NCBI RefSeq assembly: GCF_036345995.1
Contig: NZ_CP107796.1
Location: forward strand, 2,976,001-3,040,000
Origin: Streptomyces sp. NBC_00557
Lineage (GTDB): Bacteria > Actinomycetota > Actinomycetes > Streptomycetales > Streptomycetaceae
Direction of reading: 5' to 3'
Length of the DNA stretch: 64,000 nucleotides
In this document: one piece after another, positions 1-64,000 of the stretch
Layout: every line of letters begins with the position of its first letter
Numbering within the stretch: position 1 is the stretch's first letter
Position numbers and translations under genes: made by a program
The notes under the pieces: model-generated
What the model was told of the DNA's origin: nothing
The model's database searches: none
The model's input: only the letters and a program-made list of their open reading frames with translations

Positions 1-686
1 ACGACCAGGGCCACCAGCACCGGCCACTTGGCGATCGACCACACCGTCAGCGCGGTGCTCCCGATGCCGAGGGCGGAGCCGGCCTGACGGGCCAGGCCAC
101 CGCTGAAGACCACGATCAGCGCGCTGATCACGGCGAGGACCAGCAGTACGACGGTCAGCCCGACCCGTACCGGGAGGACCTTCCACACCGGCCGGCCCTC
201 GGGCATGTCGTAGACGGCGTTCGCGGCCCGGATGAACGCCGCGACATAGCCGGACGCCGACCACACCGCCAGCACCAGGCCCACGACCGCCAGCACCGAG
301 CCGATGCCCGCGCTGCCCTGGAGCTGCTTCACGGCGCCGGTGAGGACGTCCCTGGCCGATCCCGGCGCGAGCTTCTGGACGTTGCTGAGCACTTTGTCCG
401 TGGTCGACCTGCCGGTGAGACCGAGGATCGAGACGAGGACCAGCAGCGCCGGGAACAGCGACAGGATCCCGTAGTACGTCAGCGCCGCCGCACGGTCCGT
501 GAGCTCGTCGTCCTTGAACTCCTTCAGACTCCCTCTGAGCACCGCGCCCCACGACCGCATCGGCAGCTCCGTCGGCGCGTCCGGCGCGGCCCCCTCCACC
601 TCGGGCCCCGGCCCCGCTTCTTCGGGCCCCGGCGCCTCGTCGCTGCCACGATGATCCTTACGCCCTGGAAGATGCAACCTCACCAT
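1..686 (-). CDS. YihY/BrkB-family inner membrane protein (C-terminus outside window)
   Basis: Partial gene running off the left edge. Reading the minus strand from an ATG at 686 gives an N-terminal acidic, Pro/Gly-rich stretch of about 45 residues, then a segment with FKDDELTDRAAALTYYGILS followed by a hydrophobic run. The aromatic ALTYYGILSLFPALLVL pattern is the hallmark start of the YihY/BrkB (formerly called RNase BN) membrane family. Several further hydrophobic stretches follow. The family is a widespread multi-pass membrane protein of uncertain function. The start is chosen as the first in-frame ATG; there is no strong ribosome binding site. It lies downstream of, and on the same strand as, the 0.8-7.4 kb cassette but is separated from it by 158 bp and is probably a core gene unrelated to it. 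Confidence 0.8.
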   Translation of the reverse strand, partial: MVRLHLPGRKDHRGSDEAPGPEEAGPGPEVEGAAPDAPTELPMRSWGAVLRGSLKEFKDDELTDRAAALTYYGILSLFPALLVLVSILGLTGRSTTDKVLSNVQKLAPGSARDVLTGAVKQLQGSAGIGSVLAVVGLVLAVWSASGYVAAFIRAANAVYDMPEGRPVWKVLPVRVGLTVVLLVLAVISALIVVFSGGLARQAGSALGIGSTALTVWSIAKWPVLVALV

Positions 687-844
687 GCCCGCCGAGTACC
701 CACCGCGCCCTGAGCGCAACGGTCCGCATCGCCCTGCGGGCGCCGCCGCGGACCATGGGGCAGTGGACCGGCGCCCCCGGAGCCGAGCGCCGTACCGCTT
801 CGGAGATCATGTACGAGTTGCCGGACAGGCGCCGGGCCGGAAGC

Positions 845-2071
845 TCAGGTGGCGGAACCGGACCGGCCCAGCTGGTTCGCCAAGGCGTGCATGCCGCTCT
901 CTGCGGCAATGCGCCGTAGGTCCTCGACGCCCACCGCGCTCAGGGCGAGCCGGCGGGAAATCCGCTCGACCCGCGCGGCCACGGCGTCGGAATCGGGTGT
1001 GCTGCGAACGGACAGCACGGCGTCCATGGTGTCCAGCAGAGCCGCTCGGCGCACCCGTTCGTCCTCGCACCAAACGTGGAAGAAGGAGTCGCCGAGCACC
1101 ACATACGAGCCCAGTTTGGACAGTGGCATCGGGCCGCCCGGTTCGAAGCACCCGGCAGGAAGGGTGACGCGCCAGTCTCCGCTCCGCCGTTTGACGGGAC
1201 ACCACTGTGCCAGTCCGCGTCGGCTGAGCCAGCCGGACGCCCTGTCACGGAACTCCTGGTCGCGGCCCGCATCGGCCTCTTCCTCCTCCAGCGCGGCAAC
1301 GACGTCCGGAGTGTCCTCGCACACGGCGGTCAGCTCCCCGTCCGCCTCGCCGGCGGCCTGGGCGAAGACGAAGTGCCGCGGTGTCCCGTCGGCGTCGGCC
1401 GCGCGGACGACGTACGTCGGCATGTACATCAGTTCCTCGGCCTCGATCTGCGGGTTCTCGATGCGCTGCGGCAGGTTGTAGAGCTCACGCTCGGGACCGG
1501 CCGCCAGCTCCCTGAGCGCTTCCCGCCGGAAGCCCCGCGGGATGGGAAGCAGGTAGGGGCACGTACCGTCGCGACGATGTGTCTCTTTCTGTGCCTGTGC
1601 GGGGGAAAGGTAGGTGACCTTGCGCTCGTCGTAGTAGAGGCTGGTCAGCGGACGGCTGGCAAGGCCGTCGAAGTACAGATTGCGGTGATCCTCACTGGTC
1701 GCCGTGTACCGAAGGTCGTCCCTCACGGACCGCAGGCCGAGTTCCGTCAGCTGGATCCGTCCGTCGTCGCAGTGCCTGATGTGCCCTATGGCGTCGAGGA
1801 ACCGCAGGGCCTGCTCAACCAGCTGGGGCTCCAGGGCGAGGAAGGCGGCGAGGTCCTCCGTGCGGTCGAGTCCGGCCGTCGCGACGGCCTTCTCAAGAAA
1901 TCGGTCGATCAGCTCGTAGGGTTCGCCCTCGGTGACCTCGGACCGAATCTCCACACACCAGACGGGCCACAGAACACGGTGGATCCGCGTCGGCACGGCA
2001 CGCAGCACATCGGCGACGTACTCCAGCGCCCGTGTCTCGGGATAGGGCATGAACCGGTTCTGCGGGCTCAC
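845..2071 (-). CDS. Hypothetical protein, last gene of the helicase/nucleosidase cassette
   Basis: 408-residue protein I do not recognise. GTG start; its first four bases overlap the end of the upstream helicase gene (GTGA), so the two are probably translationally coupled. No signal peptide or membrane segment. Around residues 80-125 the pattern QALRFLDAIGHIRHCDDGRI followed by a QLTELGLRSV helix looks like a winged-helix module (inference). The middle has a Tyr-rich stretch (LYYDERKVTYLS) and the C-terminal third is helical and rich in Arg and Ala. Because it is coupled to an SF1 helicase it may be the helicase's partner or specificity subunit, in the way helicases of phage-defence loci are paired with unknown proteins. 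That role is inference from position only. Confidence 0.75.
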   Translation of the reverse strand: MSPQNRFMPYPETRALEYVADVLRAVPTRIHRVLWPVWCVEIRSEVTEGEPYELIDRFLEKAVATAGLDRTEDLAAFLALEPQLVEQALRFLDAIGHIRHCDDGRIQLTELGLRSVRDDLRYTATSEDHRNLYFDGLASRPLTSLYYDERKVTYLSPAQAQKETHRRDGTCPYLLPIPRGFRREALRELAAGPERELYNLPQRIENPQIEAEELMYMPTYVVRAADADGTPRHFVFAQAAGEADGELTAVCEDTPDVVAALEEEEADAGRDQEFRDRASGWLSRRGLAQWCPVKRRSGDWRVTLPAGCFEPGGPMPLSKLGSYVVLGDSFFHVWCEDERVRRAALLDTMDAVLSVRSTPDSDAVAARVERISRRLALSAVGVEDLRRIAAESGMHALANQLGRSGSAT

Positions 2072-5028
2072 ATCCGTCCTCTCGCCTCACCGAGTGCGGT
2101 CACACGGTCGCGGATCTCCTGGTACGGCCGGATCTCGCCCCGTTGCCGAAGATGCGTCTCCAGGGAGCGGACCAGCTGACGGAAGCCCGTGTCGCGTGCT
2201 GCGGTCAGCGTCGACAGGTCGCCTACCAGGACCAGTTGTTGCTTGGCACGGGTGAAGGCCACGTTCGCCCGGCGAAGCTCCTTCAGGAACCCGACACGGC
2301 CGTCGCGATTGCTGCGGGTGAATCCATAGAGGATCACGTCGCGCTCACCGCCCTGGAAGGAATCGACGGTACCCACGTTGAGGCCGACGCGGTCCGGGTC
2401 GACGATCCGGGTGAGCCGCGCCGTGATCTCGGCCCGTTGCGCCTGGTAGGGGACAATGACGGCCCACTCTGTGCCCCGGCCGTCGTAGAGGGCGGCAAGT
2501 TCGCTGAGCAGCTCGCACTCGACCTCGTTGATGTAGCCGCGCTGACCGAACCGCTCCGAGCAGCGTCCCTGCCGCTCCTTCCTACGGCCGATGGGCAGGC
2601 CCGAGGTGTCGACGAAGGCCATCGGTGTCCGGAACAGCGGGTCGCGGTGGTCCCTGCGCACCTCCGTGCGCAGCTTGCCGTCGTAGAAGACCCCCGAGAC
2701 GAAGTCGGCGATCACCGACGGCATACGCCGCTGACGGGTCAACAGCACACGGTGATCGTCCGGCATGCCCGGCATCAGGATCTCCAGCACGCTCCGGGAC
2801 AGCAACGCCTTAACCGCCGGGTCTCCAAGGTCCCTTCCCCACGCCTCCACCTCCGAGTCGAGGAAAGGGGGGAGCTGCTGGTGATCGCCCACCAGGACGG
2901 CCCGCCGGGCCCGGACCAGGGGTACGAGAGCATCGGTCACGCCGATCTGCCCGGCCTCGTCCACGACGGCCAGGGAGAAGTCGATGCCGGACAGCTCGGC
3001 CCGCGACGCCACGCCGATGCAGGTGGCGGCGACGACATGCGCATAGCGAATCAGCTCGGGATACAGCTGGTCGACCGCCCCGGAGACCTCCTCGTGCCAG
3101 TCCCTCAGGAGTTGCCCGCGGGCGGCGAGCAGCGGCAGGTGCTCATCGAGCCAGGTCCGCAGGGCGCCCAGTTCCGCGGGGGTGGGGCGGCGTGGGACAG
3201 CCGGTGGCACCTCGGCGGCAGGCACGGCGCCGACGGCGGCACGAGCGGCGGTGACGGCTCGGTCGAGAGTGTCGGCGGCGAGCCGCTCGGCCTGTTCCAT
3301 GACCACTCGGGCCGCCCGTACCGAGGGAAGGTCTCTCGTCATGACATCGAGGTCGCGCTCAGCCGCAGCCAGCTCCTCTGCCACGCCCTGTACGAGCTGC
3401 TCCTGTTCCAGGACCCTGCTGCGGGCCGTGGCGAGACGCCGGCCCAGCACATGCTCAAGCATCCGGAACGGGAAGCCCGTCAGCCGGCGGGCGCCATACC
3501 GTGCGGCGCGTGACCGGGCCCCGGCGAGACGGTCGACGCGCCGTCGAAGGCGTGCCGCCGTTTGTTCGTGGCGCCGGTGCTCGGCGCCCAGCGCCTCGAC
3601 GCGCAGCTGTGCCGGGCCACCTGCGTCGCGACGTGCCGCTGCGTGGGCGTCCCGTGCCCGCGCTGCCTCCTGCAGCGACACGTCCAGGTCCTCCAGACGG
3701 CTGCCCAGCTCGCGGGCCCAGTGCTCGGCGTTGCCGATGTCCGCGTACTCGTCCAGCCTGAGACCGACGCTCCGGAGGATCTCCTCGCGCAGGTCGGCGG
3801 CCTGGCGTTCCAGCAGGAAGGGTCTGCCTTCCTCGGTGACCCTTCCTTCGTTGCCCACCCGCACCGTCACGAGACCGGAGGGGAGGCGGGAGAGCGCGTT
3901 GTCCACCGCGCGGTGGGTGTGCGAGGTCACCAGGACAGGACCGTCACGCCGGCCCGAGCCGGCCGCCGCACCCACGATCTCGGCGATCGTACGTGTCTTG
4001 CCCGTGCCTGGTGGCCCCTGCACCAGCAGCAGGTCCTCGACGGCCAGCGCCTTGCGGAACGCGTCGAGCTGGTCCGGGTCGAGTTCCCCCGCGGGAGTGG
4101 CGGGAGCCGGTCTGAGCCTGCCCACCCGGTGGTCGACCAGCGCATCCAGGAGCCGGGGCGAGCGCGCGTGGCCGTCGCGGAGCAGGGCGACCGCCTCGCG
4201 CTGCCGGTCGAAGACGGCTGTGCCGGGCGTCACGACCAGTTCCCCTTGCGGGTCGAGCCTCCTGAAGTCCACCGGCCGGTCGAAGCGGATCGTGGCCGTG
4301 TCACCGGCCGCCGGGCAGCGGGTCACCTGCCCGCGGAGCTCGGGCCGCCCCCGTAGTTGCACAAACGCCCCCTCTTCCGGCCTGGCCTCTCCGGCGAGCC
4401 GGAACTCGTACACGGCCCGGGTGCCCTGCCGTTGCCCGCCGGTGGCGGCGACGGAGCGATAGGGATACGGCGGCGTGGACGAGACGCTCTCGGACGAGAT
4501 GGTCCGGGTGGCGTCGATCACGCGGTCGACGATGTCCAGGAAGTCCGCGTGGTGTTCAGGAATGGGCGTGGCTCCCCGTTCGATGGCGACACTTTCGACG
4601 GCCCGCTCCCATTCCTTCAGCAGCCGCTGCCAGTGCGCATCGGAGTTCTGCGGTATCTGCCGGTAGTCGCGGCACAGTTGCCAGCGCGTGGGATGCACCA
4701 GCAGGCAGCTCTCGGCCAGCCGGGAGAAGTCTCGCATTCGCAGTGGATCGATCCGCGCGATGCTGTAGGCGTCTGCGCGGTTGGTGAGGTAGAGCTGGGC
4801 TACGTAACCACTGCCGTGGAGGAGCAGGCTCCGGTCGCCACCGGCCCGCCGGGGCTCCACGATCCTCACGGGTATGCCGTCGGCACGGGCATTGAGGTCC
4901 GCGACGAGCTTCTCGGCGTCGCGCGGCAGACGGGGGTGGTCAAGGGCCTTCTGACGTGTGTGAAGGTCCAGTGATCTGCCGGGCACAAGGGTGAGCGGGC
5001 CGGGCAGTTCGACAGTGCGGTAGGACAT
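2068..5028 (-). CDS. Superfamily 1 (UPF1/DNA2-like) AAA helicase
   Basis: 986-residue predicted ATP-dependent helicase. Visible SF1 motifs in order: Walker A VQGPPGTGKTRT near residue 338, motif Ia-like VLVTSHTHRAVDNAL, Walker B VVDEAGQIGVTDAL near residue 687, motif III VLVGDHQQLPPF, RQRRMPSVIADF, motif V TVDSFQGGERDVILYGFTRS near residue 888 and motif VI RRANVAFTRAKQQLVLVGD. The DEAG and FQGGE signatures place it with UPF1/DNA2-type helicases. About 230 residues between Walker A and B are long, Arg/Ala/Glu-rich helices, probably a coiled-coil insertion. The N-terminal 300 residues match nothing I know and may be the target-recognition part. No nuclease motif is evident. It starts 9 bp after the nucleosidase-pseudokinase gene and overlaps the next gene by 4 bp, so it is in one operon with both. 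Confidence 0.9.
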   Translation of the reverse strand: MSYRTVELPGPLTLVPGRSLDLHTRQKALDHPRLPRDAEKLVADLNARADGIPVRIVEPRRAGGDRSLLLHGSGYVAQLYLTNRADAYSIARIDPLRMRDFSRLAESCLLVHPTRWQLCRDYRQIPQNSDAHWQRLLKEWERAVESVAIERGATPIPEHHADFLDIVDRVIDATRTISSESVSSTPPYPYRSVAATGGQRQGTRAVYEFRLAGEARPEEGAFVQLRGRPELRGQVTRCPAAGDTATIRFDRPVDFRRLDPQGELVVTPGTAVFDRQREAVALLRDGHARSPRLLDALVDHRVGRLRPAPATPAGELDPDQLDAFRKALAVEDLLLVQGPPGTGKTRTIAEIVGAAAGSGRRDGPVLVTSHTHRAVDNALSRLPSGLVTVRVGNEGRVTEEGRPFLLERQAADLREEILRSVGLRLDEYADIGNAEHWARELGSRLEDLDVSLQEAARARDAHAAARRDAGGPAQLRVEALGAEHRRHEQTAARLRRRVDRLAGARSRAARYGARRLTGFPFRMLEHVLGRRLATARSRVLEQEQLVQGVAEELAAAERDLDVMTRDLPSVRAARVVMEQAERLAADTLDRAVTAARAAVGAVPAAEVPPAVPRRPTPAELGALRTWLDEHLPLLAARGQLLRDWHEEVSGAVDQLYPELIRYAHVVAATCIGVASRAELSGIDFSLAVVDEAGQIGVTDALVPLVRARRAVLVGDHQQLPPFLDSEVEAWGRDLGDPAVKALLSRSVLEILMPGMPDDHRVLLTRQRRMPSVIADFVSGVFYDGKLRTEVRRDHRDPLFRTPMAFVDTSGLPIGRRKERQGRCSERFGQRGYINEVECELLSELAALYDGRGTEWAVIVPYQAQRAEITARLTRIVDPDRVGLNVGTVDSFQGGERDVILYGFTRSNRDGRVGFLKELRRANVAFTRAKQQLVLVGDLSTLTAARDTGFRQLVRSLETHLRQRGEIRPYQEIRDRVTALGEARGRM

Positions 5029-5037
5029 TCGCGCTCC

Positions 5038-6750
5038 TCAGGGCCGGGAGTAGGCGTCACGCGCACGGAGGAGTTCTTTCCGCAGCCGGTAGGGGTCTGG
5101 CCGGTCGGTGGGTGCGTCGGCCAGAGCGGCCAGCACCGCTCGCTCGAGGAGCTCGGGCAGGTCCGGGGTGTAGGCCCGCAGCGGCAGAGGGGTGCCGGAG
5201 GCAGGCGGTCGACCGGTGATCAGGTGATAGGCCACGGCACCGAGCTGGTAGACGTCGGTCCGTGTCCCGGCCGCTGCCGGAAGGCTGGAGCGCTGCCGCT
5301 GCTCAGGCGCCTGATACAGCCGTGGACCTTCACCGGGAACCGGATCGTGCGCGGCGAGCCCGAGGTCGCGCAGTACCCACCGGCCCGGACCGTTCTCGAC
5401 GATCGCGGAGGGGCTGAGGCACCGGTGGGAGAGGCGCTCGCGGTGCAGTTCACCGAGCGCGAGGCACATCCCGGCAAGGCCGGTGAGCAGGTCGAAGAGT
5501 CTCGGGTCCCCGAACGCCATCGCTCGGTCAAGGGTCGGGGACGGAATTCCCGACCGGGGTGCCACAGGCCAGGAGAGGACGAGCGTCGTGGTGTCGCCCT
5601 CCGCGACGACCAGCCCGGCCTGAGGCAGGCCTGGGCGCGCACGCAACCGGCCGAGAATCCGGTTCTCGCGGACGAGAGCCTCACCGCCCGCCCGCCCCGG
5701 CCGGATCCCGGCACGTGCCTCGGTCTGGCGTAACCAGACGTAGCGGGCCTCCTGCTTCGGCTCGGGTGACAGTTGGCGGGCGACTGCCTGACGCCATACC
5801 AGCGTGCCGTCCGCCGAACGGATCTCCGTCAGCAGGTCCGCGTGCAGCAGGTAGCGCCGGTCACCACACTTGATCTCCGCGCCCCCGTGCCATCCCGCGG
5901 TGGTGCGTGTCGATGCCGAGGGGGCGGGGGAGGAAACGAGGAGGACCTTCCCCGGGGCGGCTGCGACCGACCTGTCCTGACGGCTCGTGGGCGCCGGCAG
6001 CCGGCGGAGAACCGCGACGGCCAGCGCGGCCGCGTTGCGAGCGGCGATCCGCTGCCATCCCTCGCCGTCCGTGGCCGACTTGGTGCCGTCCGCCCGGTCG
6101 CTGATGCCGCGTACGATCATCGTCCGGAGACCCGTGTTGAGCTGGGTTGCACGGGCGATCCCCCCGCTCTCCATCTCGATGGCCACAGCGTCCTCATAGT
6201 GGCGCCGCAGAAAGTCCCGGACCGCGGACTCGTCGTCGTTGACGAGGATCTCGCCCGCGGCAATGGGCTTGAAATGGACCGCAGGGCCGTCAGTGCCCTC
6301 CTCGGCCGACGACGCCAGCCACGAGCGTCCCCTGCCGACGGCCCGGGCCAACTGCTCCAGCGTGTGGTCCGGCCGCCACGCCTCGGGCCTGCCCAGGAAT
6401 TCCCCCTTCTCCTCCTTGCCGCCGTGGTACGAGTAGATCTTGGTCGCGAAGACGACGTCTCCCAGCCGGACGCTCGGCTTCAGCCTCCCGGCCACCCCGA
6501 CGAGGACAAGGGCGTGCGGGCGGAACAGAGCAATGGCCCGTTCAGCGAAGACCGCCGCTCCCTGGTTGCCCTCACCGATCTCGGCCAGAGCCACCCGCCA
6601 GGACGTGCCGTTGAGCCAACCGACCTCGAAGAGCAGGCCATTTTCCAAACGCGGTTGCAACGCGACCACGTGCTCACGGACGGCCTCGTACTCCACCCCG
6701 ATGGCCGTCAGGACGACGATCGTCCCCTCGGGAGCATCTGTCTCCCCCAT
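5038..6750 (-). CDS. MTA/SAH-type nucleosidase fused to a degenerate protein kinase domain
   Basis: 570 residues from the ATG at 6750, preceded by GGGGGA; an in-frame extension to 6852 lacks family-like sequence. Residues about 1-250 are a phosphorylase-superfamily (PNP/UDP) nucleosidase: VVLTAIGVEYEAVREH at the start, VLVGVAGRLKPSVRLGDVV, the substrate-binding EMESGGIARAT near residue 193 and GISDRAD near 217 carrying the expected catalytic Asp. The C-terminal half resembles a Ser/Thr kinase lobe: ALGELHRERLSHRCLSPSAI, RDLGLAAHD, YQAPEQR and DVYQLGAVAYHLITGRPP. The catalytic loop reads HRCLSPSAI where active kinases have HRDLKPSNI, so both the catalytic Asp and the metal-binding Asn are missing: a predicted pseudokinase. 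A likely role is hydrolysis of a nucleoside or nucleotide signal gated by the pseudokinase (inference). Confidence 0.85.
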   Translation of the reverse strand: MGETDAPEGTIVVLTAIGVEYEAVREHVVALQPRLENGLLFEVGWLNGTSWRVALAEIGEGNQGAAVFAERAIALFRPHALVLVGVAGRLKPSVRLGDVVFATKIYSYHGGKEEKGEFLGRPEAWRPDHTLEQLARAVGRGRSWLASSAEEGTDGPAVHFKPIAAGEILVNDDESAVRDFLRRHYEDAVAIEMESGGIARATQLNTGLRTMIVRGISDRADGTKSATDGEGWQRIAARNAAALAVAVLRRLPAPTSRQDRSVAAAPGKVLLVSSPAPSASTRTTAGWHGGAEIKCGDRRYLLHADLLTEIRSADGTLVWRQAVARQLSPEPKQEARYVWLRQTEARAGIRPGRAGGEALVRENRILGRLRARPGLPQAGLVVAEGDTTTLVLSWPVAPRSGIPSPTLDRAMAFGDPRLFDLLTGLAGMCLALGELHRERLSHRCLSPSAIVENGPGRWVLRDLGLAAHDPVPGEGPRLYQAPEQRQRSSLPAAAGTRTDVYQLGAVAYHLITGRPPASGTPLPLRAYTPDLPELLERAVLAALADAPTDRPDPYRLRKELLRARDAYSRP

Positions 6751-6852
6751 AAGTCCCCCGTTGCCAGCAGTGCCTGCTGTTTCGGCATCGCATCGTAGGA
6801 GAAGTTCCACGCCGGGCGATGGCCGTTGCCTCAAGGACCGTCGTGGTCTCAT

Positions 6853-7404
6853 TCATGTGGTCCGTAACTCTGCGTAGAGCGCGATCTGAACGGCCAGAAC
6901 GATGATCCCTGCCACCTCGGCAAGGGACACCGTCAGGAGGGCGACCTCTACGGGGCCCATCGCCCAGAAGACCACGACAGCTGCCATGGAGGTCCCACAG
7001 AAGGTGAGCAGGTCCACGGCGAACTGCAGCCACTTGCGCGATGTCCTGCGGCGGTCACTGCGGTGCACCGTTTCCCATCCGAAGATCGGTTCGGACTCCT
7101 GGCTGTCCGTCAGTGCCGTAAGTCGCGGCGTGAGCTCCTCGCGTATGTATCGGCCAATGGCGGAGATTTTCTGGTCGTTCACCAGGTATGTCCAGCCCAG
7201 CAACAGTGACACCGGCGGAAGCAGGAGCAGCAGCTGAAGGTGCGGTCCTCCCCCTATGACAGCCGCGACGACGGCGGCCATCGAACCAAGACTGGCGTAC
7301 AGCAGATTGTCACGGAACCCGATGCGCGCTCGTTGCTCCTCCTTGAGAACCTGGTACTCGCCGAGGAGCAACTCGCCGACCGTGATGTGCCCCCTGATTG
7401 CCAC
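6853..7404 (-). CDS. Small four-helix membrane protein, first gene of the cassette
   Basis: 183 residues from the GTG at 7404, which has a good GGGGAG ribosome binding site six bases upstream; an in-frame ATG at 7449 would add an unlikely Gly/Arg-rich tail. A cytosolic N-terminus rich in Glu/Arg/Lys is followed by two adjacent membrane helices (LLYASLGSMAAVVAAVIGGG and LQLLLLLPPVSLLLGWTYLV), a charged cytosolic loop of about 65 residues and two more helices (LTFCGTSMAAVVVFWAMG and VALLTVSLAEVAGIIVLAVQ). The 2+loop+2 layout is reminiscent of membrane effectors of nucleotide-signal conflict systems such as SLATT-type proteins, but I see no specific signature. It is the promoter-proximal gene of the minus-strand run, 102 bp before the nucleosidase start. 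Confidence 0.75.
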   Translation of the reverse strand: MAIRGHITVGELLLGEYQVLKEEQRARIGFRDNLLYASLGSMAAVVAAVIGGGPHLQLLLLLPPVSLLLGWTYLVNDQKISAIGRYIREELTPRLTALTDSQESEPIFGWETVHRSDRRRTSRKWLQFAVDLLTFCGTSMAAVVVFWAMGPVEVALLTVSLAEVAGIIVLAVQIALYAELRTT

Positions 7405-7636
7405 AGTTCTCCCCCCGCCGGTACTCGACCGCCCAACCCGCCCGAACATCGCGGAAGCCCGAGAGACCGGCCGACGTCCCCGGACTGCGCGCCCTGGAAA
7501 TCATGGCGGAGGCGACCGCGTCGATGCGGCGTTTCAGCCGCAGGGCCTTCCAGCTCTCTCCAACCCCCTGCCACGGGCGCCTCCGTGCCTGCACTATCGC
7601 CTGACACAGACACGGTGTAACAGGTCCGGGGGAAGC

Positions 7637-8236
7637 ATGAGCGTTCATGGCGGAGGAAACGGAGCGGACGAATGGCTCGAGCGGGATCTGTTCACGCTCC
7701 GCGAGCGCTACGAAGAGAACTTGGAAGCCGAACGCCGACGGCACGAGGAGGAGCTGGAAACCCAACGGGAGCTGCACGCCCGGGAGCTGGATGACCTGCG
7801 ACAACGGCACCACGAAGAGCTGGACACTGCTCGCCAGGAGCTGACAGACACTCTCCTCGCCCTGCAGAACCAGGACCAACAGCAGATCGACGAACTTCGA
7901 GACAGCTACGAGTCCCGGATCGACGAACTTCGGGACAGCTACGAGTCCCGGATCGCCGCACTCGAAGAGGAACTCCAAGACGCACGAGACCAGTACGCCC
8001 AGGACCGGGCCGACTGGCACGGACAGGAGCAAGACTACGAACAGCAGGTCAGAGACGCCTACCAGGAGGGTTGGCAAGACGGCCGGCAGGAACTCGAACA
8101 GGAACTCGAGGAGGCGGCACATGCGCGAGACGTACAGGCCGCACGGGATGCGCGCGCCCTGTCCTGCCTACGTGTAGTGATCTTCCTTGCCGTTGTTCTC
8201 ATTGCGTTCAGCATCCTGCGCTCCTTGGGCAGTTGA
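7637..8236 (+). CDS. Tail-anchored coiled-coil protein, divergent from the cassette
   Basis: 199 residues, ATG preceded by a GGGGGAA ribosome binding site. Nearly the whole protein is Glu/Arg/Gln-rich heptad/hendecad coiled coil (repeated LRERYEENLEAERRRHEEEL-like segments), ending in a single hydrophobic helix VVIFLAVVLIAFSIL four to five residues from the stop, so it is a predicted C-tail-anchored membrane protein facing the cytoplasm. A perfect 11-residue duplication (IDELRDSYESR twice, encoded by a nearly identical 33-bp tandem repeat at 7886-7951) lies in the middle. It is divergently transcribed from the membrane protein/nucleosidase/helicase run with a 230-bp shared control region, so it may be part of that system, but this is positional inference. 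Confidence 0.8.
   Translation: MSVHGGGNGADEWLERDLFTLRERYEENLEAERRRHEEELETQRELHARELDDLRQRHHEELDTARQELTDTLLALQNQDQQQIDELRDSYESRIDELRDSYESRIAALEEELQDARDQYAQDRADWHGQEQDYEQQVRDAYQEGWQDGRQELEQELEEAAHARDVQAARDARALSCLRVVIFLAVVLIAFSILRSLGS
7886..7951 (+). repeat. 33-bp in-frame tandem duplication
   Basis: Two adjacent 33-bp units (7886-7918 and 7919-7951) differ at one base and each encode IDELRDSYESR. Eleven residues is one hendecad of coiled coil, so the duplication lengthens the rod without breaking its phase. Confidence 0.9.
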
Positions 8237-8409
8237 CGCCGAGTGGCGACACCGCCCGTGAACCCGCTGCTGTGCAGGCGCAGGGACACCCGCTCGGGAG
8301 AGAGCCATTCCAGCACGATCCCAGCTCGGGAGTGGGCGTCCCGGCACAAGGGGGCTCAGACGCCCCTTGGCACCCTACGCGGCGCAATCCAGCACGGACG
8401 GCGCAATGG

Positions 8410-8561
8410 TCAGGAGCGATAGCGCGCTGCGCGGATCATGATCTCCCGGTCAGTGACCAGGTAGACAAGACGGTGCTCGTCGTCGATCCGCCGCGACCAC
8501 GCTCCGGGCAGGTGGTACTTGAGCGGCTCGGGCAGCCCCGGTCTTCGAAGACGAGCCTCAC
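8410..8561 (-). pseudogene. YoeB-type mRNA endonuclease toxin, internally deleted
   Basis: The reading frame begins GTG at 8561, overlapping the antitoxin stop (GTGA) as expected of a YefM-YoeB pair, and gives VRLVFEDRG, the first strand of YoeB. Directly after this the other frame reads [27 protein letters not shown] and finally IRAARYRS before a TGA at 8410, which is the conserved C-terminal half of YoeB (compare the E. coli order PEPLK, WSRR, EHRLVY, CRYHY). About 33 codons of the middle are missing and the junction changes frame, so no functional toxin can be made. This looks like a deletion joining the two ends of the gene, leaving an orphan antitoxin. Confidence 0.8.
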
Positions 8562-8872
8562 GTAGCACCCTCGTGTGCCGCATCGGGCGAGTCGGGGTCG
8601 ATCAGCTCCCGCTCGGACACGTTGATGTTGGCCAGGGCATTCTCGTACGCCTTGAGCAGTCGCCGTGCGTTCGCAGGTGAGCGCAGCAGGTACGAGCCCT
8701 CTCGCAGCGCTGCGTAATCCTCGGCTGAGACGAGCACGGCATTGCCGTGTTTGGAGACGATCTCGATGGCCTCGTGATCGTCGTTGACCTTCTCGATCAG
8801 CGGAAAGAGCGCCTTGCGGGCTTCCAGCACCGGCACACAACGAGGGGTCGACCCCGAACGGGTCGACCCCAT
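8558..8872 (-). CDS. YefM/Phd-family antitoxin (toxin partner defunct)
   Basis: 104 residues. The core [39 protein letters not shown] and [19 protein letters not shown] is a typical Phd/YefM antitoxin: N-terminal DNA-binding and dimerisation part, then a flexible toxin-binding tail. The family represses its own operon and neutralises a YoeB-type ribosome-dependent RNase. The ATG at 8872 has a weak AGG upstream; a GTG at 8836 would give a start closer to other family members, in which case the paired palindromes at 8845-8869 would be operator DNA rather than coding. Here the toxin gene that follows is a remnant, so the antitoxin may persist as an anti-addiction gene or repressor, or be on its way out. 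Confidence 0.85.
8845..8869 (-). promoter_or_regulatory. Paired 10-bp palindromes at the antitoxin start
   Basis: Two copies of the perfect palindrome GGGTCGACCC are separated by 5 bp, putting their centres 15 bp apart. The arrangement fits an autoregulatory operator for the YefM-like antitoxin, which binds palindromes as paired dimers. The site lies either just inside the gene (ATG at 8872) or just upstream (GTG at 8836). Confidence 0.5.
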
Positions 8873-8920
8873 CTGACCTGCAGTTTTGCCAGGCCGTCGG
8901 CGTGGTGCCAGCTCATCCGC

Positions 8921-10009
<1,089 letters not shown>

Positions 10010-10197
10010 GTTGCGACTTCCCGTGGGTGAGTGGGCCAGGAGGGGCGCCAGGGGCCTTCAGACCGACACTGGCCGATCCACCAGTTTACGGCGTCCGCGC
10101 CGGGCGGCTCACGGGAGCTTCGAACGCCTGGCCAACCTCTACCCCCTCGGCGTGTCTGATGGCCTATTCGGCACATAAACAGACCTAAGTTGGTCGA

Positions 10198-10743
10198 GTG
10201 GAGCAACACAGAACGCGACCCCCGAACGACGGACCGCGACGCGGAACGCCGCAGCAGCGCGCTCCGCTGCCGCCGCAGGCCCGGCACGGGCCGGGCGGCG
10301 AGGGCGGGGCGGCGGGGCAGGGACGGCAGCCGCGGGTGCCGGGGCCCGTGCCGCCCGGGCCGCGGCCGCCGAACCCCCGGCTCACCGGGCTCGGCAGCGG
10401 ACTGTTCTGCATCCTCGGGATGCTCCTGCTCGGCTTTCTGGACGCGCTGCTGTTCCATGGCGCCCTGACCGTGTACGGCGTGCTGTTCGTGCCGGTGAGC
10501 GTCCTGACCGCGCTGTGGGTGCGGGACGCGGAGGTGCTGACCGCGCCGGTGGTCCTGCCCATTGCGTTCGCCGTGGGGCTGGTCCCCGTGTCCGCGGGCG
10601 GCGGGGGGCTGCTCGGCCGGCTGATGGGGCTGTTCACCGGGCTCGCCACGCAGGCCGGCTGGCTGTACGGCGGGACGCTGGCCGCGTCCGTGATCGTGCT
10701 CGTCCGGCGGGTGCGGTGGGTACGGCGGCGGCGCCGTACCTGA
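10198..10743 (+). CDS. DUF6542-type membrane protein
   Basis: 181 residues from a GTG start. The first 60 residues are a Pro/Gly/Arg-rich disordered cytosolic tail, then four hydrophobic segments (GLFCILGMLLLGFLDALLF, YGVLFVPVSVLTALWV, VVLPIAFAVGLVPV and WLYGGTLAASVIVLV) and a very basic C-terminus. The gene sits between ychF and ppgK/ispH as in other Streptomyces; function unknown. A TAAGTT hexamer at 10186-10191 lies 6 bp before the GTG and there is no ribosome binding site, which suggests a leaderless transcript. Confidence 0.85.
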   Translation: MEQHRTRPPNDGPRRGTPQQRAPLPPQARHGPGGEGGAAGQGRQPRVPGPVPPGPRPPNPRLTGLGSGLFCILGMLLLGFLDALLFHGALTVYGVLFVPVSVLTALWVRDAEVLTAPVVLPIAFAVGLVPVSAGGGGLLGRLMGLFTGLATQAGWLYGGTLAASVIVLVRRVRWVRRRRRT

Positions 10744-10771
10744 AACCCGCGGTGCCGGGGCCCGGCGCCCG

Positions 10772-11518
10772 CTACGCCTGCTGGGCCGCTCTCATCGCCG
10801 CGCCGACGATTCCCGCGTTGTTCAGCAGCTGGGCGGGGACGATCTCGGCTCTGACGCCCTCGATGAGGTGCAGGAACCTGTCGGACTTGCGGCTGACCCC
10901 GCCGCCGATGATGAACAGCTCCGGCGAGAACAGCATCTCCACATGGGCCAGGTACTTCTGGACGCGGCGGGACCACTGCTCCCAGCTCAGCCCGTGGTCG
11001 TCCTTGGCCTTGCTGGAGGCCTTCTTCTCCGCCTCGTGGCCCTTCAGCTCCAGATGGCCCAGCTCCGTGTTCGGGACGAGGACGCCGTCCACGAAGACGG
11101 CGCTGCCGATGCCGGTGCCGAAGGTGAGCAGGATGACCGTGCCCTTGCGGTCCCGGCCGGCGCCGAACTGCATCTCGGCGACGCCGGCCGCGTCCGCGTC
11201 GTTGACGACCGTCACCGGCAGCCCGCCCAGCCTGGCGCCGAACAGGGCGCGCGCGTCCGTGTCGATCCAGCTCTTGTCGACGTTCGCCGCCGTACGGACC
11301 GTGGCGCCGCCGGTGACCACTCCGGGGAAGGTCACGCCGACCGGGCCGGTCCAGCCGAAGTGGTCGACGACCTGCTTGACTCCGTCGGCGACGCCGTCGG
11401 GCGTCGCCGGGTGCGGGGTGAGCACCTTGCAGCGCTCCTGGGCCAGGTCGCCCTTCTCCAGGTCCACAGGAGCGCCCTTGATGCCGGACCCGCCGATGTC
11501 CACGCCGAAGATCTGCAT
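10772..11518 (-). CDS. ppgK: Polyphosphate glucokinase (ROK family)
   Basis: 248 residues. Phosphorylates glucose using polyphosphate or ATP. The N-terminal phosphate-binding motif GVDIGGSGIKG, the glucose-binding NDADAAGVAEM and the second phosphate loop TFGTGIGSAVFVDG mark a ROK-fold kinase; LGHLELKGHEAEKKAS is characteristic of the actinobacterial polyphosphate glucokinases (PPGK), as is the HVEMLFSPELFIIGGGVS C-terminal glycine motif. It lies 29 bp downstream of ispH on the same strand and may be cotranscribed with it. Confidence 0.95.
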   Translation of the reverse strand: MQIFGVDIGGSGIKGAPVDLEKGDLAQERCKVLTPHPATPDGVADGVKQVVDHFGWTGPVGVTFPGVVTGGATVRTAANVDKSWIDTDARALFGARLGGLPVTVVNDADAAGVAEMQFGAGRDRKGTVILLTFGTGIGSAVFVDGVLVPNTELGHLELKGHEAEKKASSKAKDDHGLSWEQWSRRVQKYLAHVEMLFSPELFIIGGGVSRKSDRFLHLIEGVRAEIVPAQLLNNAGIVGAAMRAAQQA

Positions 11519-11547
11519 GGCACCACGTTACGACGGACCACTGACAG

Positions 11548-12555
11548 TCACGCCCCGGTCGCACCGCTTCCGCCGCGCTCGGCGACCAGGGCGGCGGCCT
11601 CCTCGCGCAGGTCCCGGCGGAGCTCCTTGGGCAGGGAGAAGGTGATGGACTCCTCGGCGGCCTTGACGATCTCCACGTCGCCGTAGCCGCGCTCGGCCAG
11701 CCACTGGAGCACCTGCTCGACGAGGACCTCGGGGACGGAGGCGCCGGAGGTGACGCCGACCGTGTTCACGCCCTCCAGCCAGGCCTCGTCGATCTCGTCG
11801 GCGAAGTCCACCAGGTACGCCTCGCGGGCGCCGGCCAGCTTGGCGACCTCGACCAGGCGCTTGGAGTTGGAGGAGTTGCGCGAGCCGACGACGATGACCA
11901 GGTCGGCCTCGGCACCCATCTGCTTCACGGCGAGCTGGCGGTTCTGGGTGGCGTAGCAGATGTCGTCGCTGGGCGGGGAGACCAGGCCCGGGAACTTGGT
12001 CTTCAGGGCGTCGACGGTCTCCATGGTCTCGTCCACGGACAGGGTGGTCTGGGACAGCCAGACGACCTTCGACGGGTCGCGGACCTCGACCTTGTCGACG
12101 TCCCCGGGACCGTCGACGAGCTGGATGTGGTCGGGGGCCTCGCCGGAGGTGCCGATGACCTCCTCGTGGCCCTCGTGGCCGATCAGGAGGATGTCGTAGT
12201 CCTCCTTGGCGTAGCGGACGGCTTCCTTGTGGACCTTGGTGACCAGCGGGCAGGTGGCGTCGATGGTGGCGAGCCGGCCGCGCTCGGCCTCCTCGTGCAC
12301 GACCGGGGCGACGCCGTGCGCCGAGAACATGACGATGTTGCCGGGCGGCACCTCCTCCGTCCGCTCGACGAAGATGGCGCCCTTCTTCTCCAGGGTCTGC
12401 ACGACGTACTTGTTGTGGACGATCTCGTGCCGGACGTAGATCGGGGCCCCGTACTGTTCGAGGGCCTTCTCGACGGCGATCACGGCGCGGTCCACACCGG
12501 CGCAGTAGCCACGGGGGGCGGCGAGCAGGACACGGCGGCCAGGCGAAGCGGTCAT
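11548..12555 (-). CDS. ispH: 4-hydroxy-3-methylbut-2-enyl diphosphate reductase
   Basis: Last enzyme of the MEP isoprenoid pathway, a [4Fe-4S] protein making IPP and DMAPP. The three cluster cysteines are visible in [21 protein letters not shown] and [10 protein letters not shown]; the substrate-binding SGEAPDH and [12 protein letters not shown] motifs are also present. 335 residues from the ATG at 12555; an alternative ATG three codons upstream (12564) cannot be excluded. It is divergent from xseA. The product supplies the precursor for the UppS enzyme encoded at 45.8-46.6 kb. Confidence 0.96.
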
Positions 12556-12657
12556 GCGTCCCATCGTAAGGGTGCGTTCGGCGGCGCCGGGCTACCCGGC
12601 CACGCGCGGGCCCGGCGGCGCACCCCCTTGTCAGTACGCCCCGTTACTCTCGAGCCC

Positions 12658-13866
12658 ATGGCTGCAAAGACCACCCCCGAAGCCCCGCTCCCCGTCGGTG
12701 AGGTCTCCCGGCTGATCGGGGGGTGGATCGACCGGCTCGGGGCGGTCTGGGTCGAGGGGCAGATCACGCAGTTGTCGCGGCGGCCCGGCGCCGGGGTGGT
12801 GTTCCTGACGCTGCGGGACCCGTCGTACGACATCTCCGTGAGCGTGACCTGCTACCGGCAGGTGTTCGACGCGGTCGCCGACGTGGTGGGAGAGGGCGCC
12901 CGTGTCGTCGTCCTGGCGAAGCCGGAGTGGTATGCCCCCAGGGGCCAGCTCTCGCTGCGCGCCGCCGAGATCAGGCCGGTCGGCGTCGGTGAGCTGCTGG
13001 CCCGGCTGGAGCAGCTGAAGAAGGCGCTCGCGGCGGAGGGGCTGTTCGCGCCGGAGCGGAAGAAGCCGCTGCCGTTCCTGCCGCAGCTGATCGGGCTGGT
13101 CTGCGGTCGCGCCTCCGCCGCGGAGCGGGACGTGCTGGAGAACGCCCGGCACCGCTGGCCCGCCGTCCGCTTCGAGGTGCGCAACGTCCCGGTGCAGGGG
13201 GTGCACGCCGTGCCGCAGGTCGTGCAGGCGGTGAAGGAGCTGGACGAGATCGAGGACGTCGATGTGATCATCGTCGCCCGGGGCGGCGGCAGCGTGGAGG
13301 ACCTGCTGCCGTTCTCCGACGAGCAGCTCGTGCGGGCGGTGGCCGCGTGCCGTACGCCGGTCGTCTCCGCGATCGGGCACGAGCCGGACAACCCGCTGCT
13401 GGACCATGTGGCCGACCTGCGCGCCTCCACCCCGACCGATGCGGCCAAGAAGGTCGTGCCGGACGTGGGCGAGGAGTTCGAGCGGGTGCGGATGCTGCGG
13501 GACAGGGCCCGGCGCTGCGTGAACGCGTTCGTCGAGCGGGAGGAGCGGGGGCTGGCGCACGCGCTGGCCCGCCCGTCGATGGAGGATCCGCACCGGATGA
13601 TCGACGAGCGCGCCGACGATGTGGCGGCCCTGGTGGAGCGGAGCCGGCGGACCCTCGGCCATCTTCTGGACCGGGCGGACTCGGAGTTGACGCACACGCA
13701 CGCGCGCGTGGTGGCGCTCTCCCCCGCCGCGACGCTCCAGCGGGGCTACGCGGTGCTGCAGAAGGCCGACGGGCACGTGGTGCGCGGCCCGGACGAGGTG
13801 ACGGACGGCGAGGCCCTGCGTGCGCGGGTCGCCGAGGGTGAATTCACGGTGAAGGTGGGCGAATGA
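12658..13866 (+). CDS. xseA: Exodeoxyribonuclease VII large subunit
   Basis: 402 residues from the ATG at 12658. N-terminal OB-fold ([20 protein letters not shown]) followed by the catalytic domain with [20 protein letters not shown], the strongly conserved [20 protein letters not shown] and the [13 protein letters not shown] motif, then a long helical arm and the C-terminal LQRGYAVLQ. Together with XseB it degrades single-stranded DNA. The stop overlaps the xseB start (ATGA). A TACTCT hexamer 7 bp before the ATG and no ribosome binding site suggest leaderless expression. In-frame upstream sequence exists but is antisense to ispH and not family-like. Confidence 0.96.
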
Positions 13867-14093
13867 CGAGCAAGGTGGACGAGGCTCTCTCGTACGAGCA
13901 GGCGCGGGACGAGCTGATCGAGGTCGTACGGCGCCTGGAGGCGGGTGGTACGACGCTGGAGGAGTCCCTGGCCCTGTGGGAGCGCGGCGAGGAACTGGCC
14001 AGGGTGTGCCGGCGCTGGCTGGAGGGGGCACGGGCACGGCTGGACGCGGCGCTGGCCGAGGAGGAGGGGGACGGGGAGGAGGACGCGGAGTAG
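13863..14093 (+). CDS. xseB: Exodeoxyribonuclease VII small subunit
   Basis: 76 residues, typical of Xse[21 protein letters not shown] then [20 protein letters not shown], a two-helix protein that binds the long arm of XseA. The start overlaps the xseA stop by 4 bp, so production of the two subunits is probably coupled. The acidic C-terminal tail is slightly longer than usual. Confidence 0.95.
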
Positions 14094-14139
14094 GGGCCGG
14101 CATCCGGCTGTGAAGCGAACCACTGCCGGCCGCATTTTG

Positions 14140-14168
14140 TTGAAGGTTGAACTTAGCTGTCGTAGTGT
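14140..14168 (+). promoter_or_regulatory. Candidate sigma-70-type promoter of the nitroreductase gene
   Basis: TTGAAG at 14140-14145 and TAGTGT at 14163-14168 are spaced 17 bp. This puts the start of transcription about 60 bp before the downstream ATG. The -35 region includes a GTTGAAGGTTGAAC direct repeat that could be a regulator site. Assigned by eye. Confidence 0.45.
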
Positions 14169-14237
14169 CGTCCTCGTCAGTCCATCCGGACCGCGGTCCG
14201 GTACGTCGGATCACGACGCCACCTAGGAAGTTCACGC

Positions 14238-14828
14238 ATGTCTCTCGTTCTTGACCCCGCCGCCCAGGACCTGCTGTTCCGTGAGGCCCGTACCGCGAAC
14301 ACCTTCACCGGCGAGCCGGTGACCGACGAGCAGGTGCAGGCGATCTACGACCTGGTCAAGTACGGCCCCACCGCCTTCAACCAGAGCCCGCTGCGCATCA
14401 CCCTGGTCCGCTCCCCCGAGGCCCGTGAGCGCCTGGTGAAGCTCATGGCCGAGGGCAACCAGCCGAAGACGGCCACCGCCCCGCTGGTCGCGATCCTCTC
14501 CGCGGACAACGAGTTCCACGAGGAGCTGCCGGCCCTCTTCCCGCACTTCCCGCAGGCCAAGGACGTCTTCTTCAGCGAGCGTCCGGCCCGCGAGGGCGCC
14601 GCCGCGCTGAACGCCGCCCTGCAGGCCGCCTACTTCATCGTCGGCGTCCGCGCCGCGGGCCTCGCCGCCGGCCCGATGACCGGCTTCGACCACGAGGGCG
14701 TCCGCAAGGAGTTCCTGGACGACGACCACACCCCGCTGATGGTGGTCAACATCGGCAAGCCCGGCCCGGACGCCTGGTTCCCGCGCTCGCCGCGCCTGGC
14801 GTACGAGGACGTCGTCACCACCGTCTGA
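14238..14828 (+). CDS. Malonic semialdehyde reductase-like (RutE-type) nitroreductase
   Basis: 196-residue FMN-dependent nitroreductase-fold enzyme. The N-terminal ARTANTFTGEPVTDEQVQAI and YGPTAFNQSPLRITLVRS, the FFSERPAREGAAALNAALQA segment, and the C-terminal GLAAGPMTGFDHEGVRKEF match the RutE/HadB-RutE subfamily, which reduces malonic semialdehyde to 3-hydroxypropionate in pyrimidine breakdown in E. coli. No other rut genes are nearby, so the true substrate here is unknown. It is a single-gene unit with its own likely promoter and a strong terminator. Confidence 0.88.
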   Translation: MSLVLDPAAQDLLFREARTANTFTGEPVTDEQVQAIYDLVKYGPTAFNQSPLRITLVRSPEARERLVKLMAEGNQPKTATAPLVAILSADNEFHEELPALFPHFPQAKDVFFSERPAREGAAALNAALQAAYFIVGVRAAGLAAGPMTGFDHEGVRKEFLDDDHTPLMVVNIGKPGPDAWFPRSPRLAYEDVVTTV

Positions 14829-14846
14829 GCGGATCCGCGGCACGAA

Positions 14847-14873
14847 GAGGCCCCCGGCATCGCCGGGGGCCTC
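14847..14873. terminator. Bidirectional hairpin terminator
   Basis: A perfect 12-bp inverted repeat (GAGGCCCCCGGC, 3-nt loop, complement) lies between the convergent nitroreductase and DUF4245 genes and can serve both. No U tract, as is common in Streptomyces. Confidence 0.8.
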
Positions 14874-14893
14874 TCGCGCGTGTGCCGCGTGGC

Positions 14894-15421
14894 TCACTGC
14901 ATCTTCAGCGCCGCCGCCATCTTCGTCAGCTCCGTGAAGGACGCCGTGCCGGCCACCACCGTGGTGGAGCCGGGCGTGCCGTTCAGCACGAGGGCGTCGT
15001 AGCGGCCGCCGGTGTAGCGGGTCCAGGTACGGCCGCCGACCGTCTCGGTCTGCTTGGTCGCCGACGCGCCCTGGCTGGCCTCGTCGATGAAGTCGGCCGG
15101 CTTCTGCGTGGACTGCTCGATCTGCACGTACTGGCTGTCCGGGGTCTGGAAGCCGAGGTGCCAGCGGTCGCCGTTCTCGCCCTGGAAGCGTACGGAGGTC
15201 GCTTTCCAGGTACTCGGCAGGCCCTCGGGTGCCGCCACGGGGTAGCTCGCCGCACGGCGGGCCGTGAGCAGCTCGACCCGGTAGTCGACCCGCTTGAGGT
15301 CGGGAGCGTGATCGTCGTGCGGGATGGTGAGGAAGTAGACGACCGCCGCCGCGATGCCGATCAGGGCCAGGGAGAGGATCATGTCCCGGGCCGTCTTCTG
15401 CTTGCCGTTCGAACCTGCCAC
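14894..15421 (-). CDS. DUF4245 domain protein, membrane-anchored
   Basis: 175 residues. A single N-terminal membrane helix ([20 protein letters not shown], residues about 14-33) is followed by an extracytoplasmic domain with [20 protein letters not shown], the DUF4245 signature, and [20 protein letters not shown]. Function unknown; conserved in actinobacteria next to class II fructose-bisphosphatase, as here (glpX is divergent, 128 bp away). Confidence 0.9.
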
Positions 15422-15549
15422 GCCCCCTATGGTCGCAGGTGCCCCAAGCGCTCATCCGTGGGGCCCCCTGCTCATTTTGTCTGCCTAACGATAGAGTCGG
15501 GGACCAACACCCTCATCCGGCCGTCGTCGTATCAGAAAGGTGCGCTCCG

Positions 15550-16584
15550 ATGACCGAAAATCATCACTTGCCGTCCGAGCTGGACGTTCCCTCCGAGGCT
15601 CCCGACCGCAACCTCGCCCTCGAGCTCGTCCGAGTGACCGAAGCCGCCGCCATGGCGGCCGGCCGCTGGGTGGGGCGCGGTGACAAGAACGGCGCCGACG
15701 GCGCCGCGGTGCGCGCCATGCGAACCCTCGTCTCCACCGTGTCGATGAACGGCGTCGTCGTCATCGGCGAGGGCGAGAAGGACGAGGCCCCGATGCTCTT
15801 CAACGGGGAGCACGTGGGCGACGGCACCGGTCCCGAGGTCGACATCGCCGTCGACCCGATCGACGGCACCACCCTGACGGCCAAGGGCATGCCGAACGCG
15901 ATCGCCGTGCTCGCCGCCGCCGAGCGGGGCGCCATGTTCGACCCGTCCGCGGTGTTCTACATGGACAAGCTGGTCACCGGCCCCGAGGCCGCCGACTTCG
16001 TCGACATCGACGCGCCCGTGGCCGTCAACATCAAGCGGATCGCCAAGGCGAAGAAGGCCACGCCGGAGGACGTCACCGTCGTCATCCTCGACCGGCCGCG
16101 GCACGAGAGACTGATCAGGGAGGTCCGGGAGGCCGGCGCGCGCATCAAGCTGATCTCCGACGGCGATGTGGCGGGCTCCATCTACGCGCTGCGTGAGGGC
16201 ACCGGGGTCGACCTGCTCCTCGGCATCGGCGGCACGCCCGAGGGCATCATCTCGGCCTGCGCCGTGAAGTGCCTGGGCGGGACGATCCAGGGCAAGCTGT
16301 GGCCCAAGGACGACGAGGAGCGGCAGCGCGCGATCGACGCCGGGCACGATCTGGACCGGGTGCTGACCACGGACGACCTGGTCTCGGGGGAGAACGTGTT
16401 CTTCGTCGCCACCGGGATCACCGACGGCGAGCTGCTGCGCGGTGTGCAGTACCGGTCGGAGACCGCGCTGACCGAGTCGATCGTGATGCGGTCGAAGTCG
16501 GGGACGGTGCGCAGGATCTACTCCGAGCACCGGCTGAGCAAGCTGCGGGCCTACAGCGCGATCGACTTCGACCGGGCCAAGTAG
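15550..16584 (+). CDS. glpX: Class II fructose-1,6-bisphosphatase
   Basis: 344 residues, start at ATG 15550 with an AGAAAGG ribosome binding site; upstream in-frame sequence is not family-like. Gluconeogenic enzyme of the GlpX (class II) family. Metal/substrate motifs [23 protein letters not shown] (the DPIDGTT metal site) and [20 protein letters not shown] are all present. Actinobacteria generally rely on GlpX as their FBPase. Transcription ends at the hairpin at 16634-16663. Confidence 0.97.
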
Positions 16585-16633
16585 CCCACGACGGCCTGCG
16601 GTTCAGCACGGCGGCCGGCGGTTCGGAGGCGAT

Positions 16634-16663
16634 GGGGCGCCCCCTGTGCGGAGGGGGCGCCCC
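16634..16663. terminator. Bidirectional hairpin terminator between glpX and wblI
   Basis: An 11-bp perfect inverted repeat (GGGGCGCCCCC, 8-nt loop, complement) is placed between two convergent genes. Confidence 0.75.
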
Positions 16664-16675
16664 GTCGTCCGCTTG

Positions 16676-17053
16676 CTAACCCGCTATGCGGTTGGCCGCC
16701 GTAGCCCGTGCCGCCTTCTTCAGCTCCATCTCCCGGCGGCGGCGCCGGGCCAGGACCACGCGCCGCTCCGCCGCGGTGAGGCCGCCCCAGACGCCGTACG
16801 GCTCGGGCTGGAGGAGGGCGTGCTCGCGGCACTCCACCATCACCGGGCAGCGGGCGCAGACGCGCTTGGCCGCCTCTTCGCGGGAGAGCCGGGCGGCGGT
16901 CGGCTCCTTGGACGGGGCGAAGAACAGGCCCGCCTCGTCGCGCCGGCACACGGCCTCGGTGTGCCAGGGAGCGTCTTGGTCCCGGTCTCGCGCTGGCACC
17001 CGCTGGGCCGGAACGGCGGCTACCTGCAGGGACGAATGCGGCGGTTGCAGCAC
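16676..17053 (-). CDS. wblI: WhiB-family [4Fe-4S] transcription factor
   Basis: 125 residues. The four cluster cysteines are visible: one in HTEAVCRRDEA, the CxxC in RVCARCPV and one in MVECREHAL; then the diagnostic PYGVWGGLTAAERR turn and a basic C-terminal helix (ARRRRREMELKKAAR) for DNA contact. WhiB-like proteins bind the primary sigma factor and sense O2, NO or redox state. Its place between glpX and the DUF1707/fumarase genes matches, from memory, S. coelicolor WblI; the symbol rests on that synteny. The 170-bp upstream gap holds an inverted repeat at 17109-17132. Confidence 0.9.
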   Translation of the reverse strand: MLQPPHSSLQVAAVPAQRVPARDRDQDAPWHTEAVCRRDEAGLFFAPSKEPTAARLSREEAAKRVCARCPVMVECREHALLQPEPYGVWGGLTAAERRVVLARRRRREMELKKAARATAANRIAG

Positions 17054-17108
17054 GGTCTACTCCTGACGACGGCTTCGCGAGCGAGAGACGATGCAGCAAG
17101 CCCTACCC

Positions 17109-17132
17109 GCTGTGCGCGCGCCTATGCACAGC
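17109..17132 (-). promoter_or_regulatory. Inverted repeat upstream of wblI
   Basis: Perfect 7-bp arms GCTGTGC and GCACAGC separated by 10 bp lie 56 bp upstream of the wblI start. Candidate operator for an unidentified dimeric regulator. Confidence 0.35.
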
Positions 17133-17226
17133 GTTGGCACTCGGGGGCGCACGGCGGCGCGTTCACGCCCCACCGGGGCGGCGCCGCAGGAGCGGAGCCT
17201 TCCGTTCACCTGTGGATTCGCGAGCG

Positions 17227-17943
17227 TCAATACCCCAGGTGTTTGCGCAGCTTCCTGTCGACCTTGTCCTGGACCCGCTCCAGCTTCCGCTCGACCTTGT
17301 CCTGCACCCGGTCAAGGATGTCCGCCACGCGCTTGCCCCGCCTGGGGCGCGCCTCGACGTTGCCGAGCACGGCCCAGCCGTCGACGTAGACCACCGGGGC
17401 CTGGGAGTCCACCGAGTCCAGGGTGTCCACCTCGAAGTTGCCGAGGACGCCGCCTCCGGTGCCGCGCAGCGACACGTTCTCCGGGACGCGGATCTGGACG
17501 TCACCGAAGACGGAGACGGCCTTGATCACGACCTGCTGGTACTCGAAGATCGCCTCGCTCAGGTCGATCTCGACGCTGCCGAAGACCGAGTAGGCGTGGA
17601 TCCTGCGGCCGGCGCGCCAGCGGCCCCGGCGCACGGCGCTGCTGAACACGGCGACCACGTTGGCGTCCGCCTCGTGCGGTATCGCACCCGGGGTCGGGCG
17701 GGGCGGCACGGGCGTGTAGGCGGGCGCGGGACGCTGGTGGGCGGCGGGCAGGTCCCGGATGAAGACGTCCAGCTCGCCCACCGTCTTGGCGGCGAGGACG
17801 CCCTCGACGCGCTCCGCGTGCTCGTCGGCCGTCAGCCGCCCCTCGGCCAGGGCCTCGCGGAGAATCCCGGCGATGCGGTCACGGTCGGCGTCCGAGGCAC
17901 GCAGCTCGGAGACAGGTGCTTCGGTCTGCTTCTGAAGGTCCAC
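17227..17943 (-). CDS. DUF1707 and LiaF-like C-terminal domain protein
   Basis: 238 residues. N-terminal DUF1707 (ELRASDADRDRIAGILREAL then GRLTADEHAERVEGVLAAKT, residues about 13-60), a Pro-rich linker, then a beta-strand-rich region VVAVFSSAVRRGRWRAGRRI and VFGSVEIDLSEAIFEYQQV that resembles the cell wall-active antibiotic response protein (LiaF) C-terminal domain. The last 50 residues are a repetitive basic helix (RVQDKVERKLERVQDKVDRK). No membrane segment. Probably an envelope-stress or regulatory accessory protein; function not established. Divergent from the class I fumarase gene. Confidence 0.88.
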   Translation of the reverse strand: MDLQKQTEAPVSELRASDADRDRIAGILREALAEGRLTADEHAERVEGVLAAKTVGELDVFIRDLPAAHQRPAPAYTPVPPRPTPGAIPHEADANVVAVFSSAVRRGRWRAGRRIHAYSVFGSVEIDLSEAIFEYQQVVIKAVSVFGDVQIRVPENVSLRGTGGGVLGNFEVDTLDSVDSQAPVVYVDGWAVLGNVEARPRRGKRVADILDRVQDKVERKLERVQDKVDRKLRKHLGY

Positions 17944-17961
17944 GGCGACAGCGTACCGAAA

Positions 17962-17975
17962 CGCGATAGATCGCG
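17962..17975. promoter_or_regulatory. 14-bp dyad between DUF1707 gene and class I fumarase gene
   Basis: CGCGATAGATCGCG: 6-bp arms CGCGAT/ATCGCG around AG, 19 bp upstream of the DUF1707 start codon. Looks like an operator for a small dimeric repressor controlling one or both divergent genes; the regulator is unknown. Confidence 0.4.
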
Positions 17976-18110
17976 ACTAGGGGCTGTGGAAAACCCGGCG
18001 TGTCCGACTGAGCCTTACCTCACAGGTTCCGTGTCGGCGGCAGGTTCTAGGCTGGTGAGGCCCGCCAGCGTCGGCGGGCGGCCGTCCGTCAGAGTGAGGA
18101 ATGGGCTGAG

Positions 18111-19781
<1,671 letters not shown>

Positions 19782-19975
19782 CGACCCAGGTCACGAACCA
19801 CGACCAGGCCGACCGGTCGAAGACGACGGCCGGACCGTGCGGGGCCTTGGAGTCCCGCACGGGGAGGCCGTGGGGGTGGTGGTCGAGCACCTCGAGGCAG
19901 CTGCCCGAGTTGCCGCCGCTGTAGGAGGACTTGCGCCACCCCTTCAGCGTGGACGCGTCGGGAACTATGTGCTGC

Positions 19976-20776
19976 TCAGTCATCGTCGCCGTATTCCTTC
20001 GCGATCGACCGCATCAGGGCCAGTGACTCCTTCTGCGGCAGGGCTTCTCCCAACACGAGAGCGTAGGCGGCCTGGATGCGCTGAACCAGGGCCGGTTCGT
20101 CGTGCAGCGTGCCGGAGAAGGCCCCTTCCTCGTAGGCCACCGGAGGCTGGTCCTCGAACCACATCAGGGTCACCATGCTGTTGAGAAGCGGGTGTCCCCC
20201 GTGCGCGAGCGGCACGATGTGCAGCCGGATCCGCTCGGCCTGCGTCAGCCGTACCAGGTGTGCGATCTGACCCGCCATCACCTCCGGTCCGCCGATCGGG
20301 CGTCGCAGCACCACCTCGTCGAGCATCGCCCAGACCATCGGGGTGCGCGGATCCTCGAGCACCCGCGCCCGTTCCAGCCGTGCGGCCACGTCCTTCGCGC
20401 GCTCCTCCTTGACCAGCGGCGGGTACGACGCGTCCCGCAGTACCGCGTCCGCGTACGCCTCCGTCTGTAGGATCCCGGGCACGAACGACAAGGCGAACTC
20501 CCGGATCACCGACGCCTGTTGCTCTAGCTCCCGCGCCGCCTCGAAGTAGGGCGCCACCGGCCTCCGCTCCTCCCCCGGCCGGAAACTGGTCAACGCGCCC
20601 CCGGTGTTCAGGACCTGGTCCAGCCTCCGCGCGTCCTCTCTGGACGGCACCCTCCTCCCCGCCTCGATGTGCGCGATGTGCGTCCGCGACATGATCGCCG
20701 CCTCCGCCAGCTGCTGTTGCGTCAGTCCGGACGCCTCCCGCTGCTGCCGGAGCCAGTCGCCGTACGCCGTCCCCAC
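19976..20776 (-). CDS. XRE-type HTH regulator with DUF5753 domain
   Basis: 266 residues from the GTG at 20776, chosen because AAGGGG sits about 7 bases upstream; GTGs at 20782 and 20800 are possible. N-terminal helix-turn-helix ([29 protein letters not shown]), then the DUF5753 ligand-like domain ([55 protein letters not shown]). It belongs to the large Streptomyces WhiJ-like group that is usually paired with a DUF397 gene, as here. These pairs affect development and antibiotic production; this one sits between two fumarase genes, but a regulatory link to them is only speculation. Confidence 0.92.
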
Positions 20777-20854
20777 AGACACCCCCTTGCAACCGGTCAC
20801 TCACTCAGCGTAACGAGCGGGAACATTGGAGCGTGCCCGATCGCTGTAAGTGGT

Positions 20855-22240
20855 ATGAGCGACTACCGCATCGAGCACGACTCCATGGGAGAAGTCCGCG
20901 TCCCCGCCGCCGCCAAGTGGCGTGCCCAGACCCAGCGCGCCGTGGAGAACTTCCCCGTCTCGGGCCAGCGTCTCGAACGGGCCCACATCGAAGCGCTGGC
21001 CCGGATCAAGGGCGCCGCCGCGAAGGTGAACGCGCAGCTCGGTGTGGTCGACAAGGAGGTGGCCGAGGCGATCCAGGAGGCCGCGGCCGAGGTCGCCGAG
21101 GGGCGGTGGGACGAGCACTTCCCCGTCGACGTGTTCCAGACCGGGTCGGGGACGTCCTCCAACATGAACGCCAACGAGGTGATCGCCACCCTGGCGAGCG
21201 AGCGGCTGGGCCGCGACGTGCATCCGAACGACCACGTCAACGCCTCGCAGTCGTCCAACGACGTCTTCCCCTCCTCGATCCACATCGCCGCCACCGCCGC
21301 CGTCACCCACGACCTGATCCCCGCCCTGGAGCACCTCGCCGCCTCCCTCTCCCGCAAGTCGGAGGAGTTCGCCGACGTCGTGAAGTCCGGGCGGACCCAC
21401 CTGATGGACGCCACTCCCGTGACGCTGGGCCAGGAGTTCGGCGGGTACGCCGCCCAGGTCCGCCACGGCGTCGAGCGGCTGAAGGCGTCCCTGCCCCGCC
21501 TCGCCGAACTCCCCCTCGGCGGTACCGCGGTCGGCACCGGCATCAACACCCCGCCCGGTTTCTCCGCGGCCGTCATCGAGGAGGTCGCCCGCGTCACGGG
21601 GCTGCCGCTCACCGAGGCCCGGGACCACTTCGAGGCGCAGGGCGCCCGGGACGGGATCGTGGAGACCAGCGGGCAGCTCAGGACCATCGCCGTCGGGCTG
21701 ACGAAGATCGCGAACGATCTGCGGTGGATGGCGTCGGGACCGCGGACCGGGCTCGCCGAGATCCGCCTCCCCGACCTGCAGCCCGGGTCGTCCATCATGC
21801 CGGGCAAGGTGAACCCGGTGATCCCGGAGGCCGTGCTGATGGTGGCCGCGCAGGTCGTGGGCAACGACGCCACCATCGCCACCGCCGGCGCGTCCGGGAA
21901 CTTCGAGCTGAACGTGATGCTTCCGGTCATCGCCAAGAACGTGCTGGAGTCGATCCGGCTGCTGGCCAACGTCTCGCGGCTGCTGGCCGACCGGACCGTG
22001 GACGGCATCACCGCCGACCGGGAGCGGACCCGCGAGTACGCCGAGTCGTCGCCGTCCGTGGTCACCCCGCTGAACAAGTACATCGGCTACGAGGAGGCCG
22101 CGAAGGTCGCCAAGAAGTCGCTCGCGGAACGCAAGACGATCCGGCAGGTCGTGCTGGAGAGCGGGTACGTCGAGCGGGGCGACCTGACGGTGGAGCAGCT
22201 CGACGAGGCGCTGGATGTCCTGCGGATGACACACCCGTGA
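20855..22240 (+). CDS. fumC: Class II fumarate hydratase
   Basis: 461 residues, ATG at 20855; no strong ribosome binding site. Cluster-free, oxygen-stable fumarase of the aspartase/fumarase superfamily. Conserved regions: [52 protein letters not shown] and the signature loop [16 protein letters not shown] with the catalytic Ser. C-terminal [16 protein letters not shown] is typical. Provides fumarase activity when the class I enzyme's cluster is damaged by oxygen species (family knowledge). Confidence 0.97.
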
Positions 22241-22324
22241 CCAGCAGGGAACCTTTCCGGCCACCGGCACGCGAGGGTGACGCGTACCGCAGCGTCGGAT
22301 GCCTGCGGCACCTAATATCTGTTC

Positions 22325-23053
22325 ATGGCGGACGACGGAGCGATGACACACATGGACGGAGCCGGCACGACGAAGCCGGGACCTGCGGCGGCCTGGGCTC
22401 CGGGCACCCAGATCCTGTGGCGCTACCGGCAGAACGCCGGCGAGCACATCCACATCGCCCGGCCCGTGACCGTCGTGCGCGACGACGCCGACCTGCTCGC
22501 CGTGTGGATGGCCCCCGGCACCGAGTGCGTGAAGCCGGTCCTCGCCGACGGCACGCCGGTGCATCTGGAGCCGCTGCGGTCGCGCTACACCAAGCCGCGC
22601 TCGGTGCAGCGGGACCGCTGGTTCGGCACCGGGGTGCTGAAGCTGGCGCAGCCCGGCCGGCCCTGGTCGGTGTGGCTGTTCTGGGAGCCGGGCTGGCGGT
22701 TCAAGAACTGGTACGTCAATCTGGAGCGGCCGCTGGCCCGTTGGGCGGGCGGCGTGGACTCCGAGGACTATTTCCTGGACATCTCGGTGCATCCGGACCG
22801 GACCTGGCACTGGCGCGACGAGGACGAGTTCGCGCAGGCGCAGCGGGACGGGCTGATGGACGCGGCCACCGCCGAGCGGGTCCGGGCGGCCGGGCGGGAC
22901 GCGGTCGAGGTGATCGAGTCCTGGGGGGCGCCGTTCTCGGACGGCTGGCAGCACTGGCGCCCGGATCCGTCCTGGGCGGTACCTTCTCTCCGAAACGTAG
23001 GATCGTCGTCCGCAACTATGTTAGACAAGGTCGGCGCGCAGCGCCGTCGTTGA
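22325..23053 (+). CDS. DUF402 domain protein
   Basis: 242 residues. The DUF402 core reads WAPGTQILWRYRQNAGEHIH, VTVVRDDADLLAVWMAPGTE, WSVWLFWEPGWRFKNWYVNL and DLDISVHPD-type residues (YFLDISVHPDRTWHWRDEDE). The fold includes nucleoside di/triphosphate phosphatases in other bacteria; the activity here is unknown. A perfect TAATAT hexamer at 22313-22318 lies 6 bp before the ATG with no ribosome binding site, so the mRNA may be leaderless; a second ATG at 22346 is possible. Confidence 0.88.
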   Translation: MADDGAMTHMDGAGTTKPGPAAAWAPGTQILWRYRQNAGEHIHIARPVTVVRDDADLLAVWMAPGTECVKPVLADGTPVHLEPLRSRYTKPRSVQRDRWFGTGVLKLAQPGRPWSVWLFWEPGWRFKNWYVNLERPLARWAGGVDSEDYFLDISVHPDRTWHWRDEDEFAQAQRDGLMDAATAERVRAAGRDAVEVIESWGAPFSDGWQHWRPDPSWAVPSLRNVGSSSATMLDKVGAQRRR

Positions 23054-23144
23054 GGGGCGGTGGCCGGGAGACGGGTGGGCGCACAAGAGCAACTTCCGGG
23101 GCATGGGCCGGGCTTGACCGATCGTCACCGAGGGGCGGCAGGAC

Positions 23145-23315
23145 GTGAGCGAGGGGTACGACGGCGTGACCACCGCGACCGGTGGCGGCACAGGAACCAC
23201 CTCTGAGCACGCGGTAATTCCGTTCCTGGGGCACGTATTGCGGGTATCGGGACTTCTGCGGGAGCAACTGCGCGCCCGGCGCGCAGTGCCGTACGGATGG
23301 ATGCGACACGCGTGA
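23145..23315 (+). CDS. Small ORF translationally coupled to the SpoIIE phosphatase gene
   Basis: 56-residue frame from a GTG with GGCAGGA upstream, ending in a TGA that overlaps the GTG start of the phosphatase gene (GTGA). The peptide has a Thr/Gly-rich N-terminus, a hydrophobic middle (AVIPFLGHVLRVSGLL) and a basic Arg-rich end (REQLRARRAVPYGWMRHA). Third codon positions are mostly G/C. I do not recognise it; it may be a leader peptide that couples translation or a tiny amphipathic/membrane-associated partner. Confidence 0.5.
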   Translation: MSEGYDGVTTATGGGTGTTSEHAVIPFLGHVLRVSGLLREQLRARRAVPYGWMRHA

Positions 23316-25402
23316 CGGAGCAGCCCACCTCCTTCGAGCGCGCCCAGGGCGCCGACCCCGCGGAGGGCCGCGGGGCGCTGCTGCGTACCCCGACACCGGC
23401 AGCCGCCCCGGCCTTACCGGTGCAGACCCGGGCGGAGGGAGCGCCCTCCGGTCCGGGTACGGCCACCGGCTGTGGCCACGGAAAGGACGGCAAGGGGAAG
23501 GAGCCCCCAGTCAACGGCCCCGAGCACTCCCAGCCCGCCACCACCGAGACCGACGCCCACCGGCCGCGGCCCGCGCCGGAGGTCATCCCGCCGCAGCCCG
23601 GCGCCGAGCAGGAGCGGGGGCCGGGCGGCGGAGACCGCCGTACCGGGCGCGGTCTGCCGCCGGGCCGGCCGCTGCCGATGCGGCGCGACGGGGACCGGCT
23701 GAGATTCGTGGGCGCGGCGACCCGGCGGATCGCGCGCGGCCTCGATCTGGACGAGATCGTGATGGGCCTGTGCCGGGCGACCGTGCCGACGTTCTCGGAC
23801 GCGATCCTGGTGTATCTGCGCGACCCGCTGCCGGTCGGCGACGAGCGGCCCACCGGTCCGGTGGTGCTGCGGCTGCGCCGTACCGACCGGATCCCGGAGG
23901 AGCGGGACACCGACGGGGTGCTGCTGCCGCCCGCGTTCGACCCGGAGCCGGAGCCGAGCCCGCTGTCCGAGCTGTCCGCGCTGACGACCGAGCTGTGCGA
24001 GGTGCGCCCCGGCGGCGCGCTGAACGAGGTGCTGCGCGGGGTGCGGCCGGTGTTCGCCGACGCGCCCGCGGCCCGTGCCGCGCTGCCCGAGCTGCTGGGT
24101 GACGGAGGCGAGGCGGTCGTGCCGTCCGGGCAGCACGCGATCCTCGCGCCGCTGCGCGGGCGGCGCCGGGTGATCGGCGCGGCACTGTTCCTGCGCCGCC
24201 CGGAGCGGCTCGCGTTCGAGGCGGACGATCTGCTGGTGGCGGCGCAGCTGGCCACGCACAGCGCCCTCGGCATCGACAAGGCGGTGCTGTACGGCCGGGA
24301 GGCGTACATCGCCGACGAGCTGCAGCGCACCATGCTGCCCGAGACCCTGCCCCGGCCGACGGGCGTGCGGCTGGCCTCGCGCTATCTGCCGGCCGCGGAG
24401 ACCGCGCGGGTGGGCGGCGACTGGTACGACGCGATCCCGCTGCCCGGCAGCCGGGTCGCGCTGGTCGTCGGTGACGTGATGGGCCACTCCATGACCTCGG
24501 CGGCGATCATGGGCCAGCTGCGGACGACCGCGCAGACGCTGGCCGGGCTGGATCTGCCGCCGCAGGAGGTGCTGCACCACCTGGACGAGCAGGCGCAGCG
24601 GCTCGGCACCGACCGCATGGCGACGTGCCTGTACGCCGTCTACGACCCGGTGACGCACCGGATCACCATCGCCAACGCCGGCCATCCGCCGCCGGTGCTG
24701 CTGCACCTGGGCGGGCGGGCCGAGGTGCTGCGGGTGCCGCCGGGCGCGCCGATCGGCGTCGGCGGGGTGGACTTCGAGGCGGTGGAGCTGGACGCGCCCG
24801 CCGGGGCGACCCTGCTGCTGTACACGGACGGGCTGGTGGAGTCCCGGCTGCGGGACGTGTGGACCGGCATAGAGCAGTTGCGGGAGAAGCTCGCCGCGAC
24901 CGCGCAGCTGACCGGGCCGGACCATCCGCCGCCGCTGGAAGCCCTGTGCGACGAGGTGCTGGACATGCTCGGGCCGGGCGACCGGGACGACGACATCGCG
25001 CTGCTCGCGGCGCGTTTCGACGGGATCGCGCCGAGCGATGTCGCGTACTGGCAGCTGGACCCGGAGGAGACGGCTCCCGGCCAGGCCCGCCGGCTGGCCC
25101 GGCGCGCGCTGGCCCGCTGGGACCTGGAGGACCTGACGGATTCGGTGGAGCTGCTGGTCAGCGAGGTCGTGACGAACGCCGTACGGTACGCGTCGCGGCC
25201 GGTGACGCTGCGGCTGCTGCGCACCGATGTGCTGCGCTGCGAGGTCGGCGACGACGTGCCGCAGCTGCCGCGGCTGCGGCAGGCGCGGGCGACGGACGAG
25301 GGCGGGCGCGGCCTGTACCTGGTGAACAGGCTGGCCCGGCGCTGGGGCGCGACCCGGCTGAGCACCGGCAAGGTGGTGTGGTTCGAGTTGAACCGGGGCT
25401 GA
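23312..25402 (+). CDS. GAF-SpoIIE phosphatase with C-terminal histidine-kinase-like ATPase
   Basis: 696 residues from the GTG at 23312 (overlapping the upstream small ORF; an ATG at 23297 is an alternative). After a 130-residue disordered Pro/Gly-rich N-terminus come a GAF-like sensor (AATRRIARGLDLDEIVMGL onward, residues about 130-330), a PP2C-type SpoIIE phosphatase (YLPAAETARVGGDWYDAIPL, VVGDVMGHSMTSAAIMGQLR, GDRDDDIALLAARF, about 340-570) and an anti-sigma-type HATPase (LLVSEVVTNAVRYASRPVTL and DEGGRGLYLVNRLARRWG, about 590-696). Such proteins dephosphorylate anti-anti-sigma factors and can phosphorylate them through the ATPase module, so this is probably a partner-switching regulator of an alternative sigma factor. 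Its partner is not encoded nearby. Confidence 0.94.
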   Translation: MTEQPTSFERAQGADPAEGRGALLRTPTPAAAPALPVQTRAEGAPSGPGTATGCGHGKDGKGKEPPVNGPEHSQPATTETDAHRPRPAPEVIPPQPGAEQERGPGGGDRRTGRGLPPGRPLPMRRDGDRLRFVGAATRRIARGLDLDEIVMGLCRATVPTFSDAILVYLRDPLPVGDERPTGPVVLRLRRTDRIPEERDTDGVLLPPAFDPEPEPSPLSELSALTTELCEVRPGGALNEVLRGVRPVFADAPAARAALPELLGDGGEAVVPSGQHAILAPLRGRRRVIGAALFLRRPERLAFEADDLLVAAQLATHSALGIDKAVLYGREAYIADELQRTMLPETLPRPTGVRLASRYLPAAETARVGGDWYDAIPLPGSRVALVVGDVMGHSMTSAAIMGQLRTTAQTLAGLDLPPQEVLHHLDEQAQRLGTDRMATCLYAVYDPVTHRITIANAGHPPPVLLHLGGRAEVLRVPPGAPIGVGGVDFEAVELDAPAGATLLLYTDGLVESRLRDVWTGIEQLREKLAATAQLTGPDHPPPLEALCDEVLDMLGPGDRDDDIALLAARFDGIAPSDVAYWQLDPEETAPGQARRLARRALARWDLEDLTDSVELLVSEVVTNAVRYASRPVTLRLLRTDVLRCEVGDDVPQLPRLRQARATDEGGRGLYLVNRLARRWGATRLSTGKVVWFELNRG

Positions 25403-25907
25403 GGGCCGCCACGGCGGAAGCTGACCCTGAGCGGCGAAAACCAGCCACTTTTTGCCGAAGTCACCGCCAGGCCGCTTCACTTGCTGGTCACAGTAGCTCC
25501 ACAGTGTGGCCGCTGACTTGAGTGGCCCTCGCTCCGGCTGCCGGTGTCTCGCGCCACAGGGTTCCAGACATGCATCGTTCAAGCCCCTTGCCTGGCGTGT
25601 CCATGCCTTGGATAGGGTGACCTCGCGACCGGTGACCCGGACTTGACCACTCCGAGCCTCCTGAGCGCGTGAACATCCAGGGGGACTTCCGCACACCGCA
25701 CTCCGTGTCGCCCCCAGCCGTATGCACTGGCACGTGGGGGATCGAGTTGTGTCTCAGAAGCGGTGGTTCGTCGGTCCTGGACGCCCTCCCTCGCCTCCCC
25801 AAGGCGTCCCGCCCATCCCCTGACCACTTCCCCTGGAGCGGGCAGGCCCACCCACACCTGGTCGTCCAGGCGGGGAACCCATTCAACGAGAAACGGGGAA
25901 GTCTCTC
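25403..25907 (+). other. 505-bp intergenic region with candidate promoter
   Basis: No convincing gene. A TTGCCT (25588-25593) and TAGGGT (25613-25618) pair with 19-bp spacing could drive the secreted protein gene, leaving a leader of about 285 bp. Local GC is lower than in the flanking genes, consistent with an accessory-region boundary. Confidence 0.4.
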
Positions 25908-28900
25908 TTGAGACGCAGAAGACGAACGCTCATTTCCGCGGCCGCCACGCTGACTTCGGCCGCCCTCACTGGCGGGCTGCTGCAAGCCCTGCCCGCCGCC
26001 GCCGTCCCCAAGCCGAACTCCAGTGCAAGCACAGGCGAGTCGGCACGACGCGGAGGTGTCAGCGACCCCGACCACACCCTTGGCAAGGGATGGCGGACCT
26101 CCGCGGACCGTGCCGTTACGGCAGCGGCCGACAGCGACGGCTTGCACATCCTGGTCGCCGACAGCACGAAGGCGTACCAGTGGAAGACCGCGGCGGTCCT
26201 CTCGGAGCCGGGCATGCCCGCGGACACCTGGATCGGCAACCAGTGCGTCATGGATCACGACCATGTCGCTGCCGTGTACGCGCCGCGCACGTTCACGAAC
26301 AAGCCGGACCTGATGCAGGGCGGCGCCTTCGCGGCGGTCGTGAACCTCAGCACCGGCCAGGTGACGAAGCTGTCGTTCACCGCATCGCTGGCGTACTTCG
26401 ACCCGTCGTGTGATCCGGGCACGCACACCGCGGCGTTCACCGCGTTCCGCGACATGAACGACGCGGCCAGGACCATGACCCGGGTCATGACGGTGAACAC
26501 CGCCGGCAAGACCATCAGCAAAGCCGCGGCGAAGGGGGAGATCACCAGCGCCGTCCCGGTCAAGAATGGCGTGGTCGCCGCCCTGGGCCGCCGACTGGTC
26601 CGTCTCGACCGCTCCGGCAAGGTCAGCAATCTGCTCACCACGAGCGGGGTGGCCTTCGACCTCCACCCGGTCAGAGGCGGAAAAGTCGCCTTCGTCGAAC
26701 GCGACGGCGCCACGAGGGCGCGTGCCAGGGTGTGGGGCGGAAACGGCGACGCGGCTGCCACGATCGCCAGCGGCAGGCTCGGCGACCTCGACCTGAAGCG
26801 CGGCGGGGCCGCGCAGGTGTTCCTCACCGGCCATCCCGTCAGCACCTCCGACACCGCGGGTAGCGGGATCACCCGCGTCAACGCCCCGGCTGACACGGAC
26901 ATCTCCAGTCAGGGACGGCTGGCCGTCGACCCCGTCCTCACTCCCGGTGTCCGAGCGGGAATCGAGCGGGTCAAGAACGCCGGCAAGGGTTTCGGCAAGA
27001 CCGAACCCGCCGCGCAGTCCACCCCGGCACAGGCGCCCGGCGCCCTTGTGCCGGACACGCCGGTGACGGTCACCTCCACCGCCACCACCACCGGTGAGAA
27101 GATCAGCCAGAAGGTCGCCGCCGTCACCAACTCCGCCGGCGGCGACGGCTTGTCGCCCGCCCTCACCTCCGGCGGCAGCCCCCGCACGGCCGCGGGCAAG
27201 CACACGCGGCTCAAAAAACGGATCGGGGGCGCGAACGTGTCGCACGACCCCACCGACCCCGACCGCTGGTGCGCCATCTCCCGCAACGACGTCAAGGCGC
27301 AGGCTCTTCAGCCCACCCCCAACCAGGTCGAGTGGGCCGTCGACATGGCCGTACGCGGCAAACTGCACGCCGGCTCCATCCGGCAGGGCGGGTACCGCAA
27401 CCAGACCGGCATGAGCAGTATCGACCCGCAGGGCCTGTTCCCCGCGCCCACCCTGACCGGACCGAAGGACGCGCGGATCCCGGCCAACGTGATGCTCGGC
27501 ATCATGGCCCAGGAGTCCAACCTGTGGCAGGCCGAATCCGGTGCCATTCCCGGCCAGATGGGCAGTCCGCTGGCGGCGGTCGACGGCTACTACGGACACA
27601 AGATCGACCCGGGGAACCCTGAGTCGTACTGGAGCATCAACTGGGACAAGTCCGACTGCGGCTACGGCGTCGGACAGGTCACCGACGGCATGCGCCTGGC
27701 CGGACACGAGAAGCCGCACGAGACCAGCCTGAAGCAGGCTGTGCAGATGGCCGTCGCCGTCGACTACGCGACCAACATCGCCGCTTCCTTGAAGATCCTC
27801 GCCGACAAGTGGAACGAGGTCCACAAGGCCGGCCAGACGATCACCGTCAACAACGACGACCCGGCCTACGTCGAGAACTGGTTCACCGCGGTGTGGAACT
27901 ACAACCTCGGCTTCAACCCGCCCTCCGACGCCTCGAAGAACGACGGGCACTGGGGGCTCGGCTGGTACAACAACCCGGCCAACCCGCTCTACAAGAACAG
28001 CTGGAACCACCCGTTCATGGACACGGACGTGGACGGCCCCGAGGCCAACCATGACGCCGCGCACCCGCAGGACTGGCCGTACGAGGAGAAGGTGATGGGC
28101 TGGGCCGCCTGGTCCATCGACACCGGCTACTCCTACGCCACCAACGGCCGCCAGGACTGGAAGGGCGACCCCGGATTCTCCTCGGCGGGCTTCCGGCCGG
28201 CCTGGTGGAACACCACGCCCGCACGCAGCCAGGTCTCGCCGCCGCTGGTCACCTTCTGCAACACCGACAACAACTGTGACCCGACCAAGCCGCCGAACTG
28301 CGGCACGGAAAACTGTTACAAGCAGTTCTGGTTCAACAAGCCCAATGTGGCGTGGAAGAAGAACTGTGCCACCGAGTGCGGGCACGAACTGATCAAGTAC
28401 CAGACGGAGATCCCGGAGCCGGGGCGTGGCTACCGCCTCAAGAACGGTGCGGCCGTCTGCTCCGGTGAACCGACCGGCTCGCATGTCGTCGCCACCGTCC
28501 CGAACACCACCGAGACATGGAGCGACTGCGGCCAGGCCACCTCGTCCGGCGCCTTCCAGTTCACGTTCAACCCCGACACGCTGGGGACCCACTACGAGGC
28601 GAGAGCCGACCTGCACCAGATCGGCGGCGGCTACGGCGGTCACTACTGGTACACGCACACCCGTGACGAGGACCATCTCGGCGGCCCCGACGGCCTGATG
28701 GACATCGACGCCAAGTGGACGCTCGGTGAGAAGATGGACCTGGCCCAGGTCTGGGCCTACATCCCCGACACCGGCGCCCAGACCAAGCGGGCGCACTACG
28801 TCGTCAACGGGGCGTCCGGTGGTCCCTACGACCGCTACGTCGACCAGAACGGCAACAACGGCAAGTGGGTGTCCCTGGGCGCCTACAAGTTCACCTCCAC

Positions 28901-30344
28901 CCCGAGCGTGACCCTGTCGAACTTCACGCCCGACGGCACCGGCGACGACGACATCGCCTTCGGCGCCATGGCCTTCCAGCCCGTCAAGGGCACGTTCGTC
29001 CGGCGCACCCTGACCGCGGCCGCGGTCTTCGACCCGAACCAGGAGCTCAACCAGAACTGGCCGGTGGCCAACGAGATCGACACCCCCCTGCGCTCCATGA
29101 AGTCGCTGTACGAGTGGGCGCTGGGCCGCGCCGACGAAGGCCACCTGTGGGACAACGACGACCCGTCGGTGCGCACACAGGGCCTCATCTCCTGGCCTCG
29201 GTGCACGGGCGGGGTGTCCGAGGACTGCACCGGCCAGAAGACCTGGGACGCGGCCAAGGTCTGGGCCGACGACATCAAGGCCGGCGGTTACACACCGAAT
29301 GCCGACGGCTCGGCACCGGCCATGTCGATCCCTGTCTGGATGGGCATGGCCAATCAGCGGCCCAACCCGTCGCTGCCCGCGAGCCAGGCGTACCAGGGGA
29401 ACAACAGCTACAAGATCAAGAGCGATGTCGTCGTGACCTTCGTCACCGACGGCAACGGGAAGATCATTCCGGGCAGCGAGGGCTCGAACTACAGGGTTCG
29501 TGTCGGCAACGCCCACCTCCCCACCTTCGTGACCAGCATCATGAAGGGCATCGAGGCCGACTACGGCATCCCGAAGCCGGACATCGACTACACCACCCAG
29601 GACGCGCTCGAATACGGCAACGTCATGACGTCCCACCCGTACACAGACGGTGACACACCGGGGCAGGCCTACTTCCCGCACTTCCGGGGTGCGCGCCTGA
29701 ACGCGGACCACACGTGCGTTGACTTCCGGGCGATCGGCGGCGGCGTACACGGCTACCGGGCCATGATCGGCCACAAGTACATCAACGACAACGTCAAGGC
29801 ATGGGTCGACAAGATCAACTCCAGCCCCGACACCAACTACGGCGTGCGCCAGTTCGCCGGAGACATCTACTCGATGTTCTTCAAGAACACCGGCGACTGG
29901 AATAAGAACATGTGGGGATCGCTGATCGGCAACGCTCCGCCGATCTGGCAGGACATCGCGGCCGCGTTCTGCGCCGACGGCAGCGTCAAGCCGGCCCACC
30001 AACAGGACGATCGTGATGCCACGCCCTCAAACGGCATCGTCTACCAGAGCTACATGCCCGATCTGTACCTGTACATCGACGACAAGATGACAGACAATCT
30101 GGGACACCCCTCGAGCACCAGAATCAGGGGAGGGGACTGGAGAAACTTCTCAAACGTCCCCGTGCCGCTCGAAAAGGGAAACGCCTACGGTACCTGCGGC
30201 GCCTCGGACCGTGGCAGCGGCGGTAATCCCTGGGGCGTCCAGCCGCCGGTTCCCCTTTACGGAGACGGCCCTGGAAACCGTCCGACAAGCGTCGTCCACT
30301 GCGACGACCCGGGCACGAATTTCACTGATAATCTGACACCCTGA
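25908..30344 (+). CDS. Large secreted protein with lysozyme-like and golvesin-like regions
   Basis: 1478 residues from a TTG with a GGGGAAG ribosome binding site. Sec signal MRRRRRTLISAAATLTSAAL with a likely cut after LPAAA (about residue 33). Residues 40-330 form short beta-rich repeats that may be a propeller. Around 530-640 MLGIMAQESNLWQAESGAIP, CGYGVGQVTDGMRLAGHEK and AVDYATNIAASLKILADKWN look like an SLT/lysozyme-like fold with a conserved Glu. Around 865-1030 HVVATVPNTTETWSDCGQAT followed by WAYIPDTGAQTKRAHYVVNG and NGKWVSLGAYKF is a golvesin-like carbohydrate-binding module. Many Trp/Tyr/Asn and several Cys pairs fit an extracellular enzyme or binding protein. Probably acts on peptidoglycan or another polysaccharide; target unknown. 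Followed by two tiny membrane protein genes. Confidence 0.85.
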   Translation: MRRRRRTLISAAATLTSAALTGGLLQALPAAAVPKPNSSASTGESARRGGVSDPDHTLGKGWRTSADRAVTAAADSDGLHILVADSTKAYQWKTAAVLSEPGMPADTWIGNQCVMDHDHVAAVYAPRTFTNKPDLMQGGAFAAVVNLSTGQVTKLSFTASLAYFDPSCDPGTHTAAFTAFRDMNDAARTMTRVMTVNTAGKTISKAAAKGEITSAVPVKNGVVAALGRRLVRLDRSGKVSNLLTTSGVAFDLHPVRGGKVAFVERDGATRARARVWGGNGDAAATIASGRLGDLDLKRGGAAQVFLTGHPVSTSDTAGSGITRVNAPADTDISSQGRLAVDPVLTPGVRAGIERVKNAGKGFGKTEPAAQSTPAQAPGALVPDTPVTVTSTATTTGEKISQKVAAVTNSAGGDGLSPALTSGGSPRTAAGKHTRLKKRIGGANVSHDPTDPDRWCAISRNDVKAQALQPTPNQVEWAVDMAVRGKLHAGSIRQGGYRNQTGMSSIDPQGLFPAPTLTGPKDARIPANVMLGIMAQESNLWQAESGAIPGQMGSPLAAVDGYYGHKIDPGNPESYWSINWDKSDCGYGVGQVTDGMRLAGHEKPHETSLKQAVQMAVAVDYATNIAASLKILADKWNEVHKAGQTITVNNDDPAYVENWFTAVWNYNLGFNPPSDASKNDGHWGLGWYNNPANPLYKNSWNHPFMDTDVDGPEANHDAAHPQDWPYEEKVMGWAAWSIDTGYSYATNGRQDWKGDPGFSSAGFRPAWWNTTPARSQVSPPLVTFCNTDNNCDPTKPPNCGTENCYKQFWFNKPNVAWKKNCATECGHELIKYQTEIPEPGRGYRLKNGAAVCSGEPTGSHVVATVPNTTETWSDCGQATSSGAFQFTFNPDTLGTHYEARADLHQIGGGYGGHYWYTHTRDEDHLGGPDGLMDIDAKWTLGEKMDLAQVWAYIPDTGAQTKRAHYVVNGASGGPYDRYVDQNGNNGKWVSLGAYKFTSTPSVTLSNFTPDGTGDDDIAFGAMAFQPVKGTFVRRTLTAAAVFDPNQELNQNWPVANEIDTPLRSMKSLYEWALGRADEGHLWDNDDPSVRTQGLISWPRCTGGVSEDCTGQKTWDAAKVWADDIKAGGYTPNADGSAPAMSIPVWMGMANQRPNPSLPASQAYQGNNSYKIKSDVVVTFVTDGNGKIIPGSEGSNYRVRVGNAHLPTFVTSIMKGIEADYGIPKPDIDYTTQDALEYGNVMTSHPYTDGDTPGQAYFPHFRGARLNADHTCVDFRAIGGGVHGYRAMIGHKYINDNVKAWVDKINSSPDTNYGVRQFAGDIYSMFFKNTGDWNKNMWGSLIGNAPPIWQDIAAAFCADGSVKPAHQQDDRDATPSNGIVYQSYMPDLYLYIDDKMTDNLGHPSSTRIRGGDWRNFSNVPVPLEKGNAYGTCGASDRGSGGNPWGVQPPVPLYGDGPGNRPTSVVHCDDPGTNFTDNLTP

Positions 30345-30417
30345 CCATGGGTGATCCAATTCCCCGGGGCCGCTCCCGACTCGGTTCGGCCCCGGGGTCT
30401 CAACAGGGAGAGACAGC

Positions 30418-30603
30418 GTGGGATCAGGCCTCAGCTTCATATTCATCCCGCTGTTCCTCTACGTGTCACTGGTCGTGATCTTGTGCGTGAAGATCGCCGA
30501 CAACACGTCCTGGAAAATGGGGTGGCTGTTCGCGGCGGCTCTCATCTTCTTTCCCGCAGGCCTCCTCACCGTGGTCGGCATGTACGAATCCGGCGCCTGG
30601 TAG
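30418..30603 (+). CDS. Small two-helix membrane protein
   Basis: 61 residues, GTG start with AGGGAGA upstream. Two hydrophobic helices (LSFIFIPLFLYVSLVVILCV and KMGWLFAAALIFFPAGLLTV) joined by a short polar turn ADNTSW. No family recognised. It follows the large secreted protein by 73 bp and precedes a second tiny membrane protein by 14 bp, so all three are probably cotranscribed. Size and topology would fit a holin-like or immunity protein (inference only). Confidence 0.65.
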   Translation: MGSGLSFIFIPLFLYVSLVVILCVKIADNTSWKMGWLFAAALIFFPAGLLTVVGMYESGAW

Positions 30604-30617
30604 GGCCGGAGAAACAG

Positions 30618-30923
30618 GTGAAACTCCTCATCATCACGCTGTCCGTCGTGTTCCTGGGCGCAGCTTATGCATGGCCAGTAATTCCGCTGCTCGTCTACCC
30701 GTTGAACCGACGGCGTGGCTTCTGGGCCGCCCTCTACTGCTGCGCCGCGGCAGTCTTCTTCGGAACGGCATTCCGGTACACCGACCGGTTCATGGTGAGC
30801 GACTTCTTCGAAGCGGCGGTGTACACCTCCGCCGTTCGGGCGATCGCGGAAGCGACAGGCGTACTCGACAAGCCTCGCCACACCTGGCGGTCGCGCCGCC
30901 GTGAGCGTGAGAGCGCCAGGTGA
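30618..30923 (+). CDS. Small membrane protein
   Basis: 101 residues, GTG start with GGAG seven bases upstream. Two hydrophobic segments (LLIITLSVVFLGAAYAWPVI and FWAALYCCAAAVFFGTAF), then an amphipathic region and a very basic C-terminus (HTWRSRRRERESAR). No family recognised. Lies directly after the previous small membrane gene. Confidence 0.6.
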   Translation: MKLLIITLSVVFLGAAYAWPVIPLLVYPLNRRRGFWAALYCCAAAVFFGTAFRYTDRFMVSDFFEAAVYTSAVRAIAEATGVLDKPRHTWRSRRRERESAR

Positions 30924-31118
30924 GAGAAAGGCGCGGGTGCGCGGCGCGACCGTCGGGAATACACCGCCTCTGCACCCGGAAGAAGCTCATCGGCGCATTC
31001 TTCGGATGCGTCCTGCTGTGCAGCGAAGACACCGGAGATAAATCCCGTTGACCGTTTCTCCGGTCACGCTGTAGAAAATGATCACACACTGATCTGGTTT
31101 TTTTCTGGAGGTAATTGC

Positions 31119-31547
31119 ATGGCTATCAAAGCGAAGTTCGGCATGCTCGCGGCCGGCCTGGGTATCGCTCTGGGGCTCGGGGCGGTTCCCGCGCACGCCG
31201 CGGGCAGCACCTACTACGGAACGTGCAACACCAAGGGTGCCAGCGGTTCCATAGCAACCAGCGGGTGGCAACGCGGCGTCGGCCAGAAGTCGGTGCCGTC
31301 CATCACGCTCAAGGTCTATGACGAGCTCCCGGACGGCGACCATGCGAGCATCCGCGCGGTGGCGTACTACGCCGACGGCTCCAAGGGGTACTACCCCTGG
31401 CACTCGGACTACGACGGCTACGGCACCTACAAGGAGTTCGACACGTCCATCGCCGCGGGCAGCAAGGGGATCTGGGACCTCGGCATCGAGGTCGCCCGAT
31501 ACGACGGCTCCAAACAGCTGAACTACTGCTCGGCCATCGTCTCCTGA
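31119..31547 (+). CDS. Small exported protein of unknown function
   Basis: 142 residues with a clear signal peptide (MAIKAKFGMLAAGLGIALGL, cut after PAHAA near residue 28). The mature part of about 114 residues is Gly/Tyr/Ser-rich with two cysteines (TYYGTCNTKG and QLNYCSAIVS) that could form one disulfide tying the ends together. ATG preceded by TGGAGGT. It could be a secreted antimicrobial, inhibitor or surface protein; I do not recognise it. Its neighbours are the small membrane genes and a strong terminator. Confidence 0.75.
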   Translation: MAIKAKFGMLAAGLGIALGLGAVPAHAAGSTYYGTCNTKGASGSIATSGWQRGVGQKSVPSITLKVYDELPDGDHASIRAVAYYADGSKGYYPWHSDYDGYGTYKEFDTSIAAGSKGIWDLGIEVARYDGSKQLNYCSAIVS

Positions 31548-31635
31548 CGTCTGCTCCGCCGTCACCCGTACGCCGTCCGCGGCTCCTGCCCCGAGCACCG
31601 GCTCGGGGCACAGCGGATCGACGGCATCGTCGAGA

Positions 31636-31676
31636 ACGTGAGGGGCGCCCGGGAATGTCCCGGGCGCCCCTCACGT
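31636..31676. terminator. 19-bp perfect hairpin, bidirectional terminator
   Basis: Arms 31636-31654 and 31658-31676 are perfectly complementary around an ATG loop. Located between the convergent small secreted protein gene and the PBP gene. Confidence 0.85.
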
Positions 31677-31691
31677 GTGCGTTCCGACTGC

Positions 31692-34070
31692 CTACTGGCC
31701 GAAGTTCCGGCCGCCGCCCGGGTCGATCGGGTCCTGGGTGATCTCGCCCGTCGGCGTCTGCGTCGGCGTCTGCGTGGGGGTCTGCGTCGGCGTCTGCGTG
31801 GGGGTCCGGGTCGGCGTCTGCGTCGGCGTCTTCGACGGTGGCGCGGAACTGGTCGGCGGCTTGCTGGTCGGCGTGTGCGACGGCGTCTGGGACGGGGTCT
31901 GGCTGTGGGTCGGGGTCTGTGTCGGCTGGACGGCCGCGCCCTGGGTGGTGTCCAGGTCGAACTTCGACTTGCTCGTGACGCTGAAGGTGTACGCCGCCCA
32001 GATCTGCGCCGGGTAGCCACCGCCGTTGACGCGGCCGGGGCCGCCGGTGGGACTGAGCAGGCCGCCCGCGCCCGTCAGGGAGACGTGTGCCTTGCTCTTC
32101 GCGTCCTCGCCGAAGAGGCCGACGGAGGTGACCAGGTCGGGCGTGTAGCCGGTGAACCAGGCGGACTTGTCCTCGTCGGAGGTTCCGGTCTTGCCGGCCA
32201 CCTGCTGGCCGTCGCGCAGCGGGTTGTCGGCCACGTGCTCCCTGGCCGTACCGTCGTCGACCACGCCGGTCAGCACGGAGGTCACGGTGTCGGCGGCGGT
32301 CCGGCTGATCACCTGACCGCCGACCGGGTCGGGGACCCGGACCGAACGGGTGCTCTGCTCGGCCGACTTGAGGATGCTCGGCGTCACCTTGTCGCCGTGG
32401 TTGGCGAGGGTGGCGTAGATCCCGGCCATCTCCAGCGGGCTGGCGCCCATGGAGCCGAGGGTCTGGGCGGGCACCGGGTCCATGCCCGTGGTGTCCATGC
32501 CGAGCTGATGGGCCGTGCTCATGACCTTCTTCATGCCCACGTCCACGCCCATCTGCGCGAAGACGGAGTTCACGGAGTTGTTCATGGCCTGCTGGACGGT
32601 GATGGGGCCGTAGTCGTGATCGTCCTCGTTCGGCGGGCCGAAGCCGACCTTGCTGCCGTGGTCCACGACCTGACGGCCGCTGGTGCCGTCGTAGACCGTG
32701 TTGGCGGTGATGGGCCGGCCGTCCTGCGTGGTGGCGTTGTTCTCGAGGGCGGCGGCGAGGATGACCGGCTTGAACGTCGAGGCGGGCTGGTAGTCCCGGC
32801 GGGTGGCGTTGTCGGTCCAGTGCTTGAAGAGGCCCTCGCCCCCGTACAGGGCGAGGATCTTGCCGGTCTTGGGGTCCACCGACACCGCACCGGCCTGCAC
32901 GTTGGCGTCGGCCTTGCGCTTCTTCGGGTGCAGGTTGCCGGTCAGCTGGGATTTGACGGCCTGCTCCAGCTCGGCCTGCTTCTTCTTGTCGATGTTCAGC
33001 GTGATGGTCCAGCCGCGGTCGACCACCTCGGCCTCCGCCTGGGAGCGGGTGATGTTCTCCTGCTGCATCAGCTGCTGTTCGAGCTGCTGGTTGGCGAGAT
33101 CGACCAGGTAGCCCTTCTGCCCGTCGAGGCCCGGTGCCGCCTTGGGCTCCTTCGGGTACGGGAACGTCATGGCCTGCCGCTTGGCCGGGTCCAGCCAGTG
33201 CTGCTTGACCATGTTGTCCAGGACGTAGTTCCAGCGGGCCTGCACCAGCTTCTTGCCGGTGTCGGTCGCGACGGCCCAGTCGTACTGGCTCGGCGCCTGG
33301 AGGAGGGCGGCGAGGTAGGCGCCCTGCGCGACCGAGAGCCTGTCGGCGTCGACGCGGTAGTAGGCCTGCGCGGCGGCCTGGATGCCGTAGGCGCCCCGGC
33401 CGTAGTAGCTGGTGTTGATGTAGCCCGCGAGGATCTGGTCCTTGCTCATCTTCTGGTCGACCTTCAAGGAGATGACCATCTCCTGCAGCTTGCGGCTGAC
33501 GGTCTGGTTCTGGTTGAGGTAGTAGTTCTTGACGTACTGCTGAGTGATCGTGGAGCCGCCCTGGGCGCCACGGCCCATCGCCGTGTTGTACAGACCGCGG
33601 GCCAGGCCTTTGAGGTCGATGCCGGAGTCCGTGTAGAAGGTCTTGTTCTCGGCGGCGACGAAGGTGTGCTGGACGTCCTTGGGCACCCTCGACAGGTCCA
33701 CGCTCTCGCGGTTGGTCTTGCCGACGCGGGCCATGATCGAGCCGTCGCTGTACTTGTAGATGTTGCTCTGCTGCTTGGCGGCGGCGTTGCCCTGGGGGAC
33801 GTCGACGATCATGTACAGGGCGATGAAGCCGCCGATGCCGAGCAGGCACAGGCCGAAGAACGTGCCGAGGATCTTCTTCCAGGGGAAGAGGCGGCGTATG
33901 CGGCCCTTGGGCGGCTTGGCGGCCTTGCCGGCGGCCCTGCGGCCCGGGGCGGGCCCGGCGCTGCCGCCGGGCGCGGGCGTGGCGCCGCCCGCGGGGGCGG
34001 AACGGCGGCGCCTGGGCGCCGCGCGGCGGCCACCGCGCTGTCGCGCTCGTCTCTCTTCCGCTCGTCCCAT
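31692..34070 (-). CDS. Class A penicillin-binding protein (glycosyltransferase/transpeptidase)
   Basis: 792 residues. Very basic Ala/Pro/Arg N-terminus (residues 1-65), one membrane helix (ILGTFFGLCLLGIGGFIALY), GT51 transglycosylase domain (HTFVAAENKTFYTDSGIDLK, GGSTITQQYVKNYYL, RKLQEMVISLK), then the transpeptidase with active-site STFK in YQPASTFKPVILAAALE, the SVN motif in MNNSVNSVFAQM and the KTGTS motif in VAGKTGTSDEDKSAWFTGY. The usual GT51 EDxxF is ENKTF here (Asp to Asn) though the catalytic Glu is kept. The extracellular end is a Thr-Pro-Gln tandem repeat of about 60 residues (TPTQTPTQT units). Polymerises and crosslinks peptidoglycan outside the membrane. Confidence 0.95.
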   Translation of the reverse strand: MGRAEERRARQRGGRRAAPRRRRSAPAGGATPAPGGSAGPAPGRRAAGKAAKPPKGRIRRLFPWKKILGTFFGLCLLGIGGFIALYMIVDVPQGNAAAKQQSNIYKYSDGSIMARVGKTNRESVDLSRVPKDVQHTFVAAENKTFYTDSGIDLKGLARGLYNTAMGRGAQGGSTITQQYVKNYYLNQNQTVSRKLQEMVISLKVDQKMSKDQILAGYINTSYYGRGAYGIQAAAQAYYRVDADRLSVAQGAYLAALLQAPSQYDWAVATDTGKKLVQARWNYVLDNMVKQHWLDPAKRQAMTFPYPKEPKAAPGLDGQKGYLVDLANQQLEQQLMQQENITRSQAEAEVVDRGWTITLNIDKKKQAELEQAVKSQLTGNLHPKKRKADANVQAGAVSVDPKTGKILALYGGEGLFKHWTDNATRRDYQPASTFKPVILAAALENNATTQDGRPITANTVYDGTSGRQVVDHGSKVGFGPPNEDDHDYGPITVQQAMNNSVNSVFAQMGVDVGMKKVMSTAHQLGMDTTGMDPVPAQTLGSMGASPLEMAGIYATLANHGDKVTPSILKSAEQSTRSVRVPDPVGGQVISRTAADTVTSVLTGVVDDGTAREHVADNPLRDGQQVAGKTGTSDEDKSAWFTGYTPDLVTSVGLFGEDAKSKAHVSLTGAGGLLSPTGGPGRVNGGGYPAQIWAAYTFSVTSKSKFDLDTTQGAAVQPTQTPTHSQTPSQTPSHTPTSKPPTSSAPPSKTPTQTPTRTPTQTPTQTPTQTPTQTPTGEITQDPIDPGGGRNFGQ

Positions 34071-34333
34071 GAGTCCCTTCGCTCCGCTTCCGTCTCGGGG
34101 TCAGCTCCGAAAGCTAACATCCGCCTATATGACAAAGGACGTCCGATCCGTTCTTTTACGGACGTGAGAATCAGCACCTGCTCCAAGGGAACCGACGGAT
34201 CTGGAGGCCGGGAGGTTGCCCCGGCGACGGCAACAACCCGGAAAAGCCCGCCGCCTTCCCGCCTGTTCCACAACCGTGACAATCGGCCGCCACCTGCGCG
34301 GCGGTACACCGGGCCATGATCTCCACACTCCGC

Positions 34334-34366
34334 GTATACATCCGGCGTATACACCGTGTGTAGAGT
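34334..34366 (+). promoter_or_regulatory. Promoter with paired GTATACA sites upstream of padR
   Basis: GTATACA occurs at 34334-34340 and 34347-34353 (13-bp period), each inside a GGCGTATACA/GCGTATACA context, followed by a TAGAGT -10-like hexamer at 34361-34366. The ATG is 7 bp after it. The repeats would cover the -35 region and are a plausible autoregulatory operator for the PadR protein. Confidence 0.5.
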
Positions 34367-34373
34367 GCGCTGC

Positions 34374-34898
34374 ATGTCCATCGGTCACACCCTTCTGGGA
34401 CTCCTGGAGTCCGGCCCGCGCCACGGCTACGACCTGAAGCGGGCGTTCGACGAGAAGTTCGGTCACGACCGGCCGCTGCACTACGGCCAGGTCTACTCGA
34501 CGATGTCGCGGCTGCTGAAGCACGGCCTCGTCGAAGTCGACGGCATCGAGGCCGGCGGCGGTCCCGAGCGCAAGCGGTACGCCATCACCGACGCCGGCAT
34601 CACCGACGTCGAGCGCTGGCTCGCGACCCCGGAGAAGCCCGAGGAATACCTCCAGTCGACCCTGTACACCAAGGTCGTCCTCGCGCTGCTGACCCACCGC
34701 GACGCCGCCACCATCCTCGACGCCCAGCGCGCCGAGCACCTGCGCAGCATGCGGATCCTGACCGACCGCAAGCGCAAGGGCGACCTCGCGGACCAGCTGA
34801 TCTGCGACCACGCCCTGTTCCACCTGGAGGCCGACCTGCGCTGGCTGGAGCTGACGGCGGCCCGCCTGGACAAGCTCCGCGCGGAGGTGGCCCGGTGA
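34374..34898 (+). CDS. PadR-family transcriptional regulator
   Basis: 174 residues. N-terminal winged helix (SIGHTLLGLLESGPRHGYDL, LHYGQVYSTMSRLLKHGLVE, ERKRYAITDAGITDVERWLA) and a C-terminal dimerising coiled coil (Vir_act_alpha_C). PadR repressors commonly control neighbouring ABC exporters; here the stop overlaps the ABC ATPase gene (GTGA). The ATG lies 7 bp after a TAGAGT hexamer with no ribosome binding site, so the transcript is probably leaderless; GTATAC repeats just upstream are a likely self-operator. Confidence 0.93.
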   Translation: MSIGHTLLGLLESGPRHGYDLKRAFDEKFGHDRPLHYGQVYSTMSRLLKHGLVEVDGIEAGGGPERKRYAITDAGITDVERWLATPEKPEEYLQSTLYTKVVLALLTHRDAATILDAQRAEHLRSMRILTDRKRKGDLADQLICDHALFHLEADLRWLELTAARLDKLRAEVAR

Positions 34899-35584
34899 CC
34901 GCTCCCGCCGGCTCCCTGCTCGCCGCCGAGGACCTGCACAAGGCCTACGGCCCCACCGTCGCCCTCGACGGCGCCGAGTTCTCCATCCACCCCGGCGAGG
35001 TCGTCGCCGTGATGGGCCCCTCCGGCTCCGGCAAGTCGACGCTGCTGCACTGCCTCGCCGGCATCGTGCCGCCCGACTCCGGGTCCATCACCTACGACGG
35101 CCGTGAGCTGACCGGGATGAGCGACGCCCAGCGCAGTGCGCTCAGGCGCTCCGAGTTCGGGTTCGTCTTCCAGTTCGGCCAGCTGGTGCCGGAGCTGACC
35201 TGCGCCGAGAACGTGGCCCTGCCGCTGCGGCTGAACGGCACGTCCCGCAGGGCGGCCGAGAAGGCGGCGCTGGGCTGGATGGAACGCCTGGAGGTCGACG
35301 ACCTGAAGGACAAACGGCCCGGCGAGGTCTCCGGCGGCCAGGGGCAGCGCGTCGCGGTGGCGCGGGCGCTGGTCACCGGGCCCCGCGTGATCTTCGCCGA
35401 CGAGCCGACCGGCGCGCTCGACTCCCTCAACGGCGAGCGCGTGATGGAGCTGCTGACCGACGCGGCCCGCTCCACCAACGCGGCCGTCGTGCTGGTCACG
35501 CACGAGGCCCGGGTGGCCGCGTACTCGGACCGCGAGATCGTCGTACGCGACGGCAGGTCCCGGGACATGGAGCGCGCGATATGA
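34895..35584 (+). CDS. ABC transporter ATP-binding protein (MacB/LolD type)
   Basis: 229 residues. Walker A GPSGSGKSTLLHCLAG, Q-loop FVFQFGQLVPELTCAENVAL, signature VSGGQGQRVAVARALV, Walker B RVIFADEPTGALDS and H-loop VLVTHEARVAAYSD are all intact. GTG start overlaps the padR stop; the end overlaps the permease start (ATGA). Works with the FtsX-like permease as an exporter or a mechanotransmission complex. Confidence 0.96.
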   Translation: MTAPAGSLLAAEDLHKAYGPTVALDGAEFSIHPGEVVAVMGPSGSGKSTLLHCLAGIVPPDSGSITYDGRELTGMSDAQRSALRRSEFGFVFQFGQLVPELTCAENVALPLRLNGTSRRAAEKAALGWMERLEVDDLKDKRPGEVSGGQGQRVAVARALVTGPRVIFADEPTGALDSLNGERVMELLTDAARSTNAAVVLVTHEARVAAYSDREIVVRDGRSRDMERAI

Positions 35585-37923
35585 ACGCGCGGCAGTGGTC
35601 CCGCGATCTGCGCATGGGCGTCCGGTTCGCCTTCACCGGCGGGCGCGAGGGGTGGATCCGGGTGCTGCTGACGGCGGTCGGCGTCGGCCTCGGCGTGGCG
35701 CTGCTGCTGCTGACGACCGCGATCCCGAACGCGCTCGCGGTCCGCGACCAGCGCAACCAGGACCGCCGGGACTACACCTACGGCGCCTACCAGCCCAAGG
35801 GCGCGAACACCCTGGTGATCTCCGACGCCGACGGCACCTTCCGCGGCAGCGACGTGCGCGGCCGGCTGGTGGAGCCCGAGGGTCCGCGCGCCCCGCTCCC
35901 GCCGGGCCTCACCAAGTACCCCGCGCCGGGCGAGATGGTCGTCTCCCCCGCACTGAAGCGCCTGCTCGGCTCCGCGGACGGCAAGCTGCTGCGCGAGCGG
36001 CTGCCGTACCGGATCGTCGGGACCATCGCCGAACGCGGACTCGTCGGCTCCCAGGAACTCGCCTACTACGCCGGCGCCAAGGACCTCGCCCCGCGCATCA
36101 ACGGCTGGCGGACGGCCCGCATCACCCACTTCGGGCCGCAGCCGGCGGCCCAGCGGGACGGATTCGACCCGGTGCTGATCCTGCTGGTGCTGGTCGTCTT
36201 CGTGGTGCTGCTGACGCCGGTCGCCGTGTTCATCGCCGCGGCCGTGCGGTTCGGCGGCGAGCGGCGCGACCGCAGGCTGGCCGCGCTGCGGCTGGTGGGT
36301 TCCGACAGCGGGATGACCCGGCGGATCGCGGCCGGCGAGGCGCTCGCCGGGTCCCTGGTCGGGCTGGTCTTCGGCACCGGCTTCTTCCTGCTCGGCCGGC
36401 AGTTCGCGGGCTCGGTCGAGATCATGGACATCAGCGTGTTCCCCGACTACCTCGACCCCTCGCCCGCACTGGCCGCGCTGGTCGCCCTCGCCGTTCCGGC
36501 GGCGGCGGTGCTGGTGACGCTGTTCGCGCTGCGCGGGGTGGTGATCGAGCCGCTGGGCGTGGTCCGTACGGCCCGGCCCGCCCGCCGCCGGCTGTCGTGG
36601 CGGCTGCTGCTGCCGCTGGGCGGCATCGCCTGCCTCGCGCCGATGATCGGACAGGGCCGCGACAACGGCGCCTTCAACGAGTACCTGGTGATCGGCGGCG
36701 TCCTGCTGCTGCTCGTCGGCGTCACCGCGCTGCTGCCGTGGGTGGTCGAGGCCGTCGTGGCCCGGCTCGGACGCGGCGGGGTGTCCTGGCAACTGGCCGT
36801 ACGGCGGCTGCAGTTGAACAGCGGCTCGGCGGCGCGCATGGTGAACGGCATCGCGGTCGCGGTGGCCGGTGCGATCGCGCTGCAGATGCTGTTCGCGGGC
36901 ATCCAGGGCGACTACACCAAGCAGACCCACCAGGACCCCAGTCAGTGGCAGATGCAGGTCAACCTCTCGCGGGGCATCCCCTTCGCGCCGGCCACACAGG
37001 CCTTCGGCTCGACGAAGGGCGTCCGCCAGGCCGTCGCGCTCGGCAGCACCGAACTGGGCGACGGGCGCTGGAGCCCCGACAAGGGCCCGGCCAACAGCGT
37101 CGACCTCACCGTCGGCAGCTGCGCCGCGCTGCGCACGGTGGCCGATCTGCCGTCCTGCCGCGACGGGGACGCCTTCGTGGCGAAGGGCGGGGAACGGGAC
37201 TCCGCCGTGGACGCGCTCGTCCGGCCGGGCCGCAGCCTGCACCTCAACACGAGCGACCCTGTGGGGCGCGGGCCCGACATCCGGTGGACCGTGCCGCACG
37301 GGCTGAAGCAGGCCCGCGCGATCAAGGGGCCGAACGGCATCGCGGACAGCGAGGTGCTGATGACCCCGGCCGCGCTGTCCGGCCGCATGGCCGGCGTACT
37401 GACCGGGTCGGTGTACCTCAGGCTCGACGAGACGGTGCCGGACGTGCACGAGTACGTCCGCAACACCGCGGCCCGCATCGACCCGTTGGCGGACGCGATG
37501 GTGTGGGCGTCCACCGAGCGGTCGCAGAAGTTCACCTCGATCCGCACCGGCACGTCCGTCGGCGCCGTCTGCGTGCTGACGCTGATCGGGCTGAGCCTGC
37601 TCGTCTCCCAGCTGGAGCAACTGCGCGAGCGGCGCAAGCTGTTGTCCTCGCTGGTCGCCTTCGGCACCCGGCGGCGCACCCTGAGCCTGTCGGTGCTGTG
37701 GCAGACGTCGATCCCGATCGCCCTCGGCCTGCTGCTCGCCGCCGCCGTGGGGCTCACGCTGGGCACGGTGCTGCTGAAGATGGCGGGCGCGTCGGTCGGC
37801 GTGGACTGGCCGAGCCTGCTGGCGATGACGGGGGCCGGGGCCGCGGTGGTCCTCGCGGTGACCCTGCTCAGCCTGCCGCCGCTGGTACGGATGATGCGGC
37901 CGGAGGGGCTGCGTACGGAATAG
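35581..37923 (+). CDS. FtsX-like ABC transporter permease
   Basis: 780 residues with two FtsX-like halves: an N-terminal helix (IRVLLTAVGVGLGVALLLLT), a first extracytoplasmic domain of about 150 residues, three helices (VLILLVLVVFVVLLTPVAVF, GEALAGSLVGLVFGTGFFLL, LVALAVPAAAVLVTLFAL), a central pair of helices, a second extracytoplasmic domain and three terminal helices. RRDRRLAALRLVGSDSGMTR after the first FtsX helix is the usual coupling motif. The substrate is unknown; PadR control and this transporter class often go with antibiotic or cell-wall stress resistance. Confidence 0.94.
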   Translation: MNARQWSRDLRMGVRFAFTGGREGWIRVLLTAVGVGLGVALLLLTTAIPNALAVRDQRNQDRRDYTYGAYQPKGANTLVISDADGTFRGSDVRGRLVEPEGPRAPLPPGLTKYPAPGEMVVSPALKRLLGSADGKLLRERLPYRIVGTIAERGLVGSQELAYYAGAKDLAPRINGWRTARITHFGPQPAAQRDGFDPVLILLVLVVFVVLLTPVAVFIAAAVRFGGERRDRRLAALRLVGSDSGMTRRIAAGEALAGSLVGLVFGTGFFLLGRQFAGSVEIMDISVFPDYLDPSPALAALVALAVPAAAVLVTLFALRGVVIEPLGVVRTARPARRRLSWRLLLPLGGIACLAPMIGQGRDNGAFNEYLVIGGVLLLLVGVTALLPWVVEAVVARLGRGGVSWQLAVRRLQLNSGSAARMVNGIAVAVAGAIALQMLFAGIQGDYTKQTHQDPSQWQMQVNLSRGIPFAPATQAFGSTKGVRQAVALGSTELGDGRWSPDKGPANSVDLTVGSCAALRTVADLPSCRDGDAFVAKGGERDSAVDALVRPGRSLHLNTSDPVGRGPDIRWTVPHGLKQARAIKGPNGIADSEVLMTPAALSGRMAGVLTGSVYLRLDETVPDVHEYVRNTAARIDPLADAMVWASTERSQKFTSIRTGTSVGAVCVLTLIGLSLLVSQLEQLRERRKLLSSLVAFGTRRRTLSLSVLWQTSIPIALGLLLAAAVGLTLGTVLLKMAGASVGVDWPSLLAMTGAGAAVVLAVTLLSLPPLVRMMRPEGLRTE

Positions 37924-37957
37924 CCGCGCCGCTTCGGGGAGGGAGGTGCGGGAGGAC

Positions 37958-38034
37958 ACGCGGCTGCGGGCCGGTGGGGGCTGGTCGCGCCCGCGCGGCG
38001 GAGCCGCACATCGGACACAGCCCCGCGCCCCTCA
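37958..38034. repeat. Streptomyces-type palindromic repeat after the ABC operon
   Basis: The sequence GGGCCGGTGGGGGCTGGTCG through CGGAGCCGCACATCGGACAC and CCCCGCGCCCCT resembles the short GC-rich palindromic elements scattered in Streptomyces intergenic regions. It touches the 3' end of oxyR and may double as a terminator between the convergent genes. Family assignment is from memory of common Streptomyces sequence. Confidence 0.5.
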
Positions 38035-39036
38035 AGGCGCTTCCAGCACCCGGACCGGCAGCGCGCCCAGCGCCCCGCGCAGCGCGGCAGCCAGCTCCTC
38101 GTACTCCGCGGAGCGTGCCGCGCCCGCGCGCATGGCGAAGGCGACGCGCCGGCTCGGGGCCGGCTCGGCGAAGTACCCGGTGAGCAACTGGCTGCTGCGC
38201 GTCGTCTCCAGCTTCAGGGCCGTACGCGGCAGCAGCGTGCAGCCGAGGCCGCCCGCGACCAGCTGGACCAGCGTGGACAGCCCGGCGGCCGTGGTGGTGA
38301 CCGGCGCGCCCTCCCGTCGCCCGCCACCACCCCCAACCGAGGGGCTTCGCCCCGCCCCCTTGAATCCCAGGCCCGCTTCCCGGCAGATGTCCAGGGCCTG
38401 GTCGCGCAGGCAGTGGCCCTCGTCCAGGAGGAGCAGGTTCAGCTCCTTCAGTGCCTCGCGGGGGATGCCCTCGCGGCCGCCGAGCCGGTGGCCGAGCGGG
38501 GTGACCAGCACGAAGTCCTCGTCGAACAGGGGGAGTTCGACGACTCCGGGCACGCCGAGCGGCACCGCGAGCAGCAGCAGGTCGAGACGGCCGGAGTTCA
38601 GGCCGTCGACCAGGCTGGCGGTCTGCTCCTCGTGCACCTGCAGGTCGAGGTGCGGATAGCGTTCGTGGACCAGCCGCAGCACGGTCGGCAGCAGGTACGG
38701 CGCGACCGTGGGGATCACCCCGAGGCGCAGGACGCCCGTGAACGGCGCCCGGACCGCCTCGGCCTCCTCCAGCAGTGCCCCGACCGCGTCCAGCACCGCC
38801 TTCGCCCGCACGGCGAGCCGCTCGCCGGCGGGCGAGAGCAGCACCTTGCGCGTCGTACGCTCGAGGAGGGTCACCCCGAGGGTCTCCTCCAGCGCCGAGA
38901 CCGCTCCGGACAGGGCGGGCTGGCTCATCCCGATGGCGGCCGCCGCGTCCCGGAAGTGCAGATGCTCGGCCACGGCGGCGAAGGCACGCAGTTGCGCGAG
39001 GCTCGGCTGCCTCCGCTTTCCATTACTCACGGTCAC
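38032..39036 (-). CDS. oxyR: OxyR-type LysR regulator with an in-frame insertion
   Basis: 334 residues, GTG start. Peroxide-sensing LysR regulator, divergent from ahpCD. HTH: LRAFAAVAEHLHFRDAAAAI and MSQPALSGAVSALEETLGVT. Redox cysteines are present in GHCLRDQALDICREAG, with the C-x8-C spacing of E. coli OxyR. Directly after this comes an extra stretch GFKGAGRSPSVGGGGGRRE before APVTTTAAGLSTLVQLVAGG; other OxyR proteins, as I remember them, have only a few residues here. The extra DNA (about 38309-38369) looks like a common GC-rich Streptomyces repeat read in frame. The regulatory domain otherwise is complete, so the gene may still be active, with a longer redox loop. Confidence 0.9.
   Translation of the reverse strand: MTVSNGKRRQPSLAQLRAFAAVAEHLHFRDAAAAIGMSQPALSGAVSALEETLGVTLLERTTRKVLLSPAGERLAVRAKAVLDAVGALLEEAEAVRAPFTGVLRLGVIPTVAPYLLPTVLRLVHERYPHLDLQVHEEQTASLVDGLNSGRLDLLLLAVPLGVPGVVELPLFDEDFVLVTPLGHRLGGREGIPREALKELNLLLLDEGHCLRDQALDICREAGLGFKGAGRSPSVGGGGGRREGAPVTTTAAGLSTLVQLVAGGLGCTLLPRTALKLETTRSSQLLTGYFAEPAPSRRVAFAMRAGAARSAEYEELAAALRGALGALPVRVLEAP
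38309..38369. repeat. GC-rich repeat fragment inserted within oxyR
   Basis: The segment contains GGGGCTTCGCCCC (5-bp stem, TTC loop) and a GGGATTCAAGGGGGCGGGG run on the oxyR strand, both typical of dispersed Streptomyces intergenic repeats. It encodes the Gly/Arg-rich insertion of OxyR in frame. Boundaries are estimates. Confidence 0.45.
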
Positions 39037-39038
39037 TG

Positions 39039-39075
39039 ATAGCTACCTCCGATCAACTCGACCGATTGTAGCTAT
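39039..39075. promoter_or_regulatory. Candidate OxyR operator between oxyR and ahpC
   Basis: Inverted repeat ATAGCTAC (39039-39046) and GTAGCTAT (39068-39075) with 21 bp between the arms, next to the oxyR start codon and about 95 bp upstream of ahpC. The size and place fit a LysR-type site for autorepression and ahpCD activation. Confidence 0.55.
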
Positions 39076-39169
39076 TTCACGAATCAATGCACCCTGTGCC
39101 ACCATCGGCGACGTCCAACCCATGGGATGGACCCTCACGAGGGGTCCTTCCTCGCTGCAAGGAGAGCGT

Positions 39170-39724
39170 GTGCTCACTGTCGGTGACAAGTTCCCCGAGT
39201 TCGAACTGACCGCCTGCGTCTCGCTGGAGAAGGGCAAGGAGTTCGAGCAGATCCACCACAAGTCCTACGAGGGCAAGTGGCTGGTCGTGTTCGCGTGGCC
39301 GAAGGACTTCACCTTCGTCTGCCCGACCGAGATCGCCGCGTTCGGGAAGCTGAACGACGAGTTCGCCGACCGCGACGCCCAGATCCTCGGTTTCTCCGGC
39401 GACTCCGAGTTCGTCCACCACGCCTGGCGCAAGGACCACCCGGACCTGACCGACCTGCCGTTCCCGATGATGGCGGACCCCAAGCACGAGCTGATGCGCG
39501 ACCTGGGCATCGAGGGCGAGGACGGCTTCGCGCAGCGCGCCGTCTTCATCGTCGACCCGAACCGCGAGATCCAGTTCACCATGGTCACCGCCGGTTCCGT
39601 GGGCCGTAACCCCAAGGAGGTCCTGCGGGTCCTGGACGCCCTGCAGACCGACGAGCTGTGCCCCTGCAACTGGAACAAGGGCGACGAGACCCTGGACCCG
39701 GTCGCGCTGCTGGCTGGTGAGTGA
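39170..39724 (+). CDS. ahpC: Alkyl hydroperoxide reductase C (peroxiredoxin)
   Basis: 184 residues from GTG 39170 with AAGGAG upstream. Typical 2-Cys peroxiredoxin of the actinobacterial AhpC/AhpE-like type: peroxidatic Cys in KDFTFVCPTEIAAFGKLND, resolving Cys pair in TDELCPCNWNKGDETLDPVA. Reduces peroxides and is recycled by AhpD, whose gene begins 3 bp after the ahpC stop. Likely induced through OxyR. Confidence 0.97.
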   Translation: MLTVGDKFPEFELTACVSLEKGKEFEQIHHKSYEGKWLVVFAWPKDFTFVCPTEIAAFGKLNDEFADRDAQILGFSGDSEFVHHAWRKDHPDLTDLPFPMMADPKHELMRDLGIEGEDGFAQRAVFIVDPNREIQFTMVTAGSVGRNPKEVLRVLDALQTDELCPCNWNKGDETLDPVALLAGE

Positions 39725-39727
39725 CCC

Positions 39728-40270
39728 ATGTCGCTCGACTCGCTGAAGTCCCGCCTCCCGGACTACGCCAAGGACCTGAAGCTCAACCTGGGCTCGGTCA
39801 TCGGCAACTCCGACCTGCCCGCGCAGGCGCTGTGGGGCACGGTGCTGGCGACCGCCATCGCCTCACGGTCCCCGATCGTGCTGCGTGAGCTGGAGCCGGA
39901 GGCGAAGGCGAACCTGACGCCGGAGGCGTACCAGGCCGCCAAGGCGGCCGCCGCCGTCATGGCGATGAACAACGTCTTCTACCGGACGCGCCACCTGCTG
40001 TCGGACCACGAGTACGGCAACCTGCGGGCGGGTCTGCGGATGAACGTCATCGGCAACCCCGGTGTCGAGAAGGCCGACTTCGAGCTGTGGTCGTTCGCGG
40101 TCTCCGCGATCAACGGCTGCGGGATGTGCCTGGACTCGCACGAGCAGGTGCTACGCAAGGCCGGCGTCGAGCGCGAGGTCGTCCAGGAGGCCTTCAAGAT
40201 CGCCTCGGTGATCCAGGCGGTCGGCGTCACCCTCGACGCGGAGGCGGTGCTGGCCGAGTCGGCCGGGTAA
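39728..40270 (+). CDS. ahpD: Alkyl hydroperoxide reductase D
   Basis: 180 residues, CMD-fold adaptor that reduces AhpC using the lipoamide/Lpd system in mycobacteria. The redox CxxC is in [20 protein letters not shown] with the adjacent His proton relay. Cotranscribed with ahpC (3-bp gap); the operon ends at the hairpin at 40289-40318. Confidence 0.97.
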
Positions 40271-40288
40271 CCCCGCCCCGGCGCATCA

Positions 40289-40318
40289 CGGCCCCTGCCC
40301 AACCCCGGGCAGGGGCCG
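40289..40318 (+). terminator. ahpCD terminator
   Basis: 12-bp perfect stem CGGCCCCTGCCC with a 6-nt AACCCC loop, followed by CTCCTTT, 18 bp after the ahpD stop. Confidence 0.8.
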
Positions 40319-40584
40319 CTCCTTTGCGCACGTGACATGTACCACTGACTCGCGCGGGCCCGCGGACCGCGAGTGAACAAGAGGCCGCGGGATTGCCCGG
40401 TTTCTCCCTTCGGGCGAGGAAGGTCCACACGCGTAGTGTCATACCGGAATTCGTCTCTCCATATCGTCGTCGCACAGGTGATCGACAGCTGGGGAGACGA
40501 TCTGGTTGGCTCGCGCTGACCACACTCTCCGCCACCGAAGCGCGTTTCGGCGGCGGTTGCACCCATGCATTGCAGGGGGACTCC

Positions 40585-41127
40585 ATGTCAGTACGCAGCC
40601 ATGTCCCGGCGCGGGCCGTGCTCGCCGCAGCCGCAGCCGGCCTGGGCATCCTCGGCGTGACCGCTCCGCAGGTCGCCGCCGCCGACCGGCCGGTGCCCAG
40701 CATCTCGGCCAAGGCCGACCAGTACACGAGGGCGATCGCAGCGGCCAAGCCCACCGCCGCCGCGGCAGGCGCGACGGTCTGCGGTACGGGCTACGCCCTC
40801 TACAAGGCGGACCAGCTGCCCGACGCCACGCGTTTCGCGACTCTCTTCGTGTACGTGAAGGGAAGCAACCCCGCGAGCAACGACGCCCCCACGTGCGCCA
40901 TCCTCGACAACAACGCCTCCGGCGCCAAGTGGATGAAGATCAAGCTCTGCTCGAACTACATCGCGGAGGGCTGCGCGAGCGACTCGGGCGTCTACTCCCA
41001 GTACGCGGGCCCCGTCTACCGCAATCACGGCGGCTGCGGCACGGTCACCTCGTTGATGAGCTCGACCACCTCCAGCTCGGCCCCCCTGCTCGTCAACAAC
41101 GTCCAGGACAGCACGAACTGCAACTAG
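40585..41127 (+). CDS. Exported cysteine-containing protein of unknown function
   Basis: 180 residues, ATG with an AGGGGGA ribosome binding site. Signal peptide MSVRSHVPARAVLAAAAAGL with cleavage near PQVAAA (residue 32). The mature part has six cysteines in ATVCGTGYALYKADQLPDAT, APTCAILDNNASG, KIKLCSNYIAEGCASDSGVY, HGGCGTVTSL and NCN, probably three disulfides. No family recognised. Single gene with its own terminator. Confidence 0.8.
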   Translation: MSVRSHVPARAVLAAAAAGLGILGVTAPQVAAADRPVPSISAKADQYTRAIAAAKPTAAAAGATVCGTGYALYKADQLPDATRFATLFVYVKGSNPASNDAPTCAILDNNASGAKWMKIKLCSNYIAEGCASDSGVYSQYAGPVYRNHGGCGTVTSLMSSTTSSSAPLLVNNVQDSTNCN

Positions 41128-41150
41128 CAGGTGCCGCGCGAACCGTGAAC

Positions 41151-41182
41151 CGGGACTCCACGCATCGCGGCGTGGAGTCCCG
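41151..41182 (+). terminator. Hairpin terminator after the exported protein gene
   Basis: 13-bp perfect stem CGGGACTCCACGC with a 6-nt loop, then CCTTGTTG, 23 bp past the stop codon. Confidence 0.8.
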
Positions 41183-41204
41183 CCTTGTTGCGCCTTGAAA
41201 GGGC

Positions 41205-41630
41205 GTGGAAATCGTTCTGCGACTCCACACCCCGGCCGGTTCCAAGGTCGTCGCCTCCGTCCCGGACGGAACGCCGTCCTGGAGTGCATGCGGGACGGTC
41301 AAGTCGGCGGGGGGTTTCCGGTTCTCGTTCAACCCCGGCACGGAAGGCCGGTCGTCCTCATGGGCTACCCGCGCCTGGTGGAGAAGGACCACAGCTGCTT
41401 CCCCGGCGCCTACGAGACCGTCGAGAACGACTGGGTGCGCGCCGACGCTCGTGCTGGCGCCGATCCCCCTCTCGGCGGCGCACGCGACGGCCGGCTGGTG
41501 GGCCGTCGCCCTCGCGGGCGGAGCCTGGTCGTACGCGTTGGCGCTCGCCGCGTGGAGCCGCTACCGGATCCCGGCGCTCGCGGCCTCAGCCGGACTGCTG
41601 CTCGCCTCCATGGTCGCCCTCTACGGCTGA
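41205..41630 (+). pseudogene. Mosaic of gene fragments (golvesin-protein-like, SGNH hydrolase-like, membrane protein tail)
   Basis: Three unrelated pieces in different frames. 41205-41345 reads LHTPAGSKVVASVPDGTPSW then SACGTVKSAGGFRFSFNPGT, clearly homologous to residues about 863-895 of the secreted protein encoded at 25908-30344 (HVVATVPNTTETWSDCGQAT, GAFQFTFNP). 41347-41440, shifted frame, reads RPVVLMGYPRLVEKDHSCFP, the block around the catalytic region of secreted SGNH/GDSL hydrolases. 41441-41630, back in the first frame, is two hydrophobic helices (ATAGWWAVALAGGAWSYALA and ALAASAGLLLASMVALYG) ending in a stop, like the tail of a membrane protein. No intact gene can be built, so this is decayed or recombined DNA. 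It overlaps the end of the convergent AI-2E family gene. Confidence 0.7.
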
Positions 41631-42920
41631 CGGCTCGCTCTGGCTCGCGGCCACCTCCTCGGAGTACACGCGCAGATACCCCACCACCGTGTTCGTCACC
41701 GCCACCAGCGGTACGGCGACCACCGCGCCGCCGATGCCGGCCACCATGCCGCCGGCCGCGACCGTGAGGACGACCGCCAGCGGGTGGACGCGGACGGCGC
41801 GGCCCAGGATGAACGGCTGCAGCACATGGCCCTCGATCTGCTGGACCGCGAGGACGACGACCAGGGTCATGACGGCCGTGAAGACGCCCTGGGTCACCAG
41901 CGCCACCATCACCGCGAGCGCGCCGGAGGCGACCGCGCCGACGAGCGGGATGAAGGAGAACAGGAAGATGAACACGGCCAGCGGGACGGCCATCGGCACA
42001 TCGAGGAAGTAGATGCCGATGCCGATGAAGATGGCGTCGATCAGGGCGACCAGGACCGTGCCGCGGACGTAGGCGGTCAGCGTGCTCCAGGCGCGCGGGC
42101 CGGCGCCGGCCACGCCCGGGCGGGCCGCGGCGGGCACCAGTTTCAGGAACCACTCCCAGATGCGCCTGCCGTCGTAGAGCAGGAACAACGTCGAGAAGAA
42201 CACCAGCAGGATGCTGGTGAGGGCCTCGATGATGACCTGAACGCCCTCCAGGCCCGCGGAGGTGATCTGGTCGGTGTTGGCGCCGATCGCCTCGCGCAGG
42301 TTCTTCGCGATCTGGTTGATCTGCTTGTCGGTGACGTGGAAGGGGCTCTTCAGCAGCCAGTCGCGCAGGTCGTCGATGCCGGACTGGATCTGGTTGGAGA
42401 GCGTGTCGATGTTCTCCATGACCTGCCAGGTCACGAACCAGCCCATCAGCCCTATGACCACGAACCCGCTGATCGCGGTGAGCGCGGTGGCCGGGCCGCG
42501 CGGCACCCCGCGGCGGGTGAGCCGGGCGACCGTCGGCTGCAGCAGCGCGGTGACGAGCAGGGCGATGACGAAGGCGAACACCACCAGCTGAACCGCGCTG
42601 ATGATCCGCATCAGGACCCAGAGGGTGCCGGCGAGGACCAGCAGCCGCCACCCGGCCTCGGCCGCGACCCGCACCCCCCAGGGCACGGCCTCGGCGGGGT
42701 CGGGGCGGGGCCCGGCCGGCGGCGCGGGCCGGCGGACGGGCGGTACGACGGCCTCGGCGGCGTCCGGGGCGGCGGACCGCGGCGCGGGCTGCGGGGCGTC
42801 CGAGGGGTCCGGGGCCGGTGCGTGCTCTCGCTCCACCTCCGCGCGCCGCTCGTTCAGGCGCTCGCTGATCCTGGTGAGACCGGCTCCCAGCTTGCCGAGC
42901 CACCCTGGCACTCGCGACAT
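41586..42920 (-). CDS. AI-2E family transporter (TqsA/PerM-like)
   Basis: 444 residues from the ATG at 42920 (MSRVPGWLGKLGAGL); a longer in-frame extension upstream is not family-like. A Pro/Ala-rich cytosolic N-terminus is followed by about seven membrane helices. Family marks: VFAFVIALLVTALLQPTVAR, GVPRGPATALTAISGFVVIG, TSILLVFFSTLFLLYDGRRI, FIFLFSFIPLVGAVASGALA and VQQIEGHVLQPFILGRAVRV with HPLAVVLTVAAGG. The family exports autoinducer-2 or other small molecules or Na+/H+; the substrate here is unknown. Confidence 0.93.
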   Translation of the reverse strand: MSRVPGWLGKLGAGLTRISERLNERRAEVEREHAPAPDPSDAPQPAPRSAAPDAAEAVVPPVRRPAPPAGPRPDPAEAVPWGVRVAAEAGWRLLVLAGTLWVLMRIISAVQLVVFAFVIALLVTALLQPTVARLTRRGVPRGPATALTAISGFVVIGLMGWFVTWQVMENIDTLSNQIQSGIDDLRDWLLKSPFHVTDKQINQIAKNLREAIGANTDQITSAGLEGVQVIIEALTSILLVFFSTLFLLYDGRRIWEWFLKLVPAAARPGVAGAGPRAWSTLTAYVRGTVLVALIDAIFIGIGIYFLDVPMAVPLAVFIFLFSFIPLVGAVASGALAVMVALVTQGVFTAVMTLVVVLAVQQIEGHVLQPFILGRAVRVHPLAVVLTVAAGGMVAGIGGAVVAVPLVAVTNTVVGYLRVYSEEVAASQSEPSAVEGDHGGEQQSG

Positions 42921-43003
42921 GATCCGTCCTCTTCCCCCGCGTCCCCGCGTGCTCGCCACCACTCCTCCCCCTGGAGGCATCCGGTACGACCGTACAGCGC
43001 GAA

Positions 43004-43032
43004 AGCCCCTCCCCTGAGGACGGGGAGGGGCT
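43004..43032 (-). terminator. Terminator of the SLT-type hydrolase gene
   Basis: 11-bp perfect stem AGCCCCTCCCC with a 7-nt loop, followed on the minus strand by TTTCGC, 22 bp after the stop at 43054. Confidence 0.8.
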
Positions 43033-43053
43033 GCGCGAGGTTGAGAGGGCGGC

Positions 43054-43749
43054 CTAGTACCAGTGGTTGGCCTGCCAGAACGACCAGGCGCCACAGGGGC
43101 TGTGGTACCGCTCGTTCATGTAGTTGAGGCCCCATTTGATCTGGGTTGCCGGGTTGGTCCGCCAGTCGGCGCCCGCGGAGGCGTACTTACCGGCGGGCAG
43201 GGCCTGGAAGAGGCCGTAGGCACCGGAGGAGGCGTTCGTCGCCTGGTAGTTCCAGCTGGACTCGTGGTCCACGATGTTGCTGAAGCACTGGAACTGGTCC
43301 GCCGCCACCATCTGGCGCGCGATCGCCTGGATCTGCGCGACGGTGTAGCTGCTCTGGACCGGGAAGCTGGAGGAGGCGCGGGCGCTGTCGCGGCTGGCCG
43401 CCGCCTTCGCAGCGGCGCGCTCCTTGGCCTCCTTGGCCGCCTTCTCGGCCGCCGCCTTCTTGGCGATGGCGGTCTCGGCGGCGGCCTTGCGGGCCGCTTC
43501 CTCGGCGTCCTTCTTGGCGTTGGTGTCCGCGGCGATGGCCTGGGCGTCGGCCTGCTGCGTCAGCGACGCGGACTGCACCTGGGCCTGCTGGCCCGCGGGT
43601 ATGTCCGCGAGGAGCGTGGTGTCGGCGGCCGTCGGCTCGGCGTCGTTGTTCTGCGCGACGCTGCCCGAGGCAACTCCGACGACGCTTCCGACGGCGGTGA
43701 CCGCGGTGGCCGAGGCCACTGCGAATCCCCGGACCGAAATCCGGCTCAC
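43054..43749 (-). CDS. Secreted transglycosylase SLT/resuscitation-like cell wall hydrolase
   Basis: 231 residues from GTG 43749, chosen because GGAAGGA lies 7 bases upstream; an ATG at 43767 would precede the ribosome binding site. Signal peptide (VSRISVRGFAVASATAVTAV), then an Ala/Lys/Glu-rich coiled-coil stalk of about 80 residues, then the C-terminal catalytic domain: QMVAADQFQCFSNIVDHESS (Glu in DHESSWNYQATNASSGAYGL), FQALPAGKYASAGADW and IKWGLNYMNERYHSPCGAWS. This is a common secreted Streptomyces muralytic enzyme linked to growth and germination. The long upstream region carries strong dyads (see 43897-43968 and 44030-44043). Confidence 0.92.
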   Translation of the reverse strand: MSRISVRGFAVASATAVTAVGSVVGVASGSVAQNNDAEPTAADTTLLADIPAGQQAQVQSASLTQQADAQAIAADTNAKKDAEEAARKAAAETAIAKKAAAEKAAKEAKERAAAKAAASRDSARASSSFPVQSSYTVAQIQAIARQMVAADQFQCFSNIVDHESSWNYQATNASSGAYGLFQALPAGKYASAGADWRTNPATQIKWGLNYMNERYHSPCGAWSFWQANHWY

Positions 43750-43896
43750 ACGGTTTCCTTCCAGCATCGCCCGCTTCGGTGACCCTGGCGGACGCAATCG
43801 TGCCCCTGACACTGGCCTCCCAACTGCGGGGTCACGGGAGGCACGGGCCCGGTGGGCAACTCCCCCTGCGGGGAGCGGCCGCGTGGTGCGCGGGCG

Positions 43897-43968
43897 GCAT
43901 ACGACGAACTCTATGAAGTTGATGCTTCTGTGGTGCTGTACCGCTGGGGGTACAGATGTGTCGTATGC
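43897..43968 (-). promoter_or_regulatory. Nested inverted repeats upstream of the SLT hydrolase gene
   Basis: A perfect 9-bp inverted repeat (GCATACGAC at 43897-43905, GTCGTATGC at 43960-43968) encloses a second perfect one (CTGTACC, 6-nt spacer, GGTACAG at 43936-43955). In RNA of the minus strand this could fold as a two-tier structure about 150-220 nt before the start codon. It could be an RNA control element or a protein operator; it does not match the ydaO c-di-AMP riboswitch pattern as I know it. Confidence 0.45.
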
Positions 43969-44029
43969 GGGGCCTGACAGGACTGAGACTCTGCCGTAAC
44001 CGGACGCCGGGAGGCAATTCCGTGTTGCG

Positions 44030-44043
44030 TGTGAAAGCTCACA
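44030..44043. promoter_or_regulatory. Palindrome TGTGAAAGCTCACA (Crp-like)
   Basis: Perfect 5-bp arms TGTGA/TCACA and the GTG-N6-CAC spacing reported for Streptomyces Crp sites, about 280 bp upstream of the SLT hydrolase start. The E. coli CRP consensus has two more bases in the middle. Candidate only. Confidence 0.4.
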
Positions 44044-44147
44044 TCCCGTTTGGCCCAGGGGATTTCCGAAAAGCTCCACATACCGAGGCGCCGCCCGGCT
44101 AGGCTCTGGGGCTTTGCCGGACGGCGCCAATTGCCGTGCGAGGAGGG

Positions 44148-45473
44148 TCAGATGTGGCCGTCCTCCAGCATTTCGGTCACAAGCGCCGCGATCTGGGACC
44201 TCTCGGACCGGGTCAGCGTGACGTGCGCGAAGAGCGGGTGTCCCTTCAGCTTCTCCACCACGGCGACGACGCCGTCGTAGCGGCCGACGCGCAGATTGTC
44301 CCGCTGCGCCACGTCATGGGTGAGAACGACCCGTGAATTGGCGCCGATCCGGGACAGAACGGTCAGCAGGACGTTCCGTTCCAGCGACTGCGCCTCGTCC
44401 ACGATCACGAAGGCGTCGTGCAGCGAGCGGCCCCGGATGTGGGTGAGCGGGAGGACCTCCAGCATCCCGCGCGCGGTGACCTCCTCGATGACCTCGCGGC
44501 TGGTGACCGCGGACAGCGTGTCGAAGACGGCCTGCGCCCACGGACTCATCTTCTCCGCCTCGCTGCCCGGCAGATAGCCCAACTCCTGCCCGCCGACCGC
44601 GTACAGCGGCCGGAACACCATCACCTTCTGGTGCTGGCGGCGCTCCAGGACCGCCTCCAGGCCGGCGCACAGCGCCAGCGCCGACTTGCCGGTGCCGGCC
44701 CGGCCGCCCATCGAGACGATCCCGACGTCCGGGTCGAGCAGCAGGTCGAGCGCGATGCGCTGCTCGGCGCTGCGGCCCTTGATGCCGAACGCCTCCCGGT
44801 CGCCGCGCACCAGGCGGACGTTGCCCTCCGCCGTGATGCGACCGAGTGCCTTGCCGCGCTCGGAGTGGATGGTCAGGCCGGTGTGGACGGGCAGTTCGGC
44901 GGCCTCGGGGACGTACAGGTGCCCTTCCTCGAAGAGGATGTCCACCTGCTCGCCGGAGAGCGTCAGTTCGGACATTCCGGTCCAGCCGGAGTTCTCCGTG
45001 ATGGCGAGTTCGGCGCGGTACTCCTCGGCGAGGAGTCCGACGGAGGACGCCTTGATCCGCAGGGGCAGGTCCTTCGAGACGACCGTGACGTCGTACCCCT
45101 CGGCCTGCAGGTTGCGGGCGACCGCGAGGATGCGCGAGTCGTTGTCCCCCAGGCGGTAGCCGGTGGGCAGCACGCTGGGGTCCGAGTGGTTGAGCTCGAC
45201 ACGGACGGTCCCGCCCAGTTCCCCGATCGGGATGGGGGCATCGAGGCGACCGTTCTTCACCCGGTAGTCGTCCAGCAGGCGCAGGGCCTGGCGGGCGAAG
45301 TAGCCGAGCTCGGGATGGTGCCGCTTGGCCTCCAGTTCCGTGACCACCACGATGGGGAGCACGACCTCGTGCTCGTCGAAGCGGGTCAGGGCGTTCGGGT
45401 CGGCCAGCAGGACGCTGGTGTCGAGAACGTAGGTGCGCCGGTCTGGCTTGTGGCGCTTTGTGCTGGTCACCAC
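44148..45473 (-). CDS. PhoH-family PIN-ATPase protein (PhoH2-like)
   Basis: 441 residues. N-terminal PIN RNase-like domain ([58 protein letters not shown] with acidic active-site residues) and C-terminal PhoH RNA helicase/ATPase domain (Walker [41 protein letters not shown], Walker [35 protein letters not shown]). Mycobacterial PhoH2 proteins of this layout unwind and cleave RNA. Here no separate antitoxin gene is seen next to it. Confidence 0.94.
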
Positions 45474-45778
45474 GGAAGGACGTACCCCCTCGGATGAGGT
45501 CGGGGAGCGACGAGAAAGAGCTGGACCGGTCGACGGCCGCCCTGCGCGGGCCGCGAACCGGCCCCCTGCCTCTTCGTCCGTGCCGTGACCGCACGATCGG
45601 GCTGGTGCAAAGGGCCTCCCGGGCGGACGGCCCCGTGCCGCCCGCTGAGATCCGACACCCGTGGTTCGGGTGTCGACCTGACTGGCTTATGCCCTCGAAC
45701 ATGCACCGCCATGCAAAAGCGGCCACCGGCGTGCCGGTGAACTCCTGGTTACGTCCGCGAGTATCCGGGTATGCGAAA
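45474..45778. other. Intergenic region upstream of phoH
   Basis: No convincing gene. A perfect 8-bp hairpin (GACACCCG, TGGTT loop, CGGGTGTC, 45654-45674) and a CACCGGC/GCCGGTG palindrome (45724-45739) are present and may lie in the phoH leader. No promoter hexamers could be assigned with confidence. Confidence 0.35.
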
Positions 45779-45806
45779 GCCCCGCCGGAGCGGTAGCCGG
45801 CGGGGC
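45779..45806 (-). terminator. uppS terminator
   Basis: 10-bp perfect stem GCCCCGCCGG with an 8-nt loop, then TTTCGC on the minus strand, 12 bp after the uppS stop. Confidence 0.8.
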
Positions 45807-45818
45807 ACGGGGTGCGGT

Positions 45819-46592
45819 TCAGCCGCCGTACCGGCGGTGACGTGCGGCGTAGTCGCGCAGGGCGCGCAGGAAGTCGACCTTGCGGAACGCGGGCCAGAAG
45901 ACCTCGCAGAAGTAGTACTCGGAGTGCGCGGTCTGCCACAGCATGAAACCGGACAGCCGCTGCTCGCCGCTGGTGCGGATGACCAGGTCGGGGTCGGGCT
46001 GGTCGCCGGTGTAGAGATGACGGCCGATCATGTCGATGTCGACGGACTCGGCCAGGTCCTCCATGGTGACGCCCTTGTCGTGGGCGTCGAGCAGCATGGA
46101 CCGCACGGCGTCGGCGATCTCCTGCCGCCCGCCGTACCCGATCGCGACATTGACGAGTATGCCGTCGATGTGGGCGGTGGCCTCCTCGGCCTCCTTCAGG
46201 GTGCGCTGCATCCCGGCCGGCAGCAGGTCCATGGTGCCGACGTGGTGCACGCGCCAGCGGCCGTCGGCGGCGAGCGTGCGCACGACGTCCTCGATGATGC
46301 CGAGCAGCGGGACGAGCTCCTCCTGCGGCCGGTCGAAGTTGTCCGTGGACAGCAGCCACAGGGTGACGACCTCGACGTCGGTCTCGGTGCACCAGCCGAG
46401 GAACTCCTCGATCTTGTCCGCTCCGGCACGGTGGCCGTGGACGGTGGTGGAACCGGACGCCTTCGCCCAGCGGCGGTTGCCGTCCATGATGACGCCGATG
46501 TGCTTGGGCACCTGAGTGTGGTCCAGGTGGCCCTCCACCCGGCGTGCGTAGAGCCTGACGAGCAGGCTGCGCAGGTTGTCGCGCAGGTTCAC
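45819..46592 (-). CDS. uppS: Isoprenyl transferase (undecaprenyl/polyprenyl diphosphate synthase)
   Basis: 257 residues from GTG 46592, which follows GGAGGG at good spacing; longer in-frame extensions are low-complexity. cis-Prenyltransferase making the lipid carrier for peptidoglycan and glycan synthesis. Motifs: HIGVIMDGNRRWA (catalytic Asp), HRAGADKIEEFLGWC, VTLWLLSTDNFDRPQEEL, and the C-terminal LVIRTSGEQRLSGFMLWQTA with YYFCEVFWPAFRKVDFLRAL. Works downstream of IspH and upstream of the PBP encoded at 31.7 kb. Confidence 0.95.
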   Translation of the reverse strand: MNLRDNLRSLLVRLYARRVEGHLDHTQVPKHIGVIMDGNRRWAKASGSTTVHGHRAGADKIEEFLGWCTETDVEVVTLWLLSTDNFDRPQEELVPLLGIIEDVVRTLAADGRWRVHHVGTMDLLPAGMQRTLKEAEEATAHIDGILVNVAIGYGGRQEIADAVRSMLLDAHDKGVTMEDLAESVDIDMIGRHLYTGDQPDPDLVIRTSGEQRLSGFMLWQTAHSEYYFCEVFWPAFRKVDFLRALRDYAARHRRYGG

Positions 46593-46773
46593 GGGGCCCT
46601 CCGGGGGTTTGGCGGCGGGATGGGGGGTGCGGTGGGTGCCGGAGCCGTTGAGCCTACCCCCGCCGCGGGCTCGGCTCTGGCTCGGGGTTTGGGCCTGGGG
46701 GTCGGGGACTTGACCCCTTCGACTGGGACGCCGGACCGGGGCCCGGAGGTTCCCGCCGGTTTCCCGCCGCGGC

Positions 46774-46880
46774 GGTGCCGCCGGGCGGGCCTGGCGGGCG
46801 GTGCCGCCGGGCGGGCCTGGCGGGCGGGCCTGCCGCCGGGCGGGCCTGGCGGGCGGTGCCGCCGAACGGGCCTGCCAGAC
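46774..46880. repeat. Tandem GC-rich 26-bp repeat upstream of uppS
   Basis: Two perfect copies of a 26-bp unit beginning GGTGCCGCCGGGCGGGCCTG (46774-46799 and 46800-46825), a 29-bp variant (46826-46854) and a diverged copy (46855-46880). Confidence 0.7.
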
Positions 46881-46973
46881 GGCCTGCCGGACGGCGCCGC
46901 CGAAGGGGCCCCGCCGAACGGGCCCCGCCGATGGCCGGGACGAACCGGCCCCACCGATGGCTGGGACGAAAAA

Positions 46974-47008
46974 CGGGCCGGTCCGTGGGGGGGAGACGGA
47001 CCGGCCCG
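46974..47008 (-). terminator. Rho-independent terminator with T tract, no gene upstream of it
   Basis: 13-bp perfect stem (CGGGCCGGTCCGT and complement), 9-nt loop, followed on the minus strand by TTTTT. A U tract is unusual in this genome's terminators. It lies about 380 bp upstream of uppS and there is no recognised minus-strand gene between it and 47565. Confidence 0.65.
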
Positions 47009-47565
47009 AGGGGGGGTTTCCACCATAACCCTTCGTGAGGGATGGTGGGTGCATCGACGGCAGACAACTACGCTCCGCAGTCACCCGGCAACGCCCCGAT
47101 GGGCGCGGAAGGCAGGATTCAGGGGCGTCTCATGGCCGATTCACAGCGGATTCTCAGGCAGAACCAGCCAGATTCGGCCCGATTCAGAGGAATCCGAAAG
47201 TTTTGCGCCGTCTTGCGGACGTGTCGGCGCGTCGCCCCGGTGTCCCCCGGATGGGCTAACCGGTCAGCGAACGGTGACTTGACGGTTCCACCGCAGGGGC
47301 AGTGCAAGATCGTTCGGCTTCACGGCACCGCGCAGCCCCCTCCACTGCGCGGTACCGGCCGCGCGGGTTTGCCGACGCGAATTACCTTGGTCTGAACTTA
47401 TGTGACGACTGAGGCCGCTGTGAACCTCAGCGGATAACGATGTGGACACCGTCGGCACGGCGGGCGCCCCTGCGGGCGGCCCTACGGGGGTCCGTCAGGG
47501 GGCGGCTTACGGAGGCGTGAGCGGGTCGGCCTGCGGAGCTGTGAGCGACGGGGCCTGCCGAGCCG

Positions 47566-48351
47566 TCAGCGGGGAGGCTTGCGGATGTCGAAGAGGTGCC
47601 GGGTGCTGTGCGCCACGAACGGGCCTTCCTTCTCGATCCGCTCGTGCAGCGCGCGCAGGCGGGGCTCGTACGCCTCCACCGTGAAGCCCGGGACCATCCA
47701 CACCACCTTGCACAGGAAGTGGACGACGGCGGCGATGTCGTGGAACTCCATCCGCAGCCGCTCCGCGCGCAGCCCGGCCACCTCCAGGCCGGCCGCCTCG
47801 GCCCCGGCCCGCTCGCGCTCGGGATCCCGGCCCGAGCGTACGTCCTCGGGCAGCGGCCCGAGGAAGAACTCCACCAGTTCGACGACGCTGGCGGGCCCGA
47901 CATGCTGGGCGAAGTACGTGCCGCCCGGTCGCAGCACCCGGGCGATCTCGTCCCAGTACGGCCGCACCGGGTGCCGGCTGAGCACCAGGCCGAACGTCTC
48001 GTCGGCGAACGGCAGCGGCGCGTCGTCCGGGGCGGCGACCACCACGACCCCGCGCGGCCGCAGCAGCGCGGTCGCCTTGGCCACGTTCGGCGGCCAGCCC
48101 TCCGTGGCGGCGGCCAGCACCGGCCGGGCCGGGGCCGCGGTGGCCAGGACGAAGTCGAGCACCTCGCCGCCGCCGGTCTGGATGTCCAGCATGGCCTCGG
48201 CGCCGGCTACCCGCTCCCCCGCCGAGACGGCGTACCCCCACGAGGGCCGCTCCTCGCTGGCCCGCCCCTCGAACCAGGAGAAGTCCCACCCCTCGGTCGG
48301 CACGGCCGCGCCCTCGGCCACGAGTTCGTCGAACGAACGGTTTTCCGCCAT
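47566..48351 (-). CDS. Class I SAM-dependent methyltransferase
   Basis: 261 residues from ATG 48351 (an ATG at 48360 adds three residues). Rossmann-fold methyltransferase: motif I AMLDIQTGGGEVLDFVLATA, VVVVAAPDDAPLPFADETFG, and post-motif RVLRPGGTYFAQHVGPASVV. The C-terminal half (RAERLRMEFHDIAAVVHFLC, FTVEAYEPRLRALHERIEKE) is shared with small-molecule methyltransferases of Streptomyces. Substrate unknown. Divergent from the DinB gene with only 52 bp between starts. Confidence 0.88.
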   Translation of the reverse strand: MAENRSFDELVAEGAAVPTEGWDFSWFEGRASEERPSWGYAVSAGERVAGAEAMLDIQTGGGEVLDFVLATAAPARPVLAAATEGWPPNVAKATALLRPRGVVVVAAPDDAPLPFADETFGLVLSRHPVRPYWDEIARVLRPGGTYFAQHVGPASVVELVEFFLGPLPEDVRSGRDPERERAGAEAAGLEVAGLRAERLRMEFHDIAAVVHFLCKVVWMVPGFTVEAYEPRLRALHERIEKEGPFVAHSTRHLFDIRKPPR

Positions 48352-48403
48352 GCCCGCCATGGTCCCAGGGCGCCGTCCGCACGGCCTGCTATTTTCCGCC
48401 CGC

Positions 48404-48913
48404 ATGACGACACCAACGCCGACGTACCTCGCCGGAGAGAAGCAGACCCTGCACACGAGCCTGGACCGGCACCGCGACGCCGTGCTCTGGAAACTGGACG
48501 GCCTCGACGACGAGCAGCTGCGCCGGCCGATGACCCCGAGCGGCACCAGCCTGCTCGGGCTGGTGAAGCACCTGGCCTCCGTCGAGTACGGCTGGTTCGT
48601 GGAGACCTTCGGCGGCGAACCCGAGCCGCTGTGGTTCGACCCGCACGACGACATGCTGGTCACCCCCGAGGACACGACCGACCGGATCGTCGCCCTCTAC
48701 GGCCGCGCCCGCGCCGCCGCCGACACCGTCATCACCCGGCTGCCCCTGGACGCCCAGGGCAGCCCGTCCTGGCGCGACATCACGGTCAGCCTCCGCTGGA
48801 CCCTGGTCCACATGATCGAGGAAACCGCCCGGCACGCCGGCCACATGGACATCCTGCGCGAACTGACCGACGGGGCGACCGGCGACCACCCGCCTGTCAT
48901 GAGCTCGGGCTGA
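48404..48913 (+). CDS. DinB/DUF664 family protein
   Basis: 169 residues. Four-helix bundle with conserved metal-binding His: LLGLVKHLASVEYGWFVETF and VHMIEETARHAGHMDILREL. Members include mycothiol- or bacillithiol-dependent transferases, but the function here is unknown. ATG lies 44-52 bp from the divergent methyltransferase start; a TATTTT hexamer about 10 bp before the ATG suggests a very short or no leader. Confidence 0.87.
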   Translation: MTTPTPTYLAGEKQTLHTSLDRHRDAVLWKLDGLDDEQLRRPMTPSGTSLLGLVKHLASVEYGWFVETFGGEPEPLWFDPHDDMLVTPEDTTDRIVALYGRARAAADTVITRLPLDAQGSPSWRDITVSLRWTLVHMIEETARHAGHMDILRELTDGATGDHPPVMSSG

Positions 48914-48925
48914 CCACGATCGAGG

Positions 48926-49465
48926 TCATGCGGTGCCCTTCGGCCCGCCGAGCACCAGCAGGATGTGCTCGTCGGTACCGTGCCGTACGGTGCCGGCGTG
49001 CTCGAAGCCGTGCCTCTCCAGCAGGCGGACCGAGGCCGTGTTCGTGTGGAAGGGGTCGGCGTACAGCGGGCGTACGCGTTCCAGCCGGAGGAACATGCCG
49101 AGCGCACGGGTGCCGACGCCGCGCCCCCAGTACGGCCGCCCGAGCCAGTAGCCCACGTACCGGCGCCCGTCGTCCGCCGTCCAGGACACGACGTGCCCCG
49201 CCGCCTCGCCGTCCACGGTGACGGTCCGCACGAGGCAGTCGGGATCGCCGAGGACGCGTGTGCGCCAGTGCGTGAGGAAGGCGTCCCGCGGCCGGGGGGT
49301 GAATCTCGACCGCCGGACGGCTTCCGGGTCGTGCTCGTAGGCGAGGAAGACGTACAGGTCGTCGTCCGTGACGCCACGGAGGCCCACGTCACCGTGCTCG
49401 TCACGCTCGCCGGCGACGGGATGGGTCTCGGGATCGGCCATGGCGTCGGTCATGGGGTCGGTCAT
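48926..49465 (-). CDS. GNAT-family N-acetyltransferase
   Basis: 179 residues from the ATG at 49465 (MTDPMTDAMADPETHP); other in-frame starts from 49495 to 49441 are possible because ATGACCGAC-like codons repeat. Acetyl-CoA fold: VGYWLGRPYWGRGVGTRALG (motif A, R/Q-x-x-G-x-G/A) and NTASVRLLERHGFEHAGTVR (motif B), typical of RimJ/RimL-like acetyltransferases. Substrate unknown. Convergent with the DinB gene. Confidence 0.87.
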   Translation of the reverse strand: MTDPMTDAMADPETHPVAGERDEHGDVGLRGVTDDDLYVFLAYEHDPEAVRRSRFTPRPRDAFLTHWRTRVLGDPDCLVRTVTVDGEAAGHVVSWTADDGRRYVGYWLGRPYWGRGVGTRALGMFLRLERVRPLYADPFHTNTASVRLLERHGFEHAGTVRHGTDEHILLVLGGPKGTA

Positions 49466-49508
49466 GAGAGGGAGTGTGACAGCCGCCACTGACAACGCCC
49501 CGCCCCTC

Positions 49509-50381
49509 TCAGCTCAGCAGGGGGCGTACCTCTTCGGCCGCGAACCGCACGAACCCCTCAGGGTCGGGCTCGTCACCCGTCGGCTGCAGCACGACCGTGT
49601 CGGCGCCGGCCCCGGCAAGCCGTCGTACGGCCGCGGCCACGGCGTCCGCGTCACCGGCCACACCGACATCCGTGGCCGGCTCCAGCCCCTCGGCGGCGAG
49701 TTCGGTCCGCAGCCTGGCCTCGGCGTCATCGCCCGTGGCGGCGAGCAGATAGACGACGACCTGGTGACGCTCGCCGCGCCCCGCCTCCTTCTGCCCCTCC
49801 TCGATGAGCCGCCGGGCCCGCCGCACGTCGTCCGGGGAGCTGGCTGCCGTGAGGACCGTGCCGTCCGCCTTGGCGCCGGAGAGCCGGAGCGTACGCGGCC
49901 CGGTGGCACCGGCGAGGACGGACACCGGCCGCTCCGGCGCCCAGTCCAGCCCGACGTCGTCCAGGGACACATACCGCCCCCGCACGGTGAGCCGTTCGCC
50001 GGCCAACAGGGCGCGCAGGGCGTCGAGATGCTCGCCCAGGAGCGCCAGCGGCGAGGCGGGACGGGCGCCGACCTGCCCCATCCAGTCCTGCACCCCGTGC
50101 CCGACCACGACGGTCGCACGCCCCGGGAACATGCGGTGCAGGGATGCGGCCTCCATCGCGGTGAGCGCCACGTTCCTGAGCGGCACCGGCAACAGCCCGA
50201 CCCCGACCCGCACCCGCTCGGTCCAGGCCAGCGCCGCGGCAGCGGTCGAGATCCCGCCCTCCCGGAAGCAGTCCTCCCACAACCACAGTTCCTCGAGCCC
50301 CGCTTCGTCCGCCACACGAGCCACCGCCTTCAGCCGCTCGGGCGGAAGCTGGGGGCGAAAGACGACACCGAGTCCAGTCAT
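49509..50381 (-). CDS. LLM-class flavin-dependent oxidoreductase
   Basis: 290 residues, luciferase-like monooxygenase TIM barrel, probably F420- or FMN-dependent: GLGVVFRPQLPPERLKAVAR at the N-terminus, RVRVGVGLLPVPLRNVALTA, RATVVVGHGVQDWMGQVGAR and RYVSLDDVGLDWAPERPVSV. The shape VLAGATGPRTLRLSGAKADG is typical of F420-dependent actinobacterial members. Substrate unknown. On the same strand as, and 43 bp upstream of, the GNAT gene. Confidence 0.9.
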   Translation of the reverse strand: MTGLGVVFRPQLPPERLKAVARVADEAGLEELWLWEDCFREGGISTAAAALAWTERVRVGVGLLPVPLRNVALTAMEAASLHRMFPGRATVVVGHGVQDWMGQVGARPASPLALLGEHLDALRALLAGERLTVRGRYVSLDDVGLDWAPERPVSVLAGATGPRTLRLSGAKADGTVLTAASSPDDVRRARRLIEEGQKEAGRGERHQVVVYLLAATGDDAEARLRTELAAEGLEPATDVGVAGDADAVAAAVRRLAGAGADTVVLQPTGDEPDPEGFVRFAAEEVRPLLS

Positions 50382-50540
50382 GGGTTCTTCGTAGTCGGCG
50401 AGGACAGGCAGGACAACTCCTTATACGGCCTTCCACGGCCCGTTCCGGCCTGTTGCAGCCCTTGACGGTCCTTTGCGGCCGCCGGTGACCGGCGTTCCCC
50501 GCGCCCCCACGGGTACAGTCACCGGGGAGGTGGCCTGCGT

Positions 50541-50909
50541 ATGGCGCGGTGGCGGGACGGGCGGGGCCGGCTGGTCGTGCACGGCAGCGGGGGCGGGGCC
50601 GCGGTCTCCGTCCCCCTGGAGATCGCGACCTCCTACCGGGCCCGCACGAAAGGGCTGTTGGGCCGCGACTCGATCGAGGGCGCCCTGCTCCTGTCCCCCG
50701 CCAACGCGGTACACACCTTCCGCATGCGCATCCCCATCGACGTCGCCTACCTCGACCGCACCCTCACCGTCATCGCCGTCCACACGATGAAACCGAACCG
50801 CCTGGGCCTGCCCCGCCTGCGGTCCCGGCATGTACTGGAGGCGGAGGCGGGGGTTATGGCGGGGTGGGGGCTGGGGGAGGGCGTTCGCGTCACTGTGGTG
50901 ACTGATTGA
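50541..50909 (+). CDS. DUF192 family protein
   Basis: 122 residues. DUF192 core: SVPLEIATSYRARTKGLLGR, LLLSPANAVHTFRMRIPIDV, AYLDRTLTVIAVHTMKPNRL and VLEAEAGVMAGWGLGEGVRV. Usually an exported or membrane-linked domain of unknown function; no signal peptide is seen here. Single gene; the terminator is not obvious. Confidence 0.88.
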   Translation: MARWRDGRGRLVVHGSGGGAAVSVPLEIATSYRARTKGLLGRDSIEGALLLSPANAVHTFRMRIPIDVAYLDRTLTVIAVHTMKPNRLGLPRLRSRHVLEAEAGVMAGWGLGEGVRVTVVTD

Positions 50910-51078
50910 GGCCTCCGCCGAGGGCACCGGCCCGCGCCAGGTCCACCCCACGCCGAGAACAGCGTTCTGGAGGGGCTCCGTCATCTCCCGCTTCTCGAAA
51001 CAGAGAGGTGTGCGTTGTTGTTCGGCGAACCGGCGCCACGGTGGAAGAACTTTGCCATCGGCCCGTATGCTCCGCCGA

Positions 51079-51609
51079 CTAATCAGTGCAGTGCAAATTC
51101 TTTGTTTGGCGAGGAACGAAGTCGTTGACGAAGCGGAGAAGTTTCTTGTAGCCCGAGGGAGTATCCTCGACGCGGTCGCCCCAGAAGTCCACCACAACGG
51201 ACACGTATGCAGTCCTCGTCTTACACGTTGCCTCGACCACGGCGCGGTCACTTCCGATCGACGCGTGCCCTGGGAACGCCACTTTGCGCTGAGCACCGTA
51301 CTTGTACGGCGACGCCACCTTGTTCCAGTCGGTCGGGTCGGGCGCTCGATCCCATCGGTTCACAGAGACAGACAGGACGCCACGCCCGTCTACGCTCAGG
51401 TCACACTGCGCTCCGGGATGCGATTGGAAGGGCGTGTATTTCTGCGTCAGGTCGTCTCCGTTCGGAACCAGTGGCGCGAGGACCGATTTATCAACGGTAA
51501 CGTGGCAGAAATCGCCCGGAATACTGGGTTGCGCTTTACTGCAGCCCGTCAGAGCGAATGCAAAAACTCCACAAAAAGCCACATGCACACTGCGCCACGC
51601 TTTCACCAT
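51079..51609 (-). CDS. Lipoprotein, DUF3558-like
   Basis: 176 residues. Lipoprotein signal VKAWRSVHVAFCGVFAFALT with lipobox LTGC at residues about 19-22. The exported part holds paired cysteines (GDFCHVTVDKSVLAPL, GAQCDLSVDGRGVLSVSV, VVEATCKTRTAYVSVVVDFW, KNLHCTD) like DUF3558-type actinobacterial lipoproteins. Its start overlaps the stop of the large effector-like gene upstream, so it is in the same operon and could be that protein's immunity or delivery partner (inference). Confidence 0.8.
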   Translation of the reverse strand: MVKAWRSVHVAFCGVFAFALTGCSKAQPSIPGDFCHVTVDKSVLAPLVPNGDDLTQKYTPFQSHPGAQCDLSVDGRGVLSVSVNRWDRAPDPTDWNKVASPYKYGAQRKVAFPGHASIGSDRAVVEATCKTRTAYVSVVVDFWGDRVEDTPSGYKKLLRFVNDFVPRQTKNLHCTD

Positions 51610-53312
51610 CAGTGAATACCCGCCATCCCACGGAACTGGGCGCCGCCATCATTGGCCCAGCCTTCGATTTGCTTGTAGACACCGTCGTCGGATGAATACC
51701 CCGGGTGGCTGGACGCCCAGCCGGAGTTAACCGAGTACCACTGATCGGCGATGGAGTTGAGCTGGTTCCGCCGCAGGTAGTAGGTCTGCTGGCTGTCACT
51801 CGTCAGCTTGTCGGCCTGATGTTTTTGCTCATCCATGATCCAGGCACTGGTGAGCACGTCCGCTCCACGCTGAGCCGCGTCTCCGTAAACCGGGATGAAG
51901 TTCAGCGCCCCACCCAAAGCGTGGTAGCTCCACGCCTTGTCCCATGTGTAGTCGTGTTGAGCGTCCTTGAGTGCGGCATAGCGGGCATCCTCCATGAATC
52001 CGACGGCGTATCCGGCCGAGCTGAGGGTGTCCTCCGGCCGTCGCGAGCGGTCGTGGATGTCATCCATGATGGCGTAGTTCATCCCCTCATGAAGCAGACC
52101 ATAGGAGTGCTGGCTCCGGGAGATCTGCTTGGTCATTTCCATGACCTGTTTCTGATCCAACGTGGGGCCGACATCAGGATGGCGCCTGCCGCTCGGGTCG
52201 CTCATTGCCACATAGGTCTCGTGACCGTGATTGGCCAAAATTTTCGCCATGTCGTCGCGCAAGGACGCCGGCATGTCGTCTCCCTGCTTGGACAGGATGT
52301 CCAGCGCGTGCACGAACACCCTGTTGTTGACGTCCGTGTGCGGTGTCGGTGCCTCCGGGCGGGAGCCGTGCGGATCGATACCTGTGGCCGCCGCAGTCAG
52401 GGCATCACCCAGTCCCCGGCGATCGTCCGCGTCCTGCACATCGGCTGAGTCGATTTCGCGGTTTCCCTGCCAGTCAGTGGTGTTGACGACCTTCCAGTCT
52501 CGGTCTTTGAGGAGGTAGTGGAGACGGTCGTCAGATCCGCCCGCGTGCGGGTCGAGATAAGCGGCGGCTGCCTCCGGGTCGTGGCTCATGATGCCCAGGG
52601 CACCGTCCACGGGGTCGTCGGCGAACCAGCCGTCGCCAGTCTTGCTGCTGAAACTGCCGTAGAGGTCCCAGATATTCGGATGGTCTTTCTCTGCGGCGAT
52701 CGCGCCGTCGGTGACGTCGGAGAGGAACTGCGGGGAGTAGCCGTGTCCCTGCTGCATCAGCGTCACCAGGCTCTGGTAGCCGCGCACCTGCTGGCCGTGC
52801 CCCTTGGTGACCATCTCCATCTTTTCGCCGGCGACCTTGAGGGCGTACTTGTCGGTGCCGTGTTCCCTCAGGTCGTTGCCGAGCTTGATGTAGAACTGGG
52901 CGTCGTCGGTCGTCAGCCAGTTGTCGAAGGCCTCGTTGTACCCCTTCGACCCGAAGGGCAGGCGTTTGCCGCTGGTGTCCCGGAAGTCCGGGACCTGGGT
53001 GGCGGTTGCCAGCGAGTCGGCCATGCCTCCGTTGATCTGCAGATAGGCGTTCTTGTCCTTGGTGTCGTCGAAGTACGCCAGGTCGTTGATCTTGTTGGTG
53101 AGTTTGAGGGTCTTGTCCGCACCGAGGGAGCTGAGGAGGGTCTGGCTGAAGACCCTGTCATGGGAGTTGTCGCGCATCAGGCGCTGCCACTCCTTCAGGT
53201 CGTCGCCTTCCAGCTTGCCGCCGTTCAGGATCCGGTCGGCATACTGCTTGGCCTCACGGGCCTCGTACACCTCGATGTCACCAACAGCGGAGCCGTTGAA
53301 GGTGTGGATCAT
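51609..53312 (-). CDS. C-terminal part of a frameshifted WXG100-fused effector-like protein
   Basis: 567 residues from ATG 53312, which overlaps the stop of the N-terminal piece (ATGA). Mostly alpha-helical, soluble, rich in Asp, Lys and Tyr, with DRLHYLLKDRDWKVVNTTDW, DILSKQGDDMPASLRDDMAK, GALNFIPVYGDAAQRGADVL and QTYYLRRNQLNSIADQWY. The GALNFIPVYGD segment is a short hydrophobic helical patch. Coding sequence in this frame extends upstream of the ATG to about 53386 (GLKLALHEAAGIKSWIQRAL, DPVNG) where it meets the N-terminal piece, so the original gene was probably one 750-residue protein. No catalytic motif recognised. Confidence 0.8.
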   Translation of the reverse strand: MIHTFNGSAVGDIEVYEAREAKQYADRILNGGKLEGDDLKEWQRLMRDNSHDRVFSQTLLSSLGADKTLKLTNKINDLAYFDDTKDKNAYLQINGGMADSLATATQVPDFRDTSGKRLPFGSKGYNEAFDNWLTTDDAQFYIKLGNDLREHGTDKYALKVAGEKMEMVTKGHGQQVRGYQSLVTLMQQGHGYSPQFLSDVTDGAIAAEKDHPNIWDLYGSFSSKTGDGWFADDPVDGALGIMSHDPEAAAAYLDPHAGGSDDRLHYLLKDRDWKVVNTTDWQGNREIDSADVQDADDRRGLGDALTAAATGIDPHGSRPEAPTPHTDVNNRVFVHALDILSKQGDDMPASLRDDMAKILANHGHETYVAMSDPSGRRHPDVGPTLDQKQVMEMTKQISRSQHSYGLLHEGMNYAIMDDIHDRSRRPEDTLSSAGYAVGFMEDARYAALKDAQHDYTWDKAWSYHALGGALNFIPVYGDAAQRGADVLTSAWIMDEQKHQADKLTSDSQQTYYLRRNQLNSIADQWYSVNSGWASSHPGYSSDDGVYKQIEGWANDGGAQFRGMAGIH

Positions 53313-53869
53313 CCCGTTGACGGGGTCCAGCGCGCGCTGGATCCAGCTCTTGATGCCGGCTGCCTCGTGGAGCGCGAGCTTGAGCCCTGATCGGCGTCAT
53401 CCACCTTCTGTACGGCGTCCTTGATCTTCTTCGTCCAGGCCGCTTCGGCGTCCTTCGCCTGGGACACGTACTTGGGGTAGTCCTCGTCGTGCCGCATCGG
53501 GGTGAGTTTGCTGAAGTCATAGACCGCCTCGCCCTGGCTGTTGACGGTCATGTGGTCCGCCTTCACCTGCTCGACGACGTCTTTCACGTGGCCGATCAGT
53601 GCGGACAGCTGCTGATGGGCATCCCGAAGGATCGAGGCGATGGCGCGGGCTTCTGTCTGGGCGTCCATGAACTGCCGGCGAGTGGCCGCCAACTGTGCGG
53701 CCATGGCCGTGGCAGTGAGACCTGCCGTGTCCTCGGTCGCGGCCGACTCCACCTTCGCGGCATAGAGGGTCTCCAGCTCCCCGAAGCCGCCGGCCATATC
53801 CTCCCAGTCGGTTGCCGCCGTCAACAGAGTGCCGAGTCTGGCCGTCACTACGTCCTGATAGCTGAGCAT
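53309..53869 (-). CDS. N-terminal WXG100-like part of the frameshifted effector-like protein
   Basis: 186 residues from ATG 53869, which has GAAGG six bases upstream (an ATG at 53875 lies too close). Long amphipathic helices LSYQDVVTARLGTLLTAATD, WEDMAGGFGELETLYAAKVE and QTEARAIASILRDAHQQLSA resemble the ESX secretion domains (WXG100/LXG) at the front of type VII effectors. The genuine coding stops near residue 163 (KIKDAVQKVDDADQG); the last 25 residues are out-of-frame readings of the next part. See the finding at 53383-53390. Confidence 0.75.
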   Translation of the reverse strand: MLSYQDVVTARLGTLLTAATDWEDMAGGFGELETLYAAKVESAATEDTAGLTATAMAAQLAATRRQFMDAQTEARAIASILRDAHQQLSALIGHVKDVVEQVKADHMTVNSQGEAVYDFSKLTPMRHDEDYPKYVSQAKDAEAAWTKKIKDAVQKVDDADQGSSSRSTRQPASRAGSSARWTPSTG

Positions 53870-53905
53870 GCCCATCCTTCCCCCAGCCCCCGTTTCCCCG
53901 ATGTC

Positions 53906-54337
53906 CTAGACCTTGCGCCCTGGGACGTGCGGCCCCGCATCGATCTGCGCCGTCCGACTACCGACGTCGTAATCGACGTACTGGAGATACTGATGGCTAC
54001 CCTCCAGCGCCGCCTGGTCCTGGGCCAAGCGCGCCTTCAGGTTCTTGACCTGCAACTGCCACTCCGCATGGGCGTCCTTGAGCCCGGCACCGGTCTCCCA
54101 GCCGCTGAGCTCCCGCACAGCCGCGGAGGTGGACTCGTCGGCGTGGCTGCCGGCCTTGTCCGTGTCCTGCGGTATCTCACCCTGCAAGGCCTTGACTGCA
54201 GCGCCCTTCCCCGCCTTGTTCGTCTTCAGGTCAGGCGCGCTCGAAGCGCCGGTGCCCGCCGTGCTGTCCAGCCGCATCGCGTTCTGCCGACGGGCCAGCG
54301 CGTCGGCCTTCAACTGCTCCCACTCGTCCCACCCCAT
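53906..54337 (-). CDS. Helical protein of the type VII-like cluster
   Basis: 143 residues from ATG 54337, with GGAAGG upstream; it begins just after the mycosin stop (TGAGATG). Starts MGWDEWEQLKADALARRQNA, then a polar linker and a helix QLQVKNLKARLAQDQAALEG. Small, soluble, no known domain. Lies 36 bp upstream of the WXG100-like gene in the same direction; probably a secretion chaperone or partner protein (inference). Confidence 0.7.
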   Translation of the reverse strand: MGWDEWEQLKADALARRQNAMRLDSTAGTGASSAPDLKTNKAGKGAAVKALQGEIPQDTDKAGSHADESTSAAVRELSGWETGAGLKDAHAEWQLQVKNLKARLAQDQAALEGSHQYLQYVDYDVGSRTAQIDAGPHVPGRKV

Positions 54338-54338
54338 C

Positions 54339-55649
54339 TCAGAACCTTCCCCCGTAGTTGCTGTCTCCGTACCACGGGGTCTGCCCCGGCGCCGGCGGCA
54401 CGGTTCCGTGTGCCGGGGCAGGCGTCGCTGCACGTCGGCGCCTGCGTACCGCCCCGGCGGCGACGGCCCCACCGGCAACCACGACAACTCCGGTGCCGCC
54501 CAGGATCCATGGCAGTGCGGAGCCGCCGCTCTTGGATGCGGATGCTGCCGGCGCCGGGCTGCTGTCGCCCTTGGTGGATGTCGTGGCCGACCCATCGGGT
54601 GTCTTGGATGCCGCTTGCTTGAAGTCAGGCAGCGGGTAGACGTCGGCCGGACCGGGGTCACCGGGCTGGGTCAGCGCGATGCGGGGGCGGACGGCGCCGT
54701 AGCCGAGGAAGTCGGTGCGCGCCTTGCCGCTTGTCGGCTTGCTCGCCGTGTTGAGCATGACGCGCAGGACCTGGTTGTTGGTCCAGTTGGGGTGCTTGGA
54801 CCAGATGAGGGCGGCGGAGGCGGAGGCGAGGGCGGTGGCGTCGCTGGTGCCGTGTGAATTGCAGAGTTCCGTACCGCCGAGGCAGGCTGCGATGATGTCC
54901 TGGCCCGGCGCGACCAGATCGACCTGAGGTCCGTGCTCGGACTCCTTCGTCGCCTTGACGTTTTTGTCGATCGCTCCGACGCCCACCGCACCAGGAGTAG
55001 CCGCCGGATAGTTCACCTCGTTGAGCCCATCGCCATAGTTGCCCACACCAGCGAAGATCAGCTTTCCCTTGGACAGTGCATAGGCGACGGCGTCCGTCAG
55101 TTCCTTGGAGTTCGCGGTGCTTCCCTGGGAGATGCTGATGATCTGAGCATCTGAATCGGCCGCGAACCGGATGGCCTTGGCCATGTAGGCGGGGAAATCG
55201 TCCGGGTTACCGTCGGCGCGGCTTTGCTCGATGAAGTCCGGGATGCGGATCGGCATGATCTTCGCCCCTGGGGCCAGGCCATAGGATCCGGTGGCGGGGC
55301 CACGGGCGCCAGTCCCCGCAATCAGGACGGCCATGGTGGTGCCGTGGCCGTCGTAGTCAGTGCGTTCGTTCCCGGGATACCTGGAATAGTTCTTGCCGGG
55401 CACGATCTGGCCCCGCAGGTCAGGGATGTCAGCCTGGACCCCGGTGTCGATCACCGCGACCGTGATGCCCTTGCCTGTGCTGGTCTTCCACATCTCATCG
55501 GCATGCATGGCATCGAGGTACCACTGCCGCTCGCGGACGGTGTCCGCGAGCGCAGGAGTAACAGCAATGCTCGCCAGCAAGGCCCCCGCGGCTGCGGACA
55601 CGGCCCGGCTGTGCCATCTGGCCCGTCCGCTGCGGCTGCGTGTGGTCAT
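54339..55649 (-). CDS. Mycosin-like S8 serine protease, type VII secretion-associated
   Basis: 436 residues. Signal peptide (SRAVSAAAGALLASIAVTPA), subtilase domain with the catalytic triad visible: Asp in GITVAVIDTGVQADIPDLRG, His in YDGHGTTMAVLIAGTGARGP and Ser in LCNSHGTSDATALASASAAL; oxyanion Asn in KLIFAGVGNYGDG. A Pro/Ser/Ala-rich linker, a C-terminal membrane helix (LPWILGGTGVVVVAGGAVAA) and a short cytosolic tail complete the mycosin (MycP) plan. Mycosins anchor in the membrane at ESX complexes. The start overlaps the PPE-like gene stop (ATGA). The window contains no EccB, EccC, EccD or EccE. Confidence 0.93.
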   Translation of the reverse strand: MTTRSRSGRARWHSRAVSAAAGALLASIAVTPALADTVRERQWYLDAMHADEMWKTSTGKGITVAVIDTGVQADIPDLRGQIVPGKNYSRYPGNERTDYDGHGTTMAVLIAGTGARGPATGSYGLAPGAKIMPIRIPDFIEQSRADGNPDDFPAYMAKAIRFAADSDAQIISISQGSTANSKELTDAVAYALSKGKLIFAGVGNYGDGLNEVNYPAATPGAVGVGAIDKNVKATKESEHGPQVDLVAPGQDIIAACLGGTELCNSHGTSDATALASASAALIWSKHPNWTNNQVLRVMLNTASKPTSGKARTDFLGYGAVRPRIALTQPGDPGPADVYPLPDFKQAASKTPDGSATTSTKGDSSPAPAASASKSGGSALPWILGGTGVVVVAGGAVAAGAVRRRRRAATPAPAHGTVPPAPGQTPWYGDSNYGGRF

Positions 55650-57331
55650 CCTTCTCGTCCTAGGTCTCCATCGGGCCCTTTGGGCAGGGGCGGTGGGAGC
55701 GGTCGGTTCATCTTCTCCTCTGCCTGGTGCTCCCTGTCTTCAGCCTGGACGGTCTCGCTGCTGCCGACGCGCCTGGCGCGAGCGGAGCGGTCGTCACGCT
55801 TCCCGGCGGAGGTGGAAGCACCGCGCGGTCGTCCACCACCGCGCGGCAGCGGCTCCTCGGCTGCTTCGCTTACGGACCGTACGTCCCGGGAGGTGGTCCC
55901 TGCCCGCCCACGCTCGCGAGATGGTCTGGGCTTCCCACCGAGGATGCCGTTGGACGTGGCAGGCATGCGCCCCCTCGGTGCGCCCTCGCGGTTCACCGCG
56001 GAGTTCCCGCCGCGGGATGACGTCGTCCTTGCAGTAGCGCTTCCAGGCACGGCGCCACGGCCCCTTGGGGGCTGCTGCTGGTTCGGAGCGCTGCCCACGA
56101 CGTTGCCTCGCGGAATCGCACCAGCGGGCCGTCCCGTCGACGGTGAGACCGGGCGGCCGCCTGTGATGCCGTTGGTGCCTCGGGCGGGGGCAGGGCTGAG
56201 CGGCCCGCTCTCGGGGGCGGGCTCGCTCCCCCTCACTCCCGGGCCGAACGGCCCGCTTCTCGGAGTGCCCGGGCTCCCAGGGGTGCCAGGGCCCGAGGGC
56301 GTGGGCACTGAGCCCCGGCCCGTGTACACGGGGCGCTCGCCGCCTCCCCGAACACCCGGTGGCAGCGTTGTGCCAGCACCGAACGAGGGTGGGAGTACGC
56401 CTGTCGGCGACGGTGTCCTCACGTCCGGGCCGCCCGGCCCAGTTGTCGGCACTGAGTGGGCGGAGGGCAGTGTCGGGGCAGGCGGAAGAGTTCCTGTGCT
56501 GTCGATCACCGTGTTCGGCACGTCAATGCGCGTGTTCGGCGGCACGTGATGGGGGACATCGACGTGGTCGTTCAGGCGATGCGCCGTGGACGACTCAGGC
56601 ACCGGGCCGATCCCGCCGGAACGGTAGCTTACGGGGCTCTCGTAGCTGTGCGGCTTCGCTCCGCTAACCGTCGCTGGTCCTGGGCTTTGGCGTGTGGTCG
56701 GGGCGGAGACGTGCGTCGTATCGGCGAACTTGGTCGGTACGAACTGTTTGGGCAGCTCCGGAAACTTCGGCGCCTCCAGCGAGTTGATCTGCTCCGTCGA
56801 CGCCGTGTACGACTGGGCAAGCTTCATCATCAGCCCGCCGGCCTCTGCACGGGCGTTGGCGTACTGGGTCCTGGCCTTCGTCACCGCGGAGTCCGACGGG
56901 CCGCCGTCGTGATTGCCGACGTCCGTCGCCTTGGCCGCATGCGCGTCAAGCACCGAGCGCGCGCCGGCGCTCTGGTTCCGCAGCTTCTCAAGCTGCGGCT
57001 TGACCTCGTGCAAGGTGTCCGCCGCGTGGCCCAGCCATTTGCCCGCGTTCTCGCTGTAATCGCCCAGACTCAGTGTGGTCTTCGCTGTTTGGTGGCACCA
57101 GGACCGGAACGCCTCGCCACCCGCTCCTTCCCACTGGACCGCCATGCTGTGGGTCAGCAGGTCACCGCCGATCTCCTTGATCGTCTTGGCGGCCTCCGTC
57201 AGCAGCTCACCGAGTCCGCTGACCGTCGGTCCGTCGGCCGGCTCGACCATGGCCCACAACTGCTCGGGGTCTTGGACCAGGAACCGCTCCTGCTTGATCG
57301 TCTCCCACATGCGGCCGGCGAAGTCAGACAT
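55646..57331 (-). CDS. WXG100/PPE-like secreted protein with long disordered tail
   Basis: 561 residues. N-terminal 190 residues form helical hairpins with a WxG-type turn (VQWEGAGGEAFRSWCHQTAK) and LGELLTEAAKTIKEIGGDLL, YSENAGKWLGHAADTLHEVK and AKATDVGNHDGG; the rest is a low-complexity Pro/Gly/Ser/Thr tail with an Arg-rich end (RPSRERGRAGTTSRDVRSVS). This matches type VII substrates of Streptomyces. Operon order upstream to downstream is the 57392 gene, this one, mycosin, the 53906 helical protein, then the effector-like protein. Confidence 0.8.
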   Translation of the reverse strand: MSDFAGRMWETIKQERFLVQDPEQLWAMVEPADGPTVSGLGELLTEAAKTIKEIGGDLLTHSMAVQWEGAGGEAFRSWCHQTAKTTLSLGDYSENAGKWLGHAADTLHEVKPQLEKLRNQSAGARSVLDAHAAKATDVGNHDGGPSDSAVTKARTQYANARAEAGGLMMKLAQSYTASTEQINSLEAPKFPELPKQFVPTKFADTTHVSAPTTRQSPGPATVSGAKPHSYESPVSYRSGGIGPVPESSTAHRLNDHVDVPHHVPPNTRIDVPNTVIDSTGTLPPAPTLPSAHSVPTTGPGGPDVRTPSPTGVLPPSFGAGTTLPPGVRGGGERPVYTGRGSVPTPSGPGTPGSPGTPRSGPFGPGVRGSEPAPESGPLSPAPARGTNGITGGRPVSPSTGRPAGAIPRGNVVGSAPNQQQPPRGRGAVPGSATARTTSSRGGNSAVNREGAPRGRMPATSNGILGGKPRPSRERGRAGTTSRDVRSVSEAAEEPLPRGGGRPRGASTSAGKRDDRSARARRVGSSETVQAEDREHQAEEKMNRPLPPPLPKGPDGDLGREG

Positions 57332-57391
57332 GGAGCCACACCGCCTTCCCTGCCGGGACCATTCCGTCGCACTGCCGCATCGCCACGGACC

Positions 57392-57943
57392 TCACAGGCC
57401 ACCCGCCTGCGAGTCCTGCGCTGCGCCGTGCGCGCCGTTGCCTGCTCCGTGCGTCCCGCCGGCATGTCCCGCCGATCCGGGCCGGGCCTGTTCAGCAGCG
57501 AGCTTGTCGGCCTCGACACGGATGCGGTGCAGGCGGTCCCGTACGTCGGAGTCGAGATTGTGGTAGTTGGCCTTCGACGCGTCGACCGTGACCATCAGCC
57601 CCTCGATCTGCAGCGCCAGCATCTTGGACAGGTTCTCCAACTGCGCATGCACCTGGGTGTAGGCGCCGTGAAGTGCGTGGGCTTCGTCGAAGTCGCCCAG
57701 CCGTCCCGTCGGCATCGTGCCGTCCGCGATCCGGTGCGGCGCGGCCTTGGACTTCTCCAACCGGGCCAGGAGGTCGTTCACCCGGTTCCTGAAGGCCGTC
57801 AACGTCTCGACCTCGACGCGCAGTTGCTGGGCCATGACGGCACCGACACCTGCGATCGGCCCGATACCGGACGCCGCCATCGCCGTAGCGGCCGCTTGCA
57901 CCGCAGCGGCAGTCGCCTGCGGATCCCCCGTTCCCCCGGTCAC
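57392..57943 (-). CDS. Helical ESX-associated protein, first gene of the type VII-like cluster
   Basis: 183 residues from GTG 57943 with GGGGGAG five bases upstream. An Ala-rich N-terminus, then helices QLRVEVETLTAFRNRVNDLL, HALHGAYTQVHAQLENLSKM and VDASKANYHNLDSDVRDRLH, ending in a Gly/His/Ala tail. WXG100-like size and heptad pattern but without an obvious WxG. First gene of the minus-strand cluster; 60 bp before the PPE-like gene. Confidence 0.72.
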   Translation of the reverse strand: MTGGTGDPQATAAAVQAAATAMAASGIGPIAGVGAVMAQQLRVEVETLTAFRNRVNDLLARLEKSKAAPHRIADGTMPTGRLGDFDEAHALHGAYTQVHAQLENLSKMLALQIEGLMVTVDASKANYHNLDSDVRDRLHRIRVEADKLAAEQARPGSAGHAGGTHGAGNGAHGAAQDSQAGGL

Positions 57944-58244
57944 TCCGCTCCCCCTATGCAGTCAGCACTTCGACACTTGCCGACAGTGCCGGTGATCTCT
58001 CCGTCCGTAACAGAAGCAACTCCAGCACGATAGCCGTGACCTTGAGGCCGCACGTAATCAGGGCAGTCCTGCGGAGTGCAGTTGGCCGGAATGTAGTGCC
58101 AAGTTCAGGTCCCTACCGGACCCATTGACGTCACCGCGACAGAGATCGCTGCGCAGAGCCGGTCCCGCGAGACCTCCCCTGAGTGCGCGGAAGGAGGGGG
58201 TTGAGTACGCCTACTCATGCCGGCGTCGGTGAGCGGGCAGCACG
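57944..58244. other. Intergenic region between divergent secretion-cluster genes
   Basis: About 300 bp with no gene. Presumably holds the divergent promoters of the type VII-like cluster (minus) and the 58245 gene (plus); no hexamers could be assigned. Confidence 0.4.
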
Positions 58245-58883
58245 ATGCCGTTCATGACAGCGAAGCACATCCGCATCGCATGGCGTCCGGTGATCACCGG
58301 TGCGGCGGCAGTGGGGCTGACCATGCTCGGGATCGTGGGATTCCTGCGGCTGTGGGACGGCAAGCCGTATCCGGTGGCGGACCCGGCGACCACGGCCACT
58401 CGGCTGGACGGTCACACCCAGGCCATGTACGACGCACTCGACCTGCCAACGGCCGAACTCGGCACCGCCGGAGGGTTCGAAGCCGACGGGTACGGCTGCC
58501 AGTACAGGGGGTTGAAGCATCTGTCGGAACAACTGGCCGATTCTCCGGGGAGCCCTCCCGGCGTGGTCAAGGTCCGCGCCGGATGGTCGCTCAAGGGAGT
58601 CTCACGTGCCGAGGCCGTTTCGGCGATGCATCGCGCGCGCCGGGAACTGACACGGCGCGGCTGGGAGGTCGCCGACTACGAGAACTCACGCTTCCGGCTG
58701 TGGCTCAGCATGAAGCCCACGGACAGCGGCGACAGGGTCACCGTCGAGGCGTACCCTGCCGGGCGCCTCGACGTCGAGGCACACACCGAGGACTGCGTCC
58801 GGTACCCCTCGGGCACTCCCCTGGACGGCCCGGACGAGCCCACCCTGCCGGACCCGGTGGCGCCGGTGCAGCTCCACAAGTGA
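58245..58883 (+). CDS. Membrane-anchored exported protein, paralogue of the 59975 lipoprotein
   Basis: 212 residues. N-terminal anchor or signal (VITGAAAVGLTMLGIVGFLR, residues about 15-35), then an exported domain with VRAGWSLKGVSRAEAVSAMH, RARRELTRRGWEVADYENSR and EDCVRYPSGTP. The same pattern (W-S, V-S, helix, RGW--DY, beta strands, C-R-P-GT) is seen in the lipoprotein at 59975-60562, so the two are related members of one exported family beside type VII-like genes. Function unknown; accessory or immunity role is inference. Confidence 0.7.
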   Translation: MPFMTAKHIRIAWRPVITGAAAVGLTMLGIVGFLRLWDGKPYPVADPATTATRLDGHTQAMYDALDLPTAELGTAGGFEADGYGCQYRGLKHLSEQLADSPGSPPGVVKVRAGWSLKGVSRAEAVSAMHRARRELTRRGWEVADYENSRFRLWLSMKPTDSGDRVTVEAYPAGRLDVEAHTEDCVRYPSGTPLDGPDEPTLPDPVAPVQLHK

Positions 58884-59034
58884 GAGGCCGCCGGCGTGGG
58901 TTGTGCTGCGGATGCTGTCGGGCAAGTGGCATCAGCGGCTCGGGCGCGTGGCGCGACTCGGAGGGGGGTCAACAGGCTGCGGCGCTGCGCGAGAGAGACA
59001 CCCGTCCGATGGGGCACACCCTCCTTCCACACGG

Positions 59035-59427
59035 TCAGCGATTCAGGTCCATGACGCCGACTCCGAGCCTGGCATAGGCTTCCGGCGCGACGGTGGCCAC
59101 CAGCGCCCCGTCCGGGAGCATGAGATTAGGTCGCGCCACGTGCACGGCCGCCGCGACGCCGGAAGCCACACCGCCTCCAAGCAGCTCCGCGACGGTCGCT
59201 GCCATCGCGAAGTCGTCGTCGACGACGTGAATCACGTCCAGCAGCACGCCCACGTGGGCAACGATGCCTGGGCGCTCACGCTCCGCCTCGACGGGGCACA
59301 GGATCGGCGCCCACAGACGGACGTCGTCGCTGGATGCAGCGGCGTGGATGAGCCCGGACACCTGTTTGTTGCCGCCCATCACCAGCAGTGTGGGACTGTC
59401 GAGGACATAGTGTTCGATCCGGTTCAA
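59035..59427 (-). CDS. PIN-domain toxin (VapC-like)
   Basis: 130 residues from a TTG at 59427 that overlaps the antitoxin stop (TTGA). N-terminal YVLDSPTLLVMGGNKQVSGL with the first PIN Asp, then PILCPVEAERERPG and DDFAMAATVAELLGGGVASG, AAAVHVARPNLMLPDGALVA: a PIN-like ribonuclease fold with Asp/Glu active-site candidates. Partner of the ribbon-helix-helix antitoxin encoded just upstream. Confidence 0.8.
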   Translation of the reverse strand: MNRIEHYVLDSPTLLVMGGNKQVSGLIHAAASSDDVRLWAPILCPVEAERERPGIVAHVGVLLDVIHVVDDDFAMAATVAELLGGGVASGVAAAVHVARPNLMLPDGALVATVAPEAYARLGVGVMDLNR

Positions 59428-59705
59428 CGGGACGACTCCGCCTCCGCGAGTGCGGCCCGGTGAGCAGCGGTGGCTTCCCGCATTTTGCGCCGCATCTCGG
59501 CGGATTCCTCATCCGTCACGTCATGCCCGAACCGCTCGGCGAGCAGGGCGCGGGTGCGATCGGCCCGTGCCTTGATCTGCTCAGGAGTCAGTGTCTGAGT
59601 TGCTATTTCCCGCATGAGGGCACGCAGACTGGTGCCCCGTGCCTCCGCCACGGCGGCGAGCTGGTCACGGACTTCGGCGGGGACACGGATCATGACATCG
59701 GCCAT
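59424..59705 (-). CDS. Ribbon-helix-helix antitoxin
   Basis: 93 residues from ATG 59705. N-terminal RHH DNA-binding part (MADVMIRVPAEVRDQLAAVA, EARGTSLRALMREIATQT) and a helical, charged C-terminal toxin-binding tail. ATG lies 7 bp after a TATAC-containing hexamer without a ribosome binding site, so the mRNA is probably leaderless; the paired GTATAC repeats at 59711-59731 are the likely operator. Confidence 0.85.
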   Translation of the reverse strand: MADVMIRVPAEVRDQLAAVAEARGTSLRALMREIATQTLTPEQIKARADRTRALLAERFGHDVTDEESAEMRRKMREATAAHRAALAEAESSR

Positions 59706-59710
59706 GCCGC

Positions 59711-59731
59711 CGGTATACGTCACGTATACGC
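59711..59731 (-). promoter_or_regulatory. Promoter/operator of the PIN toxin-antitoxin pair
   Basis: Two GTATAC palindromes (59713-59718 and 59724-59729, 11 bp apart) in a larger dyad GGCGTATACGTGACGTATAC. The downstream copy also serves as a -10 hexamer 7 bp before the start codon. Fits autoregulation by a ribbon-helix-helix antitoxin. Confidence 0.55.
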
Positions 59732-59974
59732 CGAACGCCGCGCTGATTGGCCATCCGGCATCAGGGTCGCCCAGGTCTTGTCCAGGACGGCCTGTACGGC
59801 GTTGGCGCGCGCCGCCCGGACAGACGTCGACATAGGCAGCGGAGCCGAGTCCAGGCCGCCTGGGCCTGCCTCGCCTGCGGTCGCGCCCATGCGCTGGAGG
59901 GGCGGGACGGGGGTCATAGCAGGGTGGGGCAGGTGGGCGTCGAGATGGATTGAGCATCGTGCAGGCGCCCCGCG

Positions 59975-60562
59975 TCAGTACTCCTTGCCGAGGTCTGTGC
60001 CTTTGGGGGCACGGAAGCAGGCGGAGACGACGGTGACCTCGATCCTGGGGTTTGATTCGTGAGAGTGAGTTGGAGTGGACACCACAAGCACCGCGTTCAT
60101 CGAGTAAGGCTCGTTCCTTGAGTCGGCTGTGAGTTCAAGGACCTTGGCCTTGCTGCTATTCGGGCCGTAATCCACAATTTTCCAGCCGCGCTGGGGAAGA
60201 TGCTTACGCAAGCGCTCGAATCCCTGCTTCAGTTTACCTTCGGACACCTGGTAGATCGACCACGGGTGGCGCATACGGTAGAAGTGATCGGGATCATTGT
60301 CGCAAAGGGAAACACCGGCGCCCCCTTCTGTTACTTTCCCTTCCTTGATTCCGATCATGTCGAGGATCAGGCTGGAGAGATGATTGGTCTGCGCCCTGGC
60401 CTTTTCCACGGCCAGAATCGTCGGCTTAGGACCGTTTTCGGCACCGGCCCCATCATTGTTGTTCACGTTTTTGGAGCATCCCGTCAGGAGGAGGGGCACG
60501 GCAATGGCCGTTGCGGCGAAAGAGCGTCGACGCCGTCGGGCCAGCTTCCTACTCGGGTTCAC
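59975..60562 (-). CDS. Lipoprotein paired with the DUF1023 hydrolase
   Basis: 195 residues, GTG overlapping the hydrolase stop (GTGA). Lipobox LLLTGCSKN near residue 29. Exported domain includes PWSIYQVSEGKLKQGFERLR, KHLPQRGWKIVDYGPNSSKA and SACFRAPKGTD, related to the 58245 protein. Third gene of the operon helical protein, hydrolase, lipoprotein. An immunity or chaperone role for the hydrolase is plausible from context but not shown. Confidence 0.8.
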   Translation of the reverse strand: MNPSRKLARRRRRSFAATAIAVPLLLTGCSKNVNNNDGAGAENGPKPTILAVEKARAQTNHLSSLILDMIGIKEGKVTEGGAGVSLCDNDPDHFYRMRHPWSIYQVSEGKLKQGFERLRKHLPQRGWKIVDYGPNSSKAKVLELTADSRNEPYSMNAVLVVSTPTHSHESNPRIEVTVVSACFRAPKGTDLGKEY

Positions 60563-62454
60563 TTTTCTTCCTTAACTAGGTCGTACTGACCTACGACTAC
60601 CCGCGCCTGATTCTTCAAGGACATCGACCCCTCATCCCAGTAACCGCTGTGCCCGCTCGTATCCACATCCATCCGGTGTCCCCCAAACGCCTCGTCGGAC
60701 GGAATCGTGGTGATGTAACCGGCGTTGTAGGGAACCCCGTGGTAGTGCTGCACGCCCCACTTCTCCCCGCCCAGGAACTGGCGGCCGATGTAGGGCACCG
60801 GGTCGTCGCGGGCTGCCTCGGACCAGAGGTGGTCGCTGCCTACGCCCAGATCGCTCGCGTCGCCCACCAGCATGCCCGGGCTGCCGGCGACCACGATGTC
60901 GTGGGCGGCGATGTGGTGTTCCTTGGTGGCCGCACCGACGACGGTGGTGCCGTAGCTGTGGGCGATGACCGTCGTATGGCTCGACGACGTGCAGACGTGC
61001 GAGCCGCTGCGGGCGGTCTGCAGTCCCTCCAGGAAGGTGTTGAGTTTGGGCGCCGAGTCGTGGGCGTAGCTCGGTGAAGGGGAATCGGTGAGGATGTTCT
61101 GCGGGGCGTCGTAGCCGATCCAGGTGATGGTGGATGTCGTCTTGTCGGGGGCCTGCGCGTGGGCCTCCTGCCAGGTGTCCGTCATCCGCTTGATGTCACC
61201 GCCGGCATTCGCCAGCCGCGCGCCTGTCCCCGGCACGTACACGGCCGTGTTGTCCGCCGTGTCCGGGTTGCCGTTGGCGATGACCGCGTGTCCGAGGCCC
61301 TTGGTGTCGAAGCTCAGGAGGTACGCCTGCGGTAGGCCGGGCTTGCCGTTCGGGCCGGGTACGCCGCTCGCGTCCAGCCGGGCCTGGATGTCGTTCATGC
61401 CCTTGAGCATGTCCCGCACCCGCGCGCCGCCGGCTCTCTGCCACTGCTGCCAGGCCGGGTTGACGACGGCGGCGGGAGTGTCGCCGCCCTGGACGTACTG
61501 CGGTGGCTCGGGGCCGAGTCGCTCGTACTCCTGCGTGAGCTGTGCCCGGGTTTCAGCCAGCACGATGCGGTTGGAGGTGTCGCGCACCTCGGACGGCAGG
61601 CCGTCGAGCGCGCCGACAGTGGCGGGAAAGAGGGTCGCGTACTCGTCGCGCTGCTCGTCGGTGAGGCTGTCCCACCACTTCCTGTTCTCGGCGGGAGACT
61701 TTCCGCGGGGGATCTTCCTCTCGTCGAGGTGACCGGCGACGGTCTTCCGCACGGTCCGCATGTCCTCGGCCGCGTCGATCAGCATGTCGTCGGTGACGTC
61801 CAGCCCGGCCGGGGCTTTGAGCTTGCGGAGCACGGACGCATAGCGCGCGTCGATCTCGCTCGCCTCTCGCACCGCGCCGGCGATGCGTTCGGCGACGTCC
61901 TCGGCCATGGCCTTGTTCGGATTGCCGCCGCCTTCGCCGTCGCCCGGCAGACAGGGGACGGACGCGCCCGCTCGCGCCGTACCACCGCCCGCGCCCGGCG
62001 CCAACGGCATGAGAGGTTCTGCCGACGACTTTCCTGGAGGGTGCGTCCCGGGAGGGACCGGTGCCAGGGTGCCGTCTTTCGAGACAGGTGGCGGGTATGT
62101 CACCGAACCGTCGCCGTTCACCGTGAACTTGAGCGCCTCGGCGTCTTCCAGGGCCTGCTTCAGCTTGCGCTGAGGTCCTTCCAGGTCAGCGGCGAGGGAC
62201 TCCAGCGTCGTCCGGATCAGCCCGCACTCGCTGTGGATGTACTGGTAGTTACGGCTGAGGCGGTCCAGTTCGCCGGCTGCCCGGGTGGCCGTCTCCCCCT
62301 TCTGGGTGGAACGGACCGGAATCGTCATCTCCCGGTCGGTGCGGAGCCGGGCGGCGTCCGCGCGGTGACTCACCTTGCCCCAGCCGCCGGCGGCGTCGCG
62401 GTACTGGGACAGCTTCAGGTCACGAAGGTGCTGCCATGTGGACACCGGCCTCAC
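60559..62454 (-). CDS. DUF1023 alpha/beta hydrolase with N-terminal ESX-like helices
   Basis: 631 residues from GTG 62454, overlapping the upstream helical protein's stop (GTGA); further upstream in-frame sequence is antisense-like. Residues 1-140 are helical (VSTWQHLRDLKLSQYRDAAG, SAADLEGPQRKLKQALED-type heptads), then a Pro/Gly linker, then DUF1023: NGNPDTADNTAVYVPGTGAR, TSTITWIGYDAPQNI, the nucleophile elbow HTTVIAHSYGTTVVGAATKE, VVAGSPGMLVGDASDLGVGS and FGGHRMDVDTSGHSGYWDEG with the probable catalytic His. Predicted lipase/esterase-type hydrolase, probably exported by a type VII-like route; substrate unknown. Confidence 0.85.
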   Translation of the reverse strand: MRPVSTWQHLRDLKLSQYRDAAGGWGKVSHRADAARLRTDREMTIPVRSTQKGETATRAAGELDRLSRNYQYIHSECGLIRTTLESLAADLEGPQRKLKQALEDAEALKFTVNGDGSVTYPPPVSKDGTLAPVPPGTHPPGKSSAEPLMPLAPGAGGGTARAGASVPCLPGDGEGGGNPNKAMAEDVAERIAGAVREASEIDARYASVLRKLKAPAGLDVTDDMLIDAAEDMRTVRKTVAGHLDERKIPRGKSPAENRKWWDSLTDEQRDEYATLFPATVGALDGLPSEVRDTSNRIVLAETRAQLTQEYERLGPEPPQYVQGGDTPAAVVNPAWQQWQRAGGARVRDMLKGMNDIQARLDASGVPGPNGKPGLPQAYLLSFDTKGLGHAVIANGNPDTADNTAVYVPGTGARLANAGGDIKRMTDTWQEAHAQAPDKTTSTITWIGYDAPQNILTDSPSPSYAHDSAPKLNTFLEGLQTARSGSHVCTSSSHTTVIAHSYGTTVVGAATKEHHIAAHDIVVAGSPGMLVGDASDLGVGSDHLWSEAARDDPVPYIGRQFLGGEKWGVQHYHGVPYNAGYITTIPSDEAFGGHRMDVDTSGHSGYWDEGSMSLKNQARVVVGQYDLVKEEK

Positions 62455-62882
62455 CGGGCCCAGTTCGGGGTGCTGCCGACGGGAACACCGCCCACGCGGC
62501 CCGCGACGTGATGGTCCACCTCGCCGAAGTGCTTCCCGGTCGCGGCCAGGGTTTCGCGCAGCCGACCGCACTCGTCCCGGACGGCGGTGAGCCGAGCCTC
62601 CCAGGTGGCGCGCACCTCGTTCAGCGCGGCCGGACACTCGAAGCCCACGGCTCCGGCCGCCGTGCCGATGCCGGTCTCCCTGAGGTCGGACAGACCGTTG
62701 CCGGTGTCGGAGTGCAGTCCGTCCGCCACGCGCGCCGCGCTGGTCCAGGGTGTCTTGCTGATCCGCAGGTCGGCATCCCGGCTGCCGCCCGCGCCGTTCA
62801 CGCTCGCCGGTTGCGGGCGGGTGGGCGCGGTCTTGCCGGTGCGGGGCGGCACACCCACGGCCCTGTCCCAGTCAAATCCCAC
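62451..62882 (-). CDS. ESX/WXG100-like helical partner of the DUF1023 hydrolase
   Basis: 143 residues, start MGFDWDRAVG at 62882. Low-complexity first 45 residues, then helices SAARVADGLHSDTGNGLSDL and ALNEVRATWEARLTAVRDEC with TWE at the turn and GRLRETLAATGKHFGEVDHH, much like the excreted WXG100 superfamily. Directly precedes the hydrolase with a 4-bp overlap, a common arrangement of ESX-type partner and effector. Confidence 0.75.
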   Translation of the reverse strand: MGFDWDRAVGVPPRTGKTAPTRPQPASVNGAGGSRDADLRISKTPWTSAARVADGLHSDTGNGLSDLRETGIGTAAGAVGFECPAALNEVRATWEARLTAVRDECGRLRETLAATGKHFGEVDHHVAGRVGGVPVGSTPNWAR

Positions 62883-63562
62883 GCGCCGGCCCTTCCCCCA
62901 TCATGCGCGGTACCTCCCCGCGTCTCTCCTGCGCTGTCGAGTCGGAGTTCAGTGCGCTGCCGCACTGCTGCGCCGACCGAGGAGGACATTAGCTACTTTC
63001 TGTGATCGACCGTTCCGTATCAGTCATCACCCCTGTCTGGGTGTTCGCCGCCAGATCGCGCAGTCGCCAGTCGGCTGAGGGGCGCATGGTCGGAGCAGGA
63101 ACGATTCCTGCATGGCGGCTGCCGCGCGGCATCAATTGGCCAAAAAGCGACTAGATCTGGCGCGCATCCCGCCGAACAGCCAACGGCGGCCGAGAACGGG
63201 ACCGTCCTGCCGGAACCGTCCTTCCGGAACATGCCACCTCGAACTGCGGCGGCTCTGGGAGTCGCTGAGCCCCCGAGGCCCGAGACCTGAGGCGAACTGT
63301 GGCTCCGGCACAAGGACGATCTGGCGACTTCCTCCGCGGCCACGTCACGCAGCGCGGTGGTGTCGTGCATCATCCTGTGCGCGTCCAGATCGAGAGTCGT
63401 CCAGCGCGGCGGAGGTAGTCGTCCATGTTCCGTGGGGCATCCGTGTACGGTGCAGCACTACGGCCTCTGCGTCGGGGCACCGGGTCGGGGTCGCTTCCGG
63501 CCCCCGTCGATCCCGGACGAGACGGCACGCGTACGGACATCGGTCGCAACGGGGACGCCCGG
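62883..63562. other. 680-bp region without a recognised gene
   Basis: Short open frames occur on both strands but none shows family-like sequence or a consistent codon pattern. It likely holds the promoter of the minus-strand hydrolase operon and of the plus-strand lipoprotein at its right end. No insertion sequence could be recognised. Confidence 0.4.
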
Positions 63563-64000
63563 TGAGGTACGCGCGCACGGGCAGGTCCGTGCTCCTGGGT
63601 GTTCTGTGCGCCGCGCTGCTGTGCGCTCTGGCGAGTTGTTCGTCTCCTGACCCGGACTCCTCGGTGCGTGGGTCGGGACGTGGGAAGCGGATTCCGTACT
63701 GGGTGCCGGGGAAGACGCCTACGCAGGTTGCCCGGTCTATGAACGTGACGATTCCGGCGCGGGCCGCCGACCTCAGAGCCGCTTACCAGAGAGGGTTCCA
63801 GGACGACAACGTGTTGCTCGCCTTCACGCTGCCCAAGTCCGACACCCGCGCCTTCATCCGGAGCTGGATCTCGAGAGCCCCCTGTTGCACCGGGATGCCC
63901 CCGTCACCTCGGGAAAGGGGCACACCCCGACCACCCCGTTCGCCCATCTCGGTCTGAAGGAGCCGGAGACACTGGCCGACGTCACGGAAGGGCCGGTATG
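63563..64000 (+). CDS. Lipoprotein, frameshifted near 63860 and continuing beyond the window
   Basis: GTG at 63563 after GGGGACG. Signal peptide ARTGRSVLLGVLCAALLCAL with lipobox LASC, then KRIPYWVPGKTPTQVARSMN and LRAAYQRGFQDDNVLLAFTL, PKSDTRAFIR. At about 63860 the frame of good sequence shifts by one base: reading resumes as ELDLESPLLHRDAPVTSGKG, HTPTTPFAHLGLKEPETLAD in the next frame to the window end. The DNA has CGGAGCTG where CGGGAGCTG would keep frame. The family is not one I can name. The C-terminus lies outside the window. Confidence 0.65.

Follow-up and report, generated by a model that had tools for sequence, protein, structure and literature searches.

A conserved actinobacterial core of pseudokinase, SF1 helicase and MkoB-like protein with exchangeable effector-type domains, putatively a conflict system related to Mokosh type I

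In Mokosh type I the kinase and an Upf1-like SF1 helicase form one MkoA polypeptide. A true Streptomyces MkoA (L126) displays this arrangement, with a full kinase in which HRD and DFG are present (Pkinase 5.7e-26), and the MkoB at that locus contains the motif HxKxxxxD (PLDc_2 4.8e-7). Effectors that can be exchanged have been described elsewhere. The PF01048 module is shared by the Cap17-type PNP effectors of Detocs, CBASS, pAgo, DRT8 and NLR-like systems, and a table citing Rousset et al. 2023 lists the PNP effectors of known systems as degrading (d)ATP (PMC10952713). Actinobacterial VMAP/ternary systems, as portrayed by Kaur et al. 2020 and 2021, combine exchangeable PNPase, TIR and REase effectors with inactive kinases, and BASS3 is a RHIM-like motif on NLR-type receptors (PMC8086366). 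In Hachiman and likewise in Gabija, a helicase is described as sensing the trigger or as activating the nuclease with which it is partnered. Both have a fixed nuclease effector, and their helicases belong to families other than that of the SF1 core presented below.

We analyzed a window of 64,000 nucleotides from Streptomyces sp. NBC_00557 (NZ_CP107796.1, contig positions 2976001-3040000), in which genes were called with a purpose-written codon-position gene caller and domains were assigned by Pfam and PADLOC scans. A first-pass annotation had proposed a possible conflict or defense system made up of four packed minus-strand genes and a divergent coiled-coil gene. The gene caller confirmed the four co-directional minus-strand genes, which run from 7404 to 845 and are separated by 102, 9 and -4 bp (Table 1).

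Table 1. Features of the candidate system and its divergent neighbor, in window coordinates.
Feature	Position	Strand	Basis or remark
MkoB-like protein, 408 aa	845..2071	-	MarR/Csa3-type winged helix at residues 48-120
SF1 helicase, Upf1/SMUBP2/DNA2 type, 986 aa	2068..5028	-	AAA_11/AAA_12, PADLOC MkoA and PDB matches
MTA/SAH-nucleosidase-like domain (~1-254) and pseudokinase (~285-570), 570 aa	5038..6750	-	PNP_UDP_1, PADLOC
Predicted four-helix membrane protein, accessory to nucleosidase module, 183 aa	6853..7404	-	Streptomyces homologues, AF2
Coiled-coil ORF, divergent, C-terminal hydrophobic stretch	7637..8236	+	Judged outside the system

The locus shares with Mokosh type I a homologous Upf1-like SF1 helicase, a kinase fold encoded upstream and the N-terminal part of MkoB. 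It differs in that kinase and helicase are separate genes, in the loss of the HRD Asp, in the absence of the PLD motif, and in the varying effector-type domain fused to the kinase-like protein. With the Cap17-type effectors it has the PF01048 module in common, whereas the partners here are a pseudokinase and a helicase; receiver domain, cyclase, Argonaute and STAND were unmatched among the window genes scanned, as were the CBASS, Detocs and VMAP partners (cyclase, two-component, vWA-MoxR). The VMAP/ternary systems are set apart by the fact that the window cluster has no vWA, MoxR or VMAP match and that its constant part is the SF1 helicase, a core of which the portions of Kaur et al. 2020 and 2021 drawn on make no mention. 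A further likeness to those systems is seen in L062:8395-10682, where a relative of the window's membrane protein is encoded directly before an EAD2-VMAP gene of ternary conflict systems, with no nucleosidase. No description of the core with exchangeable effectors was found in the open-licence PMC papers searched. The first-pass statement that no described system has this gene set must nevertheless be amended insofar as the helicase unit has a described relative in Mokosh type I, though the full gene set differs.

On sequence comparison, a three-gene core is conserved, which consists of the predicted pseudokinase, the Upf1-like SF1 helicase and the MkoB-like winged-helix protein. A protein search in which the best 7997 candidates were scored gave at least 59 relatives of the 408-aa protein, the window's own included. 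A 32-sequence profile of this protein led to 35 loci in actinobacterial genomes, and 10 further loci with wide flanks (L051-L060) came from nine genomes, out of 16 further match rows, so that the sample comprises 45 actinobacterial loci with the window excluded (L061 lies on the same contig as L104 and is uncounted). According to HMMs built here, the helicase gene is directly upstream of the MkoB-like gene and on the same strand in 42 of the 44 gene-called loci (the misses are L089 and L104; L105 is without a gene call), and tblastn found the helicase in the same 42 of the 45 loci. The commonest gap between the two genes is -4 bp. Since they are adjacent and co-directional in so many loci, the gene set is beyond chance. 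The pseudokinase gene in turn immediately precedes that of the helicase in 39 of the 44 loci, the misses being L058 (helicase frame interrupted), L085 (contig end), L089, L090 and L104; in the window and in the 39 loci with adjacent calls for the two, pseudokinase and helicase are separate genes. Co-occurrence in other genomes, proposed at the outset as a check, was thus found: the core recurs in the 45 loci, in the order kinase-helicase-MkoB.

The assignment of the 986-aa protein to the SF1 helicases was upheld in Pfam by AAA_11 (4.7e-38) and AAA_12 (1.1e-35). It matches PADLOC MkoA at 2.5e-102 over profile positions 430-1103, and its best PDB matches are SMUBP-2, DNA2 and NAM7/Upf1. A match to the NCBIfam model 'PLuB' (3.7e-42) is far under the cut-off of that model, and a literature search on the name gave nothing relevant. 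The coupled partner, which had been called unknown, is homologous to the N-terminal region of PADLOC MkoB (7.2e-17) and lacks the PLD nuclease: PLD is absent from the Pfam scan of 845-2071, where no family exceeds its cut-off and DUF7514 (0.17) is the sole match, and the motif HxKxxxxD occurs in 0 of 42 MkoB-like proteins in a check that detects it in L126 MkoB. Foldseek returned nothing at E <= 0.001 for this protein, the top matches covering at most 111 columns. The MkoB-like protein was considered as a nuclease, a role that is unsupported; the VIA rows mainly cover residues 48-120. Helicase and MkoB-like protein are presumably the sensing part. The earlier proposal that they act as sensor is supported to the extent that they are the constant part of the system, and sensing itself is presumed. 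A related cluster in L127:1307-12560 comprises VWA, kinase, Mokosh-like helicase, MkoB-like, AAA_5 and DUF2357 genes; its MkoB-like protein is without a Pfam PLD match, and its output is possibly McrBC-like.

The reading of the third gene as a nucleosidase-pseudokinase agrees with a PNP_UDP_1 match (1.6e-29), behind which Pkinase matches weakly (6e-4, below the Pfam cut-off). The kinase-like part of 5038-6750 matches the kinase region of PADLOC MkoA at 1.2e-11, and the HRD Asp position is occupied by Cys. This catalytic Asp is replaced in 38 of 40 aligned pseudokinases, the window's included (it is kept in L100 and L103), and the DFG-type Asp is kept in all 40; L063 and L105 were left out of the alignment by choice, and L060, L085, L089, L090 and L104 gave no hit. 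Among 21 kinase-like proteins scanned, L103 alone passed the Pfam Pkinase cut-off. Because the catalytic Asp is lost in nearly all members and the Pkinase cut-off is rarely passed, the kinase fold is more likely an adaptor than an enzyme in this family, with L100 and L103 perhaps excepted.

The domain that precedes the pseudokinase differs by lineage, and seven types were labelled over 40 loci. The nucleosidase type occurs in 12 loci including the window (with a tblastn match in 11 of the 45 related loci), and PNP_UDP_1 was found in all five such proteins scanned, at 4.3e-27 to 5.7e-34 in three relatives and 6.4e-23 in a fourth. Four loci have a SEFIR domain (L071 2.8e-10, L074 2.6e-11, L079 2.7e-9; L102 7e-4, below cut-off) and one a TIR domain (L055, TIR_2 6.5e-31). 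Eight loci have a probable PD-(D/E)xK nuclease, a label read from the motif; in Pfam, six of these eight proteins gave Mrr_cat at 0.095 (L053) and 0.11 (L059) and no hit in the other four. The remaining types are hydrophobic helices (two loci, read from sequence), an NGD..GDQ motif (three loci, one with a BTAD domain) and a short RHIM-like motif (10 loci). In the helicase tree, with labels on 40 of its 42 rows (L085, L089, L104 and L105 left out, L090 and L101 unlabelled), the seven states need 7 changes over the labelled rows compared with a mean of 24.2 for shuffled labels, so that each domain type is clustered. However, the count should be taken as modest evidence, since seven labels alone already require at least 6 changes, and some labels were read by eye. 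One homologous core carries unrelated domains, and each kind occupies a separate region of the tree. There is weak support for two origins of the nucleosidase type: 2 changes are forced by the nucleosidase tree, with a long-branch warning, and only 1 by the starred branches of the helicase tree.

In the window protein the exchangeable position is held by a phosphorylase-fold domain with complete presumed catalytic residues, as in Cap17/Detocs-type PNP effectors. It matches the PADLOC CBASS PN-superfamily effector at 1.6e-16, and it aligns full-length with MTA/SAH nucleosidases, its best PDB relatives; that these are metabolic enzymes was counted against an effector reading. All 12 nucleosidase-pseudokinase proteins share E20, M193-E194 and D218 without exception, and we take Glu20, Met193-Glu194 and Asp218 to correspond to the active-site residues of E. 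coli MTA/SAH nucleosidase. Given this invariance and the (d)ATP degradation by PNP effectors in known systems, the likeliest output of the window system would be a nucleotide-destroying effector. The domain had earlier been thought to make or remove a nucleotide signal, and it now seems more likely to be an end effector that destroys nucleotides, as in Cap17/Detocs.

The adjoining gene was described as encoding a 2+2-helix membrane protein, which fits an AlphaFold2 model with four main helices (pLDDT 87.5). No Pfam match was obtained for the window protein, and Pfam scans of 31 homologues gave weak DUF3593/holin-type hits alone (best 0.0034). A known fold was sought and none was found at E <= 0.001, the best match being a designed transmembrane pore (E 0.52). 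The protein has matches in 53 of 199 Streptomyces, its own genome included. Among the best 30 of these 53 genomes, the gene adjoins a nucleosidase in at least 24 loci with the window counted (16 divergent, 8 co-directional) and in at least 23 of 29 without it; in L066 the nucleosidase neighbor was added by the Pfam scan. Within the core family, half of the 12 nucleosidase-type loci have the gene: it lies upstream in two of them, the window and L051, and downstream of MkoB in L087, L088, L092 and L095. It was found in 0 of the 28 other labelled core loci, and L094 keeps a fragment of it. As it adjoins nucleosidases and, in the core family, is found solely with nucleosidase-type loci, the membrane protein is assigned by its gene neighborhood to the nucleosidase module. 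Its inclusion in the original gene set is qualified by the observation that it mostly travels with nucleosidases in the absence of the helicase, so that the genes do in part occur independently. In L063:7028-11488 the membrane gene has a nucleosidase gene on either side, one of them encoding 853 aa with nucleosidase and kinase-like parts, and no helicase match lies within 7.5 kb of the membrane gene.

Ten pseudokinases, that of the window not among them, bear the motif NxVxGxVxGxVVQAGxIxGDVH, which we name RHIM-like for an apparent likeness. As with BASS3, which it may resemble, the motif is short, and here it is found on pseudokinases and NB-ARC proteins of the same genomes; it differs in that its carrier is a pseudokinase beside a helicase and not an NLR. 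The motif is common in the carrier genomes (those of L075-L098): a 10-region profile placed it at 5-27 sites per genome (E <= 0.05, the pseudokinase counted) in all 10. The 10 motif proteins scanned contained NB-ARC (6), WD40 (1), response regulator (1) or SEFIR (1) domains, and one had no match. Two SEFIR proteins carry the motif at their C-terminus, namely L199 in the L077 genome (SEFIR 8.8e-14, motif 6.1e-8) and L204 in the L083 genome (5.5e-16 and 2.3e-5), and the pseudokinases of L077 and L083 carry it as well. SEFIR is thus fused in cis to the pseudokinase in Amycolatopsis and encoded in trans, with a shared motif, in Actinophytocola. Pseudokinase and trans SEFIR protein may meet, although the motif is common in these genomes. 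More generally, the RHIM-like motif probably recruits effectors in trans. Its occurrence on adaptor, NB-ARC receptors and SEFIR proteins alike would join the helicase sensor to an NLR-type network, in a group of RHIM-like, kinase-fold adaptors that is mostly Pseudonocardiaceae. As a tentative extension, which we hold to be possible and no better than that, a helicase/winged-helix sensor would use a dead kinase as its adaptor to drive some six interchangeable outputs, and RHIM-like adaptors would enter an NLR prion-like death network, as a bacterial counterpart of necroptosis triggered by nucleic acid.

The MkoB-like protein was found in 2 of 199 Streptomyces, which are its own genome and a partial match on a 4.4-kb contig, and in 15 of 394 genomes of the class, its own included; the full-length helicase was found in 1 of 61 Streptomyces, again its own genome. 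The rarity of the core in Streptomyces was counted against our best explanation. The chromosomal site behind ychF is variable, because the five window genes are absent (none at E <= 1e-5) from 20 of 20 stretches behind ychF in other Streptomyces, and gene orders differ. These stretches are 14 kb each, one being 6 kb, and ychF is uncalled in one; gene sizes differ as well, a GntR gene is kept in 9 of 20 at varying distance, and a Phd antitoxin is present in 2. The check for a variable site, suggested with the first-pass annotation, therefore came out in favor of its proposal. A Phd/YefM antitoxin gene lies beside ychF in the window as well (8558-8836, minus strand). In L153 and L166 an 84-aa gene directly follows the antitoxin gene, whereas the window has no gene call at that place; the toxin of the window pair may thus be disrupted.

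The divergent coiled-coil gene is a real ORF that lies outside the conserved set, contrary to the first-pass proposal. It gave six weak partial matches among 149 other Streptomyces (1.7e-5 to 7e-4, 31-38% identity), all in open frames of 883-1651 aa and read as coiled-coil similarity, and tblastn against the 45 related loci gave nothing. As no orthologue was found, it was dropped as a partner of the system.

Known defense proteins were detected at 1e-10 or better in 5 of 9 neighbor genes scanned, a sample of large genes from related loci chosen for size. L053 has DrmD beside MkoB, and in L056 the second gene along is DrmMI (E = 0 for both); L071 and L089 each have a mad8-like gene, and L103 has an MTase_I/mad2-like gene; of the other four, two matched TPR alone and two nothing. 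In L053 and L056 a probable nuclease-type core lies upstream of the DISARM genes, and L054 has a gene similar in size to the DrmD of L053. The conflict or defense role first suggested for the locus is supported by the Mokosh likeness in PADLOC, the differing effector-type domains and the DISARM/MADS-like neighbors of some relatives, and further by the sparse distribution and the variable chromosomal site.

We propose, with moderate confidence, that the locus encodes a relative of Mokosh type I, namely a modular abortive-infection system that senses nucleic acid and uses a pseudokinase as adaptor. The role in phage defense, the trigger, the substrate, the order of activation, the sensing step and the task of the membrane protein are what we infer from the genes. 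The Upf1-like helicase and the winged-helix MkoB-like protein would survey nucleic acid, and upon meeting a phage-associated structure the helicase unit would alter the state of the catalytically dead pseudokinase. This change would activate the domain fused at the N-terminus of the adaptor. In the window the nucleosidase would then bring the cell to a halt by hydrolyzing (d)ATP or some other purine nucleotide, with the membrane partner helping, anchoring or restraining it, and in relatives TIR, SEFIR, a probable nuclease, hydrophobic helices or the RHIM-like motif would occupy the same socket.

Other explanations have to be weighed against this proposal. A second-messenger system, in which a nucleotide signal is produced or cleared by the nucleosidase and the effector is the membrane protein, opening the envelope, would account for the membrane gene adjoining a nucleosidase in at least 23 of 29 other Streptomyces loci and for the designed transmembrane pore as the best, non-significant match of its model (E 0.52), and PNPases have been proposed as messenger makers by Kaur et al. 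(PMC7159879). Such a system is unlikely, however, because TIR, SEFIR and probable nuclease domains in the place of the nucleosidase suggest end-effectors, and 6 of 12 nucleosidase-type loci are without an intact membrane gene in the stretch examined. It is quite unlikely, too, that we are dealing with a divergent Mokosh type I that degrades phage RNA and has the nucleosidase as a passenger. The matches of helicase and MkoB-like protein to PADLOC MkoA and MkoB, and of the pseudokinase to the MkoA kinase region, agree with that reading, but the PLD motif is missing from all 42 MkoB-like proteins, the kinase is split off and without its catalytic Asp, and the nucleosidase is an in-frame fusion in 12 loci, the window included. 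Moreover, a true Mokosh I is encoded elsewhere in the genus Streptomyces (L126), and probable MkoB-helicase pairs, read by likeness alone, are present in L205-L207.

The genes could also be two unrelated modules side by side, a membrane-nucleosidase pair and a helicase-MkoB pair, considering that the former occurs without the helicase and that the nucleosidase tree needs 3 context changes. We regard this as very unlikely, since nucleosidase and pseudokinase are a single polypeptide and, in 39 of 44 loci, the gene before the helicase encodes a pseudokinase. Least probable of all is a housekeeping or stress operon for RNA or DNA repair with an Upf1-like helicase, regulators and a salvage nucleosidase. 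The MTA/SAH-nucleosidase-like sequence and the DNA2/Upf1-like helicase would suit it, but the distribution is sparse in genus (2/199) and class (15/394, own genome in both), the site is variable, TIR or SEFIR replaces the nucleosidase, and DISARM genes are among the neighbors.

In conclusion, the presented data describe a recognizable actinobacterial family whose members the PADLOC models used name as partial Mokosh hits alone. If our proposal is true, the Mokosh-related sensor would be a general platform and not just one system for RNA degradation, with an inactive kinase as the connector that permits the exchange of effectors. Members with a RHIM-like motif would tie sensing by a helicase to NLR-type signaling, and the coupling of effectors through a pseudokinase would become testable in bacteria.
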